64,000 nucleotides of DNA, taken from positions 1,302,001-1,366,000 of the forward strand of contig NZ_CP021235.1 of NCBI RefSeq assembly GCF_003585765.1, written 5' to 3'. Of this stretch, positions 1-64,000 are shown in pieces (positions within the stretch are counted from its first letter, which is position 1; each line of letters opens with the position of its first letter). The translations under genes were made by a program, and so were the position numbers. This DNA comes from Pontibacter actiniarum. Its GTDB lineage: Bacteria > Bacteroidota > Bacteroidia > Cytophagales > Hymenobacteraceae. The notes beneath the pieces were generated by a model, which did no database searches, was not told the origin of the DNA, and saw nothing but the letters and a program-made list of their open reading frames with translations.

Positions 1-123
1 ATTCAGGAGTGGATCGGCATGATCGGCATCGACCACATCGAGGGGTCCTACTTTAACGTGATGGGGCTGCCGGTGCAAAAGCTGTACCTCAAGCTGGTAG
101 AGTTGGGTATACTTTCACTTTAA
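1..123 (+). CDS. maf: Maf-family nucleotide pyrophosphatase, C-terminal end (partial)
   Basis: Only the last 40 codons are present; the gene begins before the window. The reading frame is open from base 1 and ends in TAA at 121-123. The residues GIDHIEGSYFNVMGLPV match the conserved C-terminal block of Maf/YhdE proteins, where a G-x-Y-x-N-V-x-G-L-P segment closes the nucleotide pocket. The family hydrolyses dTTP/UTP or modified nucleotides to monophosphates in the cytosol. Which substrate subgroup this belongs to cannot be read from the tail. The stop is preceded by a TATACTT word, a heptamer that recurs across the window. Confidence 0.75.
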   Translation: MQEWIGMIGIDHIEGSYFNVMGLPVQKLYLKLVELGILSL

Positions 124-232
124 CCGGTTGCCTCTGTGCCTTACAAAAGAAGTGCTTTGTGTGGTGCTGTGGAGGCTTTTCCTATACTTGCGGCACATTC
201 ATGCACAGGGAATATAACCGAAAAAGTTGCAC

Positions 233-754
233 ATGCTGGAGCAACAGGACAAGGATGTGGTTGGCTTAGCGCTTAACACGCCAAAAGAAGTTGAACTTGA
301 TGAAGGAGAGCTTCTAAAAGTAGCTGAAGAAAAACGGCATAGTGCCAAAGGCTGGTGGATACTGTTTACACTTTATTCCGCTGTTTGGCTGCTGTACCCT
401 TTTATCGGGCCAAAGGGTGGACCTGCCCCAATACGCCGCATGGCTTATGCTGAAGCATTAGTAGCGTTTATTTGGCCTCATCTGATTTTATCAGCTGTTA
501 CGTACTACTGCCTCATCATCAGGATGAACGCTGACGTGAGAAGCCGAAGCAAACAGGTATTGAAGACAACTATCACGAAAGTGTCAAAAGGTAGCTCAAA
601 GAACAAAATCACGCTTTATACTTCAAACAGAAAACCTGAGCATTTTACGGTCAATACTTCTGGGAGTGAAATTGATACCAGCAAACCTATTATCCTTCAT
701 TACCTGAAGAGGACTAAAACCATACTGCGTTACTCTCAGCCCATGTGCCTTTAA
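233..754 (+). CDS. Hypothetical small membrane protein
   Basis: I do not recognise this family. The 173-residue product has a charged N-terminus, a hydrophobic stretch at about residues 43-60 (WWILFTLYSAVWLLYPFI) and a second one at about 80-100, then a basic, soluble C-terminal part of about 70 residues. Two membrane segments with both ends in the cytoplasm is the simplest topology (inference). I place the start at ATG 233; an in-frame TTG two codons earlier, at 227, is possible. It stands alone between maf and the rRNA methyltransferase. Codon use is more AT-rich than its neighbours, which could mean recent acquisition or weak expression. Confidence 0.55.
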   Translation: MLEQQDKDVVGLALNTPKEVELDEGELLKVAEEKRHSAKGWWILFTLYSAVWLLYPFIGPKGGPAPIRRMAYAEALVAFIWPHLILSAVTYYCLIIRMNADVRSRSKQVLKTTITKVSKGSSKNKITLYTSNRKPEHFTVNTSGSEIDTSKPIILHYLKRTKTILRYSQPMCL

Positions 755-923
755 TGGGTACACCTGTCATCACGGCAGCGGCTTCACCAAAAGCTACTCA
801 TCCGCATGAAAATACCCCAGCGGCATGCCCACCTTGTACGCTAACGGAACAAAATAACTAACTTGCAGCCTTTGCTGTGAAGAAGTTCACGAGCAGATCG
901 AATAAAAAGCAGATTTACAAAAG

Positions 924-2108
924 ATGTCACTTACCAAATTATACTTAGCGCCAGGCAAGGAGCACTCGCTGAAGCGCCAGCACCCATGGGTGTTTTCCGG
1001 GGCGATCAGAAAAGCAGACGGAGAGCTGGCAGAAGGCGACGTAGTAGAGGTCTACTCCAGCAAGCGCGAATTCTTAGGCATGGGCCACTACGCGCCGGGC
1101 TCTATTGCCGTACGCATTTTCTCGTTTGAGCAAGCCGAGCCGGATTACGCTTTCTGGAAGCAGAAAGTGCAGAAGGCCTATGACTACCGTCAGCGCCTCG
1201 GCCTGGTAAATAACCCCAATACCGACGTGTACCGGCTGGTATATGCCGAGGGAGACGGTGTGCCCGGCCTGATCGTGGACTTTTATAAAGACACGGCTGT
1301 GGTGCAGACGCACACCGTAGGCATGTACAGCGTGCGCGGGCATGTGTCGCAGGCCCTGCAGGAGATCTATGGCGACAGGCTGCGGGCCGTGTACGATAAG
1401 AGTGCGGAGTCGCTGCCGCCAAAGGCACCGGTCGAAGCGCAGAACGGCTACCTCTATGGCCAGTCAGAGGGCGGCGTTGTGGTGACGGAAAACGGTAACC
1501 GCTTTTACATCGATTGGGAAACAGGGCAGAAAACCGGCTTCTTTATCGACCAGCGCGAAAACCGCGACCTGCTGGCGCGCTACGTGCAGGGCAAGGCCGT
1601 GCTGAACACCTTCTGCTATACCGGAGGGTTCTCGGTATACGCCCTGAACGCCGGGGCCAAAGAGGTGCATTCGGTGGATGTGTCTAAGAAAGCCATTGAG
1701 CTGACAGTGAAGAACGGGGAGCTGAGCCAGGCGCCGGAAAAGCACGAGGCGTATGCTGTAGACACCTTTGAGTTTCTGAAGGGCAAGGAAGACATGTACG
1801 ATGTGATCGTGCTGGACCCTCCTGCCTTTGCCAAAAGCCAGAAAGTGCGCCACAATGCCTTAATGGGTTACAAGCGCTTAAATGCCGAGGCGATGAAAAA
1901 GATAAAGCCGGGCGGTATACTGTTTACCTTCTCCTGCTCCCAGGTGGTAGACAAATACCTGTTTAACAACACCATCATGGCGGCAGCCATCGAGGCGGGG
2001 CGCAATATCAAGATCATGCACCACCTCTCACAGCCAGCAGACCACCCTATCTCTATTTTCCATCCGGAAGGTGAGTACCTGAAAGGGCTTGTGCTGTTTG
2101 TGGAGTAG
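924..2108 (+). CDS. rlmI: 23S rRNA (cytosine-C5)-methyltransferase, RlmI-like
   Basis: A SAM-dependent methyltransferase of the RlmI/YccW type, which methylates C1962 of 23S rRNA in E. coli. At 394 residues it is close to the 396 of E. coli RlmI. An N-terminal PUA domain (about 1-85, with the HPWVFSGAI segment) is followed by a linker and a Rossmann methyltransferase fold. The SAM loop is near residue 225 (LNTFCYTGGFSVYAL). The DPPAF motif IV is near residue 298, and a downstream FSCSQ segment supplies the usual C-terminal cysteine. It is monocistronic and ends at a strong terminator. Family assignment is secure; the exact rRNA position is inferred. Confidence 0.9.
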   Translation: MSLTKLYLAPGKEHSLKRQHPWVFSGAIRKADGELAEGDVVEVYSSKREFLGMGHYAPGSIAVRIFSFEQAEPDYAFWKQKVQKAYDYRQRLGLVNNPNTDVYRLVYAEGDGVPGLIVDFYKDTAVVQTHTVGMYSVRGHVSQALQEIYGDRLRAVYDKSAESLPPKAPVEAQNGYLYGQSEGGVVVTENGNRFYIDWETGQKTGFFIDQRENRDLLARYVQGKAVLNTFCYTGGFSVYALNAGAKEVHSVDVSKKAIELTVKNGELSQAPEKHEAYAVDTFEFLKGKEDMYDVIVLDPPAFAKSQKVRHNALMGYKRLNAEAMKKIKPGGILFTFSCSQVVDKYLFNNTIMAAAIEAGRNIKIMHHLSQPADHPISIFHPEGEYLKGLVLFVE

Positions 2109-2130
2109 GCATTACGGATACCGTAAAACC

Positions 2131-2168
2131 AAAAGCCGAAGCTATCATGTATAGCTTCGGCTTTTTTT
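2131..2168 (+). terminator. Intrinsic terminator between rlmI and rsmF-like gene
   Basis: Perfect 15-bp inverted repeat, arms 2131-2145 and 2151-2165, 5-nt loop CATGT, followed by a T tract on the plus strand and preceded by an A tract. It can therefore end transcription from both converging genes. Confidence 0.85.
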
Positions 2169-2254
2169 AAGCGCAGCGCGTACAGCGCTTAACTAGCTTT
2201 GGGGATATTTCGGCGTCCGTGTTGCCGCTGCCCGGTGGCTCCTGGAGCTGTGCC

Positions 2255-3655
2255 TTAGGATGCCAAGACAGTTGTTTCCGGCAGTTCCTGCGGTAGGTCC
2301 ATCCGGATGCGCCACTCTTTCGGGTAATAGTTATTGACGCGGCTGCCTATTTGTTTGGCCCAACCCAGTGGCAAGCCCTTGTACTGCAGCAGCAGCCAGT
2401 CGTTACCGTTGGTGCCCAGGCTAATGTCTTCTTTGCGAAGGTAGCGCAAGGCCTGCTCCAGGTCTAGCTCCGCTACCTGAAACGCTGCCTTGTTCAGCTG
2501 CTGCGAGAGCGCCAGCCCCTGTAGCGGCTTGAGTTTTTTACCTTTAACCTCTGCCAGCTCGGTGCCCGCATACACCACGTAGAGGTGCTGGTATACTTCA
2601 TCGGCAGCTTCGAAAAGGTATGCCGGCAGTGCCGTGATCACTTCCCCGTACTGCAGGAACGTGTAGTGCTCCGGCTCCAGCAGCCAGTTCTCCACCAGTG
2701 CCTTTTCTTTCTTGCCAGCCGGCGTGAGTTTATACTTCTTCTTTTTGCTTTTGCCGTGGCTGATGGCAGCCTCCTCTCCCGCCTTGCGTACCACCGCCAT
2801 AAAAAAGCCTTCGCCCTGTACGCGGTGCGGGTAGAAACGATAGCCTTCCACGCCTCCCAACTGCGTTGGCACCACGCCCCATTCGGGCTGTAACTCAAGT
2901 CTTATACTTTCCACCCCTTCCTGCTCCGAAAGCCAGGCAACGTTTTCCTCGTTTTCCTGCTCATTCCAGGTGCAGGTGCTGTAAACCAGCAGCCCGCCCG
3001 GCTTCAGGGCGTCCCACACATCCATCAGGATGCGTTGCTGGCGCTGGGCGCAGAGCTTCACGTTCTCCTCTGACCACTCCTGCACGGCCTGCGGGTCTTT
3101 GCGGAACATGCCCTCACCGCTACAGGGGGCATCCACTACCATCACATCAAAGAAGTCGGGTAACCGGCCAAAGTCGCGTGGGTCGTTACTGGTGACGAGC
3201 ACATTGCCGCTGCCCCACTTGGCCACGTTCTCCGCCAGGATAGATGCCCGGCTGCGAATAACCTCGTTGGATACCAGCAGACTGTCTTCTGAGATTAAGC
3301 TGGCCAGGTGCGTCGATTTACCGCCGGGAGCGCCACAGAGGTCCAGCACCTGCAGCGGCTGCTCCAGGTTTACCGCCTGCCGCAGGGCCTGCTCCACAAA
3401 CATGGAGCTTGCCTCCTGCACATAGTACGCGCCCGCATGAATGGCGGGGTCCAGGGTGAAGGATGGCCGCACAGGCAGGTAACGGCCCGCTGCGGCCCAG
3501 GGCACAGCGGCCAGCCCGGCCGCCGCCGTTGCCTTGGCTTTGTTAACCCGGATGCTGACCGGAGGGGTCTGCTGCAGGGCGTTCAGAAACTGCTGGTACT
3601 CTTGCAGCCCAAGCAGGCGCTGCATGCGTTCGGTGAAAGAAACAGGGAGTTGCAT
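2255..3655 (-). CDS. rsmF: 16S rRNA (cytosine-C5)-methyltransferase, RsmF/NOL1-NOP2-sun family
   Basis: A 466-residue m5C rRNA methyltransferase. The N-terminal part (about 1-85) is the RNA-binding lead of the NOL1/NOP2/sun family. The SAM loop GAPGGKSTH is near residue 108. The two family cysteines are visible: PCSGEGMF near 176 (motif IV, resolves the covalent adduct) and YSTCTWN near 226 (motif VI, catalytic nucleophile). The C-terminal 180 residues resemble the RsmF/YebU extension with a PUA-like end, and a lysine-rich linker lies around 300-315. Assignment to RsmF rather than RsmB rests on this C-terminal extension. It is transcribed in the same direction as the mutT-like gene, 48 bp downstream of it. 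Confidence 0.85.
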   Translation of the reverse strand: MQLPVSFTERMQRLLGLQEYQQFLNALQQTPPVSIRVNKAKATAAAGLAAVPWAAAGRYLPVRPSFTLDPAIHAGAYYVQEASSMFVEQALRQAVNLEQPLQVLDLCGAPGGKSTHLASLISEDSLLVSNEVIRSRASILAENVAKWGSGNVLVTSNDPRDFGRLPDFFDVMVVDAPCSGEGMFRKDPQAVQEWSEENVKLCAQRQQRILMDVWDALKPGGLLVYSTCTWNEQENEENVAWLSEQEGVESIRLELQPEWGVVPTQLGGVEGYRFYPHRVQGEGFFMAVVRKAGEEAAISHGKSKKKKYKLTPAGKKEKALVENWLLEPEHYTFLQYGEVITALPAYLFEAADEVYQHLYVVYAGTELAEVKGKKLKPLQGLALSQQLNKAAFQVAELDLEQALRYLRKEDISLGTNGNDWLLLQYKGLPLGWAKQIGSRVNNYYPKEWRIRMDLPQELPETTVLAS

Positions 3656-3703
3656 GCCGTAAAGGTACGGCTAAAAAGCAGGTTCTGAAAGTGCGCCGCC
3701 GGC

Positions 3704-4093
3704 TTAGCCCCTTTTCAGGGCGAGGTACTCCTGCACAATGGGCAGGTCGGCTGGGCACCAGGCATAGTTGGGCAGCTCGTCCTGTTTGGCCCATTGGTAG
3801 GCCCGGTGCTCGATCAGTTGTATGGCGCCGCCGTGGTACATGCAAATGTAAGGTATCAGCTCAATGGTGCGGTCTGGGGAGTGGTGTACGACGGGAGATA
3901 AGCGCAGGACCGGCTCAACGGAAAGGGTAAGCTCCTCCCGCAGTTCTCGCACCAGGCACTCCTGCTCCGATTCCCCGGCCTCCAGCTTGCCGCCCGGAAA
4001 CTCCCACAGCAGCGGCTCCCGCATGTTTTCACTGCGTTGCGTAACCAACACCCGCCCGTGCTGCTCCAGTAAGGCACATATTACTTTCATCAC
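3704..4093 (-). CDS. mutT: Nudix hydrolase, MutT-like (d)NTP pyrophosphatase
   Basis: A 129-residue protein of typical MutT size. The full Nudix box is present at about residues 35-57: G35-x5-E41-x7-R49-E50-L-x-E53-E54. MutT members clear 8-oxo-dGTP and similar damaged nucleotides in the cytosol; CTP-pyrophosphohydrolase (NudG-like) activity is an alternative. The N-terminus reads MMKVICALLEQHGRVLVTQR, a normal beta-strand start, and the first ATG is used. It precedes the rsmF-like gene on the same strand with 48 bp between them, so the two may be co-transcribed. Upstream it is separated from the acyltransferase gene by a 93-bp gap holding an inverted TATACTT pair. Confidence 0.85.
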   Translation of the reverse strand: MMKVICALLEQHGRVLVTQRSENMREPLLWEFPGGKLEAGESEQECLVRELREELTLSVEPVLRLSPVVHHSPDRTIELIPYICMYHGGAIQLIEHRAYQWAKQDELPNYAWCPADLPIVQEYLALKRG

Positions 4094-4120
4094 CTTTTTT
4101 TAAGGTTGTATTTCTAAAGA

Positions 4121-4149
4121 TATACTTTTCAGAATAGAATCCAAGTATA
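4121..4149. repeat. Inverted TATACTT ... AAGTATA pair
   Basis: Two copies of the heptamer that recurs across the window face each other here: TATACTT at 4121-4127 and AAGTATA at 4143-4149, with a 15-nt spacer. It lies in the gap downstream of the acyltransferase gene. It could form a weak stem but has no T tract. Confidence 0.5.
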
Positions 4150-4186
4150 AACTGGTTTTGCCGCGTTGCCTATCGTAGCCTCCGGC

Positions 4187-5167
4187 TTATGCCTGCAGCC
4201 GTTTCTCCACCTGATAGAAGGTATACCCGAGCACGAGGCAGGTAAGCAGGTTTAACAACAGCGGCGACTGCTTATCTGCCAAACCGAAGTACACGACCTG
4301 CACCAGGAAGATGTGGTAGGAAGCTTTCCCCAGTGCTGCGAGAAACCGCAGGGCAAGAGCCGTGGAGGATGCGGGAAGCAGGCGGAGAGCCAGCCACACC
4401 AGGAGCGCTGCATACCCAAAGGTCAGTAACTGCTGCGGCTGCCAGGCCTGGCGCAAAAAAGGCAGCTCCACCTGCTGATAGGTAAATAGCCACAGGAAAA
4501 AAGCCGATACGGCACCCAGGGCTGCCAAAAGCACGGTGTACCGCCATCGGAAAGGCCGCTGTGCCAATTGTGCCAGCCACAGGCCGTAGGCAATAGCGGT
4601 AAAGTACCTCGGGAAGGCTGCATCGTAGAGGTAATCGTTCTGGTCGAAGTAAGCGAAATGTGCCGCCCAAACCTGGAAAAGCACTTCCAGCAGCACCAGC
4701 ACAAGGGTGGTAAGGATTGGCCTCCGGCTGGAGGCATACCCGATCAGGGGAAGCAGCACGATGGACTGCAGCAGCAGCGTGATGAAGTAGTTGCCTTTGC
4801 CGGTAACCGGGAGCACGCCTACCGCAGTGTACCAGCTGAACGCCAGTACGTCTGCGCCCGTCGCCCATTGCCACAAAACGCCCAGAGGCACAGACAGCAG
4901 AAAGACGATGAAAAACGGGGTAAGGATACGGACTGCTTTTTTCGAGAAGTACTGCCGGGTGTAGAGCTGCTTCAGCTGCTGCGTTCTTCCGTGCACCGAC
5001 AGGCCCAGGTTCAGCCCCATCACCACCATAAAGAGCGGCACCGCCTGCCAGATGTGGTACACGGCATAGCTGTGCAGTAAACTGGCGCGGCTAAGTGAGT
5101 GCAGCAGCAGCACCGCCACAATGGCGAGCCCTTTCACGACATCTATCTGCTGGAAATGCTGCTTCAT
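4187..5167 (-). CDS. Acyltransferase 3 family membrane protein
   Basis: A 326-residue multi-pass inner-membrane protein of the acyltransferase 3 family (OafA/NodX type), which transfers acetyl or other acyl groups to surface sugars. The family N-terminus is visible: D9-V-V-K-G-L-A, then a hydrophobic segment with H23, the usual catalytic-region histidine in TM1. About ten hydrophobic helices follow. There is no C-terminal SGNH domain, so it is the short, membrane-only type. No glycan synthesis genes lie nearby, so the substrate is unknown. It is divergent from the membrane protein at 5321. Confidence 0.8.
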   Translation of the reverse strand: MKQHFQQIDVVKGLAIVAVLLLHSLSRASLLHSYAVYHIWQAVPLFMVVMGLNLGLSVHGRTQQLKQLYTRQYFSKKAVRILTPFFIVFLLSVPLGVLWQWATGADVLAFSWYTAVGVLPVTGKGNYFITLLLQSIVLLPLIGYASSRRPILTTLVLVLLEVLFQVWAAHFAYFDQNDYLYDAAFPRYFTAIAYGLWLAQLAQRPFRWRYTVLLAALGAVSAFFLWLFTYQQVELPFLRQAWQPQQLLTFGYAALLVWLALRLLPASSTALALRFLAALGKASYHIFLVQVVYFGLADKQSPLLLNLLTCLVLGYTFYQVEKRLQA

Positions 5168-5320
5168 GTAACGGTAGGCAACGGTAAGTAACAGGTTTTA
5201 TACTTGCTAAAGCAGCACGAAGGGCAAAAGTAGAGCCTTTAGCCCGTAGTTGCAATAGCACAATTTTACCTTCTTTTGGGCTACTCTAAACCCTGATGCC
5301 CCCAATTAAAGTATAATCCT

Positions 5321-5851
5321 ATGTACAAGAAGGCGAACAACAGGATGCAGTTTAGTTTGAACTATAGATTTTTACTTACGGTGGCGGGAGTGCTGGCGCT
5401 GTTTTCGGGCGTTATAAGTGTAGCCCTGGTACTGGTGATATGGCCCTCCGGCGTGTATGTGCCGCTGTGGGGGCAGCAAAGTATAGCCACGCACTTGGTG
5501 GCCTACAGCGCCGTGTTTGGTTTTGTACTTGGCTGGGTGGCAACCAAGTCAACGCGCCGGGCCCTGCAACACAGCAGGGTGCTGCCGCTGCACTGGCACC
5601 TCAAAAGCCAGACGCTGATAGACAGGCTGCCCGCAGGGGCCTTTAACCGTGCTTTCATACTGTCCCTGTTGGGGCTGACCATTTCGTTGATAATGCTGCT
5701 TATCCTGAACGTGCAGCAACTCCACCTCCTGCCACGCACGGACTACCTGGTTCTGTCCACGGTTTACGCGATGCTGCTTGCCGTGGCCATCACTACCATG
5801 TCCGTGTACCGCGCACTCGGCGACTCGTTCCTGCACCACTCCAAAGTATAA
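5321..5851 (+). CDS. Hypothetical four-helix membrane protein
   Basis: Not a family I recognise. The 176-residue product has a short basic N-terminus and four hydrophobic segments at about residues 16-40, 55-72, 107-130 and 140-160, with a basic loop (WVATKSTRRALQHSR) between the second and third. Inner-membrane location with both ends inside is likely. The last codons and the stop (AAA GTA TAA, 5846-5851) are built into the left arm of a 26-bp perfect inverted repeat shared with the convergent gpsA. It could be structural or a small transport protein; no functional residue stands out. Confidence 0.6.
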   Translation: MYKKANNRMQFSLNYRFLLTVAGVLALFSGVISVALVLVIWPSGVYVPLWGQQSIATHLVAYSAVFGFVLGWVATKSTRRALQHSRVLPLHWHLKSQTLIDRLPAGAFNRAFILSLLGLTISLIMLLILNVQQLHLLPRTDYLVLSTVYAMLLAVAITTMSVYRALGDSFLHHSKV

Positions 5852-5894
5852 AAGCACATCTTTACAGGTGTGCTTTTATACTTTGGAGTGGTGC
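5833..5894. terminator. 26-bp perfect inverted repeat, likely bidirectional terminator
   Basis: Arms 5833-5858 and 5869-5894 are perfectly complementary, with a 10-nt loop. The left arm overlaps the 3' end of the upstream coding region, including its stop codon. Each arm carries one AAGTATA/TATACTT heptamer in opposite orientation. It lies between converging genes. The T run is interrupted (CTTTTATACTT), so termination efficiency is uncertain. Confidence 0.65.
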
Positions 5895-5905
5895 TGTGTG
5901 TCAGC

Positions 5906-6895
5906 TTACCGGAACTTGTCTTTCAGGATTTCGAACTCCACGGCCGGGGCAATGCGCTCATAAAGTATGTGGTATACGGCATCGGTGATGGGCATCGCTA
6001 CCTGCAGCTTTTTGTTGAGCTCGTAGATGCTCTGCACCGCATAGTACCCTTCTGCCACCATGTTCATTTCCACCTGCGCCGATTTTACGGTATAGCCTCG
6101 CCCGATCATGTTACCGAAGGTGCGGTTGCGGCTAAACTGAGAGTAGGCCGTCACTAGCAGGTCGCCAAGGTAGGCGGAGCCGCTCAGGTCGCGGTGGATC
6201 GGCATGATGGAGTCCAGGAAGCGCTCGATCTCGAACATGGCATTGGAAACAAGAACCGCCTGAAAGTTATCCCCGAAGTTCAGGCCGCGGGCAATGCCGC
6301 AGGCCAGGGCAATCACGTTCTTCATCACGGCGCAGTACTCAATGCCGTCGAGGTCGTCGAGCGGGTTGGCTTTCACGTAGCGGTTGCGCAGCAGGGCGCA
6401 GAAGCGCTCGGCCGTCGTCATGTCGTGGGAGCCGATGGTCAGGTACGACTGCTTCTCCAGCGCCACTTCTTCGGCATGGCAGGGCCCGGCTATTACCAGC
6501 TGGTGCGAGTTCGGCACCGCATAGGCCCGCTCCATGTACTCCGTGATCAGGATGTTTTCCCTCGGGATCATGCCCTTAATGGCCGAAACAATCACCTTGC
6601 CGGCAAAGGCGTCTGCCGGTAAATCGGCAAGTGCCAGCTGCACGAATGCTGCTGGCACTGCCAAGATCACCCAGTCCGAGGAGGCCACAACGGCCTGTAT
6701 GTCCGTGGACGGTTTTACGTAGTTCAGGTCAAACGACACCTGGCTGAGATAGCGCGGGTTGTGCCTGTAATTTATCAGGTGCTGCACATCGTCTGCGTTG
6801 CGCATCCACCAGTTAATCTGTGATTTGTTTTCGGAAAGGATCTTGACTAGGGCTGTGGCCCAGCTTCCTCCTCCAATTACTGCTACTTTTTCCAA
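5906..6895 (-). CDS. gpsA: NAD(P)-dependent glycerol-3-phosphate dehydrogenase
   Basis: GpsA reduces dihydroxyacetone phosphate to sn-glycerol-3-phosphate, the backbone for membrane phospholipids, in the cytosol. The 329-residue length is typical. The dinucleotide loop GGGSWA lies at about residues 8-13. The AIKGM segment near 107, GPCHAEEV near 140 and the catalytic-lysine block VMKNVIALACGI near 190 all match the family. It starts 5 bp after the stop of the HlyD-type adaptor, so it is probably the last gene of the tolC-adaptor-gpsA transcript. Its role there is housekeeping rather than efflux. Confidence 0.92.
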   Translation of the reverse strand: MEKVAVIGGGSWATALVKILSENKSQINWWMRNADDVQHLINYRHNPRYLSQVSFDLNYVKPSTDIQAVVASSDWVILAVPAAFVQLALADLPADAFAGKVIVSAIKGMIPRENILITEYMERAYAVPNSHQLVIAGPCHAEEVALEKQSYLTIGSHDMTTAERFCALLRNRYVKANPLDDLDGIEYCAVMKNVIALACGIARGLNFGDNFQAVLVSNAMFEIERFLDSIMPIHRDLSGSAYLGDLLVTAYSQFSRNRTFGNMIGRGYTVKSAQVEMNMVAEGYYAVQSIYELNKKLQVAMPITDAVYHILYERIAPAVEFEILKDKFR

Positions 6896-6900
6896 TCTTG

Positions 6901-8289
6901 TTAATCTTCGTTAGTCTCTGCGGCAATCGCCTGCTTGTTTAGCGACTGCTCATCCTTCACCGCTACTTTGGCGCCGTCTTTCAATGTCTTGGACACCGCT
7001 CTGAACGGCCCGGCAACTACTTTCTGCCCAGGCTTCAGTCCGCTGATGATCTCAATGTGCTCAAAGTCGCTGATGCCTGTTTTTACCTTGGCCGTCTGCA
7101 CGGTGTTGCTTGCCTCGTCATACACAAACACCACTTCCTCAACCTGTGCTGGTGCCGCTGGCTTTGCCTGCTGCTGGTCCTGCGGAGCTTCTTCCTCGTT
7201 CTCGCCTGGCTCCTCAGCGTCCGGCATATCCGTAGAGCGGGTGGTTACCGCCGACAAAGGTACAGATAATACATTTGATTTCTTGTCTGTGATGATGTCT
7301 ACGGAGGCGGTCATGCCCGGGCGGAACGGCCGCGAGATGTTTTTACGCAAGTGGTCGTAAGACTGGTTCAGCAGGCGGATGCGTACCTCGAACTCGGTCA
7401 CGGCTTCCAGCGTGGTGGCGTCTTTGGCTGTGTTGGCGATGGAGGTGACCACGCCTTTGAACTTTTCGTCGCGGCTGGTGTAGGAGTCAACCTCCACGAT
7501 AACGGAGTCGCCCAGGGCCACGCGGATGATGTCGTTCTCGTTCACGTTAACGCGCACCTCCATGTTGTTGAGGTTGGCAATACGCATGATCTCTGTGCCG
7601 GCCATCTGCGACGTACCTACCACGCGCTCGCCCTGCTCTACGTTCAGTTTGGATACGGTGCCGCTTACCGGGGCGTAAATAGTGGTTTTGTTGAGGTTCT
7701 CGCGGGCGTCTTTCAGGGAGGCCTGGGCGTTCTGCACGTTAAACTCAGAGGCTCTCACGCTCTGGCGTGCCGACTCTACCTCTTGCTTGGTAGCCAGGTA
7801 GTTTGCCTCGATCTCCTGCCACTCAGACTGAGAGATTACTTTCTGCTCAAACAGGGGCCGGTTGCGTTTGTAGTTCTGCTCCACCTGGGCAAAATTGGCC
7901 TGCGCCTGCGCCAGTCTTGCCTTTGCCTGCGCCAGGTTCGCGCGCATGGTGTTGACAGAGGCTTGCTGCGCATCCACCATAGACTGGTAGTTGTCCGGGC
8001 GAATACGGAGCAGCAGCTGCCCTTTTACAACAGAGTCGCCCTCCTCCACATTCAGCTCAATAATCTCACCGGACACGTCCGGGCTGATCTTTACCTCCGT
8101 CTCCGGCTGCACCTTGCCCGATGCGCTTACCTTCTCAACAATATCGGCGGGCTTGGCCGCTGCGAGTACTACCTCTGTGCCTTCTTCCTGGCCTATCCAG
8201 CCTTGTTTTTTGGCGACGACAATAACGATCAGCAACAGCACCAGTACACCGATCAGGATAGGGATAAGCCTTGATTTTTTCTTAGCCAT
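6901..8289 (-). CDS. Periplasmic adaptor (membrane fusion) protein, HlyD/MacA type
   Basis: A 462-residue adaptor that bridges an inner-membrane pump to a TolC channel. A single membrane anchor (about residues 8-26, rich in I/L/V) is followed by a barrel-lipoyl half (VSASGKVQPETEVKISPDVS). A long alanine/glutamine-rich coiled-coil hairpin covers about 105-205. The returning lipoyl half then precedes the beta-barrel and membrane-proximal domains. A low-complexity insert of Glu, Pro, Gln and Ala lies near 365-390. It sits between tolC and gpsA with 5-bp gaps. No pump permease is adjacent; MacB-like or RND partners must be elsewhere. Confidence 0.85.
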   Translation of the reverse strand: MAKKKSRLIPILIGVLVLLLIVIVVAKKQGWIGQEEGTEVVLAAAKPADIVEKVSASGKVQPETEVKISPDVSGEIIELNVEEGDSVVKGQLLLRIRPDNYQSMVDAQQASVNTMRANLAQAKARLAQAQANFAQVEQNYKRNRPLFEQKVISQSEWQEIEANYLATKQEVESARQSVRASEFNVQNAQASLKDARENLNKTTIYAPVSGTVSKLNVEQGERVVGTSQMAGTEIMRIANLNNMEVRVNVNENDIIRVALGDSVIVEVDSYTSRDEKFKGVVTSIANTAKDATTLEAVTEFEVRIRLLNQSYDHLRKNISRPFRPGMTASVDIITDKKSNVLSVPLSAVTTRSTDMPDAEEPGENEEEAPQDQQQAKPAAPAQVEEVVFVYDEASNTVQTAKVKTGISDFEHIEIISGLKPGQKVVAGPFRAVSKTLKDGAKVAVKDEQSLNKQAIAAETNED

Positions 8290-8294
8290 AGTTT

Positions 8295-9761
8295 TTAGAA
8301 AGAAATGTCTTTTCCTTGGTAAAAGTCCAGAACTTTAAGTTTGAAGATATAATCGTACTTGGCCTGCAACAGGTCAGACTGTGCGCGGCGGTAGTCGTTC
8401 GAGATCACGTTGAAATCCGTAGAGTTGATGATGCCGGCGTTCAGGCGCAGCTCAGCGTTTCGGTAGCTTCTTTCCAGAGACTCCACCTGGCGGCGGCTGG
8501 CAACGTAGCTGCGCAGGGCAGCCTGTGCGTCGGCGGCGGCCTGTTCTATGTTCTGGCGTAGCTGGTTGCGCTGCAGCTCGGCATTCAGCTGGGCCGTCTC
8601 ACGGGTTAGTTTTGCCCGCTCTACAGCACTGCGGGCCTGCAGGCCGTTAAAAACCGGGATAGAGAGCGAGAAGGCGATAGACTTACCGTAGTTCTCGTCA
8701 ATCTGGTCCCAGAAAGGCGTTTCTGTTACTGTGGTCACTGTTCTGGGAACGTAAACAGATACCGGCACGGTGCCGTCCGGGTTTTGGAAGCCAATGTCCT
8801 GCCGGATGTACTCTCCTTCCACTGCATCGTTGCTGAAAAGGGAGCGGGAGCTGGAGTAGCCAGTGAAAAGCGAGCCGTTTAAAGACAGGCGCGGATAGTA
8901 GGCGCCCCTGGCAATGCCCACCCCTGTTTCGGCGCTCTGTATGCGCAGGTCGGCTGCTTTAATCTCCGGCAGTGTCTGTACGGCCACGTCATACACCTGG
9001 TCGGGAGACACAATGGTGATGTTCGTGTCCGGGGCCGGCACCTCCGGCACTACAATCTCAAACGACTCGGGGTTGTCGAGGTCCAGCAGCTGAATCAGGT
9101 TGAGGCGTGATATCTCGATTTGATTCTGCGCGTTGATCAGGTTCAGCTCATCGGAGGCCAGCTGCGACTCCAGCTCCAGCACGTTGGTTTCGGCCACGCT
9201 GCCTGCCTCAAACAGAATGCGCGTGCGGTCTAACTGCTGCTGTGTGCTCGCCTGCTGCAGCTCAGCCGTTTTTACGACCTCATTGGCAAACAGGATGTTG
9301 AGGTAAGAGGTGAGTATCTGTAGCGTGATGTCGTTTTGGGTGGAGAGCACGTCATTGGCGGTGGCCTCTACCAGGATCTCGTTCTGCTTTACCTGCTTCT
9401 GTAGCTGCAGCCCCTGGAAGAGCGGCACTGCGGCTGTGGCAGAAAAGTTGTTGGATCTGATCTGCTGGTTTTGAAACTCGTTGGTCAGCGGGTCGATGGA
9501 GGTTCCGTAGTTGTAGCTGTGGGAAGCGCCGCCGTTCAAGCTGGGCAGCCGGGTAAACTTCGACTGCCTCAGGTTTACATCCGCCCCCTGCTTGTCTATC
9601 AAAGCTTGCCGCACCTGCAGGTTGTGCAGCTTGGCATACTCCACGGCCTCCTGCAGTGTCCAGACCCCGTCTGCGCCCGGGTCCTGCTGCGCCGTTGCAG
9701 CCGAAGCACCTGCCAGCGAAAGCCCCAGGGCCAGCAATAAGCTTTTTGATGTTTTTTTCAT
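8295..9761 (-). CDS. tolC: TolC-family outer-membrane efflux channel
   Basis: A 488-residue outer-membrane channel of type I secretion and tripartite efflux. A signal peptide (about 1-24, ending ATA-QQ) is followed by two OEP repeats, each with long amphipathic helices rich in Gln, Asn and Ala and beta segments such as NGGASHSYNYG. The length and repeat layout match TolC/OprM-type proteins in Bacteroidota. It is the first gene of the tight tolC-adaptor-gpsA set (5-bp gaps). Together with the adaptor it should form the outer part of an export machine whose inner pump is not in this cluster. Confidence 0.88.
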   Translation of the reverse strand: MKKTSKSLLLALGLSLAGASAATAQQDPGADGVWTLQEAVEYAKLHNLQVRQALIDKQGADVNLRQSKFTRLPSLNGGASHSYNYGTSIDPLTNEFQNQQIRSNNFSATAAVPLFQGLQLQKQVKQNEILVEATANDVLSTQNDITLQILTSYLNILFANEVVKTAELQQASTQQQLDRTRILFEAGSVAETNVLELESQLASDELNLINAQNQIEISRLNLIQLLDLDNPESFEIVVPEVPAPDTNITIVSPDQVYDVAVQTLPEIKAADLRIQSAETGVGIARGAYYPRLSLNGSLFTGYSSSRSLFSNDAVEGEYIRQDIGFQNPDGTVPVSVYVPRTVTTVTETPFWDQIDENYGKSIAFSLSIPVFNGLQARSAVERAKLTRETAQLNAELQRNQLRQNIEQAAADAQAALRSYVASRRQVESLERSYRNAELRLNAGIINSTDFNVISNDYRRAQSDLLQAKYDYIFKLKVLDFYQGKDISF

Positions 9762-9779
9762 AGTAACTATAAATAGCTG

Positions 9780-10457
9780 TTATAGATCGATGTTCGGGAT
9801 GTAGATCACGTGCTTCACCCAGTCCAGCTGCTTCAGGTACTCCAGCGTGATCGGCTTAATGCCGGAGTCCATTTCGATGAACTGCCGGGCCTGCTCGTTA
9901 CGGCCTTTGCGCGACACGTTCATGGTGGCGATATTGCAGTCGTCGTGGGCCAGTACGGACGCGATAAAGGCGATGCTGCCTTTCACATCGGCCGCATCAA
10001 TAATGAGGGTGTGCAGGGTGGCGGAAAAGCTGGACGAGAAACCGTCTACCTCCGAAATGTTGATCACGCCCCCGCCCCGGCTCTGCCCGATCACCTCCAC
10101 CTCGCGGTCGTTGGCTTTCAGGTTGAGCTTGATGGTGTTAGGGTGCATGGTGGAGGCATTGCCTACCGATCGGAAAGTATACTTCAGGCCCCGCTCCTTT
10201 GCATGGTCAAACGCCTCCTTGATGCGCTTGTCGTCGGTCTTAAAATCGAGCAGGCCGGCGATAATGGCGCGGTCACTGCCGTGGCCCTCATAGGTGCGGG
10301 CAAACGAGTTGTAAAAGGTAATGGTCGCTTCCTCAGGTGCTGCACCCAGAATCCGGATGGCAGCTCTGGCAATCCGTACCACCCCAGCCGTGTGTGAGCT
10401 GGATGGCCCTATCATCACAGGCCCAATCATATCGAAAACGCTGCTTTTCTCAGCCAT
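9780..10457 (-). CDS. sdaAB: L-serine dehydratase, iron-sulfur-dependent, beta subunit
   Basis: The beta subunit of the [4Fe-4S] L-serine dehydratase, which converts serine to pyruvate and ammonia. The N-terminal block VFDMIGPVMIGPSSSHTAG is the family signature of the ASB domain. The C-terminal 75 residues (KGSIAFIASVLAHDDCNIA) form an ACT domain. I start at ATG 10457, giving 225 residues that begin MAEKSSVFD. An in-frame ATG at 10481 would add eight unrelated residues. The catalytic alpha subunit (sdaAA) is not in the window, so the enzyme is split across the genome. Confidence 0.88.
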   Translation of the reverse strand: MAEKSSVFDMIGPVMIGPSSSHTAGVVRIARAAIRILGAAPEEATITFYNSFARTYEGHGSDRAIIAGLLDFKTDDKRIKEAFDHAKERGLKYTFRSVGNASTMHPNTIKLNLKANDREVEVIGQSRGGGVINISEVDGFSSSFSATLHTLIIDAADVKGSIAFIASVLAHDDCNIATMNVSRKGRNEQARQFIEMDSGIKPITLEYLKQLDWVKHVIYIPNIDL

Positions 10458-10768
10458 ACTTTGTAATATCGTAAAAATCAAATTTAGTAATTCTGTAGCA
10501 GTATAGCGCTATTTTGGGGTTAATTTAGCTTTATTTCTACAAACCTGCGCTTTCCATCTACAAAATATGCCCTGGCCTCCATCAAGCAGGCATCGTGGTA
10601 GCGTGATTTTATCCTTTGCTGTTACAGCGGCCTCCGCTGCACCCGCACGAGGGCAGTGCAGATCAATGAAAACCCGCAAACGCGGCACAGATTGGCCCGC
10701 GTGGTTTATGCCATCAACTATTTTCGTAATTTGCGCCCATTATCCACCACCTAAACCACTCTCTTGGT
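10458..10768. other. Divergent intergenic region, sdaAB / tryptophan dioxygenase
   Basis: 311 bp between divergent genes. On the minus strand, TAAATTTG at 10479-10486 matches the Bacteroidota -7 consensus TAnnTTTG and could serve sdaAB; I see no clear -33 partner. An open frame from 10567 that overlaps the dioxygenase start has no coding look. Nothing else stands out. Confidence 0.4.
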
Positions 10769-11734
10769 ATGAAGCATGCGTTTAAACCCGAAGTGCTGGA
10801 GCAGCTACAGCGGCTGGAAGAAAAATATGTGCCCCTGGGGCAGGATTTGGCTGCTTACCTGGAAGGGCTTTTCCACACGAACTTCCTCACGTACTGGGAC
10901 TACATTCACCTGGACACGCTGCTGAGCCTGCAAAACCCGCGCACCAACATCCCGGACGAGAAGATCTTTATCATGTATCATCAGATCACGGAGCTGTACT
11001 TTAAGCTTTGCCTGGAGGAGTTTAGGCAGATTGGTGAGGATAAGGAGATTACGGTTGAGGTGCTCATGCGTCGCTTAAAGCGAATCAACCGCTATTTCGA
11101 TAACCTGATCAACTCTTTTGATGTGATGGTGGACGGCATGGACCCCAAGCAGTTTCTGCAGTTCCGGATGGCCCTGATGCCTGCCAGCGGCTTTCAGTCG
11201 GTGCAGTACCGCATGATTGAGATTGCCTCTACAGACCTGCGCAACCTGGTGGATAAGGCCAAGCGCGCGGCCCTGGGGCTGGAGAGCACGCAGGAAGAGA
11301 TGATTGGCTGTATTTACTGGAAAGAGGGCGCCACCGAAGTGGCCTCCGGCGCCAAAACCCTGACGCTGCTTCAGTTCGAGGAAAAATACACCGGCCAGCT
11401 TATTGCGTTTGCAAAGGAATACGCAGACAAGAATGTATGGCATGTGTACAAACGCCTGCCGGAGGAAGACCAGCAAAACCCGAAGCTGATAGAGGCCCTG
11501 CGCGCCCTGGACAGCAACGTAAACGTAAACTGGCCCCTGATGCACTACAAGTCGGCGGTGCGCTACCTGCAACGGGACCCGGAGGTGATTGCCGCTACCG
11601 GCGGTACCAACTGGCAGAAGTACCTGCCGCCGCGTTTCCAGAAGCGTGTTTTCTACCCCGAGCTGTGGCGTGAGCAGGAGCTGGAAGAATGGGGCAAAGG
11701 CTGGGTCGACAAAGTGCTGAACGGCGATTTGTAG
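10769..11734 (+). CDS. kynA: Tryptophan 2,3-dioxygenase family protein
   Basis: A haem dioxygenase that opens the indole ring of tryptophan to N-formylkynurenine. The N-terminal block HTNFLTYWDYIHLDTLLSLQ and the MYHQITELYFKL helix are family hallmarks. Near the C-terminus an HYKSAVRYL...TGGTNWQKYL segment aligns with the haem-ligand histidine and the conserved TGGS-like loop. At 321 residues it is longer than the roughly 280 of many bacterial enzymes and fits the Bacteroidota subgroup. No other kynurenine-pathway gene is adjacent. Some relatives in this branch have unproven substrates, so activity on tryptophan is an inference. Confidence 0.85.
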   Translation: MKHAFKPEVLEQLQRLEEKYVPLGQDLAAYLEGLFHTNFLTYWDYIHLDTLLSLQNPRTNIPDEKIFIMYHQITELYFKLCLEEFRQIGEDKEITVEVLMRRLKRINRYFDNLINSFDVMVDGMDPKQFLQFRMALMPASGFQSVQYRMIEIASTDLRNLVDKAKRAALGLESTQEEMIGCIYWKEGATEVASGAKTLTLLQFEEKYTGQLIAFAKEYADKNVWHVYKRLPEEDQQNPKLIEALRALDSNVNVNWPLMHYKSAVRYLQRDPEVIAATGGTNWQKYLPPRFQKRVFYPELWREQELEEWGKGWVDKVLNGDL

Positions 11735-11914
11735 AGGCGCGCCGGTGCCCTGTTTCTACACGGTGACAATTGCCTTATGATGTGCAGTGGGCGCTGTCAT
11801 GCTGTAAACCTGAATTTTATACTTCCCGATTGAATTTGCTGCACGCCTGCCGTGTTAGCAGAACAGATAACATCGTAACGAAGAGTTTAAGGTTAGCTAC
11901 CTTACCTATTGTAA

Positions 11915-13495
11915 ATGAGAAAGAAAGAATTAGACCTGGTGCTTCCGCCAGAGCTGGCGTTTGATGCCCAGCAATTAGATACGGAGCTGTTGAAAAGGGC
12001 GCAGGTGCAACCGGAAGATGTGAAGTTCCTGCACCGCGTGAAGCGCTCCATCGATGCCCGCGGGCGTTCTGTGCAAGTGCGCGTGCGGGCCGATGTTTAC
12101 CTCGACACCCCTCCTGCAGATCTTATCTCCCCTACCTATACGTACCCCGACGTAAGCAAGGGCAAGCCTGTGGTTATCGTGGGCGCCGGGCCGGCAGGCC
12201 TTTTCGCCGCCTTGCGATGCATTGAGCTGGGGCTGAAGCCGGTGGTGCTGGAGCGCGGCAAAGATGTTCGCAGCCGCCGCCGCGACCTCGCGGCCATCAA
12301 CAAAGAGCACACGGTAAACCCAGACTCTAACTATTGCTTTGGCGAGGGCGGCGCAGGTACCTATTCCGACGGAAAGCTGTATACCCGCTCTAAAAAGCGT
12401 GGCGACCTGATGCGTATCCTGCAGATATTTGTGCAGCATGGCGCCACGCCGGATATCCTTTTCGATGCCCACCCGCATATCGGCACAAACAAACTGCCTA
12501 AAATCATAGAGGCCATTCGCGAAACGGTGCGAAACGCCGGTGGCGAGGTGCTCTTTGACAAGCGCGTGTCTGACTTTATTGTGGAGCAGGGAGAGATGCG
12601 CGGCGTGGTAACGCAGGACGGACAGGCGTATACCGGGGAGTCGGTTATACTTGCCACCGGCCACAGCGCCCGCGATATTTTTGAGCTGCTGCATAAGCGG
12701 GAGATTACCGTAGAGGCCAAGCCCTTTGCCATGGGGGTGCGCGTGGAGCATCAGCAAAGCCTGATCGACAGTATACAGTACAAATGCGAAGACCGCGGCC
12801 CTTACCTGCCCGCCTCTTCTTACGCCTTGGTGCAGCAAACACACTATAAGAACAGGCAGCGGGGGATCTTTTCCTTCTGCATGTGCCCGGGGGGCTTTAT
12901 CGTGCCCTCCGCTACGGCCCCTGGCGAGGTGGTGGTAAACGGTATGTCGCCGAGCCGCCGCGATTCACGCTTCTCTAACTCGGGAATAGTGGTGGCCATT
13001 GAGCTGGAGGATATGGACCTGAAGAAGCACGGGGCGCTGGCAGGCCTGCGGATGCAGCAGGCGCTGGAGCAGCGCGCCTGCCAGATGGCTGGGGGCACAC
13101 AGGCCGCACCGGCTCAGCTCCTGCAGGACTTTACCCGTGCTAAAACAGGCGGCCAGCTGCTGGAAACATCCTACCAGCCAGGCCTGGTGCCCGTGGACAT
13201 GAATGAGCTTTTCTCTGACGAAATGGCCTACCGGATGCGGGAGGGCTTTAAGGCCTTCGGCAATAAAATGCGCGGCTACCTGACCAACAGTGCGCAGATC
13301 GTGGGTGTGGAAAGCCGTACCTCTTCCCCTGTCCGTATTCCGCGCGATCGCGAGACACTGGAGCATGTGCAGGTGAAACGCCTGTTCCCCTGCGGCGAAG
13401 GCGCCGGTTATGCCGGTGGTATCGTATCGGCGGCGATGGATGGAGAGCGCTGTGCCGAGATGGCTGCGCTAAAGGCTGGCGTACGCGCCATATAA
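11915..13495 (+). CDS. FAD-dependent oxidoreductase (COG2509 type)
   Basis: A 526-residue flavoprotein of the uncharacterised 'FAD-dependent dehydrogenase' group. An N-terminal domain of about 80 residues precedes the dinucleotide-binding loop VGAGPAGLFAALRCIELG near residue 88. The YCFGEGGAGTYSDGKL block near residue 146 and the closing FPCGEGAGYAGGIVSAAMDG segment, which binds FAD, are characteristic. The substrate is unknown for the family. It stands alone between the dioxygenase and a CoA-binding protein and is followed by a good terminator. Confidence 0.82.
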   Translation: MRKKELDLVLPPELAFDAQQLDTELLKRAQVQPEDVKFLHRVKRSIDARGRSVQVRVRADVYLDTPPADLISPTYTYPDVSKGKPVVIVGAGPAGLFAALRCIELGLKPVVLERGKDVRSRRRDLAAINKEHTVNPDSNYCFGEGGAGTYSDGKLYTRSKKRGDLMRILQIFVQHGATPDILFDAHPHIGTNKLPKIIEAIRETVRNAGGEVLFDKRVSDFIVEQGEMRGVVTQDGQAYTGESVILATGHSARDIFELLHKREITVEAKPFAMGVRVEHQQSLIDSIQYKCEDRGPYLPASSYALVQQTHYKNRQRGIFSFCMCPGGFIVPSATAPGEVVVNGMSPSRRDSRFSNSGIVVAIELEDMDLKKHGALAGLRMQQALEQRACQMAGGTQAAPAQLLQDFTRAKTGGQLLETSYQPGLVPVDMNELFSDEMAYRMREGFKAFGNKMRGYLTNSAQIVGVESRTSSPVRIPRDRETLEHVQVKRLFPCGEGAGYAGGIVSAAMDGERCAEMAALKAGVRAI

Positions 13496-13537
13496 GCTGC
13501 TCCGACCTGTAGCGGGGTCCTACATAGATTTCCCCGT

Positions 13538-13577
13538 AGCACCTTACAGGAGCCTTGCCCTGTAAGGTGCTCTTTTT
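13538..13577 (+). terminator. Intrinsic terminator after the FAD oxidoreductase
   Basis: Perfect 13-bp inverted repeat with arms 13538-13550 and 13559-13571, an 8-nt loop and a following TCTTTTTAT tract. Confidence 0.85.
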
Positions 13578-13679
13578 ATATGGCGGATTATACGGCATAC
13601 TCCCCGTCGGCTTTCTAACTTTTTAAGGCCTGATTGGGTACAAGAAGTATACTTTGTGTTGAATTGAACCAGATCAGAT

Positions 13680-14042
13680 ATGAAAAAGACAGTTGTATTA
13701 GGCGCCTCCGATAACCCGACGCGCTATGCCTACAAAGCTTTTCACCGGCTGAAGGAGCATGGTTATGAAGTGGTGCCGGTAGGGATTAAAAATGCGGACC
13801 TGGGTGGGCAGAAGATCATCACCGACAAGTCTCAGCCTATTGAGGATGTGGATACCGTTACACTTTACGTAGGGCCGCAGAACCAGCCGGTTTGGTATGA
13901 CTATATCTTAAACCTGAAGCCGAAGAGGATCATCTTTAACCCCGGCACCGAGAACCGGGAGCTGGAGCAAATGGCGCAGGACGCGAATATCGAAACGCTG
14001 CACCACTGCACGTTGGTTATGCTGGCCTCCAGTAGTTATTAG
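13680..14042 (+). CDS. CoA-binding domain protein (YccU-like)
   Basis: A 120-residue single-domain protein with a Rossmann-type CoA-binding fold, like the first domain of succinyl-CoA synthetase. The start (KKTVVLGASDNPTRYAYKAF) carries the glycine-poor nucleotide loop of the YccU family. IIFNPGTENRELEQMAQ and the histidine/cysteine pair in the tail (LHHCTLV) are also typical. The function is undefined; some relatives bind CoA. It is monocistronic, between two terminators. A perfect AAGTATACTT palindrome lies at 13645-13654, about 26 bp before its start codon, where a promoter would be expected. Confidence 0.8.
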   Translation: MKKTVVLGASDNPTRYAYKAFHRLKEHGYEVVPVGIKNADLGGQKIITDKSQPIEDVDTVTLYVGPQNQPVWYDYILNLKPKRIIFNPGTENRELEQMAQDANIETLHHCTLVMLASSSY

Positions 14043-14138
14043 CAGTAAAAAAACGTTTTGCAGCGATCAACCTGCAAGAGCGTAAACCGTATAGGAAAGT
14101 ATAAAGAGCAGATGGCATTAGTTGTCTATGCTTTAAAT

Positions 14139-14175
14139 AAGAAGGGGCCTCTGCAAAGGCCCCTTCTTTGTTTTT
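14139..14175 (+). terminator. Intrinsic terminator between CoA-binding gene and SDR gene
   Basis: Perfect 12-bp inverted repeat, arms 14139-14150 and 14157-14168, 6-nt loop, then GTTTTT. An A-rich flank on the left allows use by the converging SDR gene. Confidence 0.8.
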
Positions 14176-14235
14176 ATCGCTGTTGTTAAAGTTGTTTTTT
14201 AGCAGCGATGTTTTACCTGCTTTTGCAGCAGCATC

Positions 14236-15069
14236 TTATGTGTCGATGTGGTTGGTGTCTTCTCCTGACTCCTCCTCCATCATGTGGCGCATAGTGGAGG
14301 CGAGCTTTGTGTCGGGGATGATGTTGGTACTTGCTGTCTGCATTTTATTCATGATGCCGGAAACAATGCGTGTCTCGCCGCTCATGAGGGCCTCGTACCC
14401 ATCTTTTGCCACCTCTGCCGGTTCCGAAAGGATTCCGTTGGCCGCGCGGGAGTGCGCAGCGCCAGCACGGCGGAAAAACATGGTGTTGCTGGCTCCCGGG
14501 CACAGGGCGGTAACGGTAATGCCGGTGTCTTTCAACTCATTGGACAGCGCCTCGGAAAAGGAAAGTAAAAAAGCCTTCGTTGCTCCGTACACGGCCATGA
14601 GCGGCGAGGGCATAAAGGAGGCGACGGAGCCGAGGTTCAGTATCTTACCCGAGTTGCGACGCTTCATGTCGTGCAGAAAGAGCTTGGTTAGCTCTACCGG
14701 AGTGGTGATGTTAAGCTGGATGATGGCTTTTTCGCGCTCCAGGTCTGTTTCGAAGAAAAAGCCATGGATACCCGCCCCGGCGTTGTTTACCAGCACATCC
14801 ACATCAATGCCCTGCTGCCTTACCTCCCGGTAAATCTCCTGCGGTGCCTCCGGCCGCGTCAGGTCAGCCGTAATAACACAGACCTTTTGCAGCTGGTGCT
14901 CATCCTGCAGCTGATAGCCCAGCTTTTTCATTCTTTCGGTGCTGCGGGCCACCAGTATAAGGTTATAGCCGTCTTTGGCAAACAACCGGGCAAATTCCAT
15001 CCCAAAGCCGTTGGAGGCTCCGGTTATCAGTACTGTTTTTCCTTTGTTTTCGTCTTTCATAGCGTTCAT
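14236..15069 (-). CDS. Short-chain dehydrogenase/reductase
   Basis: A 277-residue classical SDR. The cofactor loop TGASNGFG is at residues 16-23, NNAG at 95-98, the catalytic serine region GSVAS near 148-151, and the active pair Y161-x3-K165 (YGATK). An R at 42-43 after the second strand suggests NADP(H) preference. The C-terminal tail is acidic (EEESGEDTNH). Substrate unknown; the PGASNTMFF segment resembles acyl/keto reductases of the DltE/YqjQ type. An alternative start at the ATG for M4 (15060) would remove three residues. It is convergent with the CoA-binding gene. Confidence 0.85.
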   Translation of the reverse strand: MNAMKDENKGKTVLITGASNGFGMEFARLFAKDGYNLILVARSTERMKKLGYQLQDEHQLQKVCVITADLTRPEAPQEIYREVRQQGIDVDVLVNNAGAGIHGFFFETDLEREKAIIQLNITTPVELTKLFLHDMKRRNSGKILNLGSVASFMPSPLMAVYGATKAFLLSFSEALSNELKDTGITVTALCPGASNTMFFRRAGAAHSRAANGILSEPAEVAKDGYEALMSGETRIVSGIMNKMQTASTNIIPDTKLASTMRHMMEEESGEDTNHIDT

Positions 15070-15211
15070 GGTGTTTTTGTTGAGCTGCTTTGCTGCAGTT
15101 GGTCTTTCATTGTACCAGTAACGCTACCTTTTAGTTACTCCGCAAAGTATACAGGCGGCTTTGTTTGCCGCGCTTTTCTGCCATCCGGGGCGCTGCCACT
15201 AACAGCAAGGT

Positions 15212-17794
15212 TTAAGCCGCCTCCCGGCGCAACACCTCCAGCGGCGGGCGGTTTAGGATGCCGCGGCTGTTCAGCATGCCGATAAGCATCGTCAGGCCTG
15301 TGATTGCCAGGAACACGGGCAGCAGCGGGGTAAGGTCCGGCACAAAGGCGACCTCAAAGCTAAACACTGCCAGTGCCCAGCTGGCCCCTACGGCAAGTAT
15401 AACACCCGTGCCGGCAGCCAGCGCGCCTAACAACAGGTATTCAAAGGCATTTATACTTAGGATCTGCTTACGGCTTGCCCCCAGCGTCCGTAGCAGCACA
15501 CTCTCCTGCACCCGCTGGTACTTGCTGTTGTTGATCGAGCCGATCAGCACCAGTAAGCCGGTGCTGATGCTGAACAGGGCCATAAAGCGGATGACAAAGG
15601 AAATCTTGCCCAGGATATCGTCGAGGGTTTCGAGGATTAGCCCCAGGTCGATGGCCGATACATTCGGGAACTGCCGTACCAGTGTCTGCTGGAAGCTGGC
15701 GGACTGCTCATCGCTCTGGGTGCGGGTCATGAGCACATGGAACTGCGGCGCCTCCTCCAGTACCCCTTTCGGAAACACCACCAGAAAGTTGCTCTGCACC
15801 CGGTTCCACTCTACCTCCCGCAGGTTGGCCACCACGGTAGGCACCAAGGCGCCCTGCACATTGAAGATCATGGTGTCGCCAAGTTCCACTTTAAGCCTTT
15901 CTGCATAACGGTCTTCGACAGAGATGGGTATGGGAGCATTCGGGTCCGATACCTGCCCCTGCCACTCCCCTGCCACACTGGTTTCTGAGTTGATGAGCGA
16001 ATCGCGGTAAGTAACGCGGTACTCGCGCGTAAAAGCCCAGTCCGGGATCTCCAGGGTAGTGTCTTTGCGCACATCGGCGGCAGTGAGGCCGTTCATTTCC
16101 TCCAGGCGCATGGTTACAACGGGTACGTACTGCAGCACCGGTAGCCCCTGCTGCCGGGCCAGCTGCGCCACGTCCTCCTTCTGCGCGTTCTGGATGTCGA
16201 ACAGCACGAGGTTGGGTTGGTTCTCGCTTCCGGCAAACGCCACTTCGCTCAGCAGGATGCGCTGCATCAGGAAAAGCGTGGCGATCAGGGCTGTGCCGAG
16301 TCCGATGGAAACGGTAAGCAGCAGCGTCTGGTTGTTAGGCCGGTACAGGTTGGCCAGGCTCTGGCGCCATACATAGCCCCAGCTCACCGGGAAAAAGCGC
16401 TTCACCAGCCACATCATCAGCCGGGCAATCAGGGCCAGCACGAGGAAGGACACAAAAACACCGGCTGTGAACGACAGTGCCTGCAGCCAGGTGCCCAGCT
16501 GGAAATAGGAGAAAATGAAAATAAAGGCAACAATCAGGAAATATACTCCCCAGCGCACCTTGTCGGGGCCCGAGGAAACATGCTCAATGCCTGCCCGCAG
16601 CGTGATAAGCGGTGATACATTGCGCACAGAAAGCAGCGGCAAGAGCGCAAAAAGCACTGAAATGATCACGCCAATGGCTATGCCCTGCCCTATAGCCGAC
16701 CACGAAACGGCCACGGTGACCTCTACTGGCAGGAAAGACTGGAAAAGCTGCGGCAAGTACAGCTGAATTAAGCTGCCCAGCACAGCGCCTACCACAGAGC
16801 CGATCAGGCCCATGGCTATCACCTGGAACAGGTAGATCAGGAAGGCCTGCCTGCCGCTCACGCCCAGGCAGCGCAGCACGCCGATGGTGGCCAGCTTCTC
16901 TCGGATGTACACATGCACGGCGCTCGCCACGCCCACACAGCCAAGCAGCAGGGCAACAAAGCCCACCAACGCCAGGAAACGCGCCAGATCTTCATAGGCC
17001 TTGCCGGTGCTCTCTTTTCTGCTTTCGATGGTGTCGTAGCCAAAGCCAGCCTCCTCCAGCCGCGGCTCCAGCTTTTTTACCAACTTATCGGCGTCGGTGC
17101 TTTCGGGGAGTTTGTAGTAATGGTAGTAGCTAATGCGACTGCCCCGCTGCAGCAGACCCGTTTCGTCCAGGTAGCGCCGCGGGATGTACACAGCCGGGGC
17201 AATGGTCGCCGTCATGGCAGACTGGCCCGGTATTTTATGCAGCGCCCCGGCAATTTCGAAGGTCTGGTTGCCGATCTTGATCGAGTCTCCGGGTTTCGTG
17301 TTATACTGCAGCAGCAACGTCTGGTCTACCAGCGCTTGCCTGCCGTCCTCCCGGAAGGATTTGCTTGCGCTGGCCGGTTCCGTTTCGATGGCCCCGTAAT
17401 AGGGGAAGCCTCCCCTTTCGAGCGCGCGCACCTGTACCAACCTGGTGCCGCCCGATGCCTCGAACACAACCATCGAGACGAAGCGTACCTCATCGGAGCG
17501 GTCGCCGCCCACGCCGATAGAATCCAGCAGCTGTTGCATCTCGGGCTCTATCTCCTTGTTGGAGGCAATTACCAGGTCAGCTCCGATCAGGGACTTCGCC
17601 TGCTTGTCGATATCGGTGCGCAGGTTATCAGAAAAGGAATTGATGGCCACCAGCGCTGCAATGCCCAGCACAATAGAGGAAATAAACAGCGCCAGCCTTC
17701 CACGGTTGCGCCTGCTGTCGCGCCAGGCCATCTTCAGAAGCCAGCGCAGGTTCAGGGAGCGTTTATTGTTTATATGGATGATGGTGTCGGACAC
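15212..17794 (-). CDS. ybbP: ABC transporter permease, FtsX family, YbbP-like
   Basis: An 860-residue permease with the duplicated FtsX layout: TM1 (about 33-53), a large periplasmic domain, three helices (about 265-400), a middle membrane pair, a second periplasmic domain, then three more helices. E. coli YbbP is 804 residues. The partner ATPase gene lies 48 bp upstream on the same strand and tesA is divergent beyond it, the same ybbP-ybbA-tesA order as in E. coli. The cargo is unknown; the arrangement with a lysophospholipase/thioesterase suggests lipid or lipoprotein handling (inference). Confidence 0.85.
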   Translation of the reverse strand: MSDTIIHINNKRSLNLRWLLKMAWRDSRRNRGRLALFISSIVLGIAALVAINSFSDNLRTDIDKQAKSLIGADLVIASNKEIEPEMQQLLDSIGVGGDRSDEVRFVSMVVFEASGGTRLVQVRALERGGFPYYGAIETEPASASKSFREDGRQALVDQTLLLQYNTKPGDSIKIGNQTFEIAGALHKIPGQSAMTATIAPAVYIPRRYLDETGLLQRGSRISYYHYYKLPESTDADKLVKKLEPRLEEAGFGYDTIESRKESTGKAYEDLARFLALVGFVALLLGCVGVASAVHVYIREKLATIGVLRCLGVSGRQAFLIYLFQVIAMGLIGSVVGAVLGSLIQLYLPQLFQSFLPVEVTVAVSWSAIGQGIAIGVIISVLFALLPLLSVRNVSPLITLRAGIEHVSSGPDKVRWGVYFLIVAFIFIFSYFQLGTWLQALSFTAGVFVSFLVLALIARLMMWLVKRFFPVSWGYVWRQSLANLYRPNNQTLLLTVSIGLGTALIATLFLMQRILLSEVAFAGSENQPNLVLFDIQNAQKEDVAQLARQQGLPVLQYVPVVTMRLEEMNGLTAADVRKDTTLEIPDWAFTREYRVTYRDSLINSETSVAGEWQGQVSDPNAPIPISVEDRYAERLKVELGDTMIFNVQGALVPTVVANLREVEWNRVQSNFLVVFPKGVLEEAPQFHVLMTRTQSDEQSASFQQTLVRQFPNVSAIDLGLILETLDDILGKISFVIRFMALFSISTGLLVLIGSINNSKYQRVQESVLLRTLGASRKQILSINAFEYLLLGALAAGTGVILAVGASWALAVFSFEVAFVPDLTPLLPVFLAITGLTMLIGMLNSRGILNRPPLEVLRREAA

Positions 17795-17842
17795 AGATAA
17801 ATCTTAAGTGACAGAATAATTGAATGCGATAAGCGGGCGCTT

Positions 17843-18556
17843 TTACTGTTCTTCCCCGCGCAGCGGCACGGTAGCGGTCGTGCTCGTGTCTGAAACCACG
17901 GTTCCCCCTTTGATGCGGATGATGCGGTCGGTTTTCCCGGCCAGCTCCAGGTCGTGGGTTACCAGCACAAGTGTGGTGCCCGCCTCCCGGTTCAGGTCAA
18001 AGAGCAGCCGCTCTACTTTGTCGCCGGTTTCCTCATCCAGGTTTCCGGTGGGCTCATCGGCAAAAAGTATAGCCGGTTTGTTGGAGAAAGCCCTGGCCAG
18101 CGACACCCGCTGCTGTTCCCCTCCGGAGAGCTGCGTCGGGTAGTGGTCGTGGCGCTCTGCCAACCCTACCCGGCCCAGCAGCTCCATGGCCTGCTGCTGC
18201 ACATGGCGTTCGCCGCGCAGCTCCATCGGCACCATCACGTTCTCCAGCGCGGTGAGGGTCGGGATGAGTTGAAAGTTCTGAAAAATAAAGCCAACGTACT
18301 GGTTTCGTACCTGTGCCCGCTCGTCCTCTGACAGACTGTCCAGCCGAACCCCGTTTAGAATGACAGAGCCGGAAGAGGCCCTGTCGAGGCCTGCGCAGAG
18401 GCCCAGCAGGGTGGTCTTGCCGCTGCCCGAAGGCCCCACAATGGAGCACACGTCGCCGGCCTGTAGCGAAAAATTTATACCTTGCAGCACGGTCAGGTGA
18501 CGGTCGCCGCTGTTATACGTCTTTTTAAGGTCTTGTATCTCGAGTATGGTTGACAC
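17843..18556 (-). CDS. ybbA: ABC transporter ATP-binding protein, YbbA-like
   Basis: A 237-residue ATPase of the LolD/MacB/YbbA class. Walker A GPSGSGKT is at residues 41-48. The Q-loop follows in GFIFQNFQLIPTLTALENV, the signature LSGGEQQRVSLARA lies near 143, and Walker B is ILFADEPTGNLD near 166. The H-loop is in VTHDLELA. It drives the FtsX-type permease encoded 48 bp downstream. The gene starts 145 bp from the divergent tesA, so the two transcripts share a short regulatory region. Confidence 0.9.
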   Translation of the reverse strand: MSTILEIQDLKKTYNSGDRHLTVLQGINFSLQAGDVCSIVGPSGSGKTTLLGLCAGLDRASSGSVILNGVRLDSLSEDERAQVRNQYVGFIFQNFQLIPTLTALENVMVPMELRGERHVQQQAMELLGRVGLAERHDHYPTQLSGGEQQRVSLARAFSNKPAILFADEPTGNLDEETGDKVERLLFDLNREAGTTLVLVTHDLELAGKTDRIIRIKGGTVVSDTSTTATVPLRGEEQ

Positions 18557-18701
18557 GCTTTTGTCTTGGGTTTAGTAATGGGTGGATTTTAGGCACCGGT
18601 TGCCGCTTTGGGGCGAGGGTGCATCTTTCCGAACAAAATAACTCTTACGGCACGTTATAGGTTTAGAGTTGACGCCGTTTAAATTTAGAAAAATAAAGCT
18701 A

Positions 18702-19421
18702 ATGAAGATAAAGAATCTATACTTTGCCTATGCTTTTACAGCGCTGGCGGCCCTCTACGGCTGTGGCGATGTGGAAACGACGAACCAGGTCGAGGAGCCG
18801 TCTTCTGCCAGGGCCGCGGCGCAGGAAGGGGAAAAGCCAGCCGCCGCCGCGGAAACCAAAACGGTACTGTTCTTTGGCAACAGCCTGACGGCCGGCTATG
18901 GGCTGGAGACGGACCAGGCCTTCCCGGCCCTGATACAGGAGCGAATCGACTCGCTGGACCTGCCCTACAAGGTAATAAACGCCGGTGTGAGCGGTGAGAC
19001 CACCGCCGGAGGGAAAAGCCGCATCGACTGGCTGCTAAAGCAACCCGTGGATGTTTTTGTGCTGGAGCTGGGGGCAAATGACGGCCTGCGCGGCATCGAT
19101 CCGGCACAAACCTACACCAACCTGAAAGCCATTATTGAAAAGGTGCGGGCCAAGAACCCGGATGTGAAGGTGGTGTTGGCAGGCATGCAGATTCCGCCGA
19201 GCATGGGCCAGCAGTATGCCGAGGAGTTCAGAGGTGTTTTCACCCGAATTGCCGAAGAGGAGAACGTGGCGCTGATCCCCTTCTTGCTGGAAGGCGTGGC
19301 CGGAATCCCGAAGCTTAACCAGGCTGACGGGATACACCCCACGGTGGAAGGGCAGAAAATAGTTGCCGACAATGTATGGGAGGTACTTGCGCCGGCACTG
19401 CAGCAGGATGCTGAGGCATAG
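18702..19421 (+). CDS. tesA: GDSL arylesterase/lysophospholipase, TesA-like lipoprotein
   Basis: An SGNH hydrolase related to E. coli TesA, which cleaves acyl thioesters and lysophospholipids in the periplasm. The nucleophile is S61 in FFGNSLTAGYG, with N replacing D in the GDSL box. The oxyanion residues follow in GVSGETTAGG and ELGANDGLRG, and the catalytic Asp/His pair lies in DGIHPT near residue 215. Here the signal peptide ends in a lipobox (LYG-C21), so the enzyme should be lipid-anchored, unlike soluble TesA. I start at ATG 18702; a TTG at 18669 would add eleven non-signal residues. It is divergent from ybbA-ybbP, as in E. coli. Confidence 0.88.
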   Translation: MKIKNLYFAYAFTALAALYGCGDVETTNQVEEPSSARAAAQEGEKPAAAAETKTVLFFGNSLTAGYGLETDQAFPALIQERIDSLDLPYKVINAGVSGETTAGGKSRIDWLLKQPVDVFVLELGANDGLRGIDPAQTYTNLKAIIEKVRAKNPDVKVVLAGMQIPPSMGQQYAEEFRGVFTRIAEEENVALIPFLLEGVAGIPKLNQADGIHPTVEGQKIVADNVWEVLAPALQQDAEA

Positions 19422-19990
19422 GTTTTCTCTACACCGGCCAGAAAAAAACAAAAATTTTTAGTGTAAGCATAACCTTTGAAACACAGTGGCGTAATAGAGT
19501 ATGGCTAAAAGTTGAAAATTTGATTTTCGAAAAGAAAGGGCTCCTCTTGTAGGAGCCCTTTCTTTTTACAGCACACCGCTCCTTTCTGCTACTGCAGCAG
19601 CCTGCTCTTCCCTCCTTTCGTACCACATTTTTCCCTTTTAAGTGGTTATATTCTGATGGTTTAAGTTGTAGGCGATGACTTTAAGCTGTCCTTCTCTTAG
19701 CGGCCTCCTGTGCTTAACAAAACCTGCAAACCCAGGTATGCCGCGGTATTTCCAAGCCATACCCACACTCTTTCTGGTTGCATTAGCTATCATCCACGAT
19801 AAAATTGTAGCTTTTTTATAGTTGGTGTTCAGCTATTTATAGCTGGAGGGTTTGTGATGACGAAAAAAAGTTTAAAATTTAAAGCTCCTCAGGCAACCAC
19901 ACCACGGGTACCCTGCATCTAAGGGGTAAAGAGCAACATAAGCTCCAGGCACAAAACGGGAAGATCGATATAGCATAAACTTTTACCAGC
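19422..19990. other. 569-bp intergenic region with one terminator
   Basis: Only the tesA terminator (19534-19567) is clear here. The rest is AT-rich, with short A runs near 19863-19880 just ahead of the sigma-factor gene, and presumably holds its promoter. An open frame on the minus strand over 19429-19626 crosses the terminator and has no protein-like composition, so I do not call it. Confidence 0.5.
19534..19567 (+). terminator. Intrinsic terminator downstream of tesA
   Basis: Perfect 12-bp inverted repeat with arms 19534-19545 and 19551-19562, a 5-nt loop CTTGT and a TTTT tract. Confidence 0.85.
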
Positions 19991-20524
19991 GTGACAGAAG
20001 CAGAACTGATAGCAGGATGCCAGCAGGCAGACGCAAAGGCGCAAAAGCTCTTGTATGAGCGTTTCGCTTCGCAGATGTACGGCGTGTGCCTGCGCTATCT
20101 TAAAAACCAGATGGATGCGGAAGAAGCGTTGCTGAACGGTTTTATGAAGATTTACCAAAACATAGGCGGTTTTGAAGCGAAAGGCAGCTTTGAGGGCTGG
20201 GTTCGCCGCATTATGGTGAACGAGGCGCTGGCTTTCCTGCGAAAGAAGGAGCCGCTGTACATGGGCATCGAAGACAACCATGTGCAGGTGGCCGGCCCCG
20301 GCAGCGCAGACCAGGATCTGGCCGAGGGAGAGCTGCTGGAGCTGCTAAGGACGCTGCCAGCCGGCTACAGGGCCGTTTTTAACCTATATGCGATAGAAGG
20401 GTATGCACACAAAGAAATTGCCGATATGCTCGGGATAACCGAGGGTACGTCAAAATCGCAGTTGAGCAAGGCGCGCACGATGCTGCAGCGCCGGCTCGAA
20501 GGACAAAGTGCTATTGCCGTTTAA
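19991..20524 (+). CDS. ECF RNA polymerase sigma factor
   Basis: A 177-residue extracytoplasmic-function sigma factor. Region 2 spans about residues 1-85 (LLYERFASQMYGVCLRYL, then AEEALLNGFMKIYQNI, the -10-recognition helix). Region 4 spans about 108-170, with LPAGYRAVFNLYAIEGY and the helix-turn-helix HKEIADMLGITEGTSKSQL. The start is GTG at 19991. It heads a three-gene operon with a probable membrane anti-sigma factor and an outer-membrane barrel, the standard layout for envelope-responsive sigma units. Its own target promoters cannot be read from the sequence. Confidence 0.9.
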   Translation: MTEAELIAGCQQADAKAQKLLYERFASQMYGVCLRYLKNQMDAEEALLNGFMKIYQNIGGFEAKGSFEGWVRRIMVNEALAFLRKKEPLYMGIEDNHVQVAGPGSADQDLAEGELLELLRTLPAGYRAVFNLYAIEGYAHKEIADMLGITEGTSKSQLSKARTMLQRRLEGQSAIAV

Positions 20525-20540
20525 CGAGGAGGAAAAGAAC

Positions 20541-21476
20541 ATGAAACCAGAAGACATAGACAACTTATTTAAGGAGCGCCTGGGGAACAGCGCTCCCACA
20601 CCTCCCGCAGATATGTGGGCTCGCCTGCAGGGGCGCATGCAGTCCGAAGCGGCAGCGGAGGAGACACCGGTTGCCCTGCCGCAGGAGGCAGAGCAGAAAA
20701 CCGGCAAGCAACGCTATATGTGGATGTACTCCTCGGTGGCTGCTACGCTTTCCCTGCTGCTAACTGTGGGGGTGGTGTTTTACAACATTAACACCGGCAC
20801 GCCGGAGATAAGCGAGACCCTGACCAAGCACGACGTAAGGCAGCCACAGGAGCTGCCGGTAGCCAGGCCCGAAGTAGCGCCTGCCCCGGAGGCGGTGGAG
20901 CCAGCGGGTGCCATGGCGCTGCAGGAGACTGCCGCAGCGCAGGAAAGCGAAAAAAATGTGCCGGCCCAGGCAACCGCCACCCAGCCAACAGCATCTAACA
21001 CAACAAAGGCACCCGAACAACGGAAGGCCATCGCCCAGGCAACTACTACTCCTAAAGCTGTACAGCAACAAAGCCTGGTGGAGCCGACCGTTGAGAAAGT
21101 GACCGAGGCGGATGCGCAGCCGGCCATCGCAGCCAACACCCAGCCAGCCAGGACAGCGTCTACCGTGCCAGCCACTGCGACAGATGCGGCCGCACCCTCT
21201 GCCCTGGCGACTGCCAAGGCCGACGCCAACATGAATGCCGAGCCTGTGGAGATCATCATCAAGCGTTCTTTTGCCTCGCCAGCGGCCGCGGCCGAGAGCA
21301 ACCCGCAGGAGGATGTCCGCAAGAAAGGTGCACTGGCCAAAAACATCTTTAAGCAGGTGCGCAACCTTGCTGCCGGCGAAGGTGTGGAATTGTCGGAATT
21401 AGGCATCCGAGCCGATCGGGTGGCCCTGGAAACCCGAATCGGCAAACAGAAAATCTCAAAAGTGATCAATCTTTAA
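20541..21476 (+). CDS. Probable membrane anti-sigma factor / hypothetical protein
   Basis: A 311-residue protein that starts 16 bp after the sigma gene behind an unusually good Shine-Dalgarno (AGGAGG near 20526-20531). This site, rare among Bacteroidota genes, decides the ATG at 20541. The short cytosolic N-terminus (DIDNLFKERLGNSAPTPPA) resembles the DNLF/W-type segments of Bacteroidota anti-sigma-like proteins. It is followed by one transmembrane helix near residues 65-85. A long Ala/Thr/Pro/Gln-rich, low-complexity periplasmic region (about 90-255) leads to a basic C-terminal segment. Regulation of the adjacent sigma factor is inferred from gene order. Confidence 0.6.
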   Translation: MKPEDIDNLFKERLGNSAPTPPADMWARLQGRMQSEAAAEETPVALPQEAEQKTGKQRYMWMYSSVAATLSLLLTVGVVFYNINTGTPEISETLTKHDVRQPQELPVARPEVAPAPEAVEPAGAMALQETAAAQESEKNVPAQATATQPTASNTTKAPEQRKAIAQATTTPKAVQQQSLVEPTVEKVTEADAQPAIAANTQPARTASTVPATATDAAAPSALATAKADANMNAEPVEIIIKRSFASPAAAAESNPQEDVRKKGALAKNIFKQVRNLAAGEGVELSELGIRADRVALETRIGKQKISKVINL

Positions 21477-21486
21477 ACTCAAAAAC

Positions 21487-22605
21487 ATGAAACGAATACT
21501 GCTACTCGTAATGGCCATTGTCATGGCCGCCGCTACCGGTGTGTCTGCCAAAGGCGGATCTACCCTGCAACAACGCCTCGGCTCCCCTGACCAGGACACC
21601 ATTGTGGTGAAAATGGCAAACGGTGCAAAAATGATCCTGCATCTGCAAAACATACAGCAGCTGCAGGCTTTCCAGAACTACAGCCTTGACTCGCTGATGC
21701 GGGAGCTTAACAAGTACGTGGAGCGCGTGGACAACATGGAAAACTCGAACCAGGAGTCTAAAGAAATGACAGTTACCTTCAACAAAGCCAAGGCAGAGGA
21801 CGGCAAGGAGGAACAGGTGACCATCACCGTGCAGGAAGAAGACCCGCAGACGGGCGGGGTAACCAAGGAAACACACGAGGTGGTGATCAACAAAAGCTTT
21901 AAGATTAAGGTGGATGTGGAGGAAGACGGGGAAAACACCCGCGTAAACGTGGACATGCCCAGCAAGCAGGAGCGCGACAGCATCCGCCATGTGAAGGAAA
22001 TCGAGGACTACAAATCTACCCGCTGGGGTTTTGACATTGACCTGGGCTTCAACACCTTTACCGATATCGACAACACGCCGGACCTGAAAGCCTGGGGCTC
22101 GCGGTACGTAAGCCTGAACTGGCGCCTTCGGTCGCAGATCGGCGGCCGCACCAGCCCATTCTACCTCTTGTCCGGCCTGGAGTTCGCCTTTAACAACTAC
22201 ATGTTCGAAGACGATATTATCGTGCGTGATGTAGACGGCGTAACGGTTTTCGAGGAGGCGGAAGAGCTTAGTTTCGAAAAGTCAAAGCTCACCCACTCCT
22301 CTGTTAACGTGCCGCTGATGGCCCTGCTGGAGTTTAAGCGCGAAAACGGGAAAGACGGCTTTACCATCGGCGCAGGCCCCTTTGTTGGCTACCGCCTGGG
22401 CAGCCACTCCAAAATCAAGCTTAACGGAGACAAGGAGAAAGACCGTGACAGCTTTAACCTGAGCGACATGCAGTACGGTGCCGAAGGCGTGATCGGGTAC
22501 GGCGGTGTAACGCTCTTTGGCAAGTATAACATGAACGACCTGTTTAAAGACAACCGCGGCCCCGAAACAAGTGTGGTCAGCTTTGGCCTGCGCCTGTTCC
22601 TGTAA
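21487..22605 (+). CDS. Outer-membrane beta-barrel protein
   Basis: A 372-residue exported protein: signal peptide 1-21 (ends VSA-KG), a charged region (about 25-170) rich in Glu, Lys and Val, then about eight amphipathic strands ending in a terminal Leu-Phe-Leu (SFGLRLFL). This fits a PorT-like barrel. It follows the putative anti-sigma gene by 10 bp and is the last gene of the sigma operon, ending at a bidirectional terminator. The envelope location makes it a likely client or sensor of the sigma system (inference). No enzymatic motif is visible. Confidence 0.7.
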   Translation: MKRILLLVMAIVMAAATGVSAKGGSTLQQRLGSPDQDTIVVKMANGAKMILHLQNIQQLQAFQNYSLDSLMRELNKYVERVDNMENSNQESKEMTVTFNKAKAEDGKEEQVTITVQEEDPQTGGVTKETHEVVINKSFKIKVDVEEDGENTRVNVDMPSKQERDSIRHVKEIEDYKSTRWGFDIDLGFNTFTDIDNTPDLKAWGSRYVSLNWRLRSQIGGRTSPFYLLSGLEFAFNNYMFEDDIIVRDVDGVTVFEEAEELSFEKSKLTHSSVNVPLMALLEFKRENGKDGFTIGAGPFVGYRLGSHSKIKLNGDKEKDRDSFNLSDMQYGAEGVIGYGGVTLFGKYNMNDLFKDNRGPETSVVSFGLRLFL

Positions 22606-22636
22606 GTATAAAAAGCGTTTGATTGTGATAAGGTGA

Positions 22637-22674
22637 AACAGAAAGAGGAGCCCCGTGAGGCTCCTCTTTCTGTT
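22637..22674. terminator. Bidirectional terminator, beta-barrel gene / SpoU methyltransferase
   Basis: Perfect 16-bp inverted repeat, arms 22637-22652 and 22659-22674, 6-nt loop, A-rich left and T-rich right ends, between converging genes. Confidence 0.85.
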
Positions 22675-22688
22675 ATGCTACTACTCTA

Positions 22689-23435
22689 TCAGCTGTTGCG
22701 CTTAAAGTTATCGATGATGATGGCCGTGGCCGTGGCCACGTTGAGCGACTCGGCTCCTCCGAAGGCCGGGATCTTGACCAGTTGGTTTACCTGTGCAGCC
22801 ACCTCCGGCCGAATGCCATTGGCCTCGTTGCCGAGCACCACAATGCCTTCGGGCTTTAGCTGCATGCGGTGCAGGTTTTCTCCGCTGAGGGCCGCGCCAT
22901 AGATGTTATACTTCGCGGTGTGCTGTTGCAGCCAGTCGGGCAGGCCCAGGTAGTACACGTTTACGCGGGTAAAGGAGCCCATGGTGGAGGAGATAACTTT
23001 CGGGTTGTAGAAGTCGGCGCAGGTTTCGGAGCAGACGACTTTGTTAATGCCGTACCAGTCGGCAATGCGGATGATGGTGCCGAGGTTGCCGGGGTCGCGG
23101 ATGTCGTCGAGGGCGATAGCCAGCTCCTGCGGGCTTAGCTGCAGCGGTGGCAGCTGCCGCATACTTGCCACGGCCAGGGCTGCGTTATTACTGGCGAAGG
23201 TGCCGGCTTTTACCAGTTCCTCCTCCTTTACCACCTCATAAGCATAACCTTTGCCCAGGATCGCGGTATGTTCACGCAGGAAGGCTTCGGTTACGAACAG
23301 GTGTTGCAGCTTAAAGCCGGAGTGCAGCAGCTCCAGTACACTTTTGGCACCCTCTACCACAAAGGCTTGGTGTTGATTGCGGTATTTTTTTACTTGCAGG
23401 GATTTAATATACTTTACAACTGCTTTCGACAACAT
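22689..23435 (-). CDS. SpoU/TrmH-family RNA 2'-O-methyltransferase
   Basis: A 248-residue SPOUT methyltransferase. The N-terminal substrate-binding domain (about 1-95) is followed by the three knot motifs: DIRDPGNLGTIIRIADW, IVVLGNEANGI and SLNVATATAI. The asparagine and arginine of motif 1 and the glutamate of motif 2 are present. Members methylate ribose in rRNA or tRNA; RlmB-type 23S G2251 activity is possible but not provable here. The start codon lies only 15 bp from the divergent TTG of tamL, so both promoters must lie inside the opposite gene's 5' end. Confidence 0.87.
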   Translation of the reverse strand: MLSKAVVKYIKSLQVKKYRNQHQAFVVEGAKSVLELLHSGFKLQHLFVTEAFLREHTAILGKGYAYEVVKEEELVKAGTFASNNAALAVASMRQLPPLQLSPQELAIALDDIRDPGNLGTIIRIADWYGINKVVCSETCADFYNPKVISSTMGSFTRVNVYYLGLPDWLQQHTAKYNIYGAALSGENLHRMQLKPEGIVVLGNEANGIRPEVAAQVNQLVKIPAFGGAESLNVATATAIIIDNFKRNS

Positions 23436-23450
23436 AGCTAGGTTACACGT

Positions 23451-25889
23451 TTGAGATCACGATTATACATATCTGCCCTGATTTTTACAATGCTAGGCGT
23501 TAACGCCTGCGTTCCCACGAAATACCTGGGTGAGAACGAAAAGCTGCTTGTAAGTATAGAGCCACAGGGCTTGGAGACGGTGGATCCGACTGCTATTCAG
23601 AGCCTTTACCAGCAGGAGCCCAACCGCATGGTGCTCGGCTCCACCCCTTACCTGGCGCTCTACAATTTCGGTAAAAAGTTTTACGACCCGCAGAAGATCC
23701 AGGCGCGGATAGAAAAGCAGCAGGCCAGAAAGGCGCGCAAGATCGAAGAGGCGGGCAGCGACTCCACGCAGATCGTAAAGCTACGCGATAAATATGACAA
23801 CCGCATTGAGCGCCTGAAGAACAAGCTGAAGGAGGGCAACTTCATTATGCAGCTTGGGGAGCCGCCCGCCATCTACGACTCGACGTTGATGGAGGCGACG
23901 ATGGACCAGATCGATGTGTACCTGAACTCCAAAGGCTACTTTAACCATGAGGCCAGCTACACCAAAAGCGTGAAAAGGGACAAGCTCGTATACATTGACA
24001 TCAACATAGATGAAAACGAGCCCTACCGCTACTCTGAGCTGAGCTATGACATTGAGGACCCGCGTGTCCTGCGCATTGTAAAGGCCACCGAGGACCGCTC
24101 GCTGCTGCAACTGGGCGAGAAGTATGACGAGGATGAGCTGACACTGGAGCGCGACCGGCTGTACCAGCTGCTAAAGAACCGCGGTTACTACGACTTTGCC
24201 CGTGCCTACATTGAGTTTGAGGTTGATACGAGCTATGCCGGCAACACGACCCGCATCAAAACCATTATAGAGAACCCCGAGCAGGACTCCACCCACAAAG
24301 TGTACACCATCAACGATGTATACTTTAAAACGGACTCCGATCGCTTCGGTATTCCGCGCGACACCATGGTTTACAACGGGGTAAAGTACGTGGCCTACGA
24401 CCAGAAGTACTCGCCGCTCATCCTGGACAAAAAGATTGACATTTACCCGGGCCAGCGCTACAGCCAGCTGCGCACCTCTACCACACAGCGTAAGCTGGCC
24501 GACCTGGATGTGTTCCAGTTCAACAACGTGCTCTACACCAAGGTAGACCCCAATGACTCCACCTATGCGCTGAATGCGCTGGTGAATGCCCTGCCGGCCA
24601 AGAAGTTTCAGGAGACGGCTGAGCTGGGGGTAAACTTTACGGAGCGGCGCCCGGGCCCCTTCTCGAGCCTGACCCTGCGCGTGCGCAATGTGTTCGGCGG
24701 TGCCGAGAACCTGGACCTGGGGATACGGGGCGGACTGGAGTACCAGGTGAGCTTTACAGACCCGGACGAGACGGTGCAGATACAGGAGTTTGGCGCCAAT
24801 GCCGCCCTCTCGTTCCCGGTTATCCTGCTGCCCTTTACAAACCACAGCCTGCTGTCGGAGTACAGCCCGCGTACGCGAGTGTACACAGGCTACAGCAGCG
24901 AAGACCGGCAGGAGTACGTGCGATCGACCTACGAGCTGGGCCTGGACTATATCTGGCAGCGTTCGCGCAACCCTTTGCAGCCCCCGGTGATGCAGTTTAT
25001 CTTCTCCCCTGTTAACCTGAACATTGTGCAGGGCGATATACGGGATGAGAACTTTCGAAATACGTTGGAAAACAACAGCTCCGGCGGCCGCTCGCTCCTC
25101 GAAAGTTTTGACGACGGTATTATCTCCTTCGTCGGCTTTAGCTTTATCTATAACACCAACGATTTTACGCAGACCCGCAATGCCCGCTACTTCAGAACCC
25201 TGGTGGAGCTGGGCGGGCTTTCCAAAGAGCTGGGGCTGGAGCTGAATATAAACAACCTGCGCACCTACCAGTACGGGCGTATTAACCCGGATTTCCGTCG
25301 CTACATCCCCCTGGGCGGGCAGCGCTACTTTGTGTATCGCCTGAATGCGGGTGTGGTCTCTCCCATGTTTGGCGAGAACACTATTCCGTACGACAAGTTC
25401 TTCTTTGCCGGCGGCGCCTCCAGCGTGCGTGCCTGGCAGTCGCGGCGCTTAGGCCTGGGCTCTTACGCCTCCCTGCGCACCGTAGATGACGAGGAGGGCA
25501 ACATTGAGGTGGTGCGGGACTACAGTATAGAGCAGCCGGGTGAGGTGCTGGTGGAGGCCAACCTGGAGTACCGCTTTAACATGTTCAGCTTTATAAACGG
25601 GGCTTTCTTTGTGGATGCGGGTAACGTGTGGCTCCTGGAGCCCAACAGAAACAAACCGGGTGCCGATTTCCAGTTCAATAGGTTTTACAAAGAGCTGGCG
25701 GTGGGTACCGGATTCGGGCTTCGCTTTGACCTGTCGGTGCTGATTCTGCGCTTTGACCTGGCCACCAAAGTATACGACCCGGCAAACTGGAAGAACGATA
25801 AGTTTGTGCTGCCTAACTTTAAGCTGACCGATTTTTTTACCCGGAACAACCAAAGCACCTTACAAATCGGTATCGGCTATCCTTTCTAA
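23451..25889 (+). CDS. tamL: TamL-like outer-membrane assembly lipoprotein (BamA/TamA superfamily)
   Basis: An 812-residue Omp85-superfamily protein. It has a lipoprotein signal with lipobox LGVNAC, so the N-terminus is lipidated, the mark that separates Bacteroidota TamL from proteobacterial TamA. POTRA-like modules follow (about 35-390), then a C-terminal 16-strand barrel (about 400-812) with the FFAGGASSVRAWQ loop near 650. The start is TTG at 23451; the next ATG (M14) would destroy the signal peptide. It should insert barrel proteins together with TamB, which is not in the window. It is followed by two tandem hairpins. Confidence 0.85.
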   Translation: MRSRLYISALIFTMLGVNACVPTKYLGENEKLLVSIEPQGLETVDPTAIQSLYQQEPNRMVLGSTPYLALYNFGKKFYDPQKIQARIEKQQARKARKIEEAGSDSTQIVKLRDKYDNRIERLKNKLKEGNFIMQLGEPPAIYDSTLMEATMDQIDVYLNSKGYFNHEASYTKSVKRDKLVYIDINIDENEPYRYSELSYDIEDPRVLRIVKATEDRSLLQLGEKYDEDELTLERDRLYQLLKNRGYYDFARAYIEFEVDTSYAGNTTRIKTIIENPEQDSTHKVYTINDVYFKTDSDRFGIPRDTMVYNGVKYVAYDQKYSPLILDKKIDIYPGQRYSQLRTSTTQRKLADLDVFQFNNVLYTKVDPNDSTYALNALVNALPAKKFQETAELGVNFTERRPGPFSSLTLRVRNVFGGAENLDLGIRGGLEYQVSFTDPDETVQIQEFGANAALSFPVILLPFTNHSLLSEYSPRTRVYTGYSSEDRQEYVRSTYELGLDYIWQRSRNPLQPPVMQFIFSPVNLNIVQGDIRDENFRNTLENNSSGGRSLLESFDDGIISFVGFSFIYNTNDFTQTRNARYFRTLVELGGLSKELGLELNINNLRTYQYGRINPDFRRYIPLGGQRYFVYRLNAGVVSPMFGENTIPYDKFFFAGGASSVRAWQSRRLGLGSYASLRTVDDEEGNIEVVRDYSIEQPGEVLVEANLEYRFNMFSFINGAFFVDAGNVWLLEPNRNKPGADFQFNRFYKELAVGTGFGLRFDLSVLILRFDLATKVYDPANWKNDKFVLPNFKLTDFFTRNNQSTLQIGIGYPF

Positions 25890-25907
25890 ACCAGATGTTT
25901 TCAGTGT

Positions 25908-25975
25908 GGCAGGCCTATGGTAGGCCTGCCCTAGGCATAAAAAAAGCCCTGCCAGGTATAGGCAGGGCTTTTTTT
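25908..25975. terminator. Tandem hairpins forming a convergent terminator
   Basis: The first stem has arms 25908-25917 and 25921-25930. The second has arms 25939-25953 and 25961-25975 (15 bp, A7...T7 edges). They separate tamL from the converging E1 dehydrogenase gene and should stop both transcripts. Confidence 0.85.
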
Positions 25976-25992
25976 ATACTTGTTAGCTATAC

Positions 25993-28071
25993 TTAGTAGT
26001 TCAGCAATTCTTCCATTTTGGCTGCCACTTTCTCTGCATTCGGCAGCATCATTTTCTCCAGCTCCACATTCAAAGGAATGGCCGGAAGGTTGGCGGCACC
26101 CAACGTATAAATCGGCGCATCTAGTTTCTGGAAGCAATCTCTAGACAAGCGACCAGCCAGGGATTCAGCGAATGAGTTCATCAGCGGTTCTTCTGTCAGC
26201 ACCAGCGCTTTGCCGTGGCGCTCCACTGAGGCGCGTACTGTCTCGTAGTCCAGCGGGTTTAGCGTACGCAGGTCCACGATTTCTATACTGCCCGGGAATT
26301 GCTTTGAAGCGGTTTTTGCCCAGTATACGCCCATGCCGTAGGTAATCACCGTCATGCTGTTGCCCATGCGCATCTCCTCCTCGCTTGCCTGCTGCACCAT
26401 GTTCGCCTTGCCCAGTGGCAGGATGTAATCTTCGTCTGGTTCAAACGTTTTGGCGTCTTCAGTGCCCGGTACTTTAGACCAGTAAATGCCTTTGTGCTCC
26501 AGCATCACCACTGGATTCGGGTCCAGGAAAGCGGCTTTCATCAATCCTTTCATGTCGGCAGCGTTGCTCGGGAAAATTACCTTTATGCCGCGTATGTTCA
26601 GCAGCGTAGATTCTATACTTCCGGAGTGGTAAGGCCCGCCGCCGCCATAGGCCCCAATCGGTACGCGAATAACGGACTGAACCGGGAACTGGCCATTGCT
26701 CAGGTAGCAGCTTTTTGACAGCTCCTCCACCAGTTGGTTAATGCCTGGCCAGATATAATCAGCAAACTGTATCTCTACAATCGCTTTAGCACCTACCGCT
26801 GACATGCCTGCCGTAGAGCCAACTATGTAAGCTTCCTGAATTGGTGTGTTAAACACGCGGGCATCGCCATACTTCTTTGCCAACAATGCCGCTTCACGGA
26901 AAACACCGCCTAGCTCTCCGCCTACATCCTGGCCGTAAAAAAGCGCCTCAGGGTAAGTATTCAGGATATCATCCACAGCGTGCAGGGCAGCATCTACCAT
27001 GGTCACTTTCTCGGCACCTGCTGGGCTTCGTTCTCCTTTTTCTTCCGTTACCGGCGTTGGCGCAAACTCATGCTTGTCAAAAGAAGCCGGGTCTGGATTA
27101 GGTGCATTCAGCGCACGCTCATAATCGGCTGCTACCGTTTGCATGGCTTCCTGCTCCAGCAGTTTCACATCGTCTACCGACAATCCGGCTTCCAGGAGCA
27201 CTTCGCGCAATTTCGGAATCGGGTCATCTATGCTATGCTGTTGCAGGTTTTCTCCCCGGTACCACTCACGGCGCACACCGGAAGTATGGTGGCCCAGCAG
27301 CGGCACTTTGGCGTGCACGAGAATCGGTCTGCGTACTTTGCGCACATACTCGATGGCAACACGCATTCCTTCATACGATTCCTCGAAGTCGGAGCCGTTT
27401 ACGCGCAGGCGCTCCATCCCTTTAAAGCCAGCGGCATACTCAAAGGCGTCCATGGCGCGCATTTCTTTGCCTGTAGCCGAAATGCCCCAGTCGTTGTCCT
27501 GAATCAGGTAGATAATCGGCAGCCCCTTGAGCACCGCCATTTGGAAGGCTTCGGCAACTTCGCCTTCGGTTACGGAGCCATCCCCTAAAGAACAGAGCAC
27601 AATAGGGCGCTCCTCTCCTTTCAGCAGGCCCTGCCCCTCCAGGTAAGCCAGGCCATGGGCCATGCCTGTGGCCGGTATCGCCTGCATGCCGGTGGCAGAG
27701 CTTTGGTGCGGAATGGTCGGGAAGCCTTCTCGTTTCAGCGACGGGTGCCCATAGTAGGTGCGGCCGCCCGAGAAGGGATCATCGGCTTTGGCCATCAGCT
27801 GCAGCATCAGTTCATACGGCTGCAGGCCCATGCCCAGCAGCATCGAGTCATCGCGGTAGTAGAGGGAGGCGAAGTCATAAGGTTGCAGCTGCAGCGCGGC
27901 GGCCAGTTGTATGGCTTCGTGTCCGCGCGAGGTGCTGTGCACATACTTGCTGCAAATCGCCTTGTTTTCTTCGTAAGTATCTGCCAGGGTTTTGGCAGTA
28001 ATCATCAGTCGGTAAGCCTTTTTGAGTAGTTCCAGATCAAGTTTTATGGCTTCCAGGGTTTCGTTAGACAT
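25993..28071 (-). CDS. Branched-chain 2-oxo acid dehydrogenase E1, alpha-beta fusion
   Basis: A 692-residue thiamine-diphosphate enzyme in which E1-alpha (about 1-330) and E1-beta (about 365-692) are joined. The alpha half has the ThDP motif GDGSVTEGEVAEAF near 162, ending in QDN, and the phosphorylation-loop-like GHHTSGVRREWYRG segment. The beta half carries VDAALHAVDDIL, QFADYIWPGINQL and GAYGGGGPYHSGSIE. The fused architecture is common in Bacteroidota. It decarboxylates branched-chain keto acids for the multienzyme complex; E2 and E3 are not adjacent. A pyruvate-type specificity is less likely. Confidence 0.85.
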   Translation of the reverse strand: MSNETLEAIKLDLELLKKAYRLMITAKTLADTYEENKAICSKYVHSTSRGHEAIQLAAALQLQPYDFASLYYRDDSMLLGMGLQPYELMLQLMAKADDPFSGGRTYYGHPSLKREGFPTIPHQSSATGMQAIPATGMAHGLAYLEGQGLLKGEERPIVLCSLGDGSVTEGEVAEAFQMAVLKGLPIIYLIQDNDWGISATGKEMRAMDAFEYAAGFKGMERLRVNGSDFEESYEGMRVAIEYVRKVRRPILVHAKVPLLGHHTSGVRREWYRGENLQQHSIDDPIPKLREVLLEAGLSVDDVKLLEQEAMQTVAADYERALNAPNPDPASFDKHEFAPTPVTEEKGERSPAGAEKVTMVDAALHAVDDILNTYPEALFYGQDVGGELGGVFREAALLAKKYGDARVFNTPIQEAYIVGSTAGMSAVGAKAIVEIQFADYIWPGINQLVEELSKSCYLSNGQFPVQSVIRVPIGAYGGGGPYHSGSIESTLLNIRGIKVIFPSNAADMKGLMKAAFLDPNPVVMLEHKGIYWSKVPGTEDAKTFEPDEDYILPLGKANMVQQASEEEMRMGNSMTVITYGMGVYWAKTASKQFPGSIEIVDLRTLNPLDYETVRASVERHGKALVLTEEPLMNSFAESLAGRLSRDCFQKLDAPIYTLGAANLPAIPLNVELEKMMLPNAEKVAAKMEELLNY

Positions 28072-28158
28072 AGTGCGTGTTAAGGTTTGCCCGAATTTAC
28101 AAATTTTCAGCTTTTAAGTAAAATACGGAATGCGTTCGGCAAAACGCCGGAGAATCGG

Positions 28159-28166
28159 TAATTTTG
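28159..28166 (+). promoter_or_regulatory. Putative TAnnTTTG -7 box upstream of hemF
   Basis: TAATTTTG matches the Bacteroidota -7 consensus exactly. No clean -33 element is present upstream. If used, the transcript leader would include the inverted-repeat element at 28182-28316. Confidence 0.35.
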
Positions 28167-28181
28167 TGGCAAAGTTTAATC

Positions 28182-28316
28182 TAAGACATAAGACTAAGGA
28201 TACAAGACACAGGACTTACCATGTACCTATCTTTATGATGGAATACTACTTCACAAATGGCCCTAAGCACCTTTATGTTTTAGTCTTTTATCTTGTGTCC
28301 TTAGTCTTGTGTCTAA
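28182..28316. repeat. Inverted-repeat element of AAGACACAAG-like units, copy A
   Basis: Left arm 28182-28216 and right arm 28282-28316 pair at 29 of 35 positions around a 65-nt spacer. Both arms are built from irregular copies of AAGACAcAAG-like decamers. It shares CAAGACACAGGAC and GTCTTGTGTCTA with the element at 42547-42642. No open reading frame lies within. It is in the leader of hemF. Confidence 0.7.
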
Positions 28317-28342
28317 AAAATCAAATCTAGCGTCTAAAGAAT

Positions 28343-29245
28343 ATGTTTAGAGAAAAAGTAGAGGCGTTTATGCGCCAGTTCCAGTCAGACCTTTGCCATG
28401 CTTTGGAAACCTGCGACGGCGGTGCCAAGTTCAGTTCAGAAATCTGGCAGCATGAAGGCGGCGGCGGCGGTAACACCCGCGTGATTGAAGGCGGTAATGT
28501 GCTGGAAAAAGGCGGCGTAAACTTTTCTGCGGTGCAGGGCGAGCTATCGCCTCAGTTCCTGAAGGCGCTGCAAATGCCAGACCCGAACTACTTTGCTACC
28601 GGCGTATCGGTGGTGATGCACCCGAGCAGCCCCATGGTGCCGATCACGCACATGAACGTGCGCTACTTTGAGGCTGGCAACGGACAGGCCTGGTTTGGCG
28701 GCGGCATTGATCTTACGCCCATCTACCTGGACCTCAAGCAGGCACGCGAGTTCCATGAGCAGATGAAGGCCGTGTGCGATAAACATCACCCAAGCTATTA
28801 CCCGGAGTTCAAAAAATGGGCCGACGACTATTTCTATAACGAACACCGCGACGAGACACGCGGCGTGGGCGGCATTTTCTTCGATAGGTTAATGGCAACA
28901 GATGAGATAAGCATGGAAGACCGCCTGGCCTTTGTGCATGATGTGGCCTATGCCTTTGCTCCTTTTTATACATCCATCATCAACCAAAACCGCGACCTGC
29001 CTTACGGAGAGCGCGAAAAGCAATGGCAGCTCATGCGCCGTGGCCGTTACGTGGAGTTTAACCTGGTGTACGACCGTGGCACCAAATTCGGCCTGCTTAC
29101 CAAAGGCAGAATAGAGTCAATTTTGATGAGCTTGCCAACGCACGCTTCCTGGATTTATAACTTCACGCCAGAGGCAGGCAGCCCGGAGGAGCAGACACAG
29201 GAGTACCTGAAAAAAGACATCGACTGGATTAACGCCGGAAAGTAA
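28343..29245 (+). CDS. hemF: Oxygen-dependent coproporphyrinogen III oxidase
   Basis: HemF converts coproporphyrinogen III to protoporphyrinogen IX using O2, a late step of haem synthesis. The 300-residue length is normal. The N-terminal block WQHEGGGGGNTRVIEGG, the FGGGIDLTP segment, HHPSYYPEFKKW and RGVGGIFFD are hallmark regions. The strictly conserved histidines and aspartates of the active site are present in these blocks. It overlaps the PAP2 gene by one base (TAATG), so the two are translationally coupled. Haem demand links it loosely to the cytochrome oxidase genes 10 kb away. Confidence 0.95.
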   Translation: MFREKVEAFMRQFQSDLCHALETCDGGAKFSSEIWQHEGGGGGNTRVIEGGNVLEKGGVNFSAVQGELSPQFLKALQMPDPNYFATGVSVVMHPSSPMVPITHMNVRYFEAGNGQAWFGGGIDLTPIYLDLKQAREFHEQMKAVCDKHHPSYYPEFKKWADDYFYNEHRDETRGVGGIFFDRLMATDEISMEDRLAFVHDVAYAFAPFYTSIINQNRDLPYGEREKQWQLMRRGRYVEFNLVYDRGTKFGLLTKGRIESILMSLPTHASWIYNFTPEAGSPEEQTQEYLKKDIDWINAGK

Positions 29246-29820
29246 TGCTGGAGATGCTCGAGCAGCTGGATAAGGAGGCTTTCCTTTACCTGAATGAGAT
29301 GCACAGCCCTTTTTGGGATGCTGTGATGGTTTTTGTGTCGGAGAAGCTGGTATGGATACCTTTTTACCTGGGGTTGATTGTTTACCTGGTCTGGCGCTAC
29401 CGCCGCAAAAGTATACTGATGCTGCTGCTGGTGATCGTAGCCATCGGCTTGTCTGATTTTATCGCCTCCGGCATTATGAAGCCATACTTTATGCGCCTTC
29501 GCCCCTGCCACGACCCCACGCTCTCGGAGTTCATCAACATCGTGGAGGGCTGTGGCGGCCGGTTTGGCTTTATCTCCTCGCATGCGGCCAATACCTTTGC
29601 GCTGGCGGTTTTCTTTAGCCTGATTCTCTCAGACCGCTACCTGGCCTTCAAGGTCATACTTATTGCCTGGGCGGTGGTGGTTACCTACAGCCGCATTTAC
29701 CTCGGTGTGCACTTTCCGGGGGATGTGCTTTTGGGCGCCCTGCTGGGCTCCTTTATGGCGTATCTGTGCTCTCTGGCCTTTTACATCCTGGTGAACAAAT
29801 ATCCCTACTTTTCGCGTTAA
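29245..29820 (+). CDS. PAP2-family membrane phosphatase
   Basis: A 191-residue PAP2 phosphatase (undecaprenyl-pyrophosphate or phosphatidate type). The three signature blocks are visible: KPYFMRLRP near 81-89, FISSHAANT near 110 (S-S-H-A in place of P-S-G-H; the histidine is kept) and SRIYLGVHFPGDV near 150. Five to six membrane helices place the active site at the periplasmic face. Its ATG overlaps the hemF stop (TAATG), so expression is coupled to hemF. Undecaprenyl-PP recycling is a plausible role, but the substrate cannot be read. Confidence 0.82.
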   Translation: MLEMLEQLDKEAFLYLNEMHSPFWDAVMVFVSEKLVWIPFYLGLIVYLVWRYRRKSILMLLLVIVAIGLSDFIASGIMKPYFMRLRPCHDPTLSEFINIVEGCGGRFGFISSHAANTFALAVFFSLILSDRYLAFKVILIAWAVVVTYSRIYLGVHFPGDVLLGALLGSFMAYLCSLAFYILVNKYPYFSR

Positions 29821-29874
29821 ACCTTTGCAAGAAACTGCTGTTTTCCCAGTAGTCACTCAACAGCAGAAACAGGT

Positions 29875-32253
29875 TTGCGGATATTCAATCATTCATTTAT
29901 ACTTCTGGTAGGTCTGCTTTGCCTGCTGGTGCCGCCGGCAGTGGCGCAGTCTATCTATACGTTGTCGGGGCGGGTGCTGGATGCCACCACGGGTGAGGCG
30001 CTTGCGGGTGCCACCGTTTTCCTGAAAGAGCGCCCGGGCAATGGCACGATAACAGACGCCTCCGGTAGTTATAGCTTTACGGCTCCTGCCGGGGCGTACA
30101 GCGTTGTGTCCAAGTATATTGGCTACGACGAAAAGCAGCAGCAGCTGCAGCTCGACCGCAATACCGCGCTCACCTTCCGCCTGGCTCCCACGGCCTATGA
30201 CGTACAGGAGGTGGAGGTGGTTGCCACCCGCAAACCTCCCATCACAGAGACCCCCGTGATGGGCCAGCTGGAGTTGCCGCTGGAAACAATTAAAACCCTG
30301 CCGGTTATCTTTGGGGAGGTGGATATCCTGAAAACGGTGCAGCTCCTGCCCGGCGTGAAGTCGGCTGGGGAAGGAAGCACCGGCTTCTATGTGCGCGGCG
30401 GCGGCGCTGACCAGAACCTGGTGCTGCTCGACAAAGCCACCGTGTACAACCCCGGTCACCTGTTTAACTTCTTCTCCGTCTTCAACAGCGACGCCATCGA
30501 CAACACCACGCTGATAAAAGGCAGCATGCCGGCCCGCTACGGCGGTCGCCTTTCCTCTGTGCTCGATATCGGCATGAAGGAAGGCAGCCTGTCAGACTTT
30601 AAGGTGGACGGTGGCGTAGGGCTGATCTCCTCGCGGCTATCGGTGCAGGGGCCGCTGGCCGAGGACAAGGCCGCGTTTATACTTTCCGGCCGCCGCACGT
30701 ATGCCGACGCCGTGTTCAACCCTTTCCTGAAGGACACAGAACAGGGCGGTGTGCCCTACTATTTCTATGATATTAACGGGAAACTCAGCTTTGTGCTTTC
30801 GGAGCGGGACAGGCTCTACCTCAGTGGCTACTACGGCCGCGATGTGGGTGAGCTAACCTTGTCGGATGGGCGCTTTCAGTCTGAGTTTTTCTGGGGAAAT
30901 GCCAGCGCCACTGCCCGCTGGAACCATCGGTTCAGCGACCAGATGCAAGTGGATGTTTCGGGGGTGCTGAGCGACTATAAGTTTGAGTTTACCTGGGATT
31001 TTGGCGGCTTCAATACCGTGGTACAGACCGGCGTGCGCGACTACAGCGCCAACCTGGACTTCGACTATAAACCAAGCGCGCTGCATCACCTGCAGTACGG
31101 CGTGCAGTACACGTACCATCAGTTGCGCCCGCGCTCCGGGGTGGCCGAAGGTGTGGAGGGTCAGGATTTTAACACAGACCGCCTGCGCACCAAGTACGCC
31201 CACGAAACGTCCTTTTACCTGTCAGACGATATTTATGTAACGGACAGGCTGCTGCTTAGCCTTGGTTTGCGAAACAGTTACTTTAACCAGGTGGGGCCCT
31301 TTGAGCTGTATCGGTTTAACGAAAACCAGGTAGTGGTAGACTCCACGCTGTACCGCAGTGGCGAGGAGGTGGTGGCCTACAGTGCCTGGGAGCCGCGCGT
31401 GTCGCTGAACTACACCTTAAGCAAGAGCAGCTCCGTGAAGGCGGCTTTTACGAAGTCGGCGCAGTACCTGCACCTGGTATCCAATGCCTATACCACGCTG
31501 CCGCTGGATGTGTGGGTGCCCAGCTCGGCACTGGTGGAGCCGCAGCGGGCCACGCAGTATGCCCTGGGCTACTTTAAAACACTGAAGGGTAACCAGTACG
31601 AAGGCTCCGTGGAAGTATACTACAAGGACCTGGAAAACCAGCTGGAGTACCGCGAAGGCTTTGCCCCCGGCCCCAGCAACCGCGACCTGGAGTATGAATT
31701 TGTGAGCGGCGGCGGGGAGTCTTACGGCGTGGAGCTTTTCCTGCGCAAAAACTACGGCAACCTGCAGGGCTGGTTTGGCTATACCCTCTCCCGCACTACC
31801 CGCACGTTTCCGGACCTGAACGAGGGCAAGCTGTTCCCGGCGCGATACGACCGTCGCCACGACCTGTCTGTGGTGGCAAGCTACAAGTATAACGACCGCT
31901 GGACCTTTGGCGGCAGCTTCGTCTACGGCACCGGAGAGGCTACTACCCTGCCGGTGCGCCGCTATTACATTGAGGGCTCCGTAAACTACCAGTACGGCGA
32001 GCGCAACAGCTTCCGGATGGAGCCCACGCACCGCCTCGACCTGTCGGCTACCCTGCAGGCAAAGAAATGGAAGAATATCGAAAGCAGCTGGACCTTCTCC
32101 ATCTACAATGTGTACGGCCGCCGCAATCCGTTTCTGTATTACATCGATAATGAAGGAGAGCCGTTCGGGAACAACGTAAAGCTGCAGGCGAAGAAAACCT
32201 CCATCATCCCGTTCCCGCTGCCTTCTGTTACCTGGAACTTTAGCTGGAAATAA
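29875..32253 (+). CDS. TonB-dependent receptor with carboxypeptidase-like N-terminal domain
   Basis: A 792-residue outer-membrane receptor. A signal peptide (1-24, ends AVA-QS) leads into a carboxypeptidase-regulatory-like beta domain (about 28-115, LSGRVLDATTGEALAGATV). The plug follows (about 130-230, VRGGGADQNLVLLDKATVYNPGH is a typical segment), then a 22-strand barrel that ends in an aromatic TWNFSWK. The start is TTG at 29875. The DUF4249 lipoprotein gene follows after 2 bp, the usual partner arrangement in Bacteroidota. There is no SusD gene and no cognate sigma/anti-sigma pair, so the substrate is open. Confidence 0.9.
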   Translation: MRIFNHSFILLVGLLCLLVPPAVAQSIYTLSGRVLDATTGEALAGATVFLKERPGNGTITDASGSYSFTAPAGAYSVVSKYIGYDEKQQQLQLDRNTALTFRLAPTAYDVQEVEVVATRKPPITETPVMGQLELPLETIKTLPVIFGEVDILKTVQLLPGVKSAGEGSTGFYVRGGGADQNLVLLDKATVYNPGHLFNFFSVFNSDAIDNTTLIKGSMPARYGGRLSSVLDIGMKEGSLSDFKVDGGVGLISSRLSVQGPLAEDKAAFILSGRRTYADAVFNPFLKDTEQGGVPYYFYDINGKLSFVLSERDRLYLSGYYGRDVGELTLSDGRFQSEFFWGNASATARWNHRFSDQMQVDVSGVLSDYKFEFTWDFGGFNTVVQTGVRDYSANLDFDYKPSALHHLQYGVQYTYHQLRPRSGVAEGVEGQDFNTDRLRTKYAHETSFYLSDDIYVTDRLLLSLGLRNSYFNQVGPFELYRFNENQVVVDSTLYRSGEEVVAYSAWEPRVSLNYTLSKSSSVKAAFTKSAQYLHLVSNAYTTLPLDVWVPSSALVEPQRATQYALGYFKTLKGNQYEGSVEVYYKDLENQLEYREGFAPGPSNRDLEYEFVSGGGESYGVELFLRKNYGNLQGWFGYTLSRTTRTFPDLNEGKLFPARYDRRHDLSVVASYKYNDRWTFGGSFVYGTGEATTLPVRRYYIEGSVNYQYGERNSFRMEPTHRLDLSATLQAKKWKNIESSWTFSIYNVYGRRNPFLYYIDNEGEPFGNNVKLQAKKTSIIPFPLPSVTWNFSWK

Positions 32254-32255
32254 AT

Positions 32256-33191
32256 ATGAGACTAGCGCAAACCATCCTATCCGTTCTTTCTCTGGCGCTG
32301 CTGTTTGGCTGTGAGGAGGATGTGACCATTGACCTGCCCGCGGGCGAAGAACAGTTGGTGGTGGAAGGGCATATTGAGCAGGGCGCACCGCCAGTGCTCG
32401 TCCTGACCCGTTCCGTACCCGTGTTTGCCGATGCCTCGCTGGAAACGCTGGAGAAAAGTTTTGTGCACGATGCCAAGGTAACTGTTACCACAGGCGGGCA
32501 AAGCTATACTTTAAAGGAGGTGCCGTCAGGGGCTTTCTCAGAAGAACTTAAAAGGGCTGTTTCGTTGCAGATTGGGGTGCGGCCGGAACTGCTGAATGCC
32601 TCCGGGGGCTTTAACTTTTACGTTTATACTTCGGAAGAACTGCAGGGCGAGGTGGGGAAAAGCTACAGCCTTCGCATCAGCCATCAGGGTAAAACGCTTA
32701 CCGCTGTTACGACCATTCCGCAGCTGAACCCGCTGAGCGAGCTAACCATCTCGCCACACCCCAAACCTGAAGAGGACAGCCTGCGCATCCTGAACTACTC
32801 CTACACCGACCCCGACACCATCGGCAACAGCATCCGCTACTTTACCAAACGGAACAGTGAGCCATTTTACCCGGGGCTCTTTAACTCTGTTTTTAACGAT
32901 GAGCTGATCAATGGGGGCTCCATTACTTTCCCGCTGGACCGGGGGGAGCCGAAGGGGCAGGAAGAGATTGATGAGGATTTGTACAGCTATTTTGGAGTGG
33001 GTGACACGGTGACAGTGCGCTGGGCCGCTATCGACCTGCCGCACTACCGCTTTTGGAGCAGCCTGGAGAACGAGCAGAACAGCAACGGCAGCCCTATCGG
33101 GTCGCCTAACATTACGCGCTCCAACATCAAAGGTGGCCTGGGCGTGTGGGGAGGCTATGGTGTTACCTACCACACGCTCATCATCAGGTAA
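32256..33191 (+). CDS. DUF4249 lipoprotein
   Basis: A 311-residue lipoprotein with lipobox LLFGC (C19), followed by EEDVTIDLPAGEEQLVVEGHI, the opening typical of DUF4249. The body is beta-rich (Ig-like repeats) with low hydrophobicity. DUF4249 proteins are routinely encoded just after a TonB-dependent receptor, as here, and probably cap or assist it on the outer membrane. The ATG lies 2 bp after the receptor stop, so co-translation is likely. The substrate is unknown. Confidence 0.82.
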   Translation: MRLAQTILSVLSLALLFGCEEDVTIDLPAGEEQLVVEGHIEQGAPPVLVLTRSVPVFADASLETLEKSFVHDAKVTVTTGGQSYTLKEVPSGAFSEELKRAVSLQIGVRPELLNASGGFNFYVYTSEELQGEVGKSYSLRISHQGKTLTAVTTIPQLNPLSELTISPHPKPEEDSLRILNYSYTDPDTIGNSIRYFTKRNSEPFYPGLFNSVFNDELINGGSITFPLDRGEPKGQEEIDEDLYSYFGVGDTVTVRWAAIDLPHYRFWSSLENEQNSNGSPIGSPNITRSNIKGGLGVWGGYGVTYHTLIIR

Positions 33192-33204
33192 AGGCCGTGT
33201 GTCA

Positions 33205-34032
33205 TCAGGCTCTTTCGGGGGCCTGGAGAGCGTAACCGCAATTATAGCAATAGTTGGCTTCGGCCGGGTGCCCCTCTTCGTGGCAGTTGGGGCATGTGCG
33301 CGTGCCGGCCATCTTCTTGTCAGACCTGGACATTTCTACCGTTACGATGCCTGTCGGCACAGCTATAATGCCGTAGCCCATGATCATCACAAAGCTGGCC
33401 AGCACCTGGCCAAGCGCCGTCACCGGGGCTATGTCTCCGTATCCAACGGTGGTTAACGTAACAATGGCCCAATAAACGCTGGTGGGGATGCTGGTAAAGC
33501 CGCTCGCCTCGCCTTCGATGATGTACATCAAGGAGCCGATGATGATCACGAGCGTGATCACCGTGCCCAGAAAAACGGCAATTTTCGTTAAGCTAGCTTT
33601 CAGGGCGCTGGATAGCTGCTGCCCTTCGTTTATGAAGCGCGTCATCTTAAAGATGCGCGCTATCCGCAGCAGGCGCAGTACCCGCACCACTAGCAGGTAT
33701 TGCGTGCCAAGTATAAACAGGCTCAGGTACGTGGGGATGATGGAGAGTAAATCAACCAGCCCAAAAAAGGAGAAGATGTACTTAAACGGCCTGGGCGTGC
33801 TGTAAATCCGGAGAATGTACTCCACGGTGAAGATGATGGTGAAAGACCACTCCAGCGCCAGAAACAAGCGCAGGTGCTCCTGCCTTAGCTCAGCCACGCT
33901 CTCCAGCGAAACCGTGGCGACACTGGCCAGGATCAAAAGGAGCAGTATAACATCGAACGCTTTGCCTCCCGGTGTTTCTGCTTCAAAGATAATCGTATAC
34001 AGCCTCTGCTTTAAAGTGCTAGATCTAGTCAT
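33205..34032 (-). CDS. Voltage-gated-type potassium channel with C-terminal zinc ribbon
   Basis: A 275-residue ion channel with six membrane segments. The S4 helix carries arginines every third residue (R117, R120, R123, R126 in VVRVLRLLRIARIFK), and the pore filter TTVGYGD is at residues 194-200, so K+ selectivity is expected. After S6, about 20 linker residues lead to a zinc-ribbon-like end with C247, C250, C262 and C265 (CPNC...CYNC). The ribbon replaces the usual RCK or cyclic-nucleotide domain and could sense metal or redox state (inference). The DUF389 gene lies upstream on the same strand. Confidence 0.88.
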   Translation of the reverse strand: MTRSSTLKQRLYTIIFEAETPGGKAFDVILLLLILASVATVSLESVAELRQEHLRLFLALEWSFTIIFTVEYILRIYSTPRPFKYIFSFFGLVDLLSIIPTYLSLFILGTQYLLVVRVLRLLRIARIFKMTRFINEGQQLSSALKASLTKIAVFLGTVITLVIIIGSLMYIIEGEASGFTSIPTSVYWAIVTLTTVGYGDIAPVTALGQVLASFVMIMGYGIIAVPTGIVTVEMSRSDKKMAGTRTCPNCHEEGHPAEANYCYNCGYALQAPERA

Positions 34033-34038
34033 GCCGGG

Positions 34039-34076
34039 CTTTTATGTAAAGGGTTTATAGCCCCTTTACGTAAAAG
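34039..34076 (-). promoter_or_regulatory. Hairpin just ahead of the channel start codon
   Basis: Arms 34039-34053 and 34062-34076 pair at 14 of 15 positions with an 8-nt loop, 6 bp upstream of the channel gene's ATG. It could end the DUF389 transcript or, if transcribed, cover the ribosome-binding region of the channel gene. Confidence 0.5.
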
Positions 34077-34110
34077 TCCGCGCCAGGCTGGCAGCCAGGG
34101 TTCATTCCGC

Positions 34111-35511
34111 TTAGAAAGTGGATACTACCCGTACAGAGTCGCGCTGTAGCTTGCTTGCCAGGTAAGACCTGATGCGGCCCTCATACTCCTTCACCTGCGC
34201 TGTTCTTTGCTTTTGTTCCGCCGCTTTTTTCTTAGCGTTGTTGGCGGTGGCCTCGGCTGTCTCTGGTTTTCGCCAATCGAGCATTACCAGCGTCACGGTG
34301 TCTGGCTTCGCGGGGTTGGTGGTGCTGATCATCTCTCCTACCTGCACTTTCTGGATTTCAGGGAAAAGTAGCTTCAGGTCCTGTGTGGCACTGCTCCTGG
34401 ACAGATGCAGTTGCTGGCGGCGCACACTATCCGACCGCTGCTCCTGCAGCTTTTGCAGCTCCATGGTTTTGAGCATGTCCTGCGTCAGGTTGTGGGTTAT
34501 GTCGTAGGCAATCTGCTGTACCTCCTCCGGCGACACATCCAGCTGAACAAGCCGTACCCGGTACTGTTTCAGGCTGTTTTGGGCCAGCACCTGGTTGTAA
34601 TGCTGCACCAGTTTCTCGTCTACCTGCTTGCCCACGCTGTATATCTTGATGTACTTTAAAGAGTCTGTCTCCTGCATCTCCCACTTTAGCACCTCGTTGT
34701 TGCGGTCTGTGAAGTCTGTGATAACTAGGCTCTCGATTTTCTTTTTCGTTTTAACCCCTACGTACACGTTGTACAGGAAGTAAACACTTGGCAGCACCAC
34801 TATAAATAACATGATTCCCATGATCTGGGCAACGCGCTTCTGCTTGGCCTGGTCTACATAGGATTTGGTGTGGAAGTGCAGGTACTTCACGATCATGTAG
34901 GTGGAGAGGCTGATAAAGACGGCGTTGATAAAGAAGAGGTAAAAGCCCCCGAAGAAATAATCAATGCGGCCTACGGCAAGCCCAAAGCCAGCCGTGCAGA
35001 GCGGCGGCATCAAGGCGGTGGCAATGGCTACACCCGGAATAGCATTGGACCTATCGGAGCGCGAAATTGAGATGATACCGGCTATCCCCCCGAAAATAGC
35101 CACCATCACATCCAGTAAAGTAGGTTGCGTGCGGGCCAGTAGCTCGTTTGTAGGTTCGCCGAGCGGTGTTATGCTAAAGTATAACGTGCTCACCAAAAGA
35201 CCCGCAGCAGCTGCCAAAGCCAGGTTCTTGATGGAGGCAATAAGCATTTCGCGGTCGTTGATGCCCACCGAGAGGCCCACGCCAAGTATAGGCGACATGA
35301 GCGGCGAAATTAACATGGCACCGATAATGACTGCCCCGGAACTGGTGTCGAGGCCAATGGAGGCCAGCATGGCAGAGCAGATCAGCATCCAGGTGTTGTT
35401 GCCACGGATCGGTATTTTGTCGTTAATCTCCCGGATGGTGCCGGGCTCGTCTGTCTCGTGCTGGATGTTGAGAATATGCCCCAGCGATTTTTTAAGGGCT
35501 TGGAAAAACAT
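34111..35511 (-). CDS. DUF389 multi-pass membrane protein
   Basis: A 466-residue protein. The N-terminal half (about 35-240) holds the DUF389 membrane domain with repeated small-residue helices (SGAVIIGAMLISPLMSPILGVG and GGIAGIISISRSDRSNAIPGVAIATALMPPLC). The C-terminal half (about 260-466) is a soluble, charged region with coiled-coil propensity near 350-440. The family is of unknown function, although its conserved SGAxxxGAMLxSPLMxP and ALMPPL motifs look like a transport core. It lies in a run of minus-strand envelope genes (DUF2254, DUF389, channel). Confidence 0.8.
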   Translation of the reverse strand: MFFQALKKSLGHILNIQHETDEPGTIREINDKIPIRGNNTWMLICSAMLASIGLDTSSGAVIIGAMLISPLMSPILGVGLSVGINDREMLIASIKNLALAAAAGLLVSTLYFSITPLGEPTNELLARTQPTLLDVMVAIFGGIAGIISISRSDRSNAIPGVAIATALMPPLCTAGFGLAVGRIDYFFGGFYLFFINAVFISLSTYMIVKYLHFHTKSYVDQAKQKRVAQIMGIMLFIVVLPSVYFLYNVYVGVKTKKKIESLVITDFTDRNNEVLKWEMQETDSLKYIKIYSVGKQVDEKLVQHYNQVLAQNSLKQYRVRLVQLDVSPEEVQQIAYDITHNLTQDMLKTMELQKLQEQRSDSVRRQQLHLSRSSATQDLKLLFPEIQKVQVGEMISTTNPAKPDTVTLVMLDWRKPETAEATANNAKKKAAEQKQRTAQVKEYEGRIRSYLASKLQRDSVRVVSTF

Positions 35512-35551
35512 AACTGAAATAGTAAGCTGGCTGCAAAACTAAATAATTTTC

Positions 35552-36904
35552 TCAGACGCAGCTAGTTTCCCGCTTCAGCAGCGGCAAAGGTTTATCCAGT
35601 ACCTGCATGTTGTTCAGCTGCCGCAGCAGGCTGTTTATTTTTTCGCGGTCACCAGGGTTCTCGGTGTTCTCATCCGCGTCATGTATGAGTAAAATGGCCT
35701 CCCCGTACAGCACCGGCTTTAGCTCTGGGTGCGGGCCCACCTTATGCAGCAGGCTTTGCAGCAGCTGCAGCAGCCGTAGCACGATGATTACGCTGCCCTT
35801 GCCGTACAGCCGGATGGGGCTAAGCGACACTGCGTAGAGGTCTCCGAAGGTTTCGTGCTTAAAGTGGATGCGCCCTGCGTTGTCTTTGTCGTAGAGCACT
35901 TTCTCATCGGTCAGATCCATTCTCAATGCGAAGAGGGCGGTGAGGTAGTCGATGGCCTTGATGGCTGTGCCCGGGTCGTTGATTCCCGGGCTCAAGGCTT
36001 TTACGGCACTCTCGGTGATGTGCTTAAAGCCGAAGATGTAGTTTACATCCGGCCGCTCTTCGCGGTAAAAGTTAACGTGCCCGAAGAGGCGGCTGGTAAA
36101 CTCCTTCATGTCAGGCAGCCTCTTGTTGACCCTCGCAAAGGGCACTCCCTCTACCAGAAAACTGCCGAGCGGCTCGAAAAAGTCCAACACCACCTCATAC
36201 TCCCGCAAAAGGCCCATCACCGCGCCTGTGTCCAGGCTTTGCAGGTAGCCGGTGGTGGGGCTCTCCAGTGTTTGCCACTCCGCTTGCTGGTTAAAGACGT
36301 TCGGAATTGCCGTTCCCCTGTCCCTGTCGATTTCCCCCTCCAGGCTTCTCTTGGTGACGTAGAAGATGTTTTCGAGGATGCTTTCGATTTGGATGGACTG
36401 CGACACCGCGTGAATGAAGTACACAAAAAAGCCCAGGCAGATAATGGCAAAGCACATGGCCAGGAAAATGGTAAAGCCCGGCAGCGGCACGCTGTAGTAA
36501 TCGGACCTCACGTTCACCATCACCACCAGCGTGTAAACCAGGGTGCCCAGATACAGGCCCAGCACACTTTGGTTCGACTTGTGGGAGATCAGGCCCGGGA
36601 TAACGCGAGGCGTAAAGTTCGCGCTGGCCTGGTTGAGCACCAGCATCACCATGGTAAAGCTAAACACTGTCAGCGAGATAATGCCACCGGCTATTGTGCT
36701 GAGAATCAGGCGGGCCGTTTCTCCGTTACTGATGATCAGGAGCGGCAGGTTATCCTTCAGGCTCTTGCTCAGGCCCTGCGTCTCGAGGTAGAGCATCAGC
36801 AGCGCCAGCGCGAAAAAGCACACGGAGATAAGGGTCGGGTAAAAGCCAATACTGGTGGTGATGTACTGGTACAGAAACTTCAGGTGGCTGATTAGTCTTT
36901 TCAT
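35552..36904 (-). CDS. DUF2254 membrane protein
   Basis: A 450-residue protein starting at the ATG for MKRLISHLKFLY; ten residues upstream (to 36934) look like non-coding leader. Four hydrophobic helices (about 15-40, 60-85, 115-135, 145-165) occupy the N-terminal third. The rest is a soluble domain with the DUF2254 signature ALSPGINDPGTAIKAIDYL near 320. The function is unknown, although the family has a channel-like architecture. DUF389 follows after 40 bp. Downstream context (K+ channel) suggests an ion-handling group, which is only an inference. Confidence 0.78.
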   Translation of the reverse strand: MKRLISHLKFLYQYITTSIGFYPTLISVCFFALALLMLYLETQGLSKSLKDNLPLLIISNGETARLILSTIAGGIISLTVFSFTMVMLVLNQASANFTPRVIPGLISHKSNQSVLGLYLGTLVYTLVVMVNVRSDYYSVPLPGFTIFLAMCFAIICLGFFVYFIHAVSQSIQIESILENIFYVTKRSLEGEIDRDRGTAIPNVFNQQAEWQTLESPTTGYLQSLDTGAVMGLLREYEVVLDFFEPLGSFLVEGVPFARVNKRLPDMKEFTSRLFGHVNFYREERPDVNYIFGFKHITESAVKALSPGINDPGTAIKAIDYLTALFALRMDLTDEKVLYDKDNAGRIHFKHETFGDLYAVSLSPIRLYGKGSVIIVLRLLQLLQSLLHKVGPHPELKPVLYGEAILLIHDADENTENPGDREKINSLLRQLNNMQVLDKPLPLLKRETSCV

Positions 36905-37095
36905 AGTATGGGCCGAGGCTGCTGCTGCGGGCACAGCGCCTCTCTGTTGCTCATACTTATACTTTCCGGTGCAGGTTTAGCAAAGCAAGCGTAGTGCATG
37001 CAGTTGTGGCTGGCTTTCAGGTGGATGCGTTGCGTTGTAGAGGCAGGGTGTTGCCGTGAGAGCAGGCGGGCTGGGTGAGAGACCTTCTAGCAAAA

Positions 37096-37130
37096 AAGCA
37101 CAGCGCAGGCTTTAGGCCTGCGCTGCGCTT
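37096..37130 (-). terminator. Terminator downstream of the universal stress protein gene
   Basis: Arms 37096-37110 and 37116-37130 pair at 14 of 15 positions with a 5-nt loop. On the minus strand the stem is followed by TTTTTTG. Confidence 0.8.
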
Positions 37131-37193
37131 TATACTTCACAAACAGCCTTTCAACATGTGTGCAGGCTTTGGGCGGGAATCATTTTTTGGGAG

Positions 37194-38114
37194 TTAGGCG
37201 GTTTTAATGCCTGCCAGGGCTGCTTTGGGCTTGTGGTGGTGCTGCAGCTTGCTGGCACAGTTTGTACAGCAGCCGGAGCACGGCTTTTGCTTCAGCTGCC
37301 GGAAGGTGACCAGCGGAACCCGCGTGTGGTAAGCCATCGTCTTGACATAAGCGTTGCTGAACAGGCGCTGCATCAGGTGGTTGTCCTGCGTGGCCAGTAT
37401 AAGCATATCGGTGTTTTGCTGTTCGGCAAAGTCGCTGATGCCTTCCAGCATGTCTTCTTCCTCCAGGAGCTTAAACTTTACCTCTTTGCCTTTTAAGAGC
37501 TTCTCCACCTCCCGCATAGCCGCCTTCAGGCTGCACAGCTGCGCGCGCTCTGCCGGGCTGTAAACCTGCACCAGGGTTAGTCTGGCTCCTGCCTGCTCCG
37601 CAAAGCTTTGGATGCGCCGCAGCACGAGCGGGTCGCGGTCGGTAAAGTCGGTGGCGAACACCAGGTTCCGGGGCTTTTGGTAGGAGCTTTGCTGTGGCAC
37701 AACCATTACCGGCACCTCCAGCTGCTCCATAACGGCAGCGGCGTGGTCGCTGCCAACACACTGCTCGGCAGGCAGCGGGCATGCCTCCATCAGCACCAGG
37801 TCCACGGCATAATCCTGTGTTACCTTCTTGATGTTCTCGCGCAGCGAAAGGGGGCGCACCACGCAATCGAAATGCACAAATCCAGCTCCGGGCTTCTGCT
37901 GCTTTCCCAGTGCCCGCTCCCCAAAGGCACGCAGCGACTGTATGATGCGGCTCTTTTGCGTATAGGTAACCTCTGCCTGCCCGGTGCAGTGCAGGAGTAG
38001 CAACTCCGCTCCCACGGCTTTGGCAAAAGATCCGGCATAGCTTAAGAGCGCCTCACTTAACTGGTCTAACTTTACTGGTACCAGCACCCGCTTCACATAT
38101 ACTGCCTCGTTCAT
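37194..38114 (-). CDS. Universal stress protein (tandem Usp) with Cys/His-rich tail
   Basis: A 306-residue cytosolic protein with two Usp domains (about 1-140 and 147-270). Each starts with a conserved beta strand (RVLVPVKLDQLSEALL and LVFATDFTDRDPLV). The C-terminus departs from the family: C279, C282, C283 and C286 in CSGCCTNC, then H292-H294. That looks like a metal- or redox-binding tag. A single FNR-like palindrome sits at 38164-38175, 50 bp upstream of the start, matching those of the neighbouring oxidase genes. A role in micro-oxic or copper/haem stress is an inference. Confidence 0.8.
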   Translation of the reverse strand: MNEAVYVKRVLVPVKLDQLSEALLSYAGSFAKAVGAELLLLHCTGQAEVTYTQKSRIIQSLRAFGERALGKQQKPGAGFVHFDCVVRPLSLRENIKKVTQDYAVDLVLMEACPLPAEQCVGSDHAAAVMEQLEVPVMVVPQQSSYQKPRNLVFATDFTDRDPLVLRRIQSFAEQAGARLTLVQVYSPAERAQLCSLKAAMREVEKLLKGKEVKFKLLEEEDMLEGISDFAEQQNTDMLILATQDNHLMQRLFSNAYVKTMAYHTRVPLVTFRQLKQKPCSGCCTNCASKLQHHHKPKAALAGIKTA

Positions 38115-38163
38115 AGTCTTATCTTTTCAGTCGTAAGATGTTTCCTTTCATTCACTCAAAAAA

Positions 38164-38175
38164 TGACCAAAGTCA
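38164..38175 (-). promoter_or_regulatory. FNR/CRP-like palindrome upstream of the universal stress protein gene
   Basis: TGACCAAAGTCA, a perfect TGAC-N4-GTCA, 50 bp from the start codon. Unlike the other sites in the oxidase locus it has no tandem partner 22 bp away, and its promoter box at 33 bp is poor, so this is the weakest member of the set. Confidence 0.55.
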
Positions 38176-38202
38176 CTTTCCCCTGATTTTATGCCAATCC
38201 CT

Positions 38203-38919
38203 CTACTTCGGTTTTGTGCAGCAGGTAATTTCTGTCGTGTGGTGTGCCGTGTGCGCTATCTTCGGGCTCACGTACGGGATGCCGAGGTTCAGGCCGCGCA
38301 TAATGAACAGTACGGCCAACGCCATACCTACATAAGGCACTGCCCGGTTAAACGAGCGGCGCAGCTTCAGGCTGATAAACTTACCGGAAAGGGACACCAG
38401 GAACATGAGCGGAAAAGTGCCCAGCCCGAAGAGCAGCATGTAAAGCATAGCCCCCGGCACGCCCGGCGCACTGATGGCCCCGGCCAGTGCAATGTAAACA
38501 AAACCGCAGGGCAGCAGCCCGTTCAACAGGCCCACCATAAACAGGGCGCCCAGGTTGTTTTGGCCGAAGAAGTAGCCCAGCTTCTGGCGCACCCAGAGCA
38601 TCAGCTTGTCAGTGCCTAACATGTTGCTGGCTTTGCCCTTGAGGGCAGCGGGTAAAACCAACAGTAGAAGTATAAGGAGGCCCGAAACAACGGAAACCAC
38701 CTGCTGCAGTCCCGCCATTTGTAACGTGGCCCCGAAGGCACCTGCCAGTGCGCCTAACAAAGTATAGGTAGCCAAGCGCCCCCCATTGTACAGGAGGCGA
38801 CCCGCGTAGTAACGCCAGCCGCTGCTCCCGCCAAATGGTAAGGCCATGGCAATCGGGCCGCACATCCCGACGCAATGGAAACTGCCTAAAAGTCCGAATA
38901 GAAAACCTGCCCAGATCAT
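38203..38919 (-). CDS. SafE/TauE-like (DsbD_2) membrane protein of the cbb3 locus
   Basis: A 238-residue inner-membrane protein with six helices. It opens with the conserved HCVGMCGP motif (H15, C16, C20), typical of the copper-handling 'sulfite exporter TauE/SafE' proteins encoded beside cbb3 oxidases. The tail carries two cysteines (ITCCTK). The motif plus the position 7 bp after fixH suggests help in copper delivery or maturation of the CcoN CuB site. It may instead export an unrelated anion; the name alone is not evidence of sulfite transport. Confidence 0.78.
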   Translation of the reverse strand: MIWAGFLFGLLGSFHCVGMCGPIAMALPFGGSSGWRYYAGRLLYNGGRLATYTLLGALAGAFGATLQMAGLQQVVSVVSGLLILLLLVLPAALKGKASNMLGTDKLMLWVRQKLGYFFGQNNLGALFMVGLLNGLLPCGFVYIALAGAISAPGVPGAMLYMLLFGLGTFPLMFLVSLSGKFISLKLRRSFNRAVPYVGMALAVLFIMRGLNLGIPYVSPKIAHTAHHTTEITCCTKPK

Positions 38920-38926
38920 GGCTTTC

Positions 38927-39391
38927 TTATTTTATGCTGATTGCTTTCTCTGCAAAATACACTTCGTTGCCTGCGCTGAAGTTTACGCGCACCTTCCAAA
39001 GGCCCTGCTGCAGCGTGTCTGTCTCCAGCAGCTGGCTTTGGTCACGGCCCAGTTGCAGCGGCACTTCAAAGTCAAGCCCTTCGTCTGACGGGCGAAAGAA
39101 GCTGACGGCACCGCGCACAGCCTGCCCCTGAAATCCTTCCGGCAGCTGCAATAGTATGTGCTGGTCCTCCGCTTTATAGGTGATCGCCACCTCGCCTACA
39201 GCCACAGTGCGCCCCACGGTGTTGATGTGGTCCTGGTAAGCGATTTCCTGCTCATAGTAGTTCTTGCTGACCAGGTCTACGTCCTGGCGCATGGCTTTTG
39301 TCACGAAAAAGATAATGTAGCCGGCAAACAGTACGATTGCTGCGATGATGCCGTAAGGCCAAAGTGTTGTGGTTTTATGTTCAGTTGTCAT
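38927..39391 (-). CDS. ccoH: FixH/CcoH-family oxidase assembly protein
   Basis: A 154-residue single-pass protein: N-terminal helix at about 10-31, then a periplasmic beta-rich domain with the DVDLVSKNYYEQEIAYQ segment that marks FixH. FixH/CcoH proteins are needed for stable cbb3 oxidase assembly. It sits 76 bp downstream of ccoG and 7 bp upstream of the SafE-like gene, so the three are probably one transcript. The family is poorly conserved outside this segment. Confidence 0.85.
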   Translation of the reverse strand: MTTEHKTTTLWPYGIIAAIVLFAGYIIFFVTKAMRQDVDLVSKNYYEQEIAYQDHINTVGRTVAVGEVAITYKAEDQHILLQLPEGFQGQAVRGAVSFFRPSDEGLDFEVPLQLGRDQSQLLETDTLQQGLWKVRVNFSAGNEVYFAEKAISIK

Positions 39392-39467
39392 GATATTCTT
39401 CTTTATGATTTTTTTGTGTCGCCCTTCTAAAGCAAAAAGGCATTACTCCTGCTTTAGGTAAAGAGGG

Positions 39468-40880
39468 CTAGTGTGCAGGTGCTAAGAACTTTGTGTCCTG
39501 CACGGTGATGAGCTCGTCGTTGTAGAATAAGCCTACCTCAATCTCCGAATTCATTCCCTGAAGCTCCTCCAGCGGTATCTCTGTAAAGAACACGCCTTCC
39601 ACTATGCCCTGCGCCGGCAGCACCAGTTGCTCTCCTCCTATCACCTGTATCGTTCCCTGCTTGTCCAGCAGCTTGAGGGTTAGAGGCATCTCGTGGTTGG
39701 TCTTGTTGATCACGGAGATATTGTAGAGGTTCTTGATGTGCCCCTGCTCCGTTTTCTGGTACAGCTGGCCCGGGGTGCGAAGGATGGTTGCCTGAGCCTC
39801 ATCGCGGGTGAGCAGCAGTGTGCTTAGCGCCGTGAGCAGCACTGCCAGCACGGCGGTGTAGCCAATCACGCGGGGCGTGAAGAACTTCCACTTCTTGCCT
39901 TCGGCTATACCCTCCTCAGATTCGTAGCGAATAAGACCCTCCGGCTTCTCAATCATGCGCATGATGTCGTTGCAGGCGTCGATGCAGGCGGTGCAGTTAA
40001 TACACTCCAGCTGCTGTGCCCCGTTGCGAATGTCGATCCCGGTCGGGCAAACGTGCACACACTGCTTGCAGTCAATGCAGTCGCCCTCGGTGCGCTCCTG
40101 GTTTTTGCGCAGCTTGCCGCGCGGCTCGCCCCGGCCGTAGTCGTAGGCTACCACCACCGTCTTCTTGTCGAGCATCACTCCTTGCAACCTGCCGTACGGG
40201 CAGGCGATGGTGCAGACCTGCTCCCTGAACCAGGCGAACACGCCGTAAAACAGGCCGGTGAACACCACAATGGCACCCAGGCCGCCCAAGTGGTTAAAGG
40301 GGTTGTCCGTTGCGATTTCCCGCAGGGCATCTATACCAATAACATAGGCCAGAAAGGTGTTGGCGATGAGAAAGGAAATGGCGAGAAAGATTGCCGTTTT
40401 AGAGCCTTTCTTCAGGATTTTCTCTGCATTCCAGGGCATCTTGTCCAGTGCCTTCTGCTTGGTGTAGTCTCCCTCTATGGCGTACTCGATTCTTCGGAAA
40501 ACCATTTCCAGGAAGATGGTCTGGGGACAAACCCAACCACAGAAAACACGGCCATAGACAACCGTAAAGAGAATAATGAAGAGGGTCATGGCCAGAAAGG
40601 CCAGCACCAGCAGAAAGAAGTCCTGCGGCCAGAACAGCACGCCGAATATCACGAACTTGCGCTCCACGATGTTAAGCATGAGCAGCGGCAAGCCGTTTAT
40701 CTTGATGAATGGGCCGGCGAAAAGGAGCGCCAGCAGACCGTAGCTTACGTATTTACGGTAGTTGTAGAGTTTGCCTTGCGGCTTTTTGGGGTAAACCCAG
40801 ACTCTTTTGCCCTCCGCGTCTACTGTAGACAGGTGATCCCGAAACTCTTCGGTGGGCTTTTGTTTAGTTGTTGTTGGCAT
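39468..40880 (-). CDS. ccoG: cbb3 oxidase accessory protein CcoG (FixG/RdxA)
   Basis: A 470-residue membrane ferredoxin that helps reduce copper for cbb3 assembly. The N-terminal membrane part includes four helices and the VFCGWVCPQTIFLE motif. Two ferredoxin clusters follow: CIDCKQCVHVCP and CINCTACIDACN. The C-terminal domain (about 370-470) is an Ig-like FixG extension. Its upstream region carries the paired FNR-like sites and -7 box described separately. It is preceded by a terminator after ccoP, so it has its own promoter and leads the ccoG-ccoH-safE set. Confidence 0.93.
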   Translation of the reverse strand: MPTTTKQKPTEEFRDHLSTVDAEGKRVWVYPKKPQGKLYNYRKYVSYGLLALLFAGPFIKINGLPLLMLNIVERKFVIFGVLFWPQDFFLLVLAFLAMTLFIILFTVVYGRVFCGWVCPQTIFLEMVFRRIEYAIEGDYTKQKALDKMPWNAEKILKKGSKTAIFLAISFLIANTFLAYVIGIDALREIATDNPFNHLGGLGAIVVFTGLFYGVFAWFREQVCTIACPYGRLQGVMLDKKTVVVAYDYGRGEPRGKLRKNQERTEGDCIDCKQCVHVCPTGIDIRNGAQQLECINCTACIDACNDIMRMIEKPEGLIRYESEEGIAEGKKWKFFTPRVIGYTAVLAVLLTALSTLLLTRDEAQATILRTPGQLYQKTEQGHIKNLYNISVINKTNHEMPLTLKLLDKQGTIQVIGGEQLVLPAQGIVEGVFFTEIPLEELQGMNSEIEVGLFYNDELITVQDTKFLAPAH

Positions 40881-40964
40881 GGCAGTTTAATTTGTGCGGA
40901 TATTAATCCTGCCTGTTGGTTAAAATGGAAAAAAGAACTTAGCAGATAGAAAAATCTACTATGA

Positions 40965-41029
40965 CAAAAGTCCACAATTACCACATGCCAAAAGATGACC
41001 TAGGTCACTCACGCCAGTGATTATCGTCA
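40965..41029 (-). promoter_or_regulatory. ccoG promoter with tandem FNR-like sites (22/33 geometry)
   Basis: Plus-strand coordinates: proximal palindrome TGACCTAGGTCA 40996-41007, distal TGATTATCGTCA 41018-41029, centres 22 bp apart. On the minus strand GACTTTTG (40965-40972) differs from TAnnTTTG at one base, and its centre is exactly 33 bp from that of the proximal site. The start codon is about 85 bp further on. The same numbers recur at ccoN and ccoI. Confidence 0.7.
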
Positions 41030-41085
41030 CTAACGGTGGCTTCCTGTACTTCTAAGCGGTTTCGTAGCCGAAAACCTTACTGAAA

Positions 41086-41121
41086 CAAAAAGCTGCAGAC
41101 ACCGGGGTGCCTGCAGCTTTC
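41086..41121 (-). terminator. Terminator after ccoP
   Basis: An AAAGCTGCAG / CTGCAGCTTT stem with a loop of about a dozen bases, followed on the minus strand by TTGTTTCAG. It separates the ccoNQP transcript from the ccoG promoter. Confidence 0.7.
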
Positions 41122-41140
41122 AACTTGCTGTTGGATCTGC

Positions 41141-42343
41141 TTACTGCTTTTCGCCTTGCGGCTCTTTGGCGTTGGCCGGGTTAGTGCCTTGCAGAGACAG
41201 AATATAGCTGGAAACCTCCAGGATCTGATCTTTGGAAAGCTTGCCCTGCCATGGCACCATGCCTTTGGCCGGTACACCGAACTTCACCGTTTTAAAGATG
41301 TCGTTCACGTTGCCGCCGTGCAGCCAGTACTCATCCGTCAGGTTTGGCCCTACGGTACCCTGTGCTTCCTGGCCGTGGCAGGCAGCGCAGTTGGTCAGGA
41401 ACGTAGATTTACCGGACTCCAGCGCAGCAGCGTCTGTCAGCACCTCAAAGTTGGTAACCGCGTTCGGGTCGTTATCGGCGCTGGCGGCAAACAGGGCTGC
41501 CTGTTGCATCTCCAGCTCATACTCCTGCTCCTGCAACAAGCCGCTGTTAAACACGTGGAAGTGCAGCATATAGCCTATGGCAAATACGATGGACACGTAG
41601 AACATGTACTTCCACCAAGGCGGCAGGTCGTTGTCGTACTCCTGGATCCCGTCGAAGTCGTGGTTGGAGTGGATTTCGTCTTTTGCCTTGCCAGTTACCA
41701 CGGTGGCATCCCCACGCATCAGGAACAGAACGCGCCCGGCAAAGGAGCTGCGGAAGTCCTCGTCGTAAATCGAGTCGCCCAGCATCGGTATAAACAGGCG
41801 GATCAGCATGATCAGCGTGGCGATAATCAGCAGCACAATAATGCCGGACAGGGCAATCGTGATGTGCACCAGCGGAGGCAGCTCCATAAAAGACACCTCT
41901 TTGGGGGCAGCCGCGGCTTCTGCCTCGGTGCCGCTGTCAGCGGCAGGCGTGGCTGCGGCAGCCGCTGGCTTCTCACTCTCCTCCTTCACATAGGCAATTA
42001 CGTTGTCTATGTCGCTGTCGGACAGCTGGCCGCCGAAGCTGGCCATCTGTACTTTGCCGTACTTCTCGAATACCTCCTTGGCTGTCGGGTCGCCGGATTG
42101 GATCATCTCCGTAGAGTTCTTCACGAACTTCTTTATCCAGGCTTCGTCGCGGCGTTTGTGCACGTCTTTCAGCGCAGGGCCCACCACGTCTGTTTCTATG
42201 CTGTGGCAGGCGGAGCAGTTGGCGTCAAATATCTTCTTTCCTTCTACTGCATCCTGGGCCTGCACAGCGGTGGTGCCCAGCAGCAGCAGGCCGGCCGCCA
42301 GGGCAAGGCTGCCTTTTTTGATCTTTACAGTGTTCCAGCTCAT
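41141..42343 (-). CDS. ccoP: cbb3 oxidase subunit III, di-haem cytochrome with extra N-terminal cytochrome domain
   Basis: A 400-residue cytochrome c subunit. A signal peptide (1-30) leads to a first haem site C43-S-A-C46-H47. An Ala/Glu-rich linker (about 125-150) follows, then a membrane helix with the CcoP N-terminal domain (about 155-270, DGIQEYDNDLPPWWKYMF). A second haem site CAACH lies near 320 and its axial methionine in VPAKGMVPWQG. The first cytochrome plus signal peptide is additional to the standard CcoP core. It overlaps ccoQ by 4 bp (ATGA), so the two are translationally coupled. Confidence 0.9.
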   Translation of the reverse strand: MSWNTVKIKKGSLALAAGLLLLGTTAVQAQDAVEGKKIFDANCSACHSIETDVVGPALKDVHKRRDEAWIKKFVKNSTEMIQSGDPTAKEVFEKYGKVQMASFGGQLSDSDIDNVIAYVKEESEKPAAAAATPAADSGTEAEAAAAPKEVSFMELPPLVHITIALSGIIVLLIIATLIMLIRLFIPMLGDSIYDEDFRSSFAGRVLFLMRGDATVVTGKAKDEIHSNHDFDGIQEYDNDLPPWWKYMFYVSIVFAIGYMLHFHVFNSGLLQEQEYELEMQQAALFAASADNDPNAVTNFEVLTDAAALESGKSTFLTNCAACHGQEAQGTVGPNLTDEYWLHGGNVNDIFKTVKFGVPAKGMVPWQGKLSKDQILEVSSYILSLQGTNPANAKEPQGEKQ

Positions 42344-42534
42344 TGTCTTAGTCCTCCCATGGTAGTGTCTTCATCTTCTTTGCCGCAGGCGATGCTGCTC
42401 ATCATGTCCACATGCTTCTTATCCAGCAGGAATACATACACGAGTAAACCCAGGAAGAAGAGGAAAAAGATGCTGAAGGAGATGATCGGATATATTTCGA
42501 TGCCGTCTATGGCTTGCAAAACATTCTTATACAT
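42340..42534 (-). CDS. ccoQ: cbb3 oxidase small subunit CcoQ-like
   Basis: A 64-residue protein with one strongly hydrophobic helix (about 14-38, IYPIISFSIFFLFFLGLLVY), then a charged tail ending in MGGLRQ. The size, single helix and place between ccoNO and ccoP fit CcoQ, which stabilises the complex. Its stop overlaps the ccoP start (ATGA). Upstream, between it and ccoNO, lies a 96-bp inverted-repeat element. Small subunits of this sort diverge rapidly, so assignment rests on context. Confidence 0.75.
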   Translation of the reverse strand: MYKNVLQAIDGIEIYPIISFSIFFLFFLGLLVYVFLLDKKHVDMMSSIACGKEDEDTTMGGLRQ

Positions 42535-42546
42535 GGCTTTTATATT

Positions 42547-42642
42547 TAGGACACAGGTAGCAAGACACAGGACACAAGACTTTTAGTAAAGAGGTCTTAT
42601 ACAGATTTGGTCTTGTGTCTTGATACTTGCGTCTTGTGTCTA
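42547..42642. repeat. Inverted-repeat element of AAGACACAAG-like units, copy B
   Basis: Left arm 42547-42580 and right arm 42610-42642, imperfectly complementary, each made of two to three AAGACACAAG-like decamers. The right arm includes the ccoNO stop codon. It shares CAAGACACAGGAC and GTCTTGTGTCTA with the element near 28.2 kb. It would be transcribed within the cco operon and could fold into a long stem. Confidence 0.7.
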
Positions 42643-44832
42643 TTCTACTTCTTCCGTTTTCACTTTAATATCGGTTCCCAGGCGCTGCAGGTAAGCGATC
42701 AGGGCTACGATCTCCTTCTCAGGCTTCACTTCCAGGCCTTCTTTGGCCAGGTCTGCTGAGATGCCTCTGGCCTGCTCCATGAGCTCTTCGTTGGCGTTGG
42801 CGATGTACTCCTCTTCGTAAGGAACGCCCAGCTTTTTCAGCGTTTCCAGTTTGGCCTGCGTAGTGCTCTGGTCAATCTCCTGCTCAAACAGCCAAGGGTA
42901 AGCCGGCATGATAGAGCCTGGTGACATTGAGGTTGGGTCCATCATGTGGTGGTAGTGCCAGGAGTGCGGGTACTTGCCGCCTACGCGGTGAAGGTCCGGA
43001 CCGGTACGCTTGGAGCCCCACAGGAAGTTGTGGTCGTACACAAACTCACCCGCTTTAGAGTACTCGCCGTAGCGCTCTGTCTCTGATCTGAACGGTCGCA
43101 CCATTTGGGTGTGGCAGTTAACGCAACCCTCTTTTATGTACAGGTCGCGGCCCTGCAGTTCCAGCGAAGTATAAGGCTTCACGCTGGCAATGGTCGGCAC
43201 GTTTGATTTGATCACGAAGGTTGGAATAAACTCTACCAGACCGCCGATCAGGATCGCAACCGTAGCGAAGATGGCCATTTGAGTAGGGCGTTTCTCAATC
43301 CAGCTGTGCCAGTGGCCGGCGTTGTTGCTGGCAGTAGGCACTACTACCGGAGCCTCTGTGCGCTCGTTGGCAACCAGTTTGCCAGACTTGGCAGTTTTTA
43401 TCAGGTTGTACACCATCAGGAACACGCCGCTCAGGTAAAGCACCCCGCCGATACCGCGCAGGTAGTACATCGGCACGATCTGCAGCACAGTCTCCAGGAA
43501 GTTAGGATACTGCAGCATGCCTTCTTCTGAGAACTGTTTCCACATCAGGCCTTGGGTAAAGCCTGCCCAGTACATCGGGATGGCGTAGAAGAGGATACCT
43601 AGGGTGCCCAACCAGAAGTGTGTGTTGGCAAGTTTAACAGAGTACAGCGGTGTTTTGTACAGGCGTGGGAACAGCCAGTACAGCATGGCGAAGGTCAGGA
43701 AGCCGTTCCAGCCAAGAGCACCTACGTGTACGTGTGCTACAATCCAGTCAGTAAAGTGGGCAATGGCGTTTACGTTTTTCAGCGACAGCATCGGGCCTTC
43801 GAACGTAGCCATACCGTAGGCTGTGATGGCCACCACCATAAATTTCAGGATCGGGTTCTCACGTACTTTATCCCAGGCGCCGCGCAGCGTCAGCAAACCG
43901 TTGATCATACCACCCCAGCTCGGGGCAAGCAGCATCACAGAGAAAACCACACCCAGCGACTGTGCCCAGTCAGGCAGCGACGTATACAGCAAGTGGTGCG
44001 GGCCCGCCCAGATGTAGATAAAGATCAGGGACCAGAAGTGAATGATGGACAGGCGGTAAGAGTAAACCGGGCGGTTGGCCGCTTTAGGCAGGAAGTAGTA
44101 CATCAGGCCCAGGAACGGCGTTGTCAGGAAGAACGCCACCGCGTTGTGGCCATACCACCACTGCACCAGCGCATCCTGTACACCGGCGTAGCCAGAGTAG
44201 CTTTTCAGGAAGTTCACCGGCATCTCGTACGAGTTCACGATGTGCAGCACGGCCACTGTCAGGAAAGTAGCGATGTAGAACCAGATGGCTACGTACAGGT
44301 GCTTCTCCCGGCGCTTGGCAATCGTACCGAACATGTTCCAGCCGAACACCACCCATATCAGGGTGATAGCTATGTCGATAGGCCACTCCAGCTCAGCATA
44401 TTCTTTAGAGGTGGTAAAGCCCAACGGAAGCGTGATAACGGCAGAAACGATGATGAGCTGCCAGCCCCAGAAGTTGATTTTACTGAGCCAGTCGCTGTAC
44501 ATACGCGTTTTGCAGAGGCGCTGCAGCGAGTAGTACACGCCCATAAAGATGGCGTTGCCCACAAAGGCGAAGATCACCGCATTGGTGTGCAGTGGTCTGA
44601 TACGGCCGAACGTAGTATACTGCGTGCCCATGTTCAGCTCAGGCCGAGCCAACTGAAACGCGATCAGCGTTCCGATCAGCATGCCGGCGATACCCCAGAA
44701 TACCGTGGCGATACCAAAATCCCGAACAATCTTGTTGTCATAAAAGAATGTGTCGGTCGCCCCCGGGTCTTTACCTTTCGGCACGACCCTGTCCGGAGCA
44801 TTTTCTAAGACTTCTGCTACATTAGTTGACAT
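42640..44832 (-). CDS. ccoNO: cbb3 oxidase subunits I and II fused (CcoNO)
   Basis: A 730-residue fusion of the catalytic haem-copper subunit and the monohaem subunit. The CcoN part (about 1-480) has 12-14 helices with conserved histidines in VHVGALGWNGF, WAGPHHLLY and FWLGTLG, which ligate the haems and CuB. The CcoO part (about 520-730) begins with an anchor helix and has one haem site, CVNCHTQMVRP, plus the axial methionine region MSPGSIMPAYPWLF. The start is the ATG for MSTNVAEVLENAPDRV (44832); an upstream extension to 44934 has no family resemblance. It reduces O2 to water and pumps protons, and has high O2 affinity. Confidence 0.93.
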   Translation of the reverse strand: MSTNVAEVLENAPDRVVPKGKDPGATDTFFYDNKIVRDFGIATVFWGIAGMLIGTLIAFQLARPELNMGTQYTTFGRIRPLHTNAVIFAFVGNAIFMGVYYSLQRLCKTRMYSDWLSKINFWGWQLIIVSAVITLPLGFTTSKEYAELEWPIDIAITLIWVVFGWNMFGTIAKRREKHLYVAIWFYIATFLTVAVLHIVNSYEMPVNFLKSYSGYAGVQDALVQWWYGHNAVAFFLTTPFLGLMYYFLPKAANRPVYSYRLSIIHFWSLIFIYIWAGPHHLLYTSLPDWAQSLGVVFSVMLLAPSWGGMINGLLTLRGAWDKVRENPILKFMVVAITAYGMATFEGPMLSLKNVNAIAHFTDWIVAHVHVGALGWNGFLTFAMLYWLFPRLYKTPLYSVKLANTHFWLGTLGILFYAIPMYWAGFTQGLMWKQFSEEGMLQYPNFLETVLQIVPMYYLRGIGGVLYLSGVFLMVYNLIKTAKSGKLVANERTEAPVVVPTASNNAGHWHSWIEKRPTQMAIFATVAILIGGLVEFIPTFVIKSNVPTIASVKPYTSLELQGRDLYIKEGCVNCHTQMVRPFRSETERYGEYSKAGEFVYDHNFLWGSKRTGPDLHRVGGKYPHSWHYHHMMDPTSMSPGSIMPAYPWLFEQEIDQSTTQAKLETLKKLGVPYEEEYIANANEELMEQARGISADLAKEGLEVKPEKEIVALIAYLQRLGTDIKVKTEEVE

Positions 44833-44939
44833 GTGCGGTGTCCTCCATTTGTTAAAGTGTTGTATGTGATTTGTTGTGTGATTTCTCTGGTACTGCTGGC
44901 TTCCGTTCGGAGCAAGGCGGCACGTCATTTTCAACAGTT

Positions 44940-45004
44940 CAAAATTGCGCAGGAATGCGTTTCTAAAAGATGACGAATGTCACTCGGGTAAGTGATTGAT
45001 ATCA
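44940..45004 (-). promoter_or_regulatory. ccoNO promoter with tandem FNR-like sites (22/33 geometry)
   Basis: Proximal palindrome TGACGAATGTCA 44971-44982; distal TGATTGATATCA 44993-45004; centres 22 bp apart. The minus-strand box CAATTTTG (44940-44947) differs from TAnnTTTG at one base and its centre is 33 bp from that of the proximal site. The transcript would have a leader of about 100 nt. Positions correspond to activators near -41 and -63. Confidence 0.75.
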
Positions 45005-45180
45005 GCTGAGGCCGCAGGAAGGCCTCTGGTGCCGGTTATAAGTGGATTTGCTGCAACGGGACAGCGAAGGGGAAATGAAAAATCCACAGGAAAATGCGGA
45101 AGACATTTGACCTGGCACGGCGTTCAAAAGCATCTCTCAGCTTAGAGCTATACTTTAACCATGTCCCTTTTTTACACGAC

Positions 45181-45223
45181 AGGGCAAGGTGGTACGGCTG
45201 CTGTAGCCGTACCACCTTGCCCT
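45181..45223 (-). terminator. 19-bp perfect stem-loop after ccoS
   Basis: Arms 45181-45199 and 45205-45223, 5-nt loop GCTGT, no mismatch. On the minus strand the stem lies about 30 bp after the ccoS stop, but the bases that follow (GTCGTGTAAAAAAGG) do not form a U-tract. It is either a Rho-type or stability hairpin for the ccoI-ccoS message. Confidence 0.55.
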
Positions 45224-45251
45224 ACAGCGGTTGTGAGGAATGAATAGCCAG

Positions 45252-45431
45252 CTACGCCTTCTTCGGCTCTGTGCCGCCGCTTTTGGAGGCAGGTTCATTT
45301 TCGAACAGCATACGGACGGCGGGTGTATAGTCATCCTCGTACTGGCCGGATTTTACGGCCCACAGAAACGCGGCCAGAAATCCGCTGGCTACTGTTACAC
45401 TGATACCGATAAGTAAGAATATGATAAACAT
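45252..45431 (-). CDS. ccoS: cbb3 oxidase maturation protein CcoS
   Basis: A 59-residue protein missed by longer length cut-offs. It reads MFIIFLLIGISVTVASGFLA, then AFLWAVKSGQYEDDYTPAVR and a polar tail ending EPKKA. The opening hydrophobic helix and the F-x-W-A-x-x-x-G-Q-Y/F-x-D-x-x-x-P segment are the CcoS signature. CcoS is required for haem and copper insertion into CcoN. It lies 57 bp after ccoI, in the usual ccoI-ccoS order, and is followed by a strong stem-loop. Confidence 0.85.
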   Translation of the reverse strand: MFIIFLLIGISVTVASGFLAAFLWAVKSGQYEDDYTPAVRMLFENEPASKSGGTEPKKA

Positions 45432-45488
45432 GGTTGTTGGCGGTTAAGGTATGTATACTTGTTAAGTGTAGCAACAGCAGCGCAGCGG

Positions 45489-47897
45489 CTATAGACCGGC
45501 TTTCCTGGCCGCAAAGCGCACCGACAGCGTTGCAAAAAGGATGACACTGATCGAGCTGATCGGCATAAGTATGGCCGAGATGATCGGGGTGAACAGCCCC
45601 TGCACAGCCAGTGTAAGCCCCACCACATTATAGATCAGCGATACGGCAAAGCTGGCCAGGATGATGTTCATGCTCTTTTTGGAGAAACCGATGAAGCGGC
45701 TCAGCTTATCAAAGGCGGTGGCATCCAGGATGGCGTCGCAGGAGGGCGAGAAGTTGGTGATGCTGTTGGTGAGCGCAATGCCGGCGTCGCTCTGCTTCAG
45801 GGCACCGGCATCGTTCAGGCCGTCTCCCACCATCAGCACGTGGCGCTGCTGGTTTTTCAGGCTCTTGATGTACTCCAGCTTCTGCACCGGCGACTGGTTA
45901 AAGTTAAGTTCAGCCTCCTCACCCAGCAGTTCCCGCAGCCGGGCCGCCTCATGGTCGTTGTCGCCGGAAAGTACGGCCAGCTTATCGATGTGCAGCCCTT
46001 GCAGTACCTCCTTCAGGCCCTGGCGGTACACGTTAAAGAAGGTGTAGTAACCTAGCACAACACCATCCACCGATACATAAACGGTTGTTTTAAGGGCATC
46101 CTTTTCCTGGGAGGTGTTTACGCCCAAGTATGCTGCCGAACCGACGCGCACGAAATGGCCGTTTACTTCGCCTGCCACCCCTTTGCCTGCAAACTCCTGA
46201 AAGCCCTGCACCTCCAGCGTGTCTCCCTGTATGAAATGGAAAATACGCTGGCTAAGCGGGTGCGTGGAGTGGCTCAGCACAGATTTTATACTTTGCTCCT
46301 GCGCCGGCGTAAGCACTTTGCCTGTGTAGCTAACCTCGGCCGCGCTTGGCTCCGTCAGAGTTCCGGTCTTATCAAACACCACGGTGTCTATTTTAGCCAG
46401 AGTCTCCACAACGCTGGTGTTTTTGAGGAAGAACTTGTTTTTGCCAAAGATACGGAGGGTGTTACCGTGTACGAACGGCGTAGACAGGGAAAGGGCGCAT
46501 GGGCAGGCAATGATCAATACCGAGGTAAAGGCCTTCATGGCCATGCTCGTGTCGCGCGGCACCCAGTACACCAGGGCGCCCGCCGCTACCAGCAATGTAA
46601 CGATGATAAACCACTTGCCGGCAACGTTGGCGTAGCTTTCCATACTTTGCTCTTCGTTTTTGGAGAACACGCTGTTGTTCCAGAGCTGTGTCAGGTAGCC
46701 TTGCGACACCTCCTTCACTACCTCCAGCTCCACGCTCTCTCCTACCTGGCGGCCGCCGGCGTAAATCACCTCGCCCACCACCTTCTCTACCGGCTCCGAC
46801 TCCCCACTCACAAAGCTGTAGTCAATCATGGCGGTGCCGTGCAGCAGCATGGCGTCGGCGGGTATCAGCTCCTGGTTACGGATGCGGATGCGGTCGCTCA
46901 CCTTCAGGTTACGCACCGCCACCGACTCCTCCTCACCGTTCTCCTTCAGTACCGTTACCGACACCGGGAAATAGGAGGTATAGTCCCTGTCAAAAGAAAG
47001 TGTGTCATAGGTCTTTTGCTGAAAGTACTTGCCGATCAGCATGAAGAACACCAGCCCGGTAAAAGAGTCCAGGTAGCCTGCCCCAGTGTTGGTTAGTATT
47101 TGGTAAAGGCTCGTGATGAAGAGCGCGAGCAAGCCTGTGGCAATGGGTAGGTCAATGTTGATCATGTGCTGGCGAATGCCCTGCCAGGCCGACTCAAAAA
47201 AGCCACGGGCACTGTAGAAAAACACCGGCAGCGACAGCAGCACGCTCAGGTAGCCGAAAAAGCGGCCGTAATCGCGCTGCACTTCCTCGCCCAGTGCCAG
47301 GTAGTCCGGAAAGGCCAGCAGCATCACATTGCCGAAGCAGAAGCCGGCAATGCCAAGCTTATAAATAAGTGAGTAGTTCTTCTTTGTTTCCTTCTTCCCG
47401 TCAGTGTCGGCCAGGGTAATGGCCGGCTCATAGCCTATCTGCGCCAGCAGCTCTACCACCTGGCGCAGCGAGGTTTTCTGGTGAAAATAAGTTAGCGACA
47501 CCTCCTTGCGCAGGAAGTTCACAGTAGACTCGGCAACGCCAGGATTAAGCTTAAACAGGTTCTCTAGCAGCCAGATACAAGAGCTGCAGTGCATCTGCGG
47601 AACATAGAAAGTCAGTTTGCAGATGCTGTCGTTCTTAAAGTTGATGAGCTGCGCCTCCACCCCTGCGTCATCCAGGTAGGCAAATCGCGCCTGCGCCAGG
47701 GGCTGCTTCCCGGAAATGCCCGGGTTATCCTCCAGCGAGTAATAGGTGCAGAGGTTGTTCTCTTCCAGTAGCTCGTATACGCTTTTGCAGCCGGCACAGC
47801 AGAATGACTTGTCATGTGCGATAATCAGCTCATCCACGCAGGAGTCGCCACAGTGGTAACAGGTTTGAATCTTTGTTTGGAGTGCGGTTTCCATCAC
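45489..47897 (-). CDS. ccoI: Copper-translocating P1B-type ATPase, CcoI/FixI-like
   Basis: An 802-residue heavy-metal pump that supplies copper for CcoN. An N-terminal cysteine cluster (CYHCGDSC ... CCAGC) is followed by an HMA domain with MHCSSC near residue 97. There are eight membrane helices with the CPC ion motif in IIACPCALSLS. The phosphorylation site DKTGTLT, the HP motif SHSTHPLSQRI and the hinge GDGLND are all present. The combination of N-terminal zinc-finger-like metal domain plus HMA plus CPC is typical of FixI. It is expressed from the paired-site promoter it shares with the divergent gene at 48085. Confidence 0.92.
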   Translation of the reverse strand: MMETALQTKIQTCYHCGDSCVDELIIAHDKSFCCAGCKSVYELLEENNLCTYYSLEDNPGISGKQPLAQARFAYLDDAGVEAQLINFKNDSICKLTFYVPQMHCSSCIWLLENLFKLNPGVAESTVNFLRKEVSLTYFHQKTSLRQVVELLAQIGYEPAITLADTDGKKETKKNYSLIYKLGIAGFCFGNVMLLAFPDYLALGEEVQRDYGRFFGYLSVLLSLPVFFYSARGFFESAWQGIRQHMINIDLPIATGLLALFITSLYQILTNTGAGYLDSFTGLVFFMLIGKYFQQKTYDTLSFDRDYTSYFPVSVTVLKENGEEESVAVRNLKVSDRIRIRNQELIPADAMLLHGTAMIDYSFVSGESEPVEKVVGEVIYAGGRQVGESVELEVVKEVSQGYLTQLWNNSVFSKNEEQSMESYANVAGKWFIIVTLLVAAGALVYWVPRDTSMAMKAFTSVLIIACPCALSLSTPFVHGNTLRIFGKNKFFLKNTSVVETLAKIDTVVFDKTGTLTEPSAAEVSYTGKVLTPAQEQSIKSVLSHSTHPLSQRIFHFIQGDTLEVQGFQEFAGKGVAGEVNGHFVRVGSAAYLGVNTSQEKDALKTTVYVSVDGVVLGYYTFFNVYRQGLKEVLQGLHIDKLAVLSGDNDHEAARLRELLGEEAELNFNQSPVQKLEYIKSLKNQQRHVLMVGDGLNDAGALKQSDAGIALTNSITNFSPSCDAILDATAFDKLSRFIGFSKKSMNIILASFAVSLIYNVVGLTLAVQGLFTPIISAILMPISSISVILFATLSVRFAARKAGL

Positions 47898-47920
47898 GAA
47901 TCTTCATTAAGGTTCTCATA

Positions 47921-48016
47921 CAAAGGTAGATGGAGCCGCTTGCAGAAAAGATGATGAATGTCAGTTAAGGATGTGATACATGTCAGTGTTTTAGAGCACA
48001 GATAGGGAGAAATTTG
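47921..48016. promoter_or_regulatory. Divergent ccoI / membrane-protein promoters with tandem FNR-like sites
   Basis: Sites TGATGAATGTCA 47952-47963 and TGATACATGTCA 47974-47985, centres 22 bp apart. On the minus strand TACCTTTG (47921-47928, exact TAnnTTTG) is centred 33 bp from the first site. On the plus strand GAAATTTG (48009-48016, one mismatch) is centred 33 bp from the second site. One pair of sites can therefore serve both genes. Confidence 0.75.
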
Positions 48017-48084
48017 CTTTTGTAAACATCGATGAAAATCAGCCTGAGCATAGCCTGTTGCTTTCTCTGGAGCTGGAAACCGGC

Positions 48085-48561
48085 ATGAAAAAGCAGACTT
48101 TACAGCTGATGATGGTAATGGCCGCCTTTGTATGGGCTGGCATGGTGGCAGGAATATCTTTCCTGGAGGCCCCTGTAAAGTTTACAGCCCCGCACGTTAC
48201 CCTGGAGATCGGGCTCGGCATCGGGAGGCTGGTGTTCGGTTACCTCAACAAGGTGGAGTTGGTGCTGTGCGCCGCGGTGTTTTTAGGGGCCCTCTACAGC
48301 CAGTCAACAGGCAAAGTGTGGCTGTGGGTTTTGTCGCTAACAAGCTTGCTGCTGCTGCAGTCCTTCTGGCTGCTGCCTGCGCTGGATGTGCGGGCACTGG
48401 CTATACTTGCCGGGCAGGACCCCGGGGAGAGTGTGCTGCACCTTGTGTACGTGGCGCTGGAAATAGTTAAGCTTGTGTTGCTGCTTAGTACCGGGTGCAT
48501 GGTTTTCGTTGCGGCCCTGAAGCAGGAGCAGCAGTTAAGGTATAAAAAGTTTAGTGTTTAG
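48085..48561 (+). CDS. Unknown four-helix membrane protein, cbb3-regulon neighbour
   Basis: A 158-residue protein starting at ATG 48085 (MKKQTLQLMMVM); a longer version from 48058 would add nine polar residues. Four hydrophobic helices at about residues 5-30, 50-70, 75-98 and 118-145. The first loop reads SFLEAPVKFTAPHVTLEIGL. The layout is superficially like DUF4149/TMEM205 proteins, but I would not assign it. Its promoter shares the tandem FNR-like sites with divergent ccoI at the same 33-bp spacing, which places it in the predicted micro-oxic regulon. It is followed by a terminator. Confidence 0.6.
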   Translation: MKKQTLQLMMVMAAFVWAGMVAGISFLEAPVKFTAPHVTLEIGLGIGRLVFGYLNKVELVLCAAVFLGALYSQSTGKVWLWVLSLTSLLLLQSFWLLPALDVRALAILAGQDPGESVLHLVYVALEIVKLVLLLSTGCMVFVAALKQEQQLRYKKFSV

Positions 48562-48607
48562 TTAAGTATAAATGGTGTTACGTGTCGTATAGACCATGCG
48601 AGCGTAG

Positions 48608-48636
48608 AAAGGCAGACTGTGATGCAGTCTGCCTTT
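48608..48636 (+). terminator. Terminator after the 48085 membrane-protein gene
   Basis: Perfect 12-bp stem, arms 48608-48619 and 48625-48636, 5-nt loop, ending CTTTTGTT. Confidence 0.75.
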
Positions 48637-48770
48637 TGTTATTTATACGTGTGCGAGATGTTTAAACCGTTTGAGTGACAGATTGTATCGGCGCAGTAAG
48701 CTCTCCGGTCGGTCCTTTCGCTGTTTCTGCCTTCCTGTGCCTCCTGTGGTTTGCCAGAAGCTTGAAAGCC

Positions 48771-48808
48771 GTCGGGGCCCGGGCAGATTGATCTACCCGG
48801 GCCCCGAC
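48771..48808 (-). terminator. GC-rich near-perfect palindrome downstream of the azurin-like gene
   Basis: 13-bp perfect arms 48771-48783 and 48796-48808. The inner 12 bases pair almost completely as well, giving a nearly loop-free 38-nt palindrome. It lacks a T tract after it on the minus strand, so a terminator role is only probable. Confidence 0.5.
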
Positions 48809-48832
48809 TACTTTCCTATTATTATATCGCTT

Positions 48833-49381
48833 TTACTTTACCAGCAGCACCCCGTTCATCTTTTCCCAATGTCCCGGGTAGGTGCAGACAAAATCATACG
48901 TGCCTGGCTTTGTGGGTGCCGTAAACTCCAGCTCCACGGTCTGGCCGGGCAGTGCCATGGGCGTGGCGGCAATCACCAGCTTGCTGTCAGGAACGTAGCT
49001 GCCGGAGGCGCCTACCTCGGCTGCGGCGAGGGCGACTTCCTTATACTTGCCGGGCTCTGTAAAGACCACGTTGTGCACCATGGGCATGTCTATCCCTTCG
49101 TTCACGAGGTTTAGTTTAACCAGAGCGCCCGCCTTTACCTCTAAGGTGTCTTTGCTGTACCTGATCTCCTCCAGCGTGTTGCCGAGGGCGTGTAAGTTCA
49201 GCTCCTGTACTGGCTGCAGCGTCGTGTCCTGGTCCTCCACCAGAGGGGCGCTGGCCGCAGTGGCGGTGTCCTTCAAAGGATCGCTTACGTCCAGATCGCC
49301 TTCTGCTTCGGGGGGGCTGCAGCCCCAGAAAAGCGACAGCGCTAGCAGCAGCGACAGTATGTTAATCCAGTTCTTTTTCAT
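48833..49381 (-). CDS. Azurin/plastocyanin-like copper lipoprotein
   Basis: A 182-residue lipoprotein (lipobox FWGC, C20) with a spacer of about 40 residues, then a cupredoxin fold. The type 1 copper ligands are visible: H in MVHNVVF, and C, H and M in VCTYPGHWEKMNG. The C-x4-H-x3-M spacing (C near 166, H near 171, M near 175) is close to that of azurin (C112, H117, M121). Such proteins act as periplasmic electron shuttles, and the cbb3 cytochrome oxidase locus is about 3.7 kb away. It lies 48 bp downstream of the L,D-transpeptidase gene on the same strand. Confidence 0.85.
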   Translation of the reverse strand: MKKNWINILSLLLALSLFWGCSPPEAEGDLDVSDPLKDTATAASAPLVEDQDTTLQPVQELNLHALGNTLEEIRYSKDTLEVKAGALVKLNLVNEGIDMPMVHNVVFTEPGKYKEVALAAAEVGASGSYVPDSKLVIAATPMALPGQTVELEFTAPTKPGTYDFVCTYPGHWEKMNGVLLVK

Positions 49382-49429
49382 GTGCTTCTCTCAAAGTAAA
49401 GGGGGCAGCTTTGCGGCTGCTCCGGTTTC

Positions 49430-51190
49430 TTATCCAAAATACTCCTGGGCCAGCTTTTTGTCGTGCCCGTAGATATCTTCCCGGAAGTGAATCTGTCCGT
49501 CTTTATCGACCCAGCTGGTAAAGTACACCAGGTACACCTGTACGCGCTTGGGCAGGGTAACCCAGGTCTCATCTCCCCCGCGCATGGTATTCCTGATGCG
49601 CTGCTCGTCCCACTCCGGCATGTCCTGCAGCAGGTACTGGGCCAGGTCCACAGGTTTCTCTACCCGCACACAGCCATGGCTGAAGTCGCGGTCGTTCTGG
49701 CTAAAGAGGGCATCGGCCGGCGTGTCGTGCAGGTACACGGCGTACTCGTTCGGGAACAGGAACTTGATCATGCCGAGCGAGTTGTCAGGGCCGGGCTTCT
49801 GGCGCACGCGGTACGAAAAGTTAGAGGCCGTTACACCAGACCAATTAATGGAGTATGGCGAGACGGTTCTTGGGTTCTTTTCCTTTGTCACCACCTCCAT
49901 GTTCTGGCTGGCTAACCAGCCCGGGTTTTTCAGCATGTGCGGTTTTATTTCCTTCTCCACGATACTGTTGGGGACGTTCCAGTACGGGGCCATAACCACA
50001 TACTCCAGCTTATCGCTGAAAATGGGGGTCGAGTTCATCGTTTTGCCCACAATAACGCGCATTTCCTTTACCTTTTTGTACTCGCGCTCTGCCACCAGGT
50101 CGTCGTTCGGGTCTTCGTACACATAGAGTTTATACTCCGGAATGTTCACCCAGATGTATTTCTGGTCCAGGCTTTTCGGTACCATCCGTTTCGGAATCCA
50201 GCGCCAGCGCTCCATGTTGATCATGATCTGGTTGATGCGGTCAGACACCGGGATATTCATGGTAGCCAGCGTGTTGCCTCCCACAATGCCGTCTTCCTTC
50301 AGCCCGTGCAGCATCTGGAAGTGCTTTACCTGCTGCTCCAGCTTGTCATCAAACACGCGCAGCCTCTTGTCAGAGGTGTTCAGGCGCTGGTTCAGGTTCA
50401 GGCGTTTGCGTACGGTAAGTACGGCTGCGGCCGTGTCGCCTTTCTGCAGGAGCTTCTGCTTGCCGAGCTCCACCTTTGGCCAACCGCCTTTCTCCTCCAG
50501 CTCCCGGTACTCCTGCAGCTTGTCCCGAAGCCGCGTATACCCGGCGTGCAGGGCCTCAAACTCATAGTACGGGTACGTGCTCTCGCGCTCTTTCAGGATG
50601 GTCTGCAGGGCCTTGTGCAGCTTCACCTTGTTCTTCTTCACGTTCCAGTTCACGCTGTTGCTCTCGTTGCGCGGGTTTACTCGGCCCCGGTAAAAGTCGG
50701 AGGCGTAGTTAAAGTATGAGGCCGTAAGCGCCACGTCTATCTGCTGTTGCAGCTCCAAGCGCGCGGAGTCCTGCGGGTCCAGCTGCTCGTACTTCTTAAA
50801 CAGCTCGTTGAAGTTTACCAGTTTATACTTTTGCGGGTCAAGGCCTTCTATCGAAGAGCTGTCGATTACCCCCAGGAACCGCTGGGCCTCCGGCACCAGC
50901 TCGTTATCGCGGAACCAGGCCAGTTTGTAGTCGCGGTCGCCGTAGAAAAGGTACATCAGGTCGGCGTGCTCCTCAAACTCGGGCTCTTTGCTGATATAGT
51001 TTTTGACAAACATGCTGTCGGTGGAGGCCTGCGGAAGCTTTTTCCCGCCGAAAAGGCCGGTGGCTACCTCTTTGATGCTCTTCCCTTCGCTCTTGGTATC
51101 GGTGTTTCCTTCGCTGCAACTGAGTAGCAGGAACATGAGAATCGGGGCCAGGAGCCCCAGTGTGGTCTGTTTTATAGTATAAGGGTTCAT
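49430..51190 (-). CDS. L,D-transpeptidase, YcbB-like lipoprotein
   Basis: A 586-residue cell-wall enzyme with a lipobox (LLSC, C25). The N-terminal scaffold (about 60-230) resembles the YcbB/LdtD N-domain. A peptidoglycan-binding domain lies near 280-325 (FQMLHGLKEDGIVGGNTL). The YkuD catalytic domain (about 350-520) has H in YLHDTPADALFSQ and the nucleophile in SHGCVRVEKP (C near 503). It forms 3-3 peptide cross-links or attaches proteins in the periplasm. The azurin-like gene follows after 48 bp. Size and domain order agree with YcbB homologues in Bacteroidota. Confidence 0.87.
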   Translation of the reverse strand: MNPYTIKQTTLGLLAPILMFLLLSCSEGNTDTKSEGKSIKEVATGLFGGKKLPQASTDSMFVKNYISKEPEFEEHADLMYLFYGDRDYKLAWFRDNELVPEAQRFLGVIDSSSIEGLDPQKYKLVNFNELFKKYEQLDPQDSARLELQQQIDVALTASYFNYASDFYRGRVNPRNESNSVNWNVKKNKVKLHKALQTILKERESTYPYYEFEALHAGYTRLRDKLQEYRELEEKGGWPKVELGKQKLLQKGDTAAAVLTVRKRLNLNQRLNTSDKRLRVFDDKLEQQVKHFQMLHGLKEDGIVGGNTLATMNIPVSDRINQIMINMERWRWIPKRMVPKSLDQKYIWVNIPEYKLYVYEDPNDDLVAEREYKKVKEMRVIVGKTMNSTPIFSDKLEYVVMAPYWNVPNSIVEKEIKPHMLKNPGWLASQNMEVVTKEKNPRTVSPYSINWSGVTASNFSYRVRQKPGPDNSLGMIKFLFPNEYAVYLHDTPADALFSQNDRDFSHGCVRVEKPVDLAQYLLQDMPEWDEQRIRNTMRGGDETWVTLPKRVQVYLVYFTSWVDKDGQIHFREDIYGHDKKLAQEYFG

Positions 51191-51536
51191 ATAGTAGTCG
51201 TTTTACTTAATTCGCAGTTTTGTGCTGCAAGCGAGAGAGCCAGGCTGCTAACGCTATCTAAATATCCTTGTATAGTACAAAAACAAAACTGCTGATACGT
51301 TTTTTTTGGCGTTATAGCTTTATGTACTTCAAAATGGTGCAAAAAGTTATTTTTAAAGCCTCCCGGTGCTGCGCCACCGGATCAGCCGCCTTACCCTTAA
51401 ACGGCTCAAAAACCATGCTTAAAACACAAGTAAAGGTATATTCTGAGCGGCCTGCAGGCGCCTGTCTTCGGGTGGCCTGTTTTCAGTATTCACGCAGAAT
51501 CCTTAACTTACCACTTGAATGTACTAACTGAACCAT
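51191..51536. other. 346-bp intergenic region upstream of the M1 aminopeptidase
   Basis: No convincing gene. An open frame at 51268-51531 has no homologous features and no start context; it reads through AT-rich, then GC-rich sequence. Presumably holds the divergent promoters of the L,D-transpeptidase and aminopeptidase genes. I see no inverted repeat of note. Confidence 0.45.
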
Positions 51537-53435
51537 ATGAAATTTTACCACCGTTGCCTATTTGGCTTAGGGGTGGCCAGCAGCTTGCAGCTAGCCGCCT
51601 GCTCCACCAATACCTCAAACGCAGATCAAACTATGACAACTGAACAAAGTGCCCTGGCAAGCGCCTCCGCCGATGTGCACAGCTTTGCCCAGCCGGCAGA
51701 GGCCGTAGCCCAGCACCTGGACCTGGACATTGCCGTAGACTTCGGCCAGAAAGTGCTCAGCGGTACCGCCTCTTACCTCATCGAGAACAAAACCGGCACC
51801 GACCGCATCATCTTTGACACACGCAACCTGCAGATAGAGAACGTGTACCTGGGCGATAGTATGGAGGAAACCACCTTTGAGTTAGGAGATGAGAAGGAGT
51901 TCCTGGGCCGTCCGCTCCATGTTAAGATCAAGCCGGATACAAAGAAGGTCACCATCAAGTATAAAACTTCGCCGGATGCGGCCGCCCTGCAGTGGCTGAA
52001 CCCGCAGCAGACAGCCGGTAAGAAAAACCCGTTCCTGTTCACGCAGTCGCAGGCCATACTTGCCCGCACCTGGATTCCGATTCAGGACAGCCCGGGCATT
52101 CGTATCACCTACAACGCCAAAGTAAAGGTGCCGAAAGAACTGCTGGCGGTGATGAGCGCTGAAAACCCGATCGAGAAGAACGATAGCGGCGTGTACAGCT
52201 TCGAGATGAAGCAGCCGATCCCTTCCTACCTGATGGCCCTGTCGGTGGGCGACCTGGTGTTTGAGCCCATTGGTACGCAAACAGGCATTTACGCGGAGCC
52301 TGCCACAATAGACGCCGCCGCCTACGAGTTTGCCGAGATGGGCAAGATGCTGGATGCCGCCGAGAAAATCTACGGCAAGTACAGATGGGACCGCTACGAC
52401 CTGCTGGTGCTGCCGCCGTCCTTCCCCTTCGGAGGTATGGAAAACCCGCGCCTGACTTTTGTGACGCCTACCGTGCTGGCCAAAGACCGCTCGCTTACCA
52501 GCCTGATTGCGCATGAGCTGGCCCACAGCTGGAGCGGAAACCTGGTTACCAACGCTACCTGGGACGACTTCTGGCTGAACGAGGGCTTTACCGTATACTT
52601 TGAGCGCCGCATTATGGAAGAGCTCTACGGGAAAGACTACGCCGATATGCTGCAGGTGCTGGGGTACCAGGACCTGACCAACACCCTCAACGACATTGGC
52701 CCGGGCAGTGAAGATACGCGCCTGAAGCTAGACCTGGAAGGGCGCGACCCGGACGAAGGGCTGACCGATATCGCCTATGAGAAGGGCAACTTCTTCCTGC
52801 GTAACATTGAGAATGCCGTAGGCCGTGAGCGCTTTGATGCTTTCATCAACAAGTACTTTAACACCTTCGCCTTCCAAAGCACCAATACCGACAAGTTCCT
52901 GGACTTCCTGCGCACAGAGCTGATTCAGGGGGATGAGGAGCTGGCGAAGAAGATAGACATCGACGGCTGGGTGTACTCCCCAGGCCTGCCGGAAGGCTTC
53001 CAGAAGCCAACGAGCACACGCTTCGCAAAAGTGGAGGAAGCGTTCCAGAGCTGGAAAAACGGCAAGCCGGCGGCACAGCTGAACACCAAAGACTGGTCGA
53101 GCCATGAGTGGCTGCACTTTATCCGGATGCTGCCAGAGAACATGAGCCAGCAGCAGATGGCCGAGCTGGACAAGGCCTTTAACTTCACCAACTCCGGTAA
53201 CTCAGAGGTGTTGGCGGCCTGGTTTATACATGCCATCCGCAACAACTACACCACGGCAGACAAAGCCCTGGAAACCTTCCTGACCAACGTAGGCCGCCGC
53301 AAGTTCCTGGTGCCTATCTACAAGGCGCTGATCGCCACACCGGAAGGCAAGAAAAAAGCCCTGGCCATTTATGCCAAGGCACGGCCTAACTACCACGCCG
53401 TGTCTACCGTTACGCTGGATGAGATGCTGAAATAG
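51537..53435 (+). CDS. M1-family aminopeptidase, LTA4-hydrolase-like lipoprotein
   Basis: A 632-residue zinc metallopeptidase. The signal with lipobox LAAC (C22) suggests export and lipid anchoring. The exopeptidase motif FGGMENP lies near 297-303. The zinc site HELAHSW is near 325-331, with the third ligand E in LNEGFTVYFE 18 residues on. A C-terminal helical domain (about 470-632) resembles the leukotriene-A4-hydrolase C-domain, so the protein belongs to the LTA4H/aminopeptidase B group rather than PepN. It trims N-terminal residues from peptides. It ends at a 42-bp perfect palindrome. Confidence 0.9.
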   Translation: MKFYHRCLFGLGVASSLQLAACSTNTSNADQTMTTEQSALASASADVHSFAQPAEAVAQHLDLDIAVDFGQKVLSGTASYLIENKTGTDRIIFDTRNLQIENVYLGDSMEETTFELGDEKEFLGRPLHVKIKPDTKKVTIKYKTSPDAAALQWLNPQQTAGKKNPFLFTQSQAILARTWIPIQDSPGIRITYNAKVKVPKELLAVMSAENPIEKNDSGVYSFEMKQPIPSYLMALSVGDLVFEPIGTQTGIYAEPATIDAAAYEFAEMGKMLDAAEKIYGKYRWDRYDLLVLPPSFPFGGMENPRLTFVTPTVLAKDRSLTSLIAHELAHSWSGNLVTNATWDDFWLNEGFTVYFERRIMEELYGKDYADMLQVLGYQDLTNTLNDIGPGSEDTRLKLDLEGRDPDEGLTDIAYEKGNFFLRNIENAVGRERFDAFINKYFNTFAFQSTNTDKFLDFLRTELIQGDEELAKKIDIDGWVYSPGLPEGFQKPTSTRFAKVEEAFQSWKNGKPAAQLNTKDWSSHEWLHFIRMLPENMSQQQMAELDKAFNFTNSGNSEVLAAWFIHAIRNNYTTADKALETFLTNVGRRKFLVPIYKALIATPEGKKKALAIYAKARPNYHAVSTVTLDEMLK

Positions 53436-53451
53436 CAGTTACTCTTCTTTA

Positions 53452-53493
53452 AAAAGTAAAAAGGTGGCCTCTAGAGGCCACCTTTTTACTTTT
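53452..53493. terminator. 42-bp perfect palindrome, bidirectional terminator
   Basis: AAAAGTAAAAAGGTGGCCTC followed directly by its reverse complement, loop-free on paper. A tracts on one side and T tracts on the other serve both converging genes. A second, imperfect stem with bulges follows at about 53514-53563. Confidence 0.8.
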
Positions 53494-53595
53494 ATACAAG
53501 GCTATAAAGGAAGAGCTCTGTAACCTTCTTGCCTGCTGGTTAGGCCAGGCGAAGGTACAGAGCCCCTCATGTATCTTCTCTAGGTTGAGTTAAAC

Positions 53596-54087
53596 CTAGC
53601 GTTGTGCTTTCTGGTTGATGGCCTCTTCGGCAATTTTGGTCAGGCGCTTGTCAGTGGCTTTCTCCTCCTCCAGCGTCTGGCTCAGCTGCTCCAGCGCATC
53701 GTTCATGTTCAGTTGCTTGGCATAGGTGCACACGGTGCCGTACGCAGCGATCTCATAGTGCTCCACGCGCTGGGCGCAGGCAATCAGGGCGGCGTCCATC
53801 ACACTGGCTTCAGCGCGCTCGCTCATCATCATTTCGGCCTCACGGATAATGCCCTCCATGGCTTTGCACTTTTCTCCTGTCGCCTTCTCTCCCATCGAAT
53901 CGAACACTTTCTCCAGGCGTTTGATCTGGTTCTCCGTTACCTGCAGGTGCTCCTGAAAAGCCTTTCTGAGGTTATCTGAAGAGCAGGCGTCCATCATCTT
54001 CGGAAGCGCTTTGGTGATTTGCTGCTCTGCGTTGTAAATGTCCTTTAACTCGTGGATCAGTAGATCCTTTAAATTGTTTAGTTTCAT
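53596..54087 (-). CDS. Ferritin-like DUF892 (YciE/YciF) protein
   Basis: A 163-residue four-helix bundle protein. The N-terminus LKDLLIHELKDIYNAEQQITKALPKM is the DUF892 signature. Carboxylates and histidine suited to a diiron site are spaced along the helices (E13, D16, E20; the HLQVTENQ segment near 44; E and H in RVEHYEIAAYGTV near 111-123). Members are induced by osmotic or general stress, and their activity is not defined. It is monocistronic, with AT-rich upstream DNA. Confidence 0.85.
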   Translation of the reverse strand: MKLNNLKDLLIHELKDIYNAEQQITKALPKMMDACSSDNLRKAFQEHLQVTENQIKRLEKVFDSMGEKATGEKCKAMEGIIREAEMMMSERAEASVMDAALIACAQRVEHYEIAAYGTVCTYAKQLNMNDALEQLSQTLEEEKATDKRLTKIAEEAINQKAQR

Positions 54088-54411
54088 AGCTTGGAAAGGT
54101 TACGCGTTAAAAAAACTAGTCATTAGTTTGTTCAGACCTACTATACGACTTCATCCATTGCGGGTTTAATAATAGAATTTATTATTAGCTAATTGTTTAA
54201 ATTTGCAAGCAAGCGTAAGGTTTTATATAACATTTTATATATAGCTGTATTTAAGAAGCCAGGTGTGGGCGCTGCCAATGGGAAAGGATCCGTTATACTT
54301 GCGCTTTCTTGAAACGATTTCACCCAAAAGCGGTACTCTTACGGAGAGTGTTTAGCCATACGCTCCCCTGGCAACCGTAACCGAAGAACTTTTAAATCGA
54401 TTAAAGCACCC
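54088..54411. other. 324-bp intergenic region between DUF892 and cyanophycinase genes
   Basis: AT-rich left half (54130-54250), presumably the promoters of the divergent genes. The right half (54331-54380) could fold: ACTCT/AGAGT around 54335-54349, or TTACGG 54339-54344 with CCGTAA 54375-54380. These pairings exclude each other, but both are short and I know of no matching riboswitch class. One TATACTT word lies near 54294. Confidence 0.35.
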
Positions 54412-55320
54412 GTGGATACACCAAAAGGAAAACTAATAGCCGTAGGCGGAAACGAAGATAAAGGCAGCTACCCCAACCCCCGTTCCAAAAAGAAGTACTA
54501 CCTCGATTTCTTTGAGCTGGGCATCCTGAAGCGCTTCCTGAAGGAGATACCTGTTAAAAATCCTCATATCGAAGTGGTGACCACTGCCTCGATGATTCCG
54601 GAGGAGGTGGGCGAGCGTTACACCAGCGCCTTCGGCATCCTGGGGGTAGATAATGTGCAGCTGATGCATATCCGCGAGGAGGAGGATGCGCACAACCCGG
54701 AATACATTGAGCGGGTGAAGAAGTGCGACGGCATCATGTTCAGCGGCGGCGACCAGTCCCGGATAACGCGCATGTTCCTGAACACTGAGATACTGGAAGT
54801 GCTCAAGCACCGCTACCTGCACGAGGACTTTATTATAGCGGGTACCAGCGCGGGCGCCATGGCCATGTCCAGGGAAATGATCAAAGGCGGGAGCGCGACG
54901 GAGTCGCTGCTGCGCGGGGCGGTTAAAATGGGGCAAGGCCTGCACCTGATAAACGGTGTGGTGATAGACACGCACTTTGTTATCCGGGGGCGTTTCGGCA
55001 GGCTTATGGAAGCCGTGGTGACGCACCCTAAAACAGTGGGTATCGGCTTAGGCGAAGACACCGGCGTGCTGATCACCAAGGGGCACATGATCGAAACCAT
55101 CGGCTCTAACCTGGTGGTGATCGTGGACGGGCATGAGGTAAAGTATACCAACATCAAAGAGGTGGAGAAAGGCCGCCCTGTCGCCATCGACCACATGGTA
55201 ATGCACGTGCTGGCCAAGGGCAACCTTTTCGACATGAACACGCGCACGTTTTACCAAAGCGAAGAAGCCTACCGGCATGCCCAGCTGGAGGCAGCCGAGA
55301 AGCCGCTCATCAACCACTGA
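54412..55320 (+). CDS. cphB: Cyanophycinase, S51 serine peptidase
   Basis: A 302-residue exo-peptidase that releases beta-Asp-Arg dipeptides from cyanophycin. The nucleophile serine is in AGTSAGAMAMS (S146). FSGGDQSR near 103, GVVIDTHFVIRGRFGRL near 183 and GIGLGEDTG near 206 match CphB. The start is GTG at 54412, preceded by AT-rich leader. It is convergent with an isoaspartyl peptidase gene 62 bp away, whose enzyme type cleaves the released beta-dipeptides. No cyanophycin synthetase is in the window, so whether the polymer is made by the cell or taken from the environment is open. Confidence 0.87.
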   Translation: MDTPKGKLIAVGGNEDKGSYPNPRSKKKYYLDFFELGILKRFLKEIPVKNPHIEVVTTASMIPEEVGERYTSAFGILGVDNVQLMHIREEEDAHNPEYIERVKKCDGIMFSGGDQSRITRMFLNTEILEVLKHRYLHEDFIIAGTSAGAMAMSREMIKGGSATESLLRGAVKMGQGLHLINGVVIDTHFVIRGRFGRLMEAVVTHPKTVGIGLGEDTGVLITKGHMIETIGSNLVVIVDGHEVKYTNIKEVEKGRPVAIDHMVMHVLAKGNLFDMNTRTFYQSEEAYRHAQLEAAEKPLINH

Positions 55321-55382
55321 TGAATGCGTCAGGCGCCAGTGCTGTTGGGTTTAACGTTCTGTTGCCTATACTGCCCGTGCGG

Positions 55383-56318
55383 CTAGCTTTCCTTGTAAAT
55401 CGCCACAAACGTCTCCTGGTCCTGTGACTTGGAGGCACGGTACATTCCCTCGGAGTTGAAGGGCATGGCGACCTCCCCTGCTGCGTTTACCGCGATAAGG
55501 CCACCCTCCCCGCCAAAATCCACCAGTTTCCGCATTACCACTTCTTCGCACGCTTTCTCAAGACTGTAGCCCTTGTACTCCATGAGGCAGGAAACGTCGT
55601 AGGCCACCACGGCGCGCATAAAGTACTCCCCGTGCCCGGTGCAGGAAATAGCGCAGGTGCGGTTGTTGGCATAGGTGCCGGAGCCTATAATAGGGGTATC
55701 GCCGATGCGGTTGTAGCTCTTGTTGGTCATGCCCCCCGTGGACGTTGCCGCCGCGACATCCCCGTTGCTGTCTACCGCCACGGCCCCTACGGTGCCAAAC
55801 TTCTCGTCGCGCTGCTCGGTGTGGTCCAGCATGAAGATGTTGGTGTCGCGCACCTCGCTCCACTGCTCATACCGGTACTTGTCGAAGAAGTAGTTCTCCG
55901 GCGCAAACTCCAGCTGGTGCAGCAGGGCAAAGTCTTCGGCGCCGTAGCCACTCAGCATCACGTGGTCTGAGTGCTGCATAATGGTTTTGGCAAGCCTAAC
56001 GGGGTTTTTGATGCGGTGCACGCCGGCCACAGCCCCTGCCTGCAAATCCTTGCCGCACATGATGGCTGCATCCATCTCATGTTTCCCCTCTTTGGTGAAG
56101 ACGGAGCCCTTGCCGGCGTTAAAAAGCGGCGTGTCCTCGAGGTGCACCACGGCCAGCTCCACGGCCTCAACAGCCGTGGCTCCCTGCGCCAGCAGCGCGT
56201 AACCTGCCTCTACGGCTTCTCTCAAGGCTGCTCTGTATGCCTGGTCCTGTTCTTCGGAGAGGGTGGCCTGGGTAATGGTGCCGGCTCCTCCGTGTATGGC
56301 TATGGCGATGTTGTTCAT
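55383..56318 (-). CDS. iaaA: Isoaspartyl peptidase / type 2 L-asparaginase (Ntn hydrolase)
   Basis: A 311-residue Ntn hydrolase that self-cleaves before T176 in the FGTVGAVAVD motif to form the N-terminal nucleophile of the beta subunit. IHGGAGT at 9-14 and FNAGKGS near 66 are family marks, as are STGGMTNKS near 192 and the GIGDTP-like RIGDTPIIGSGTYA. It splits isoaspartyl dipeptides (and asparagine). Beside cyanophycinase the natural substrate would be beta-Asp-Arg or beta-Asp-Lys. It carries no export signal, so it acts in the cytosol. Confidence 0.88.
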   Translation of the reverse strand: MNNIAIAIHGGAGTITQATLSEEQDQAYRAALREAVEAGYALLAQGATAVEAVELAVVHLEDTPLFNAGKGSVFTKEGKHEMDAAIMCGKDLQAGAVAGVHRIKNPVRLAKTIMQHSDHVMLSGYGAEDFALLHQLEFAPENYFFDKYRYEQWSEVRDTNIFMLDHTEQRDEKFGTVGAVAVDSNGDVAAATSTGGMTNKSYNRIGDTPIIGSGTYANNRTCAISCTGHGEYFMRAVVAYDVSCLMEYKGYSLEKACEEVVMRKLVDFGGEGGLIAVNAAGEVAMPFNSEGMYRASKSQDQETFVAIYKES

Positions 56319-56450
56319 GCGGTGGGTGCTTTTGCTTTGTTTCCGGTTCCTTTACGCCGGCCGGTGGGCGGCCGTTTTGGATGCCGCATTTTTTCCGCCT
56401 TTTTACTTAACTGAAGCTGTGAAATGGACCTATTTCCGGGGAAAATTAGT

Positions 56451-56458
56451 TATCTTTG
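56451..56458 (+). promoter_or_regulatory. Putative TAnnTTTG -7 box for the DUF3127 gene
   Basis: TATCTTTG matches the Bacteroidota -7 consensus exactly, 35 bp ahead of the ATG at 56494. No clear -33 TTTG/TTG element is seen at the usual spacing. Confidence 0.5.
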
Positions 56459-56493
56459 TCTACAGTAAAATAACCTATTTAACTTATTTCATT

Positions 56494-56868
56494 ATGTCTT
56501 TTGATATCCAAGGTAAGCTGTACGAGGCCTTCGAAGAGCAGCAGATCAGTGACAAATTCAAAAAGCGCGAGTTTGTGCTGGAGATTCCCGATGGCTCTTA
56601 CACGCAGTATGTGAAGTTTCAGCTGACGCAGGATAAGTGCAGCCTGCTGGACTCCTTCAAGAACGGCGACGAAGTGAAAGTTACATTCAACCTGACGGGT
56701 AAGCCATTTACTAAAAACGGCCAGACAATGTACTTCACCAACCTGCAAGCCTGGAGAATGGAGCCTGCCGCAAACGATTTCGGTGGTGCCCCGGCCGGAG
56801 CCTCTGCTCCACAGCAGGATGCGCCTTCGTTCTACAGCAGCGACGCTGACAACGACCTGCCATTCTAA
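56494..56868 (+). CDS. DUF3127 protein with SSB-like acidic C-terminal tip
   Basis: A 124-residue protein starting at ATG 56494 (MSFDIQGKLYEAFEEQQ). Upstream frames in phase extend to 56263 but have no coding character. The body (about 1-92) is a beta-rich OB-like DUF3127 domain (FVLEIPDGSYTQYVKFQLTQ, then VTFNLTGKPFTKNGQTMYF). A flexible Ala/Gly/Pro/Gln/Ser-rich linker (about 93-117) ends in DNDLPF. That tip is like the SSB C-terminus (DDDIPF) which recruits repair proteins. Binding ssDNA or replication factors is a strong suggestion but unproven. It is followed by a terminator. Confidence 0.83.
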   Translation: MSFDIQGKLYEAFEEQQISDKFKKREFVLEIPDGSYTQYVKFQLTQDKCSLLDSFKNGDEVKVTFNLTGKPFTKNGQTMYFTNLQAWRMEPAANDFGGAPAGASAPQQDAPSFYSSDADNDLPF

Positions 56869-56896
56869 TAGCAGCTAATCTCATTGCCATACATAC

Positions 56897-56928
56897 AAAG
56901 CGAGCCTGAAGAGGCTCGCTTTTTGTTT
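56897..56928 (+). terminator. Terminator after the DUF3127 gene
   Basis: Perfect 11-bp stem with arms 56897-56907 and 56912-56922, a 4-nt GAAG loop and a TTTTTG tail. Confidence 0.85.
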
Positions 56929-57055
56929 GTGCACCGTATGCCTGCGTATGCCCTGCCGGCTAAAAAGCGTATACTGGATATACATGTGTTGCCCGGCCAG
57001 GTGCAGCCTTGCCGCCAGTAGCGCAGCTTTTTTATCATGCACCCTACCAAAGACC

Positions 57056-57676
57056 ATGGACGAACTACAGCGCCTCATCCTGAATGGGGAAAACGACACA
57101 GTTGATTTTAAGCAGCGCGTGACCAAGCCCGACAAAATAGCCCGCACGCTGGTTTCTTTTGCCAACACGCGCGGAGGAGTGATCCTTATCGGCGTGAAGG
57201 ACAACGGCTATATCTGCGGCATAGACCCGGAGGAGGAAAAGCACACGCTGCAACTGGCCGCCGACTTCTACTGCGACCCGCCGGTGCAGGTGCGCTATGA
57301 GGAGGTGGAGCAGGACGACCGGACGGTGCTGAAGGTGATTGTGGCGGAGAGTGACCACAAGCCGCACTTCGCCAAACTGAAGGAGAACGATTGGCGCGGC
57401 TACGTGCGCGTGAAGGACACCAGCGTGCAGACGAGCAAAATGGTGAACAAGGTGCTGGAGCAGGAGGCGAGTCAGTTTGAGCAAAAGCCGCTGGACCGGC
57501 ATGAACTGGCTGTGCTGGAGTACCTGCGGCTGCACCCGCGCGTAACGCTTCGTGAGTTCATGAAAATGGCCAACCTGTCGGAGCGGCGCGCCTACCGGAT
57601 CATGGTAAAGCTGGTCATCCATGGGTACCTCCTGCTGCACGACAAGGAGAAAGAGGATTTCTATACTTTAGCCTGA
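57056..57676 (+). CDS. Schlafen/AlbA_2-domain protein with C-terminal HTH
   Basis: A 206-residue protein starting at ATG 57056 (MDELQRLILNGEND). The reading frame runs back to 56927, but that part is Cys/Leu/Arg-rich and not conserved-looking. The N-terminal AlbA_2 domain (about 3-120) shows DFKQRVTKPDKIARTLVSFANTRGG and LIGVKDNGYICGI, a nucleic-acid or nucleotide-binding fold. The last 60 residues (HELAVLEYLRLHPRVTLREF and SERRAYRIMVKLV) read as a winged helix-turn-helix. A DNA-binding regulator is likely; targets are unknown. Confidence 0.78.
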   Translation: MDELQRLILNGENDTVDFKQRVTKPDKIARTLVSFANTRGGVILIGVKDNGYICGIDPEEEKHTLQLAADFYCDPPVQVRYEEVEQDDRTVLKVIVAESDHKPHFAKLKENDWRGYVRVKDTSVQTSKMVNKVLEQEASQFEQKPLDRHELAVLEYLRLHPRVTLREFMKMANLSERRAYRIMVKLVIHGYLLLHDKEKEDFYTLA

Positions 57677-57722
57677 CAGTCGCTGCTTAAGCCGGAAGTT
57701 GTTTATACTGCCTGCCGCCCCG

Positions 57723-58259
57723 CTACCGCTTTGCGCTGGCGCTGCCTGACCTGCTGATAAGTTTGCCGCTTTGGTAGGTCTCCGTGTGGGAGTACTGCCC
57801 CTGCTGGTCGTACACCTGCCATTCCCCAAACCAGAAGTAGCGCGTCTCGGCTGGCGTCCGAATGATGCGGGCTTGCCCCACGCGTGCCAGCTTCCCGTTT
57901 TCATGGTACTTCTTTACCTTTATCGTGTTGTCGTGCCGGTTGTATTTCTCTTTCATAGAGCGCGTGCCGTCGGTGTAGTAGTACTTCCACTTGCCAACCT
58001 CCACGCCATGCCGGAAGCGCCCGTTGCGGATCACCTGACCGTCGTCGCCAAAGTATACTTTCCAGCGGCCGTGGTACCTGCCTTCTTCATCAAACTTGTT
58101 TATCCTGAAAAACAGGAATACACGCTTCGTTTCTTTCCTGGGCAGGCTACTCTCCTGCTGCTGCGCCACAGCGCACGCAGCCGGAAGCAACAGTAACAGC
58201 GCAAGGCAGAGGAGGCGATGCGGTCGTTTCGTAAGTATGGGGTAGCTCATGTTCATCAC
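57723..58259 (-). CDS. MORN_2-repeat (YwqK-like) exported protein
   Basis: A 178-residue protein with a signal peptide (about 1-33, ending AVAQQ). MORN_2-like repeats follow: GRYHGRWKVYFGDDGQ, then EVGKWKYYYTDGT, KVKKYHENGKL and FGEWQVYDQQGQYSHT. Such repeats with alternating Y/W-x-G patterns form flat beta sheets, often as YwqK-type modules; antitoxin function is a database habit rather than evidence. A likely start is M1 or M4. It is divergent from the PhoH gene across a 279-bp region with a palindrome. Confidence 0.72.
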   Translation of the reverse strand: MMNMSYPILTKRPHRLLCLALLLLLPAACAVAQQQESSLPRKETKRVFLFFRINKFDEEGRYHGRWKVYFGDDGQVIRNGRFRHGVEVGKWKYYYTDGTRSMKEKYNRHDNTIKVKKYHENGKLARVGQARIIRTPAETRYFWFGEWQVYDQQGQYSHTETYQSGKLISRSGSASAKR

Positions 58260-58300
58260 TTTAGATGGTTTTGTGAGGAAGATACAAAAAAATAATTTAT

Positions 58301-58318
58301 CAACTAAACATTTAGTTG
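58301..58318. promoter_or_regulatory. 18-bp palindrome upstream of phoH, candidate operator
   Basis: CAACTAAA-CA-TTTAGTTG, 8-bp perfect arms. The right half continues into GTTGCAAC (58315-58322), also palindromic. AT-rich and between divergent genes. The size and symmetry suit a MarR- or TetR-type operator; no such regulator is nearby. Confidence 0.5.
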
Positions 58319-58538
58319 CAACGAACGGGCGAGGATAATGTTTTCGTTATCAATACTATATAGGTGATGTTTTATGTTTGGGCTTGGGCGGCACCCCCTC
58401 CCCTTGCTTTTTGTTGTGCCTCTTCTTCAGCCGAGCCTGTTTTTATCACGTAAACAGGAACATCAGCACCCATTCGCCACAGCAGCCGCTGCGTGTAGTA
58501 CCAGGTTAATTATAAGGTTTCACCCTAACCCCACGCCT

Positions 58539-59984
<1,446 letters not shown>

Positions 59985-60005
59985 GAGGTGCGTTTTTTAC
60001 AGATG

Positions 60006-60061
60006 CCCTACACGAACAAGGCCACACCTGCTGCAGCGGGTGTGGCCTTGTTCGTGTAGGG
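60006..60061. terminator. 23-bp perfect stem-loop downstream of phoH
   Basis: Arms 60006-60028 and 60039-60061, perfectly complementary, 10-nt loop that can itself pair. It terminates phoH, but no T-tract follows on the plus strand (GAGGGGGGGG). On the minus strand it lies inside the suspect tail of the SRPBCC gene. Confidence 0.7.
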
Positions 60062-60828
60062 AGGGGGGGGCAGAGGGATGCCCTTTTTTTGCTTTTGCTC
60101 TCCAGCAACGCTTTGAGCCCCAGCAGCCCCTGCTCCTGCTCCTGTTGCATTTTATACTTGCGCAGCGCGCCCTGCAATCTCGCCAGGGGCGTGTCGGCCA
60201 GCCCTACCTGCTGCCGCCAGGTCACCTTCGTGCCTTCAGCGGCTGGGTTGAGGTAAAAGGCGCCTTGCAAACCCGCGGGGTTCTCTTTTTCGGTTTGGAG
60301 GTAGGTGATGGTGCTGGGGCTAATGCTTTCCGTGAAGTGGATATAGCCGTTTCCTGCTCTGTCGCCGCTCCACTGCAGGCGCGAGCCCTTGCCTTCCAGC
60401 GGCCCGCCGTACAGGTGGATAATGCTCGGGTCATGGCGCTTGCTCAGCACGCTCCAGTGCTCCCACTGGGTAGGGTTGTTCAGGTAAGGGTAAACTTCCT
60501 CTGGGGGCTCTTGCAGGTAAATCGATTGCTGAACGCTTATCTGGGTGGGCAGCAGGTATGGGAAACCAATGGCAGCCGCCAGCAGGAGCAGCAGCGACAA
60601 CAGTGATAGTGTGAACAGCTTCATGAGCGTTGGTTTCAGGTATAATTCCCTTGTATTTTTAGTAGGATTAAGCGCATCAATTTTAAGGAGCATTTGTGAG
60701 CATAGCAAGCAGCGAAGGAATAATTATTTTATATATTTGAGCCTGCAGGGACGCCTGGCCCATAAGAAGCAGCTTTTAGCCGCTCACACTCGTACAGGGA
60801 ATTAAGTAACATTAAACATACGACATAT

Positions 60829-61275
60829 ATGCTGAACGACTGGATACAGAGAGGAATAAAGTTCTCGCAGAATCCTTTATTCAAAAAGCTTACGGGTAAG
60901 GCTGGGGCGCTCCTTTCTAAGCCCATGAAACTGGGCCTGCTGCTCACGACTGCCTATGGCAAACTGGTAAACGTAGACAGCAAAGAAAGCGGGTTTCAGC
61001 AGCTCAAAAACCTGATGCAAACCTTTATCCGGCTGGTGCGCGCCTACATTCGTGGCGACTACCGCGATGTCTCCAAGAAATCGCTGGTGCTGGGGGTGGC
61101 TGTGCTACTGTACCTGGTAACGCCGCTGGACATTATCCCTGACTTTATACCGGCCTTTGGTTTGCTGGACGATATCAGCCTGATGGCCTGGTTTGTGGAT
61201 GCTTTCAGTAAGGAGCTTGCCAAGTTCAGGGAGTGGGAGGCGCATACAAGCTTCGACCATATCGGTAGCCTCTAA
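60829..61275 (+). CDS. YkvA/DUF1232 family membrane protein
   Basis: A 148-residue protein starting at ATG 60829. An amphipathic N-terminal half (about 1-75) is followed by the DUF1232 core near 85-125: GVAVLLYLVTPLDIIPDFIP, then AFGLLDD. This motif (P-x-D-x-I-P-D-x-I-P-x-x-G-x-x-D-D) defines the YkvA family, which has one to two membrane helices and unknown function. The tail is acidic and aromatic. It is monocistronic and followed by a terminator. Confidence 0.82.
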   Translation: MLNDWIQRGIKFSQNPLFKKLTGKAGALLSKPMKLGLLLTTAYGKLVNVDSKESGFQQLKNLMQTFIRLVRAYIRGDYRDVSKKSLVLGVAVLLYLVTPLDIIPDFIPAFGLLDDISLMAWFVDAFSKELAKFREWEAHTSFDHIGSL

Positions 61276-61322
61276 AGCCTTCTATAACCCCATCGGCCGT
61301 AGTTTATACTTAACGCATATCC

Positions 61323-61354
61323 GGAAGCACCCCTCGCCAGGGGTGCTTCCTTTG
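61323..61354 (+). terminator. Terminator after the YkvA-like gene
   Basis: Perfect 12-bp stem with arms 61323-61334 and 61339-61350, a 4-nt loop CGCC and a following TTTG. Confidence 0.75.
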
Positions 61355-61494
61355 TTGTAAGGCCTGCCCCGCCCTCTCGCTTCTCCTGCATTGTGCCTTT
61401 AGCCACCGTGCAAGCTGTTTGGTACCGTAATTGCTCCATCAGGATTAAATAGCTAACTTCAAGCGCTAAAATTTCTATCTACAATCATCAAATC

Positions 61495-63771
61495 ATGATC
61501 AGCAAACGCATATTATCTTTTTTTGCGGCTGCTTTCCTGAGCATCGGTATCACCACGGCACGCCCCGATGAGGGCATGTGGCTGCCAATGCTGCTGAAAC
61601 AGCTGAACGAAGCAGACATGCAGAAGAAAGGCATGAAACTCTCTGCCGAGGACATCTACAGTGTCAACCAGTCCAGCCTGAAGGACGCCATTGTTTCCTT
61701 TGGCGGCTTTTGTACTGGCGAGATGATCTCTCCGGAGGGCCTGCTGCTTACCAACCACCACTGCGGCTATGGCTCTGTGCAGTCGCACAGCACCGTGGAA
61801 AACGACTACCTGACCGATGGCTTCTGGGCCATGAACCGTGAGCAGGAGCTGCCGAATCCGGGCCTTACAGCTACGTTCATCGTTCGGATGGAGGATGTGA
61901 CCAAAGATATCCTTGCGGGCACTGAGGCGGCTAAAACAGAGGCGGAGCGCGAAGCCATTATCCAGCGTAACACAGCAAAGGTAGGCAAGGCCGCTACAGC
62001 CGGTACGCACTACGATGCGGTGATCAAGCCATACTTCTACGGCAACGAATACTACATGTACATTACCGAGACGTTCAAGGACGTGCGCCTGGTAGGTGCC
62101 CCGCCTTCGTCTATCGGTAAGTTCGGCGGCGACACGGATAACTGGATGTGGCCACGCCATACCGGCGACTTCTCCCTGTTCCGCGTGTACGCCGGCCCAA
62201 ACAACGAGCCAGCCGAGTACTCGCCCGAGAACAAGCCTTACCAGCCGAAGCACCACCTGCCCATCTCCCTGAGCGGTATCCAGGAGAATGACTTTACCAT
62301 GGTGTTTGGTTTCCCGGGCCGTACCAACGAGTACCTAACCTCGCAGGCCGTGAAGGAGATCTATGAGGTGTCGAACCCAGCCAAGATCAACATCCGCGAA
62401 ACAAAGCTGAACATCCTGGACAAGGACATGAAAGCTTCTGATGAGGTACGCATTAAGTATGCCGCCAAGTATGCGAGCATCGCCAACTACTGGAAAAAGT
62501 GGATCGGTGAGAACCGCGGCATCCGCAAGGCCAACGCTATTGCCGAAAAGCAGCAACTGGAGAAGCAATTTGCCTCCTGGGTAGCCGCTGATCCATCCCG
62601 CCAGGCCAAGTATGGCAACCTTTTGGCTGAGTTCGAAAAGAATTACAACGCGCTGGAAGGCATCACCATCTCCCGCGACTACATAAACGAAGCCGCCTTT
62701 GGCGTGGAGATCGTGAAGCTGGCAAACAACTTCACTACCCTGCAGAACATGCTGGCGCAGAAGGCACCGCAGAATGAAATTGACGCACAGGTGGCGAAGC
62801 TGGAGAAATACGCGGCAGACTTCTTCAAGGACTACAATGCCCCTTCTGACAAGAAAGTGTTTGCCGCCCTGCTCAGCCTGTACTACGACAACATAGACCA
62901 GGAACTGCACCCAACGGTGTTTAACATGGTGCGTGAGAAGTATAAAGGCGACTTCAGCAAGTATGCGGAAGATGTTTTCAAGGCGTCCCTGTTTACCTCG
63001 GAGGCTGGCGTAAAGAAGGCGCTGGCCGAGGCGAAAGCCGGTAAAGACATTATCAAAAACGACCCTGCCTTTGTGGTAGCCAGCAGCGTGGCCGACTATT
63101 ACCGTGCCAACGTACTGCCTACTTATACCACCGTGAATGATAACCTGAACCTGCTTTACCGCACCTACATGACCGGGCTGCGCGAAATGCAGAACGACAA
63201 GAAGTTCTACCCGGACGCCAACTCCACTATGCGCGTGGCGTACGGTGTTGTGGAGCCGTATGAGCCGGTAGACGGCGTGAAGTATAAATACTACACCACC
63301 CTGGAGGGCATCATGGAGAAAGCGGCTTCAGGAGCTGCGGAGGACTACGCCATTCCGGCCAGGCTGCGTGAACTGTATGAGAAGAAAGACTACGGCCGCT
63401 ACGGTGTGAACGGTGAAATGCCAGTGGCTTTCATAGCCTCTAATCACACTACAGGCGGTAACTCGGGTTCCCCTGTTATCAATGCCAACGGCCAGCTGAT
63501 CGGTACGAACTTCGACCGCAACTGGGAAGGCACCATGAGCGATATCGTCTATAACCCGAACCAGGTGCGTAACATCGCCGTGGATGCGCGCTACATGCTG
63601 TTCATTGTCGATAAATTTGCCGGTGCCGGTCACCTGGTAGAGGAAATGACGCTGGTGACGGATGATACCTCCGGCCTGCCCCAGGTTGATGCCCGCAAGG
63701 CAGACAAAAAGCCGTCTAAAAAAGACAAGAAGCGCAAGAAGAAAGAGAAAGCCGCCGCTGCTGCGCAGTAA
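61495..63771 (+). CDS. S46-family dipeptidyl-peptidase, DPP11-like
   Basis: A 758-residue exported serine peptidase with a signal peptide (about 1-22, ending TTARPDEGMW). The catalytic triad is clear: H in LLTNHHCGYG near 87, D in GGDTDNWMWPRH near 214 and S657 in TGGNSGSPV. Residue +18 from the serine is R675 (NFDRNWEG), the position that is Arg in DPP11 (Asp/Glu at P1) and Gly in DPP7. Acidic dipeptide release is therefore predicted. The last 25 residues are lysine-rich (KADKKPSKKDKKRKKKEKAA) and not part of the fold. A periplasmic peptide-feeding role is likely. Confidence 0.88.
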   Translation: MISKRILSFFAAAFLSIGITTARPDEGMWLPMLLKQLNEADMQKKGMKLSAEDIYSVNQSSLKDAIVSFGGFCTGEMISPEGLLLTNHHCGYGSVQSHSTVENDYLTDGFWAMNREQELPNPGLTATFIVRMEDVTKDILAGTEAAKTEAEREAIIQRNTAKVGKAATAGTHYDAVIKPYFYGNEYYMYITETFKDVRLVGAPPSSIGKFGGDTDNWMWPRHTGDFSLFRVYAGPNNEPAEYSPENKPYQPKHHLPISLSGIQENDFTMVFGFPGRTNEYLTSQAVKEIYEVSNPAKINIRETKLNILDKDMKASDEVRIKYAAKYASIANYWKKWIGENRGIRKANAIAEKQQLEKQFASWVAADPSRQAKYGNLLAEFEKNYNALEGITISRDYINEAAFGVEIVKLANNFTTLQNMLAQKAPQNEIDAQVAKLEKYAADFFKDYNAPSDKKVFAALLSLYYDNIDQELHPTVFNMVREKYKGDFSKYAEDVFKASLFTSEAGVKKALAEAKAGKDIIKNDPAFVVASSVADYYRANVLPTYTTVNDNLNLLYRTYMTGLREMQNDKKFYPDANSTMRVAYGVVEPYEPVDGVKYKYYTTLEGIMEKAASGAAEDYAIPARLRELYEKKDYGRYGVNGEMPVAFIASNHTTGGNSGSPVINANGQLIGTNFDRNWEGTMSDIVYNPNQVRNIAVDARYMLFIVDKFAGAGHLVEEMTLVTDDTSGLPQVDARKADKKPSKKDKKRKKKEKAAAAAQ

Positions 63772-63792
63772 GCTGCTTCTCCTGTGCTTTTC

Positions 63793-63830
63793 AATCCCCA
63801 GTCGGTCACCGGCTGGGGATTTTGCTTTTA
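63793..63830 (+). terminator. Terminator after the S46 peptidase gene
   Basis: 13-bp stem with one G-T pair, arms 63793-63805 and 63809-63821, 3-nt loop, then TTTGCTTTT. Confidence 0.8.
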
Positions 63831-63921
63831 GGCCGTTGCTGCTTTCGCTGCGCCCCTGCTTTTTAGTAAATTGGCAGGGTAATGTTGCTTTACAAGTACA
63901 AGCTTTGACACGACACATACT

Positions 63922-64000
63922 TTGCTACAGATAAACACAGAAGAACAAGCACTCCAACTAGAGGATTACCAGTTACAGTTGCGCTGGCTCAGGCCGCAGG
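63922..64000 (+). CDS. Possible 5' end of a further gene (partial)
   Basis: A frame is open from 63883 to the right edge. TTG at 63922 gives an initiator Met followed by LQINTEEQALQLEDYQLQL and then RWLRPQ. It is too short to name. The TTG start and a plausible protein composition make it worth recording, but it could be chance. Confidence 0.3.
   Translation, partial: MLQINTEEQALQLEDYQLQLRWLRPQ

Follow-up and report, generated by a model that had tools for sequence, protein, structure and literature searches.

A conserved dual Crp/Fnr-type operator beside ccoI in Pontibacter and a candidate divergent small RNA

Does the pair of Crp/Fnr-type sites beside ccoI serve one promoter or two, and what is transcribed on the side that faces away from ccoI? 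We addressed this question in a 64,000-nt stretch of the Pontibacter actiniarum genome (NZ_CP021235.1, positions 1,302,001–1,366,000; hereafter the window, whose own numbering is used below). The ccoI gene (45489–47894, minus strand) lies within the cco cluster and encodes a CcoI/FixI-like P1B-type copper ATPase with metal-binding, HMA, E1-E2 ATPase, and hydrolase domains in Pfam. Divergent from it is a plus-strand gene for a 158-aa four-helix membrane protein (48085–48561; hereafter 4TM). Two sites between the genes, the ccoI-proximal TGATGAATGTCA (47952–47963) and the distal TGATACATGTCA (47974–47985, centre 47979.5), have the TGA-N6-TCA half-site core of Crp/Fnr-type operators and are spaced 22 bp apart. 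Each is accompanied by an outward-facing element: the centre of TGATGAATGTCA is 33 bp from the ccoI promoter -7 element TACCTTTG (47921–47928, minus strand), and the centre of TGATACATGTCA is 33 bp from the centre of the -7-like element GAAATTTG of the divergent promoter (48009–48016, plus strand). Both of these mirrored distances had been pointed out in a first-pass annotation and are borne out by the sequence. The same annotation described the distal site as a palindrome; the site and its position are real, but the symmetry of both sites is limited to TGA-N6-TCA and neither palindrome is perfect. Of the two -7 elements, the one on the plus strand is the weaker, and many species have NANNTTTG in place of TANNTTTG, with a T missing.

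Dual sites of this kind number three in the window, as against none in 100 first-order Markov shuffles. At this spacing, five were found in the 4.97 Mb genome versus none in the reversed control, three of the five being in the cco cluster. The other two dual sites of the window, upstream of ccoN (44971–45004) and ccoG (40996–41029), carry TTTG on one side, the minus side where the gene is, and thus provide an in-window contrast to the two-sided ccoI site. Another dual site was found upstream of a nirK-cytochrome c gene, and the fifth (C1:3282371–3282404) precedes a 464-aa ORF that belongs to no Pfam family.

The arrangement is retained across the family. We compared 41 distinct dual-site ccoI loci: every one has TTTG at offset 27 from the site facing ccoI, and 39 have it within offsets 26–28 in the opposite direction (32 at 27 and six at 28). 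In 20 family loci, ccoI and the four-helix gene point away from each other, and 18 of these loci keep both sites, 22 or 23 bp apart; the site pair is also kept in 27 of 28 Pontibacter loci that lack the four-helix gene. Because TTTG is two-sided in 39 of these 41 pairs and one-sided at ccoN and ccoG, the sequences indicate that the two-way promoter is conserved and not incidental, and it is presumably active in both directions. The proposal of the first-pass annotation that one site pair may serve two divergent promoters is thus well matched by a dual operator with outward promoters that is conserved over the family genera tested.

What signal might act on this operator? Elsewhere in the genome, sites followed by a -7 element were found before two flavohaemoglobins, rhodanese and persulfide-type genes, a sulfite-exporter-like gene, and a CcmC-like gene. 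In addition, a single site precedes the cupin-truncated haemoglobin operon of P. actiniarum; it stands at the exact spacing, 23 nt before TAAACTTG, which differs from the -7 consensus by one base. A genome search with the single-site pattern returned 13 matches, and the reversed control one; some of the matches without a fitting gene are likely due to chance. These genes form a coherent group of low-oxygen and NO functions, and this wider regulon suggests low-oxygen/NO control, in keeping with the micro-oxic regulation that had been suspected for the unit. Strict Fnr control was considered as well: the classic palindrome TTGATN4ATCAA occurs at eight places, none of them in the window, and this idea was therefore dropped. 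In a flavobacterial transcriptome study, cbb3 was induced under oxygen limitation, and the main text makes no mention of CRP or FNR (PMC9723704).

A Crp/Fnr regulator adjoins the unit in Hymenobacter (a receiver-CRP fusion) and in many Pontibacter (a Cys-rich Fnr). Of 50 Pontibacter genomes, 27 carry the gene for the Cys-rich Fnr-like protein (at least 73% identity), and in nearly all of these it adjoins the RNA module described below. An orthologue of this ccoI-adjacent, Cys-rich Fnr was not found in the P. actiniarum genome, so the sensor in this species can only be inferred. Its best homologue there is a receiver-CRP fusion (45% identity, near C1:3244205), which has homologues of similar size in nearly all of the genus Pontibacter. 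No other strong homologue of the Fnr that adjoins ccoI in the genus was found in this genome, which makes the fusion the likeliest candidate activator in P. actiniarum. Glu181-A6 and Arg180-G3 correlations have been described (PMC1274295). Both the receiver-CRP fusion and the Cys-rich Fnr have Glu and Arg at the positions expected to read TGA, and Lys where CRP has R180, as assigned by eye.

The distribution of the plus-strand gene is uneven. The first-pass annotation proposed looking for a conserved divergent ccoI/4TM unit in Cytophagales; within the family, Hymenobacter, Rufibacter, and further genera conserve such a unit, but the order at large does not, and only one of its genomes outside the family has a 4TM homologue. 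Within the genus, 4TM adjoins ccoI in only two of 50 Pontibacter genomes, though nearly all have ccoI. Absence of the gene beside ccoI in relatives had been named as an observation that would count against shared control; it does apply to the gene within the genus, but the plus promoter persists there and leads to an RNA module instead. In a ccoI tree with open forks and long branches leading to the outgroups, P. actiniarum groups with a genome that lacks 4TM (G023), and the other 4TM-bearing genome (G038) falls in another clade. Because the two 4TM-bearing genomes are in separate ccoI clades, the tree tentatively points to several losses of the ORF or to two gains. Loss is tentatively favored, since the outgroup genera show the same ccoI/4TM arrangement. 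Convergent with the 4TM transcript is an azurin/plastocyanin-like cupredoxin gene (48833–49381, minus strand), which occupies the same position in the sister genome G023 (locus L065), where 4TM is lacking.

The RNA module (48549–48642, plus strand) is about 90 nt long, overlaps the last codons and the stop of 4TM, and makes up the 3'UTR of that gene. It comprises a AGTTTAGT-containing core, hairpin 1 (48579–48606), and an intrinsic terminator hairpin (48607–48637). Where 4TM is kept, in two genomes, the module starts at its stop codon; here the 4TM reading frame closes with AAG TTT AGT GTT TAG, its last residues and stop. The covariance model (R1) found the module once in the P. actiniarum genome (65 bits, E-value = 6.7e-8). 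Matches of at least 49 bits occur in 37 of 50 Pontibacter genomes, and in each of these the module adjoins ccoI by coordinates. TTTAGT upstream of the terminator stem is invariant across the module alignment, and the terminator hairpin has two-sided changes in five of ten pairs in an alignment (A1) that includes close relatives. Hairpin 1 is left unaligned by MAFFT, and its covariation was taken from per-sequence folds. Its stem is kept while its sequence is free: among 18 distinct stems, the duplex of a stem's own arms averages -8.5 kcal/mol versus -2.9 kcal/mol for swapped arms, and 24 of 26 regions fold at -5.9 or better, compared with a mean of four and a maximum of eight after shuffling.

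The 4TM ORF is absent in 24 Pontibacter loci that have the plus promoter and the module. The promoter lies roughly 70–360 nt upstream of the module and is conserved without the ORF. The dual site and plus promoter occur together in 25 of 25 Pontibacter loci with the module and in one of four without it, and this last locus (L063) has an unrelated plus-strand ORF there. In L063 and L058, the plus-strand gene beside the dual site is an MsrA-like ORF that replaces 4TM or the module. No remnant of the 4TM ORF was found by tblastn in the RNA interval of species lacking 4TM, and small ORFs in this interval of Pontibacter without 4TM were neither consistent nor homologous, with no conserved one among them. 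The module had no credible covariance-model match in Rfam, FnrS included, and no convincing match outside Pontibacter among the loci sampled. Because the ORF is absent in these 24 loci while a conserved promoter, structure, and terminator stay, the module in Pontibacter without 4TM is suggested to be part of a candidate small RNA. A tentative hypothesis, which we rate somewhat below an even chance, is that a Crp/Fnr-driven small RNA descends from a membrane-protein gene, specifically from its 3'UTR. The ORF would have disappeared repeatedly, leaving the promoter, structured 3' end, and terminator in place, with P. actiniarum keeping the coding state.

Two other readings would remove either the second promoter or the small RNA. 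The two sites might serve ccoI only, by tandem activation, with the plus element incidental and the plus-strand gene transcribed from a constitutive promoter of its own. The use of two sites for a single promoter at ccoN and ccoG, where TTTG is one-sided, and the degenerate plus -7 element would fit such a reading, but it is quite improbable given the plus-side TTTG that recurs at the 39 loci noted above even where the ORF is gone. The module, for its part, might be a mere bidirectional terminator for the convergent neighbor (an fnr, hemN-like, or cupredoxin gene), with no small RNA, and indeed its stem has an A run and a T run on its flanks and, in most genomes, a convergent gene opposite it. 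A terminator as such, however, leaves out the invariant upstream TTTAGT, the second hairpin that is kept with changing stems, and the upstream promoter conserved without the ORF; the module also persists beside different convergent genes. We therefore regard this possibility as somewhat unlikely.

The function of 4TM was also considered. Its AlphaFold2 model contains four helices (mean pLDDT 88.9). The first-pass annotation had left the protein without a family, and no Pfam or NCBIfam family was matched in our profile search either; weak DUF4149 (PF13664) matches were seen in seven of 28 homologues (best E-value = 0.0029) and none in the window protein, which is not assigned as a member of those membrane proteins. 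Foldseek comparison of the model with the PDB gave no match at E ≤ 0.001. A scan of named genomes found the family to be broad, including Bacteroidota, Actinobacteria, Acidobacteria, and others. It had been proposed that 4TM aids cbb3 oxidase or copper maturation, and 4TM is divergent from ccoI in the 20 family loci, directly follows a ccoI-like gene in two others (L155 and L164), and lies behind ccoN/ccoO-like genes in flavobacterial operons. On the other hand, it is missing beside ccoI in 48 of 50 Pontibacter genomes, nearly all of which have ccoI, and Mycobacterium and Nocardia loci contain it with no ccoI in the vicinity. The recurrent neighbor is instead a truncated haemoglobin, found within 3.5 kb in 41 of the 80 best-matching 4TM loci (not an even sample of the family), about twice as many as have ccoI (18). 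In 35 of these 41, the globin is on the same strand and at most 150 bp away, usually as an operon. The maturation role is thus improbable. Considering this genomic context, 4TM is probably a membrane partner of truncated haemoglobin in O2/NO handling, and a globin-linked NO/O2 role appears likelier than copper or oxidase maturation. The link comes from homologues elsewhere; in P. actiniarum the globin is near C1:3.51 Mb, away from 4TM.

A second 4TM type, about 44% identical, was observed away from ccoI in ten Pontibacter genomes, and in Pontibacter mangrovi it comes after a truncated haemoglobin gene. In seven flavobacterial and other loci (L106, L131, L134, L137, L142, L147, and L149), a divergent CcoN-like oxidase, a CcoO-like cytochrome, a truncated haemoglobin, and 4TM occur together. 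The CcoN-like protein scores far below the curated ccoN cut-off, and these clusters possibly encode an unusual oxidase or NO reductase.

Taken together, we consider it likely that a shared dual operator drives ccoI to the left and a second transcript to the right. In this model the tandem TGA-N6-TCA sites, which are separated by two helical turns, would each hold a dimer of a Crp/Fnr-family activator, and each dimer would recruit RNA polymerase at the -7 element on its own side, in a class-II-like position at about -41.5 from the expected start. A single low-oxygen/NO signal would thereby switch on both transcripts. The rightward transcript in P. actiniarum would be the 4TM mRNA with its structured 3'UTR; in most Pontibacter, where the ORF is absent, the same promoter would apparently yield a small RNA of about 140–300 nt ending in the module.

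The closest known promoters are the E. coli FNR/CRP class II promoters with tandem sites, which share the TGA-N6-TCA core and the activator centre near -41.5 (a predicted position here). Unlike these, the present unit has a Bacteroidota -7 element, one site pair that would feed two outward promoters, and a sensor which is probably a receiver-CRP fusion and not an Fe-S Fnr. The candidate RNA would share with FnrS, the FNR-activated enterobacterial small RNA, a Crp/Fnr-type promoter, short length, an intrinsic terminator, and a low-oxygen regulon, but it lacks an Rfam match, belongs to another phylum, and adjoins ccoI. Our literature search found no description of a unit combining the ccoI dual operator with 4TM or the RNA.

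Oxygen control of respiration in Bacteroidota is poorly charted, and the locus offers a precise operator rule (TGA-N6-TCA, 23 nt, -7 element) together with a candidate regulon that links the cbb3 oxidase, nirK, and globins. It also gives a clue to the function of a membrane family that spans several phyla and has no name, along with a candidate small RNA found in both a coding and a non-coding state within a single genus. If real, the Pontibacter small RNA would add a post-transcriptional layer to the low-oxygen/NO response.
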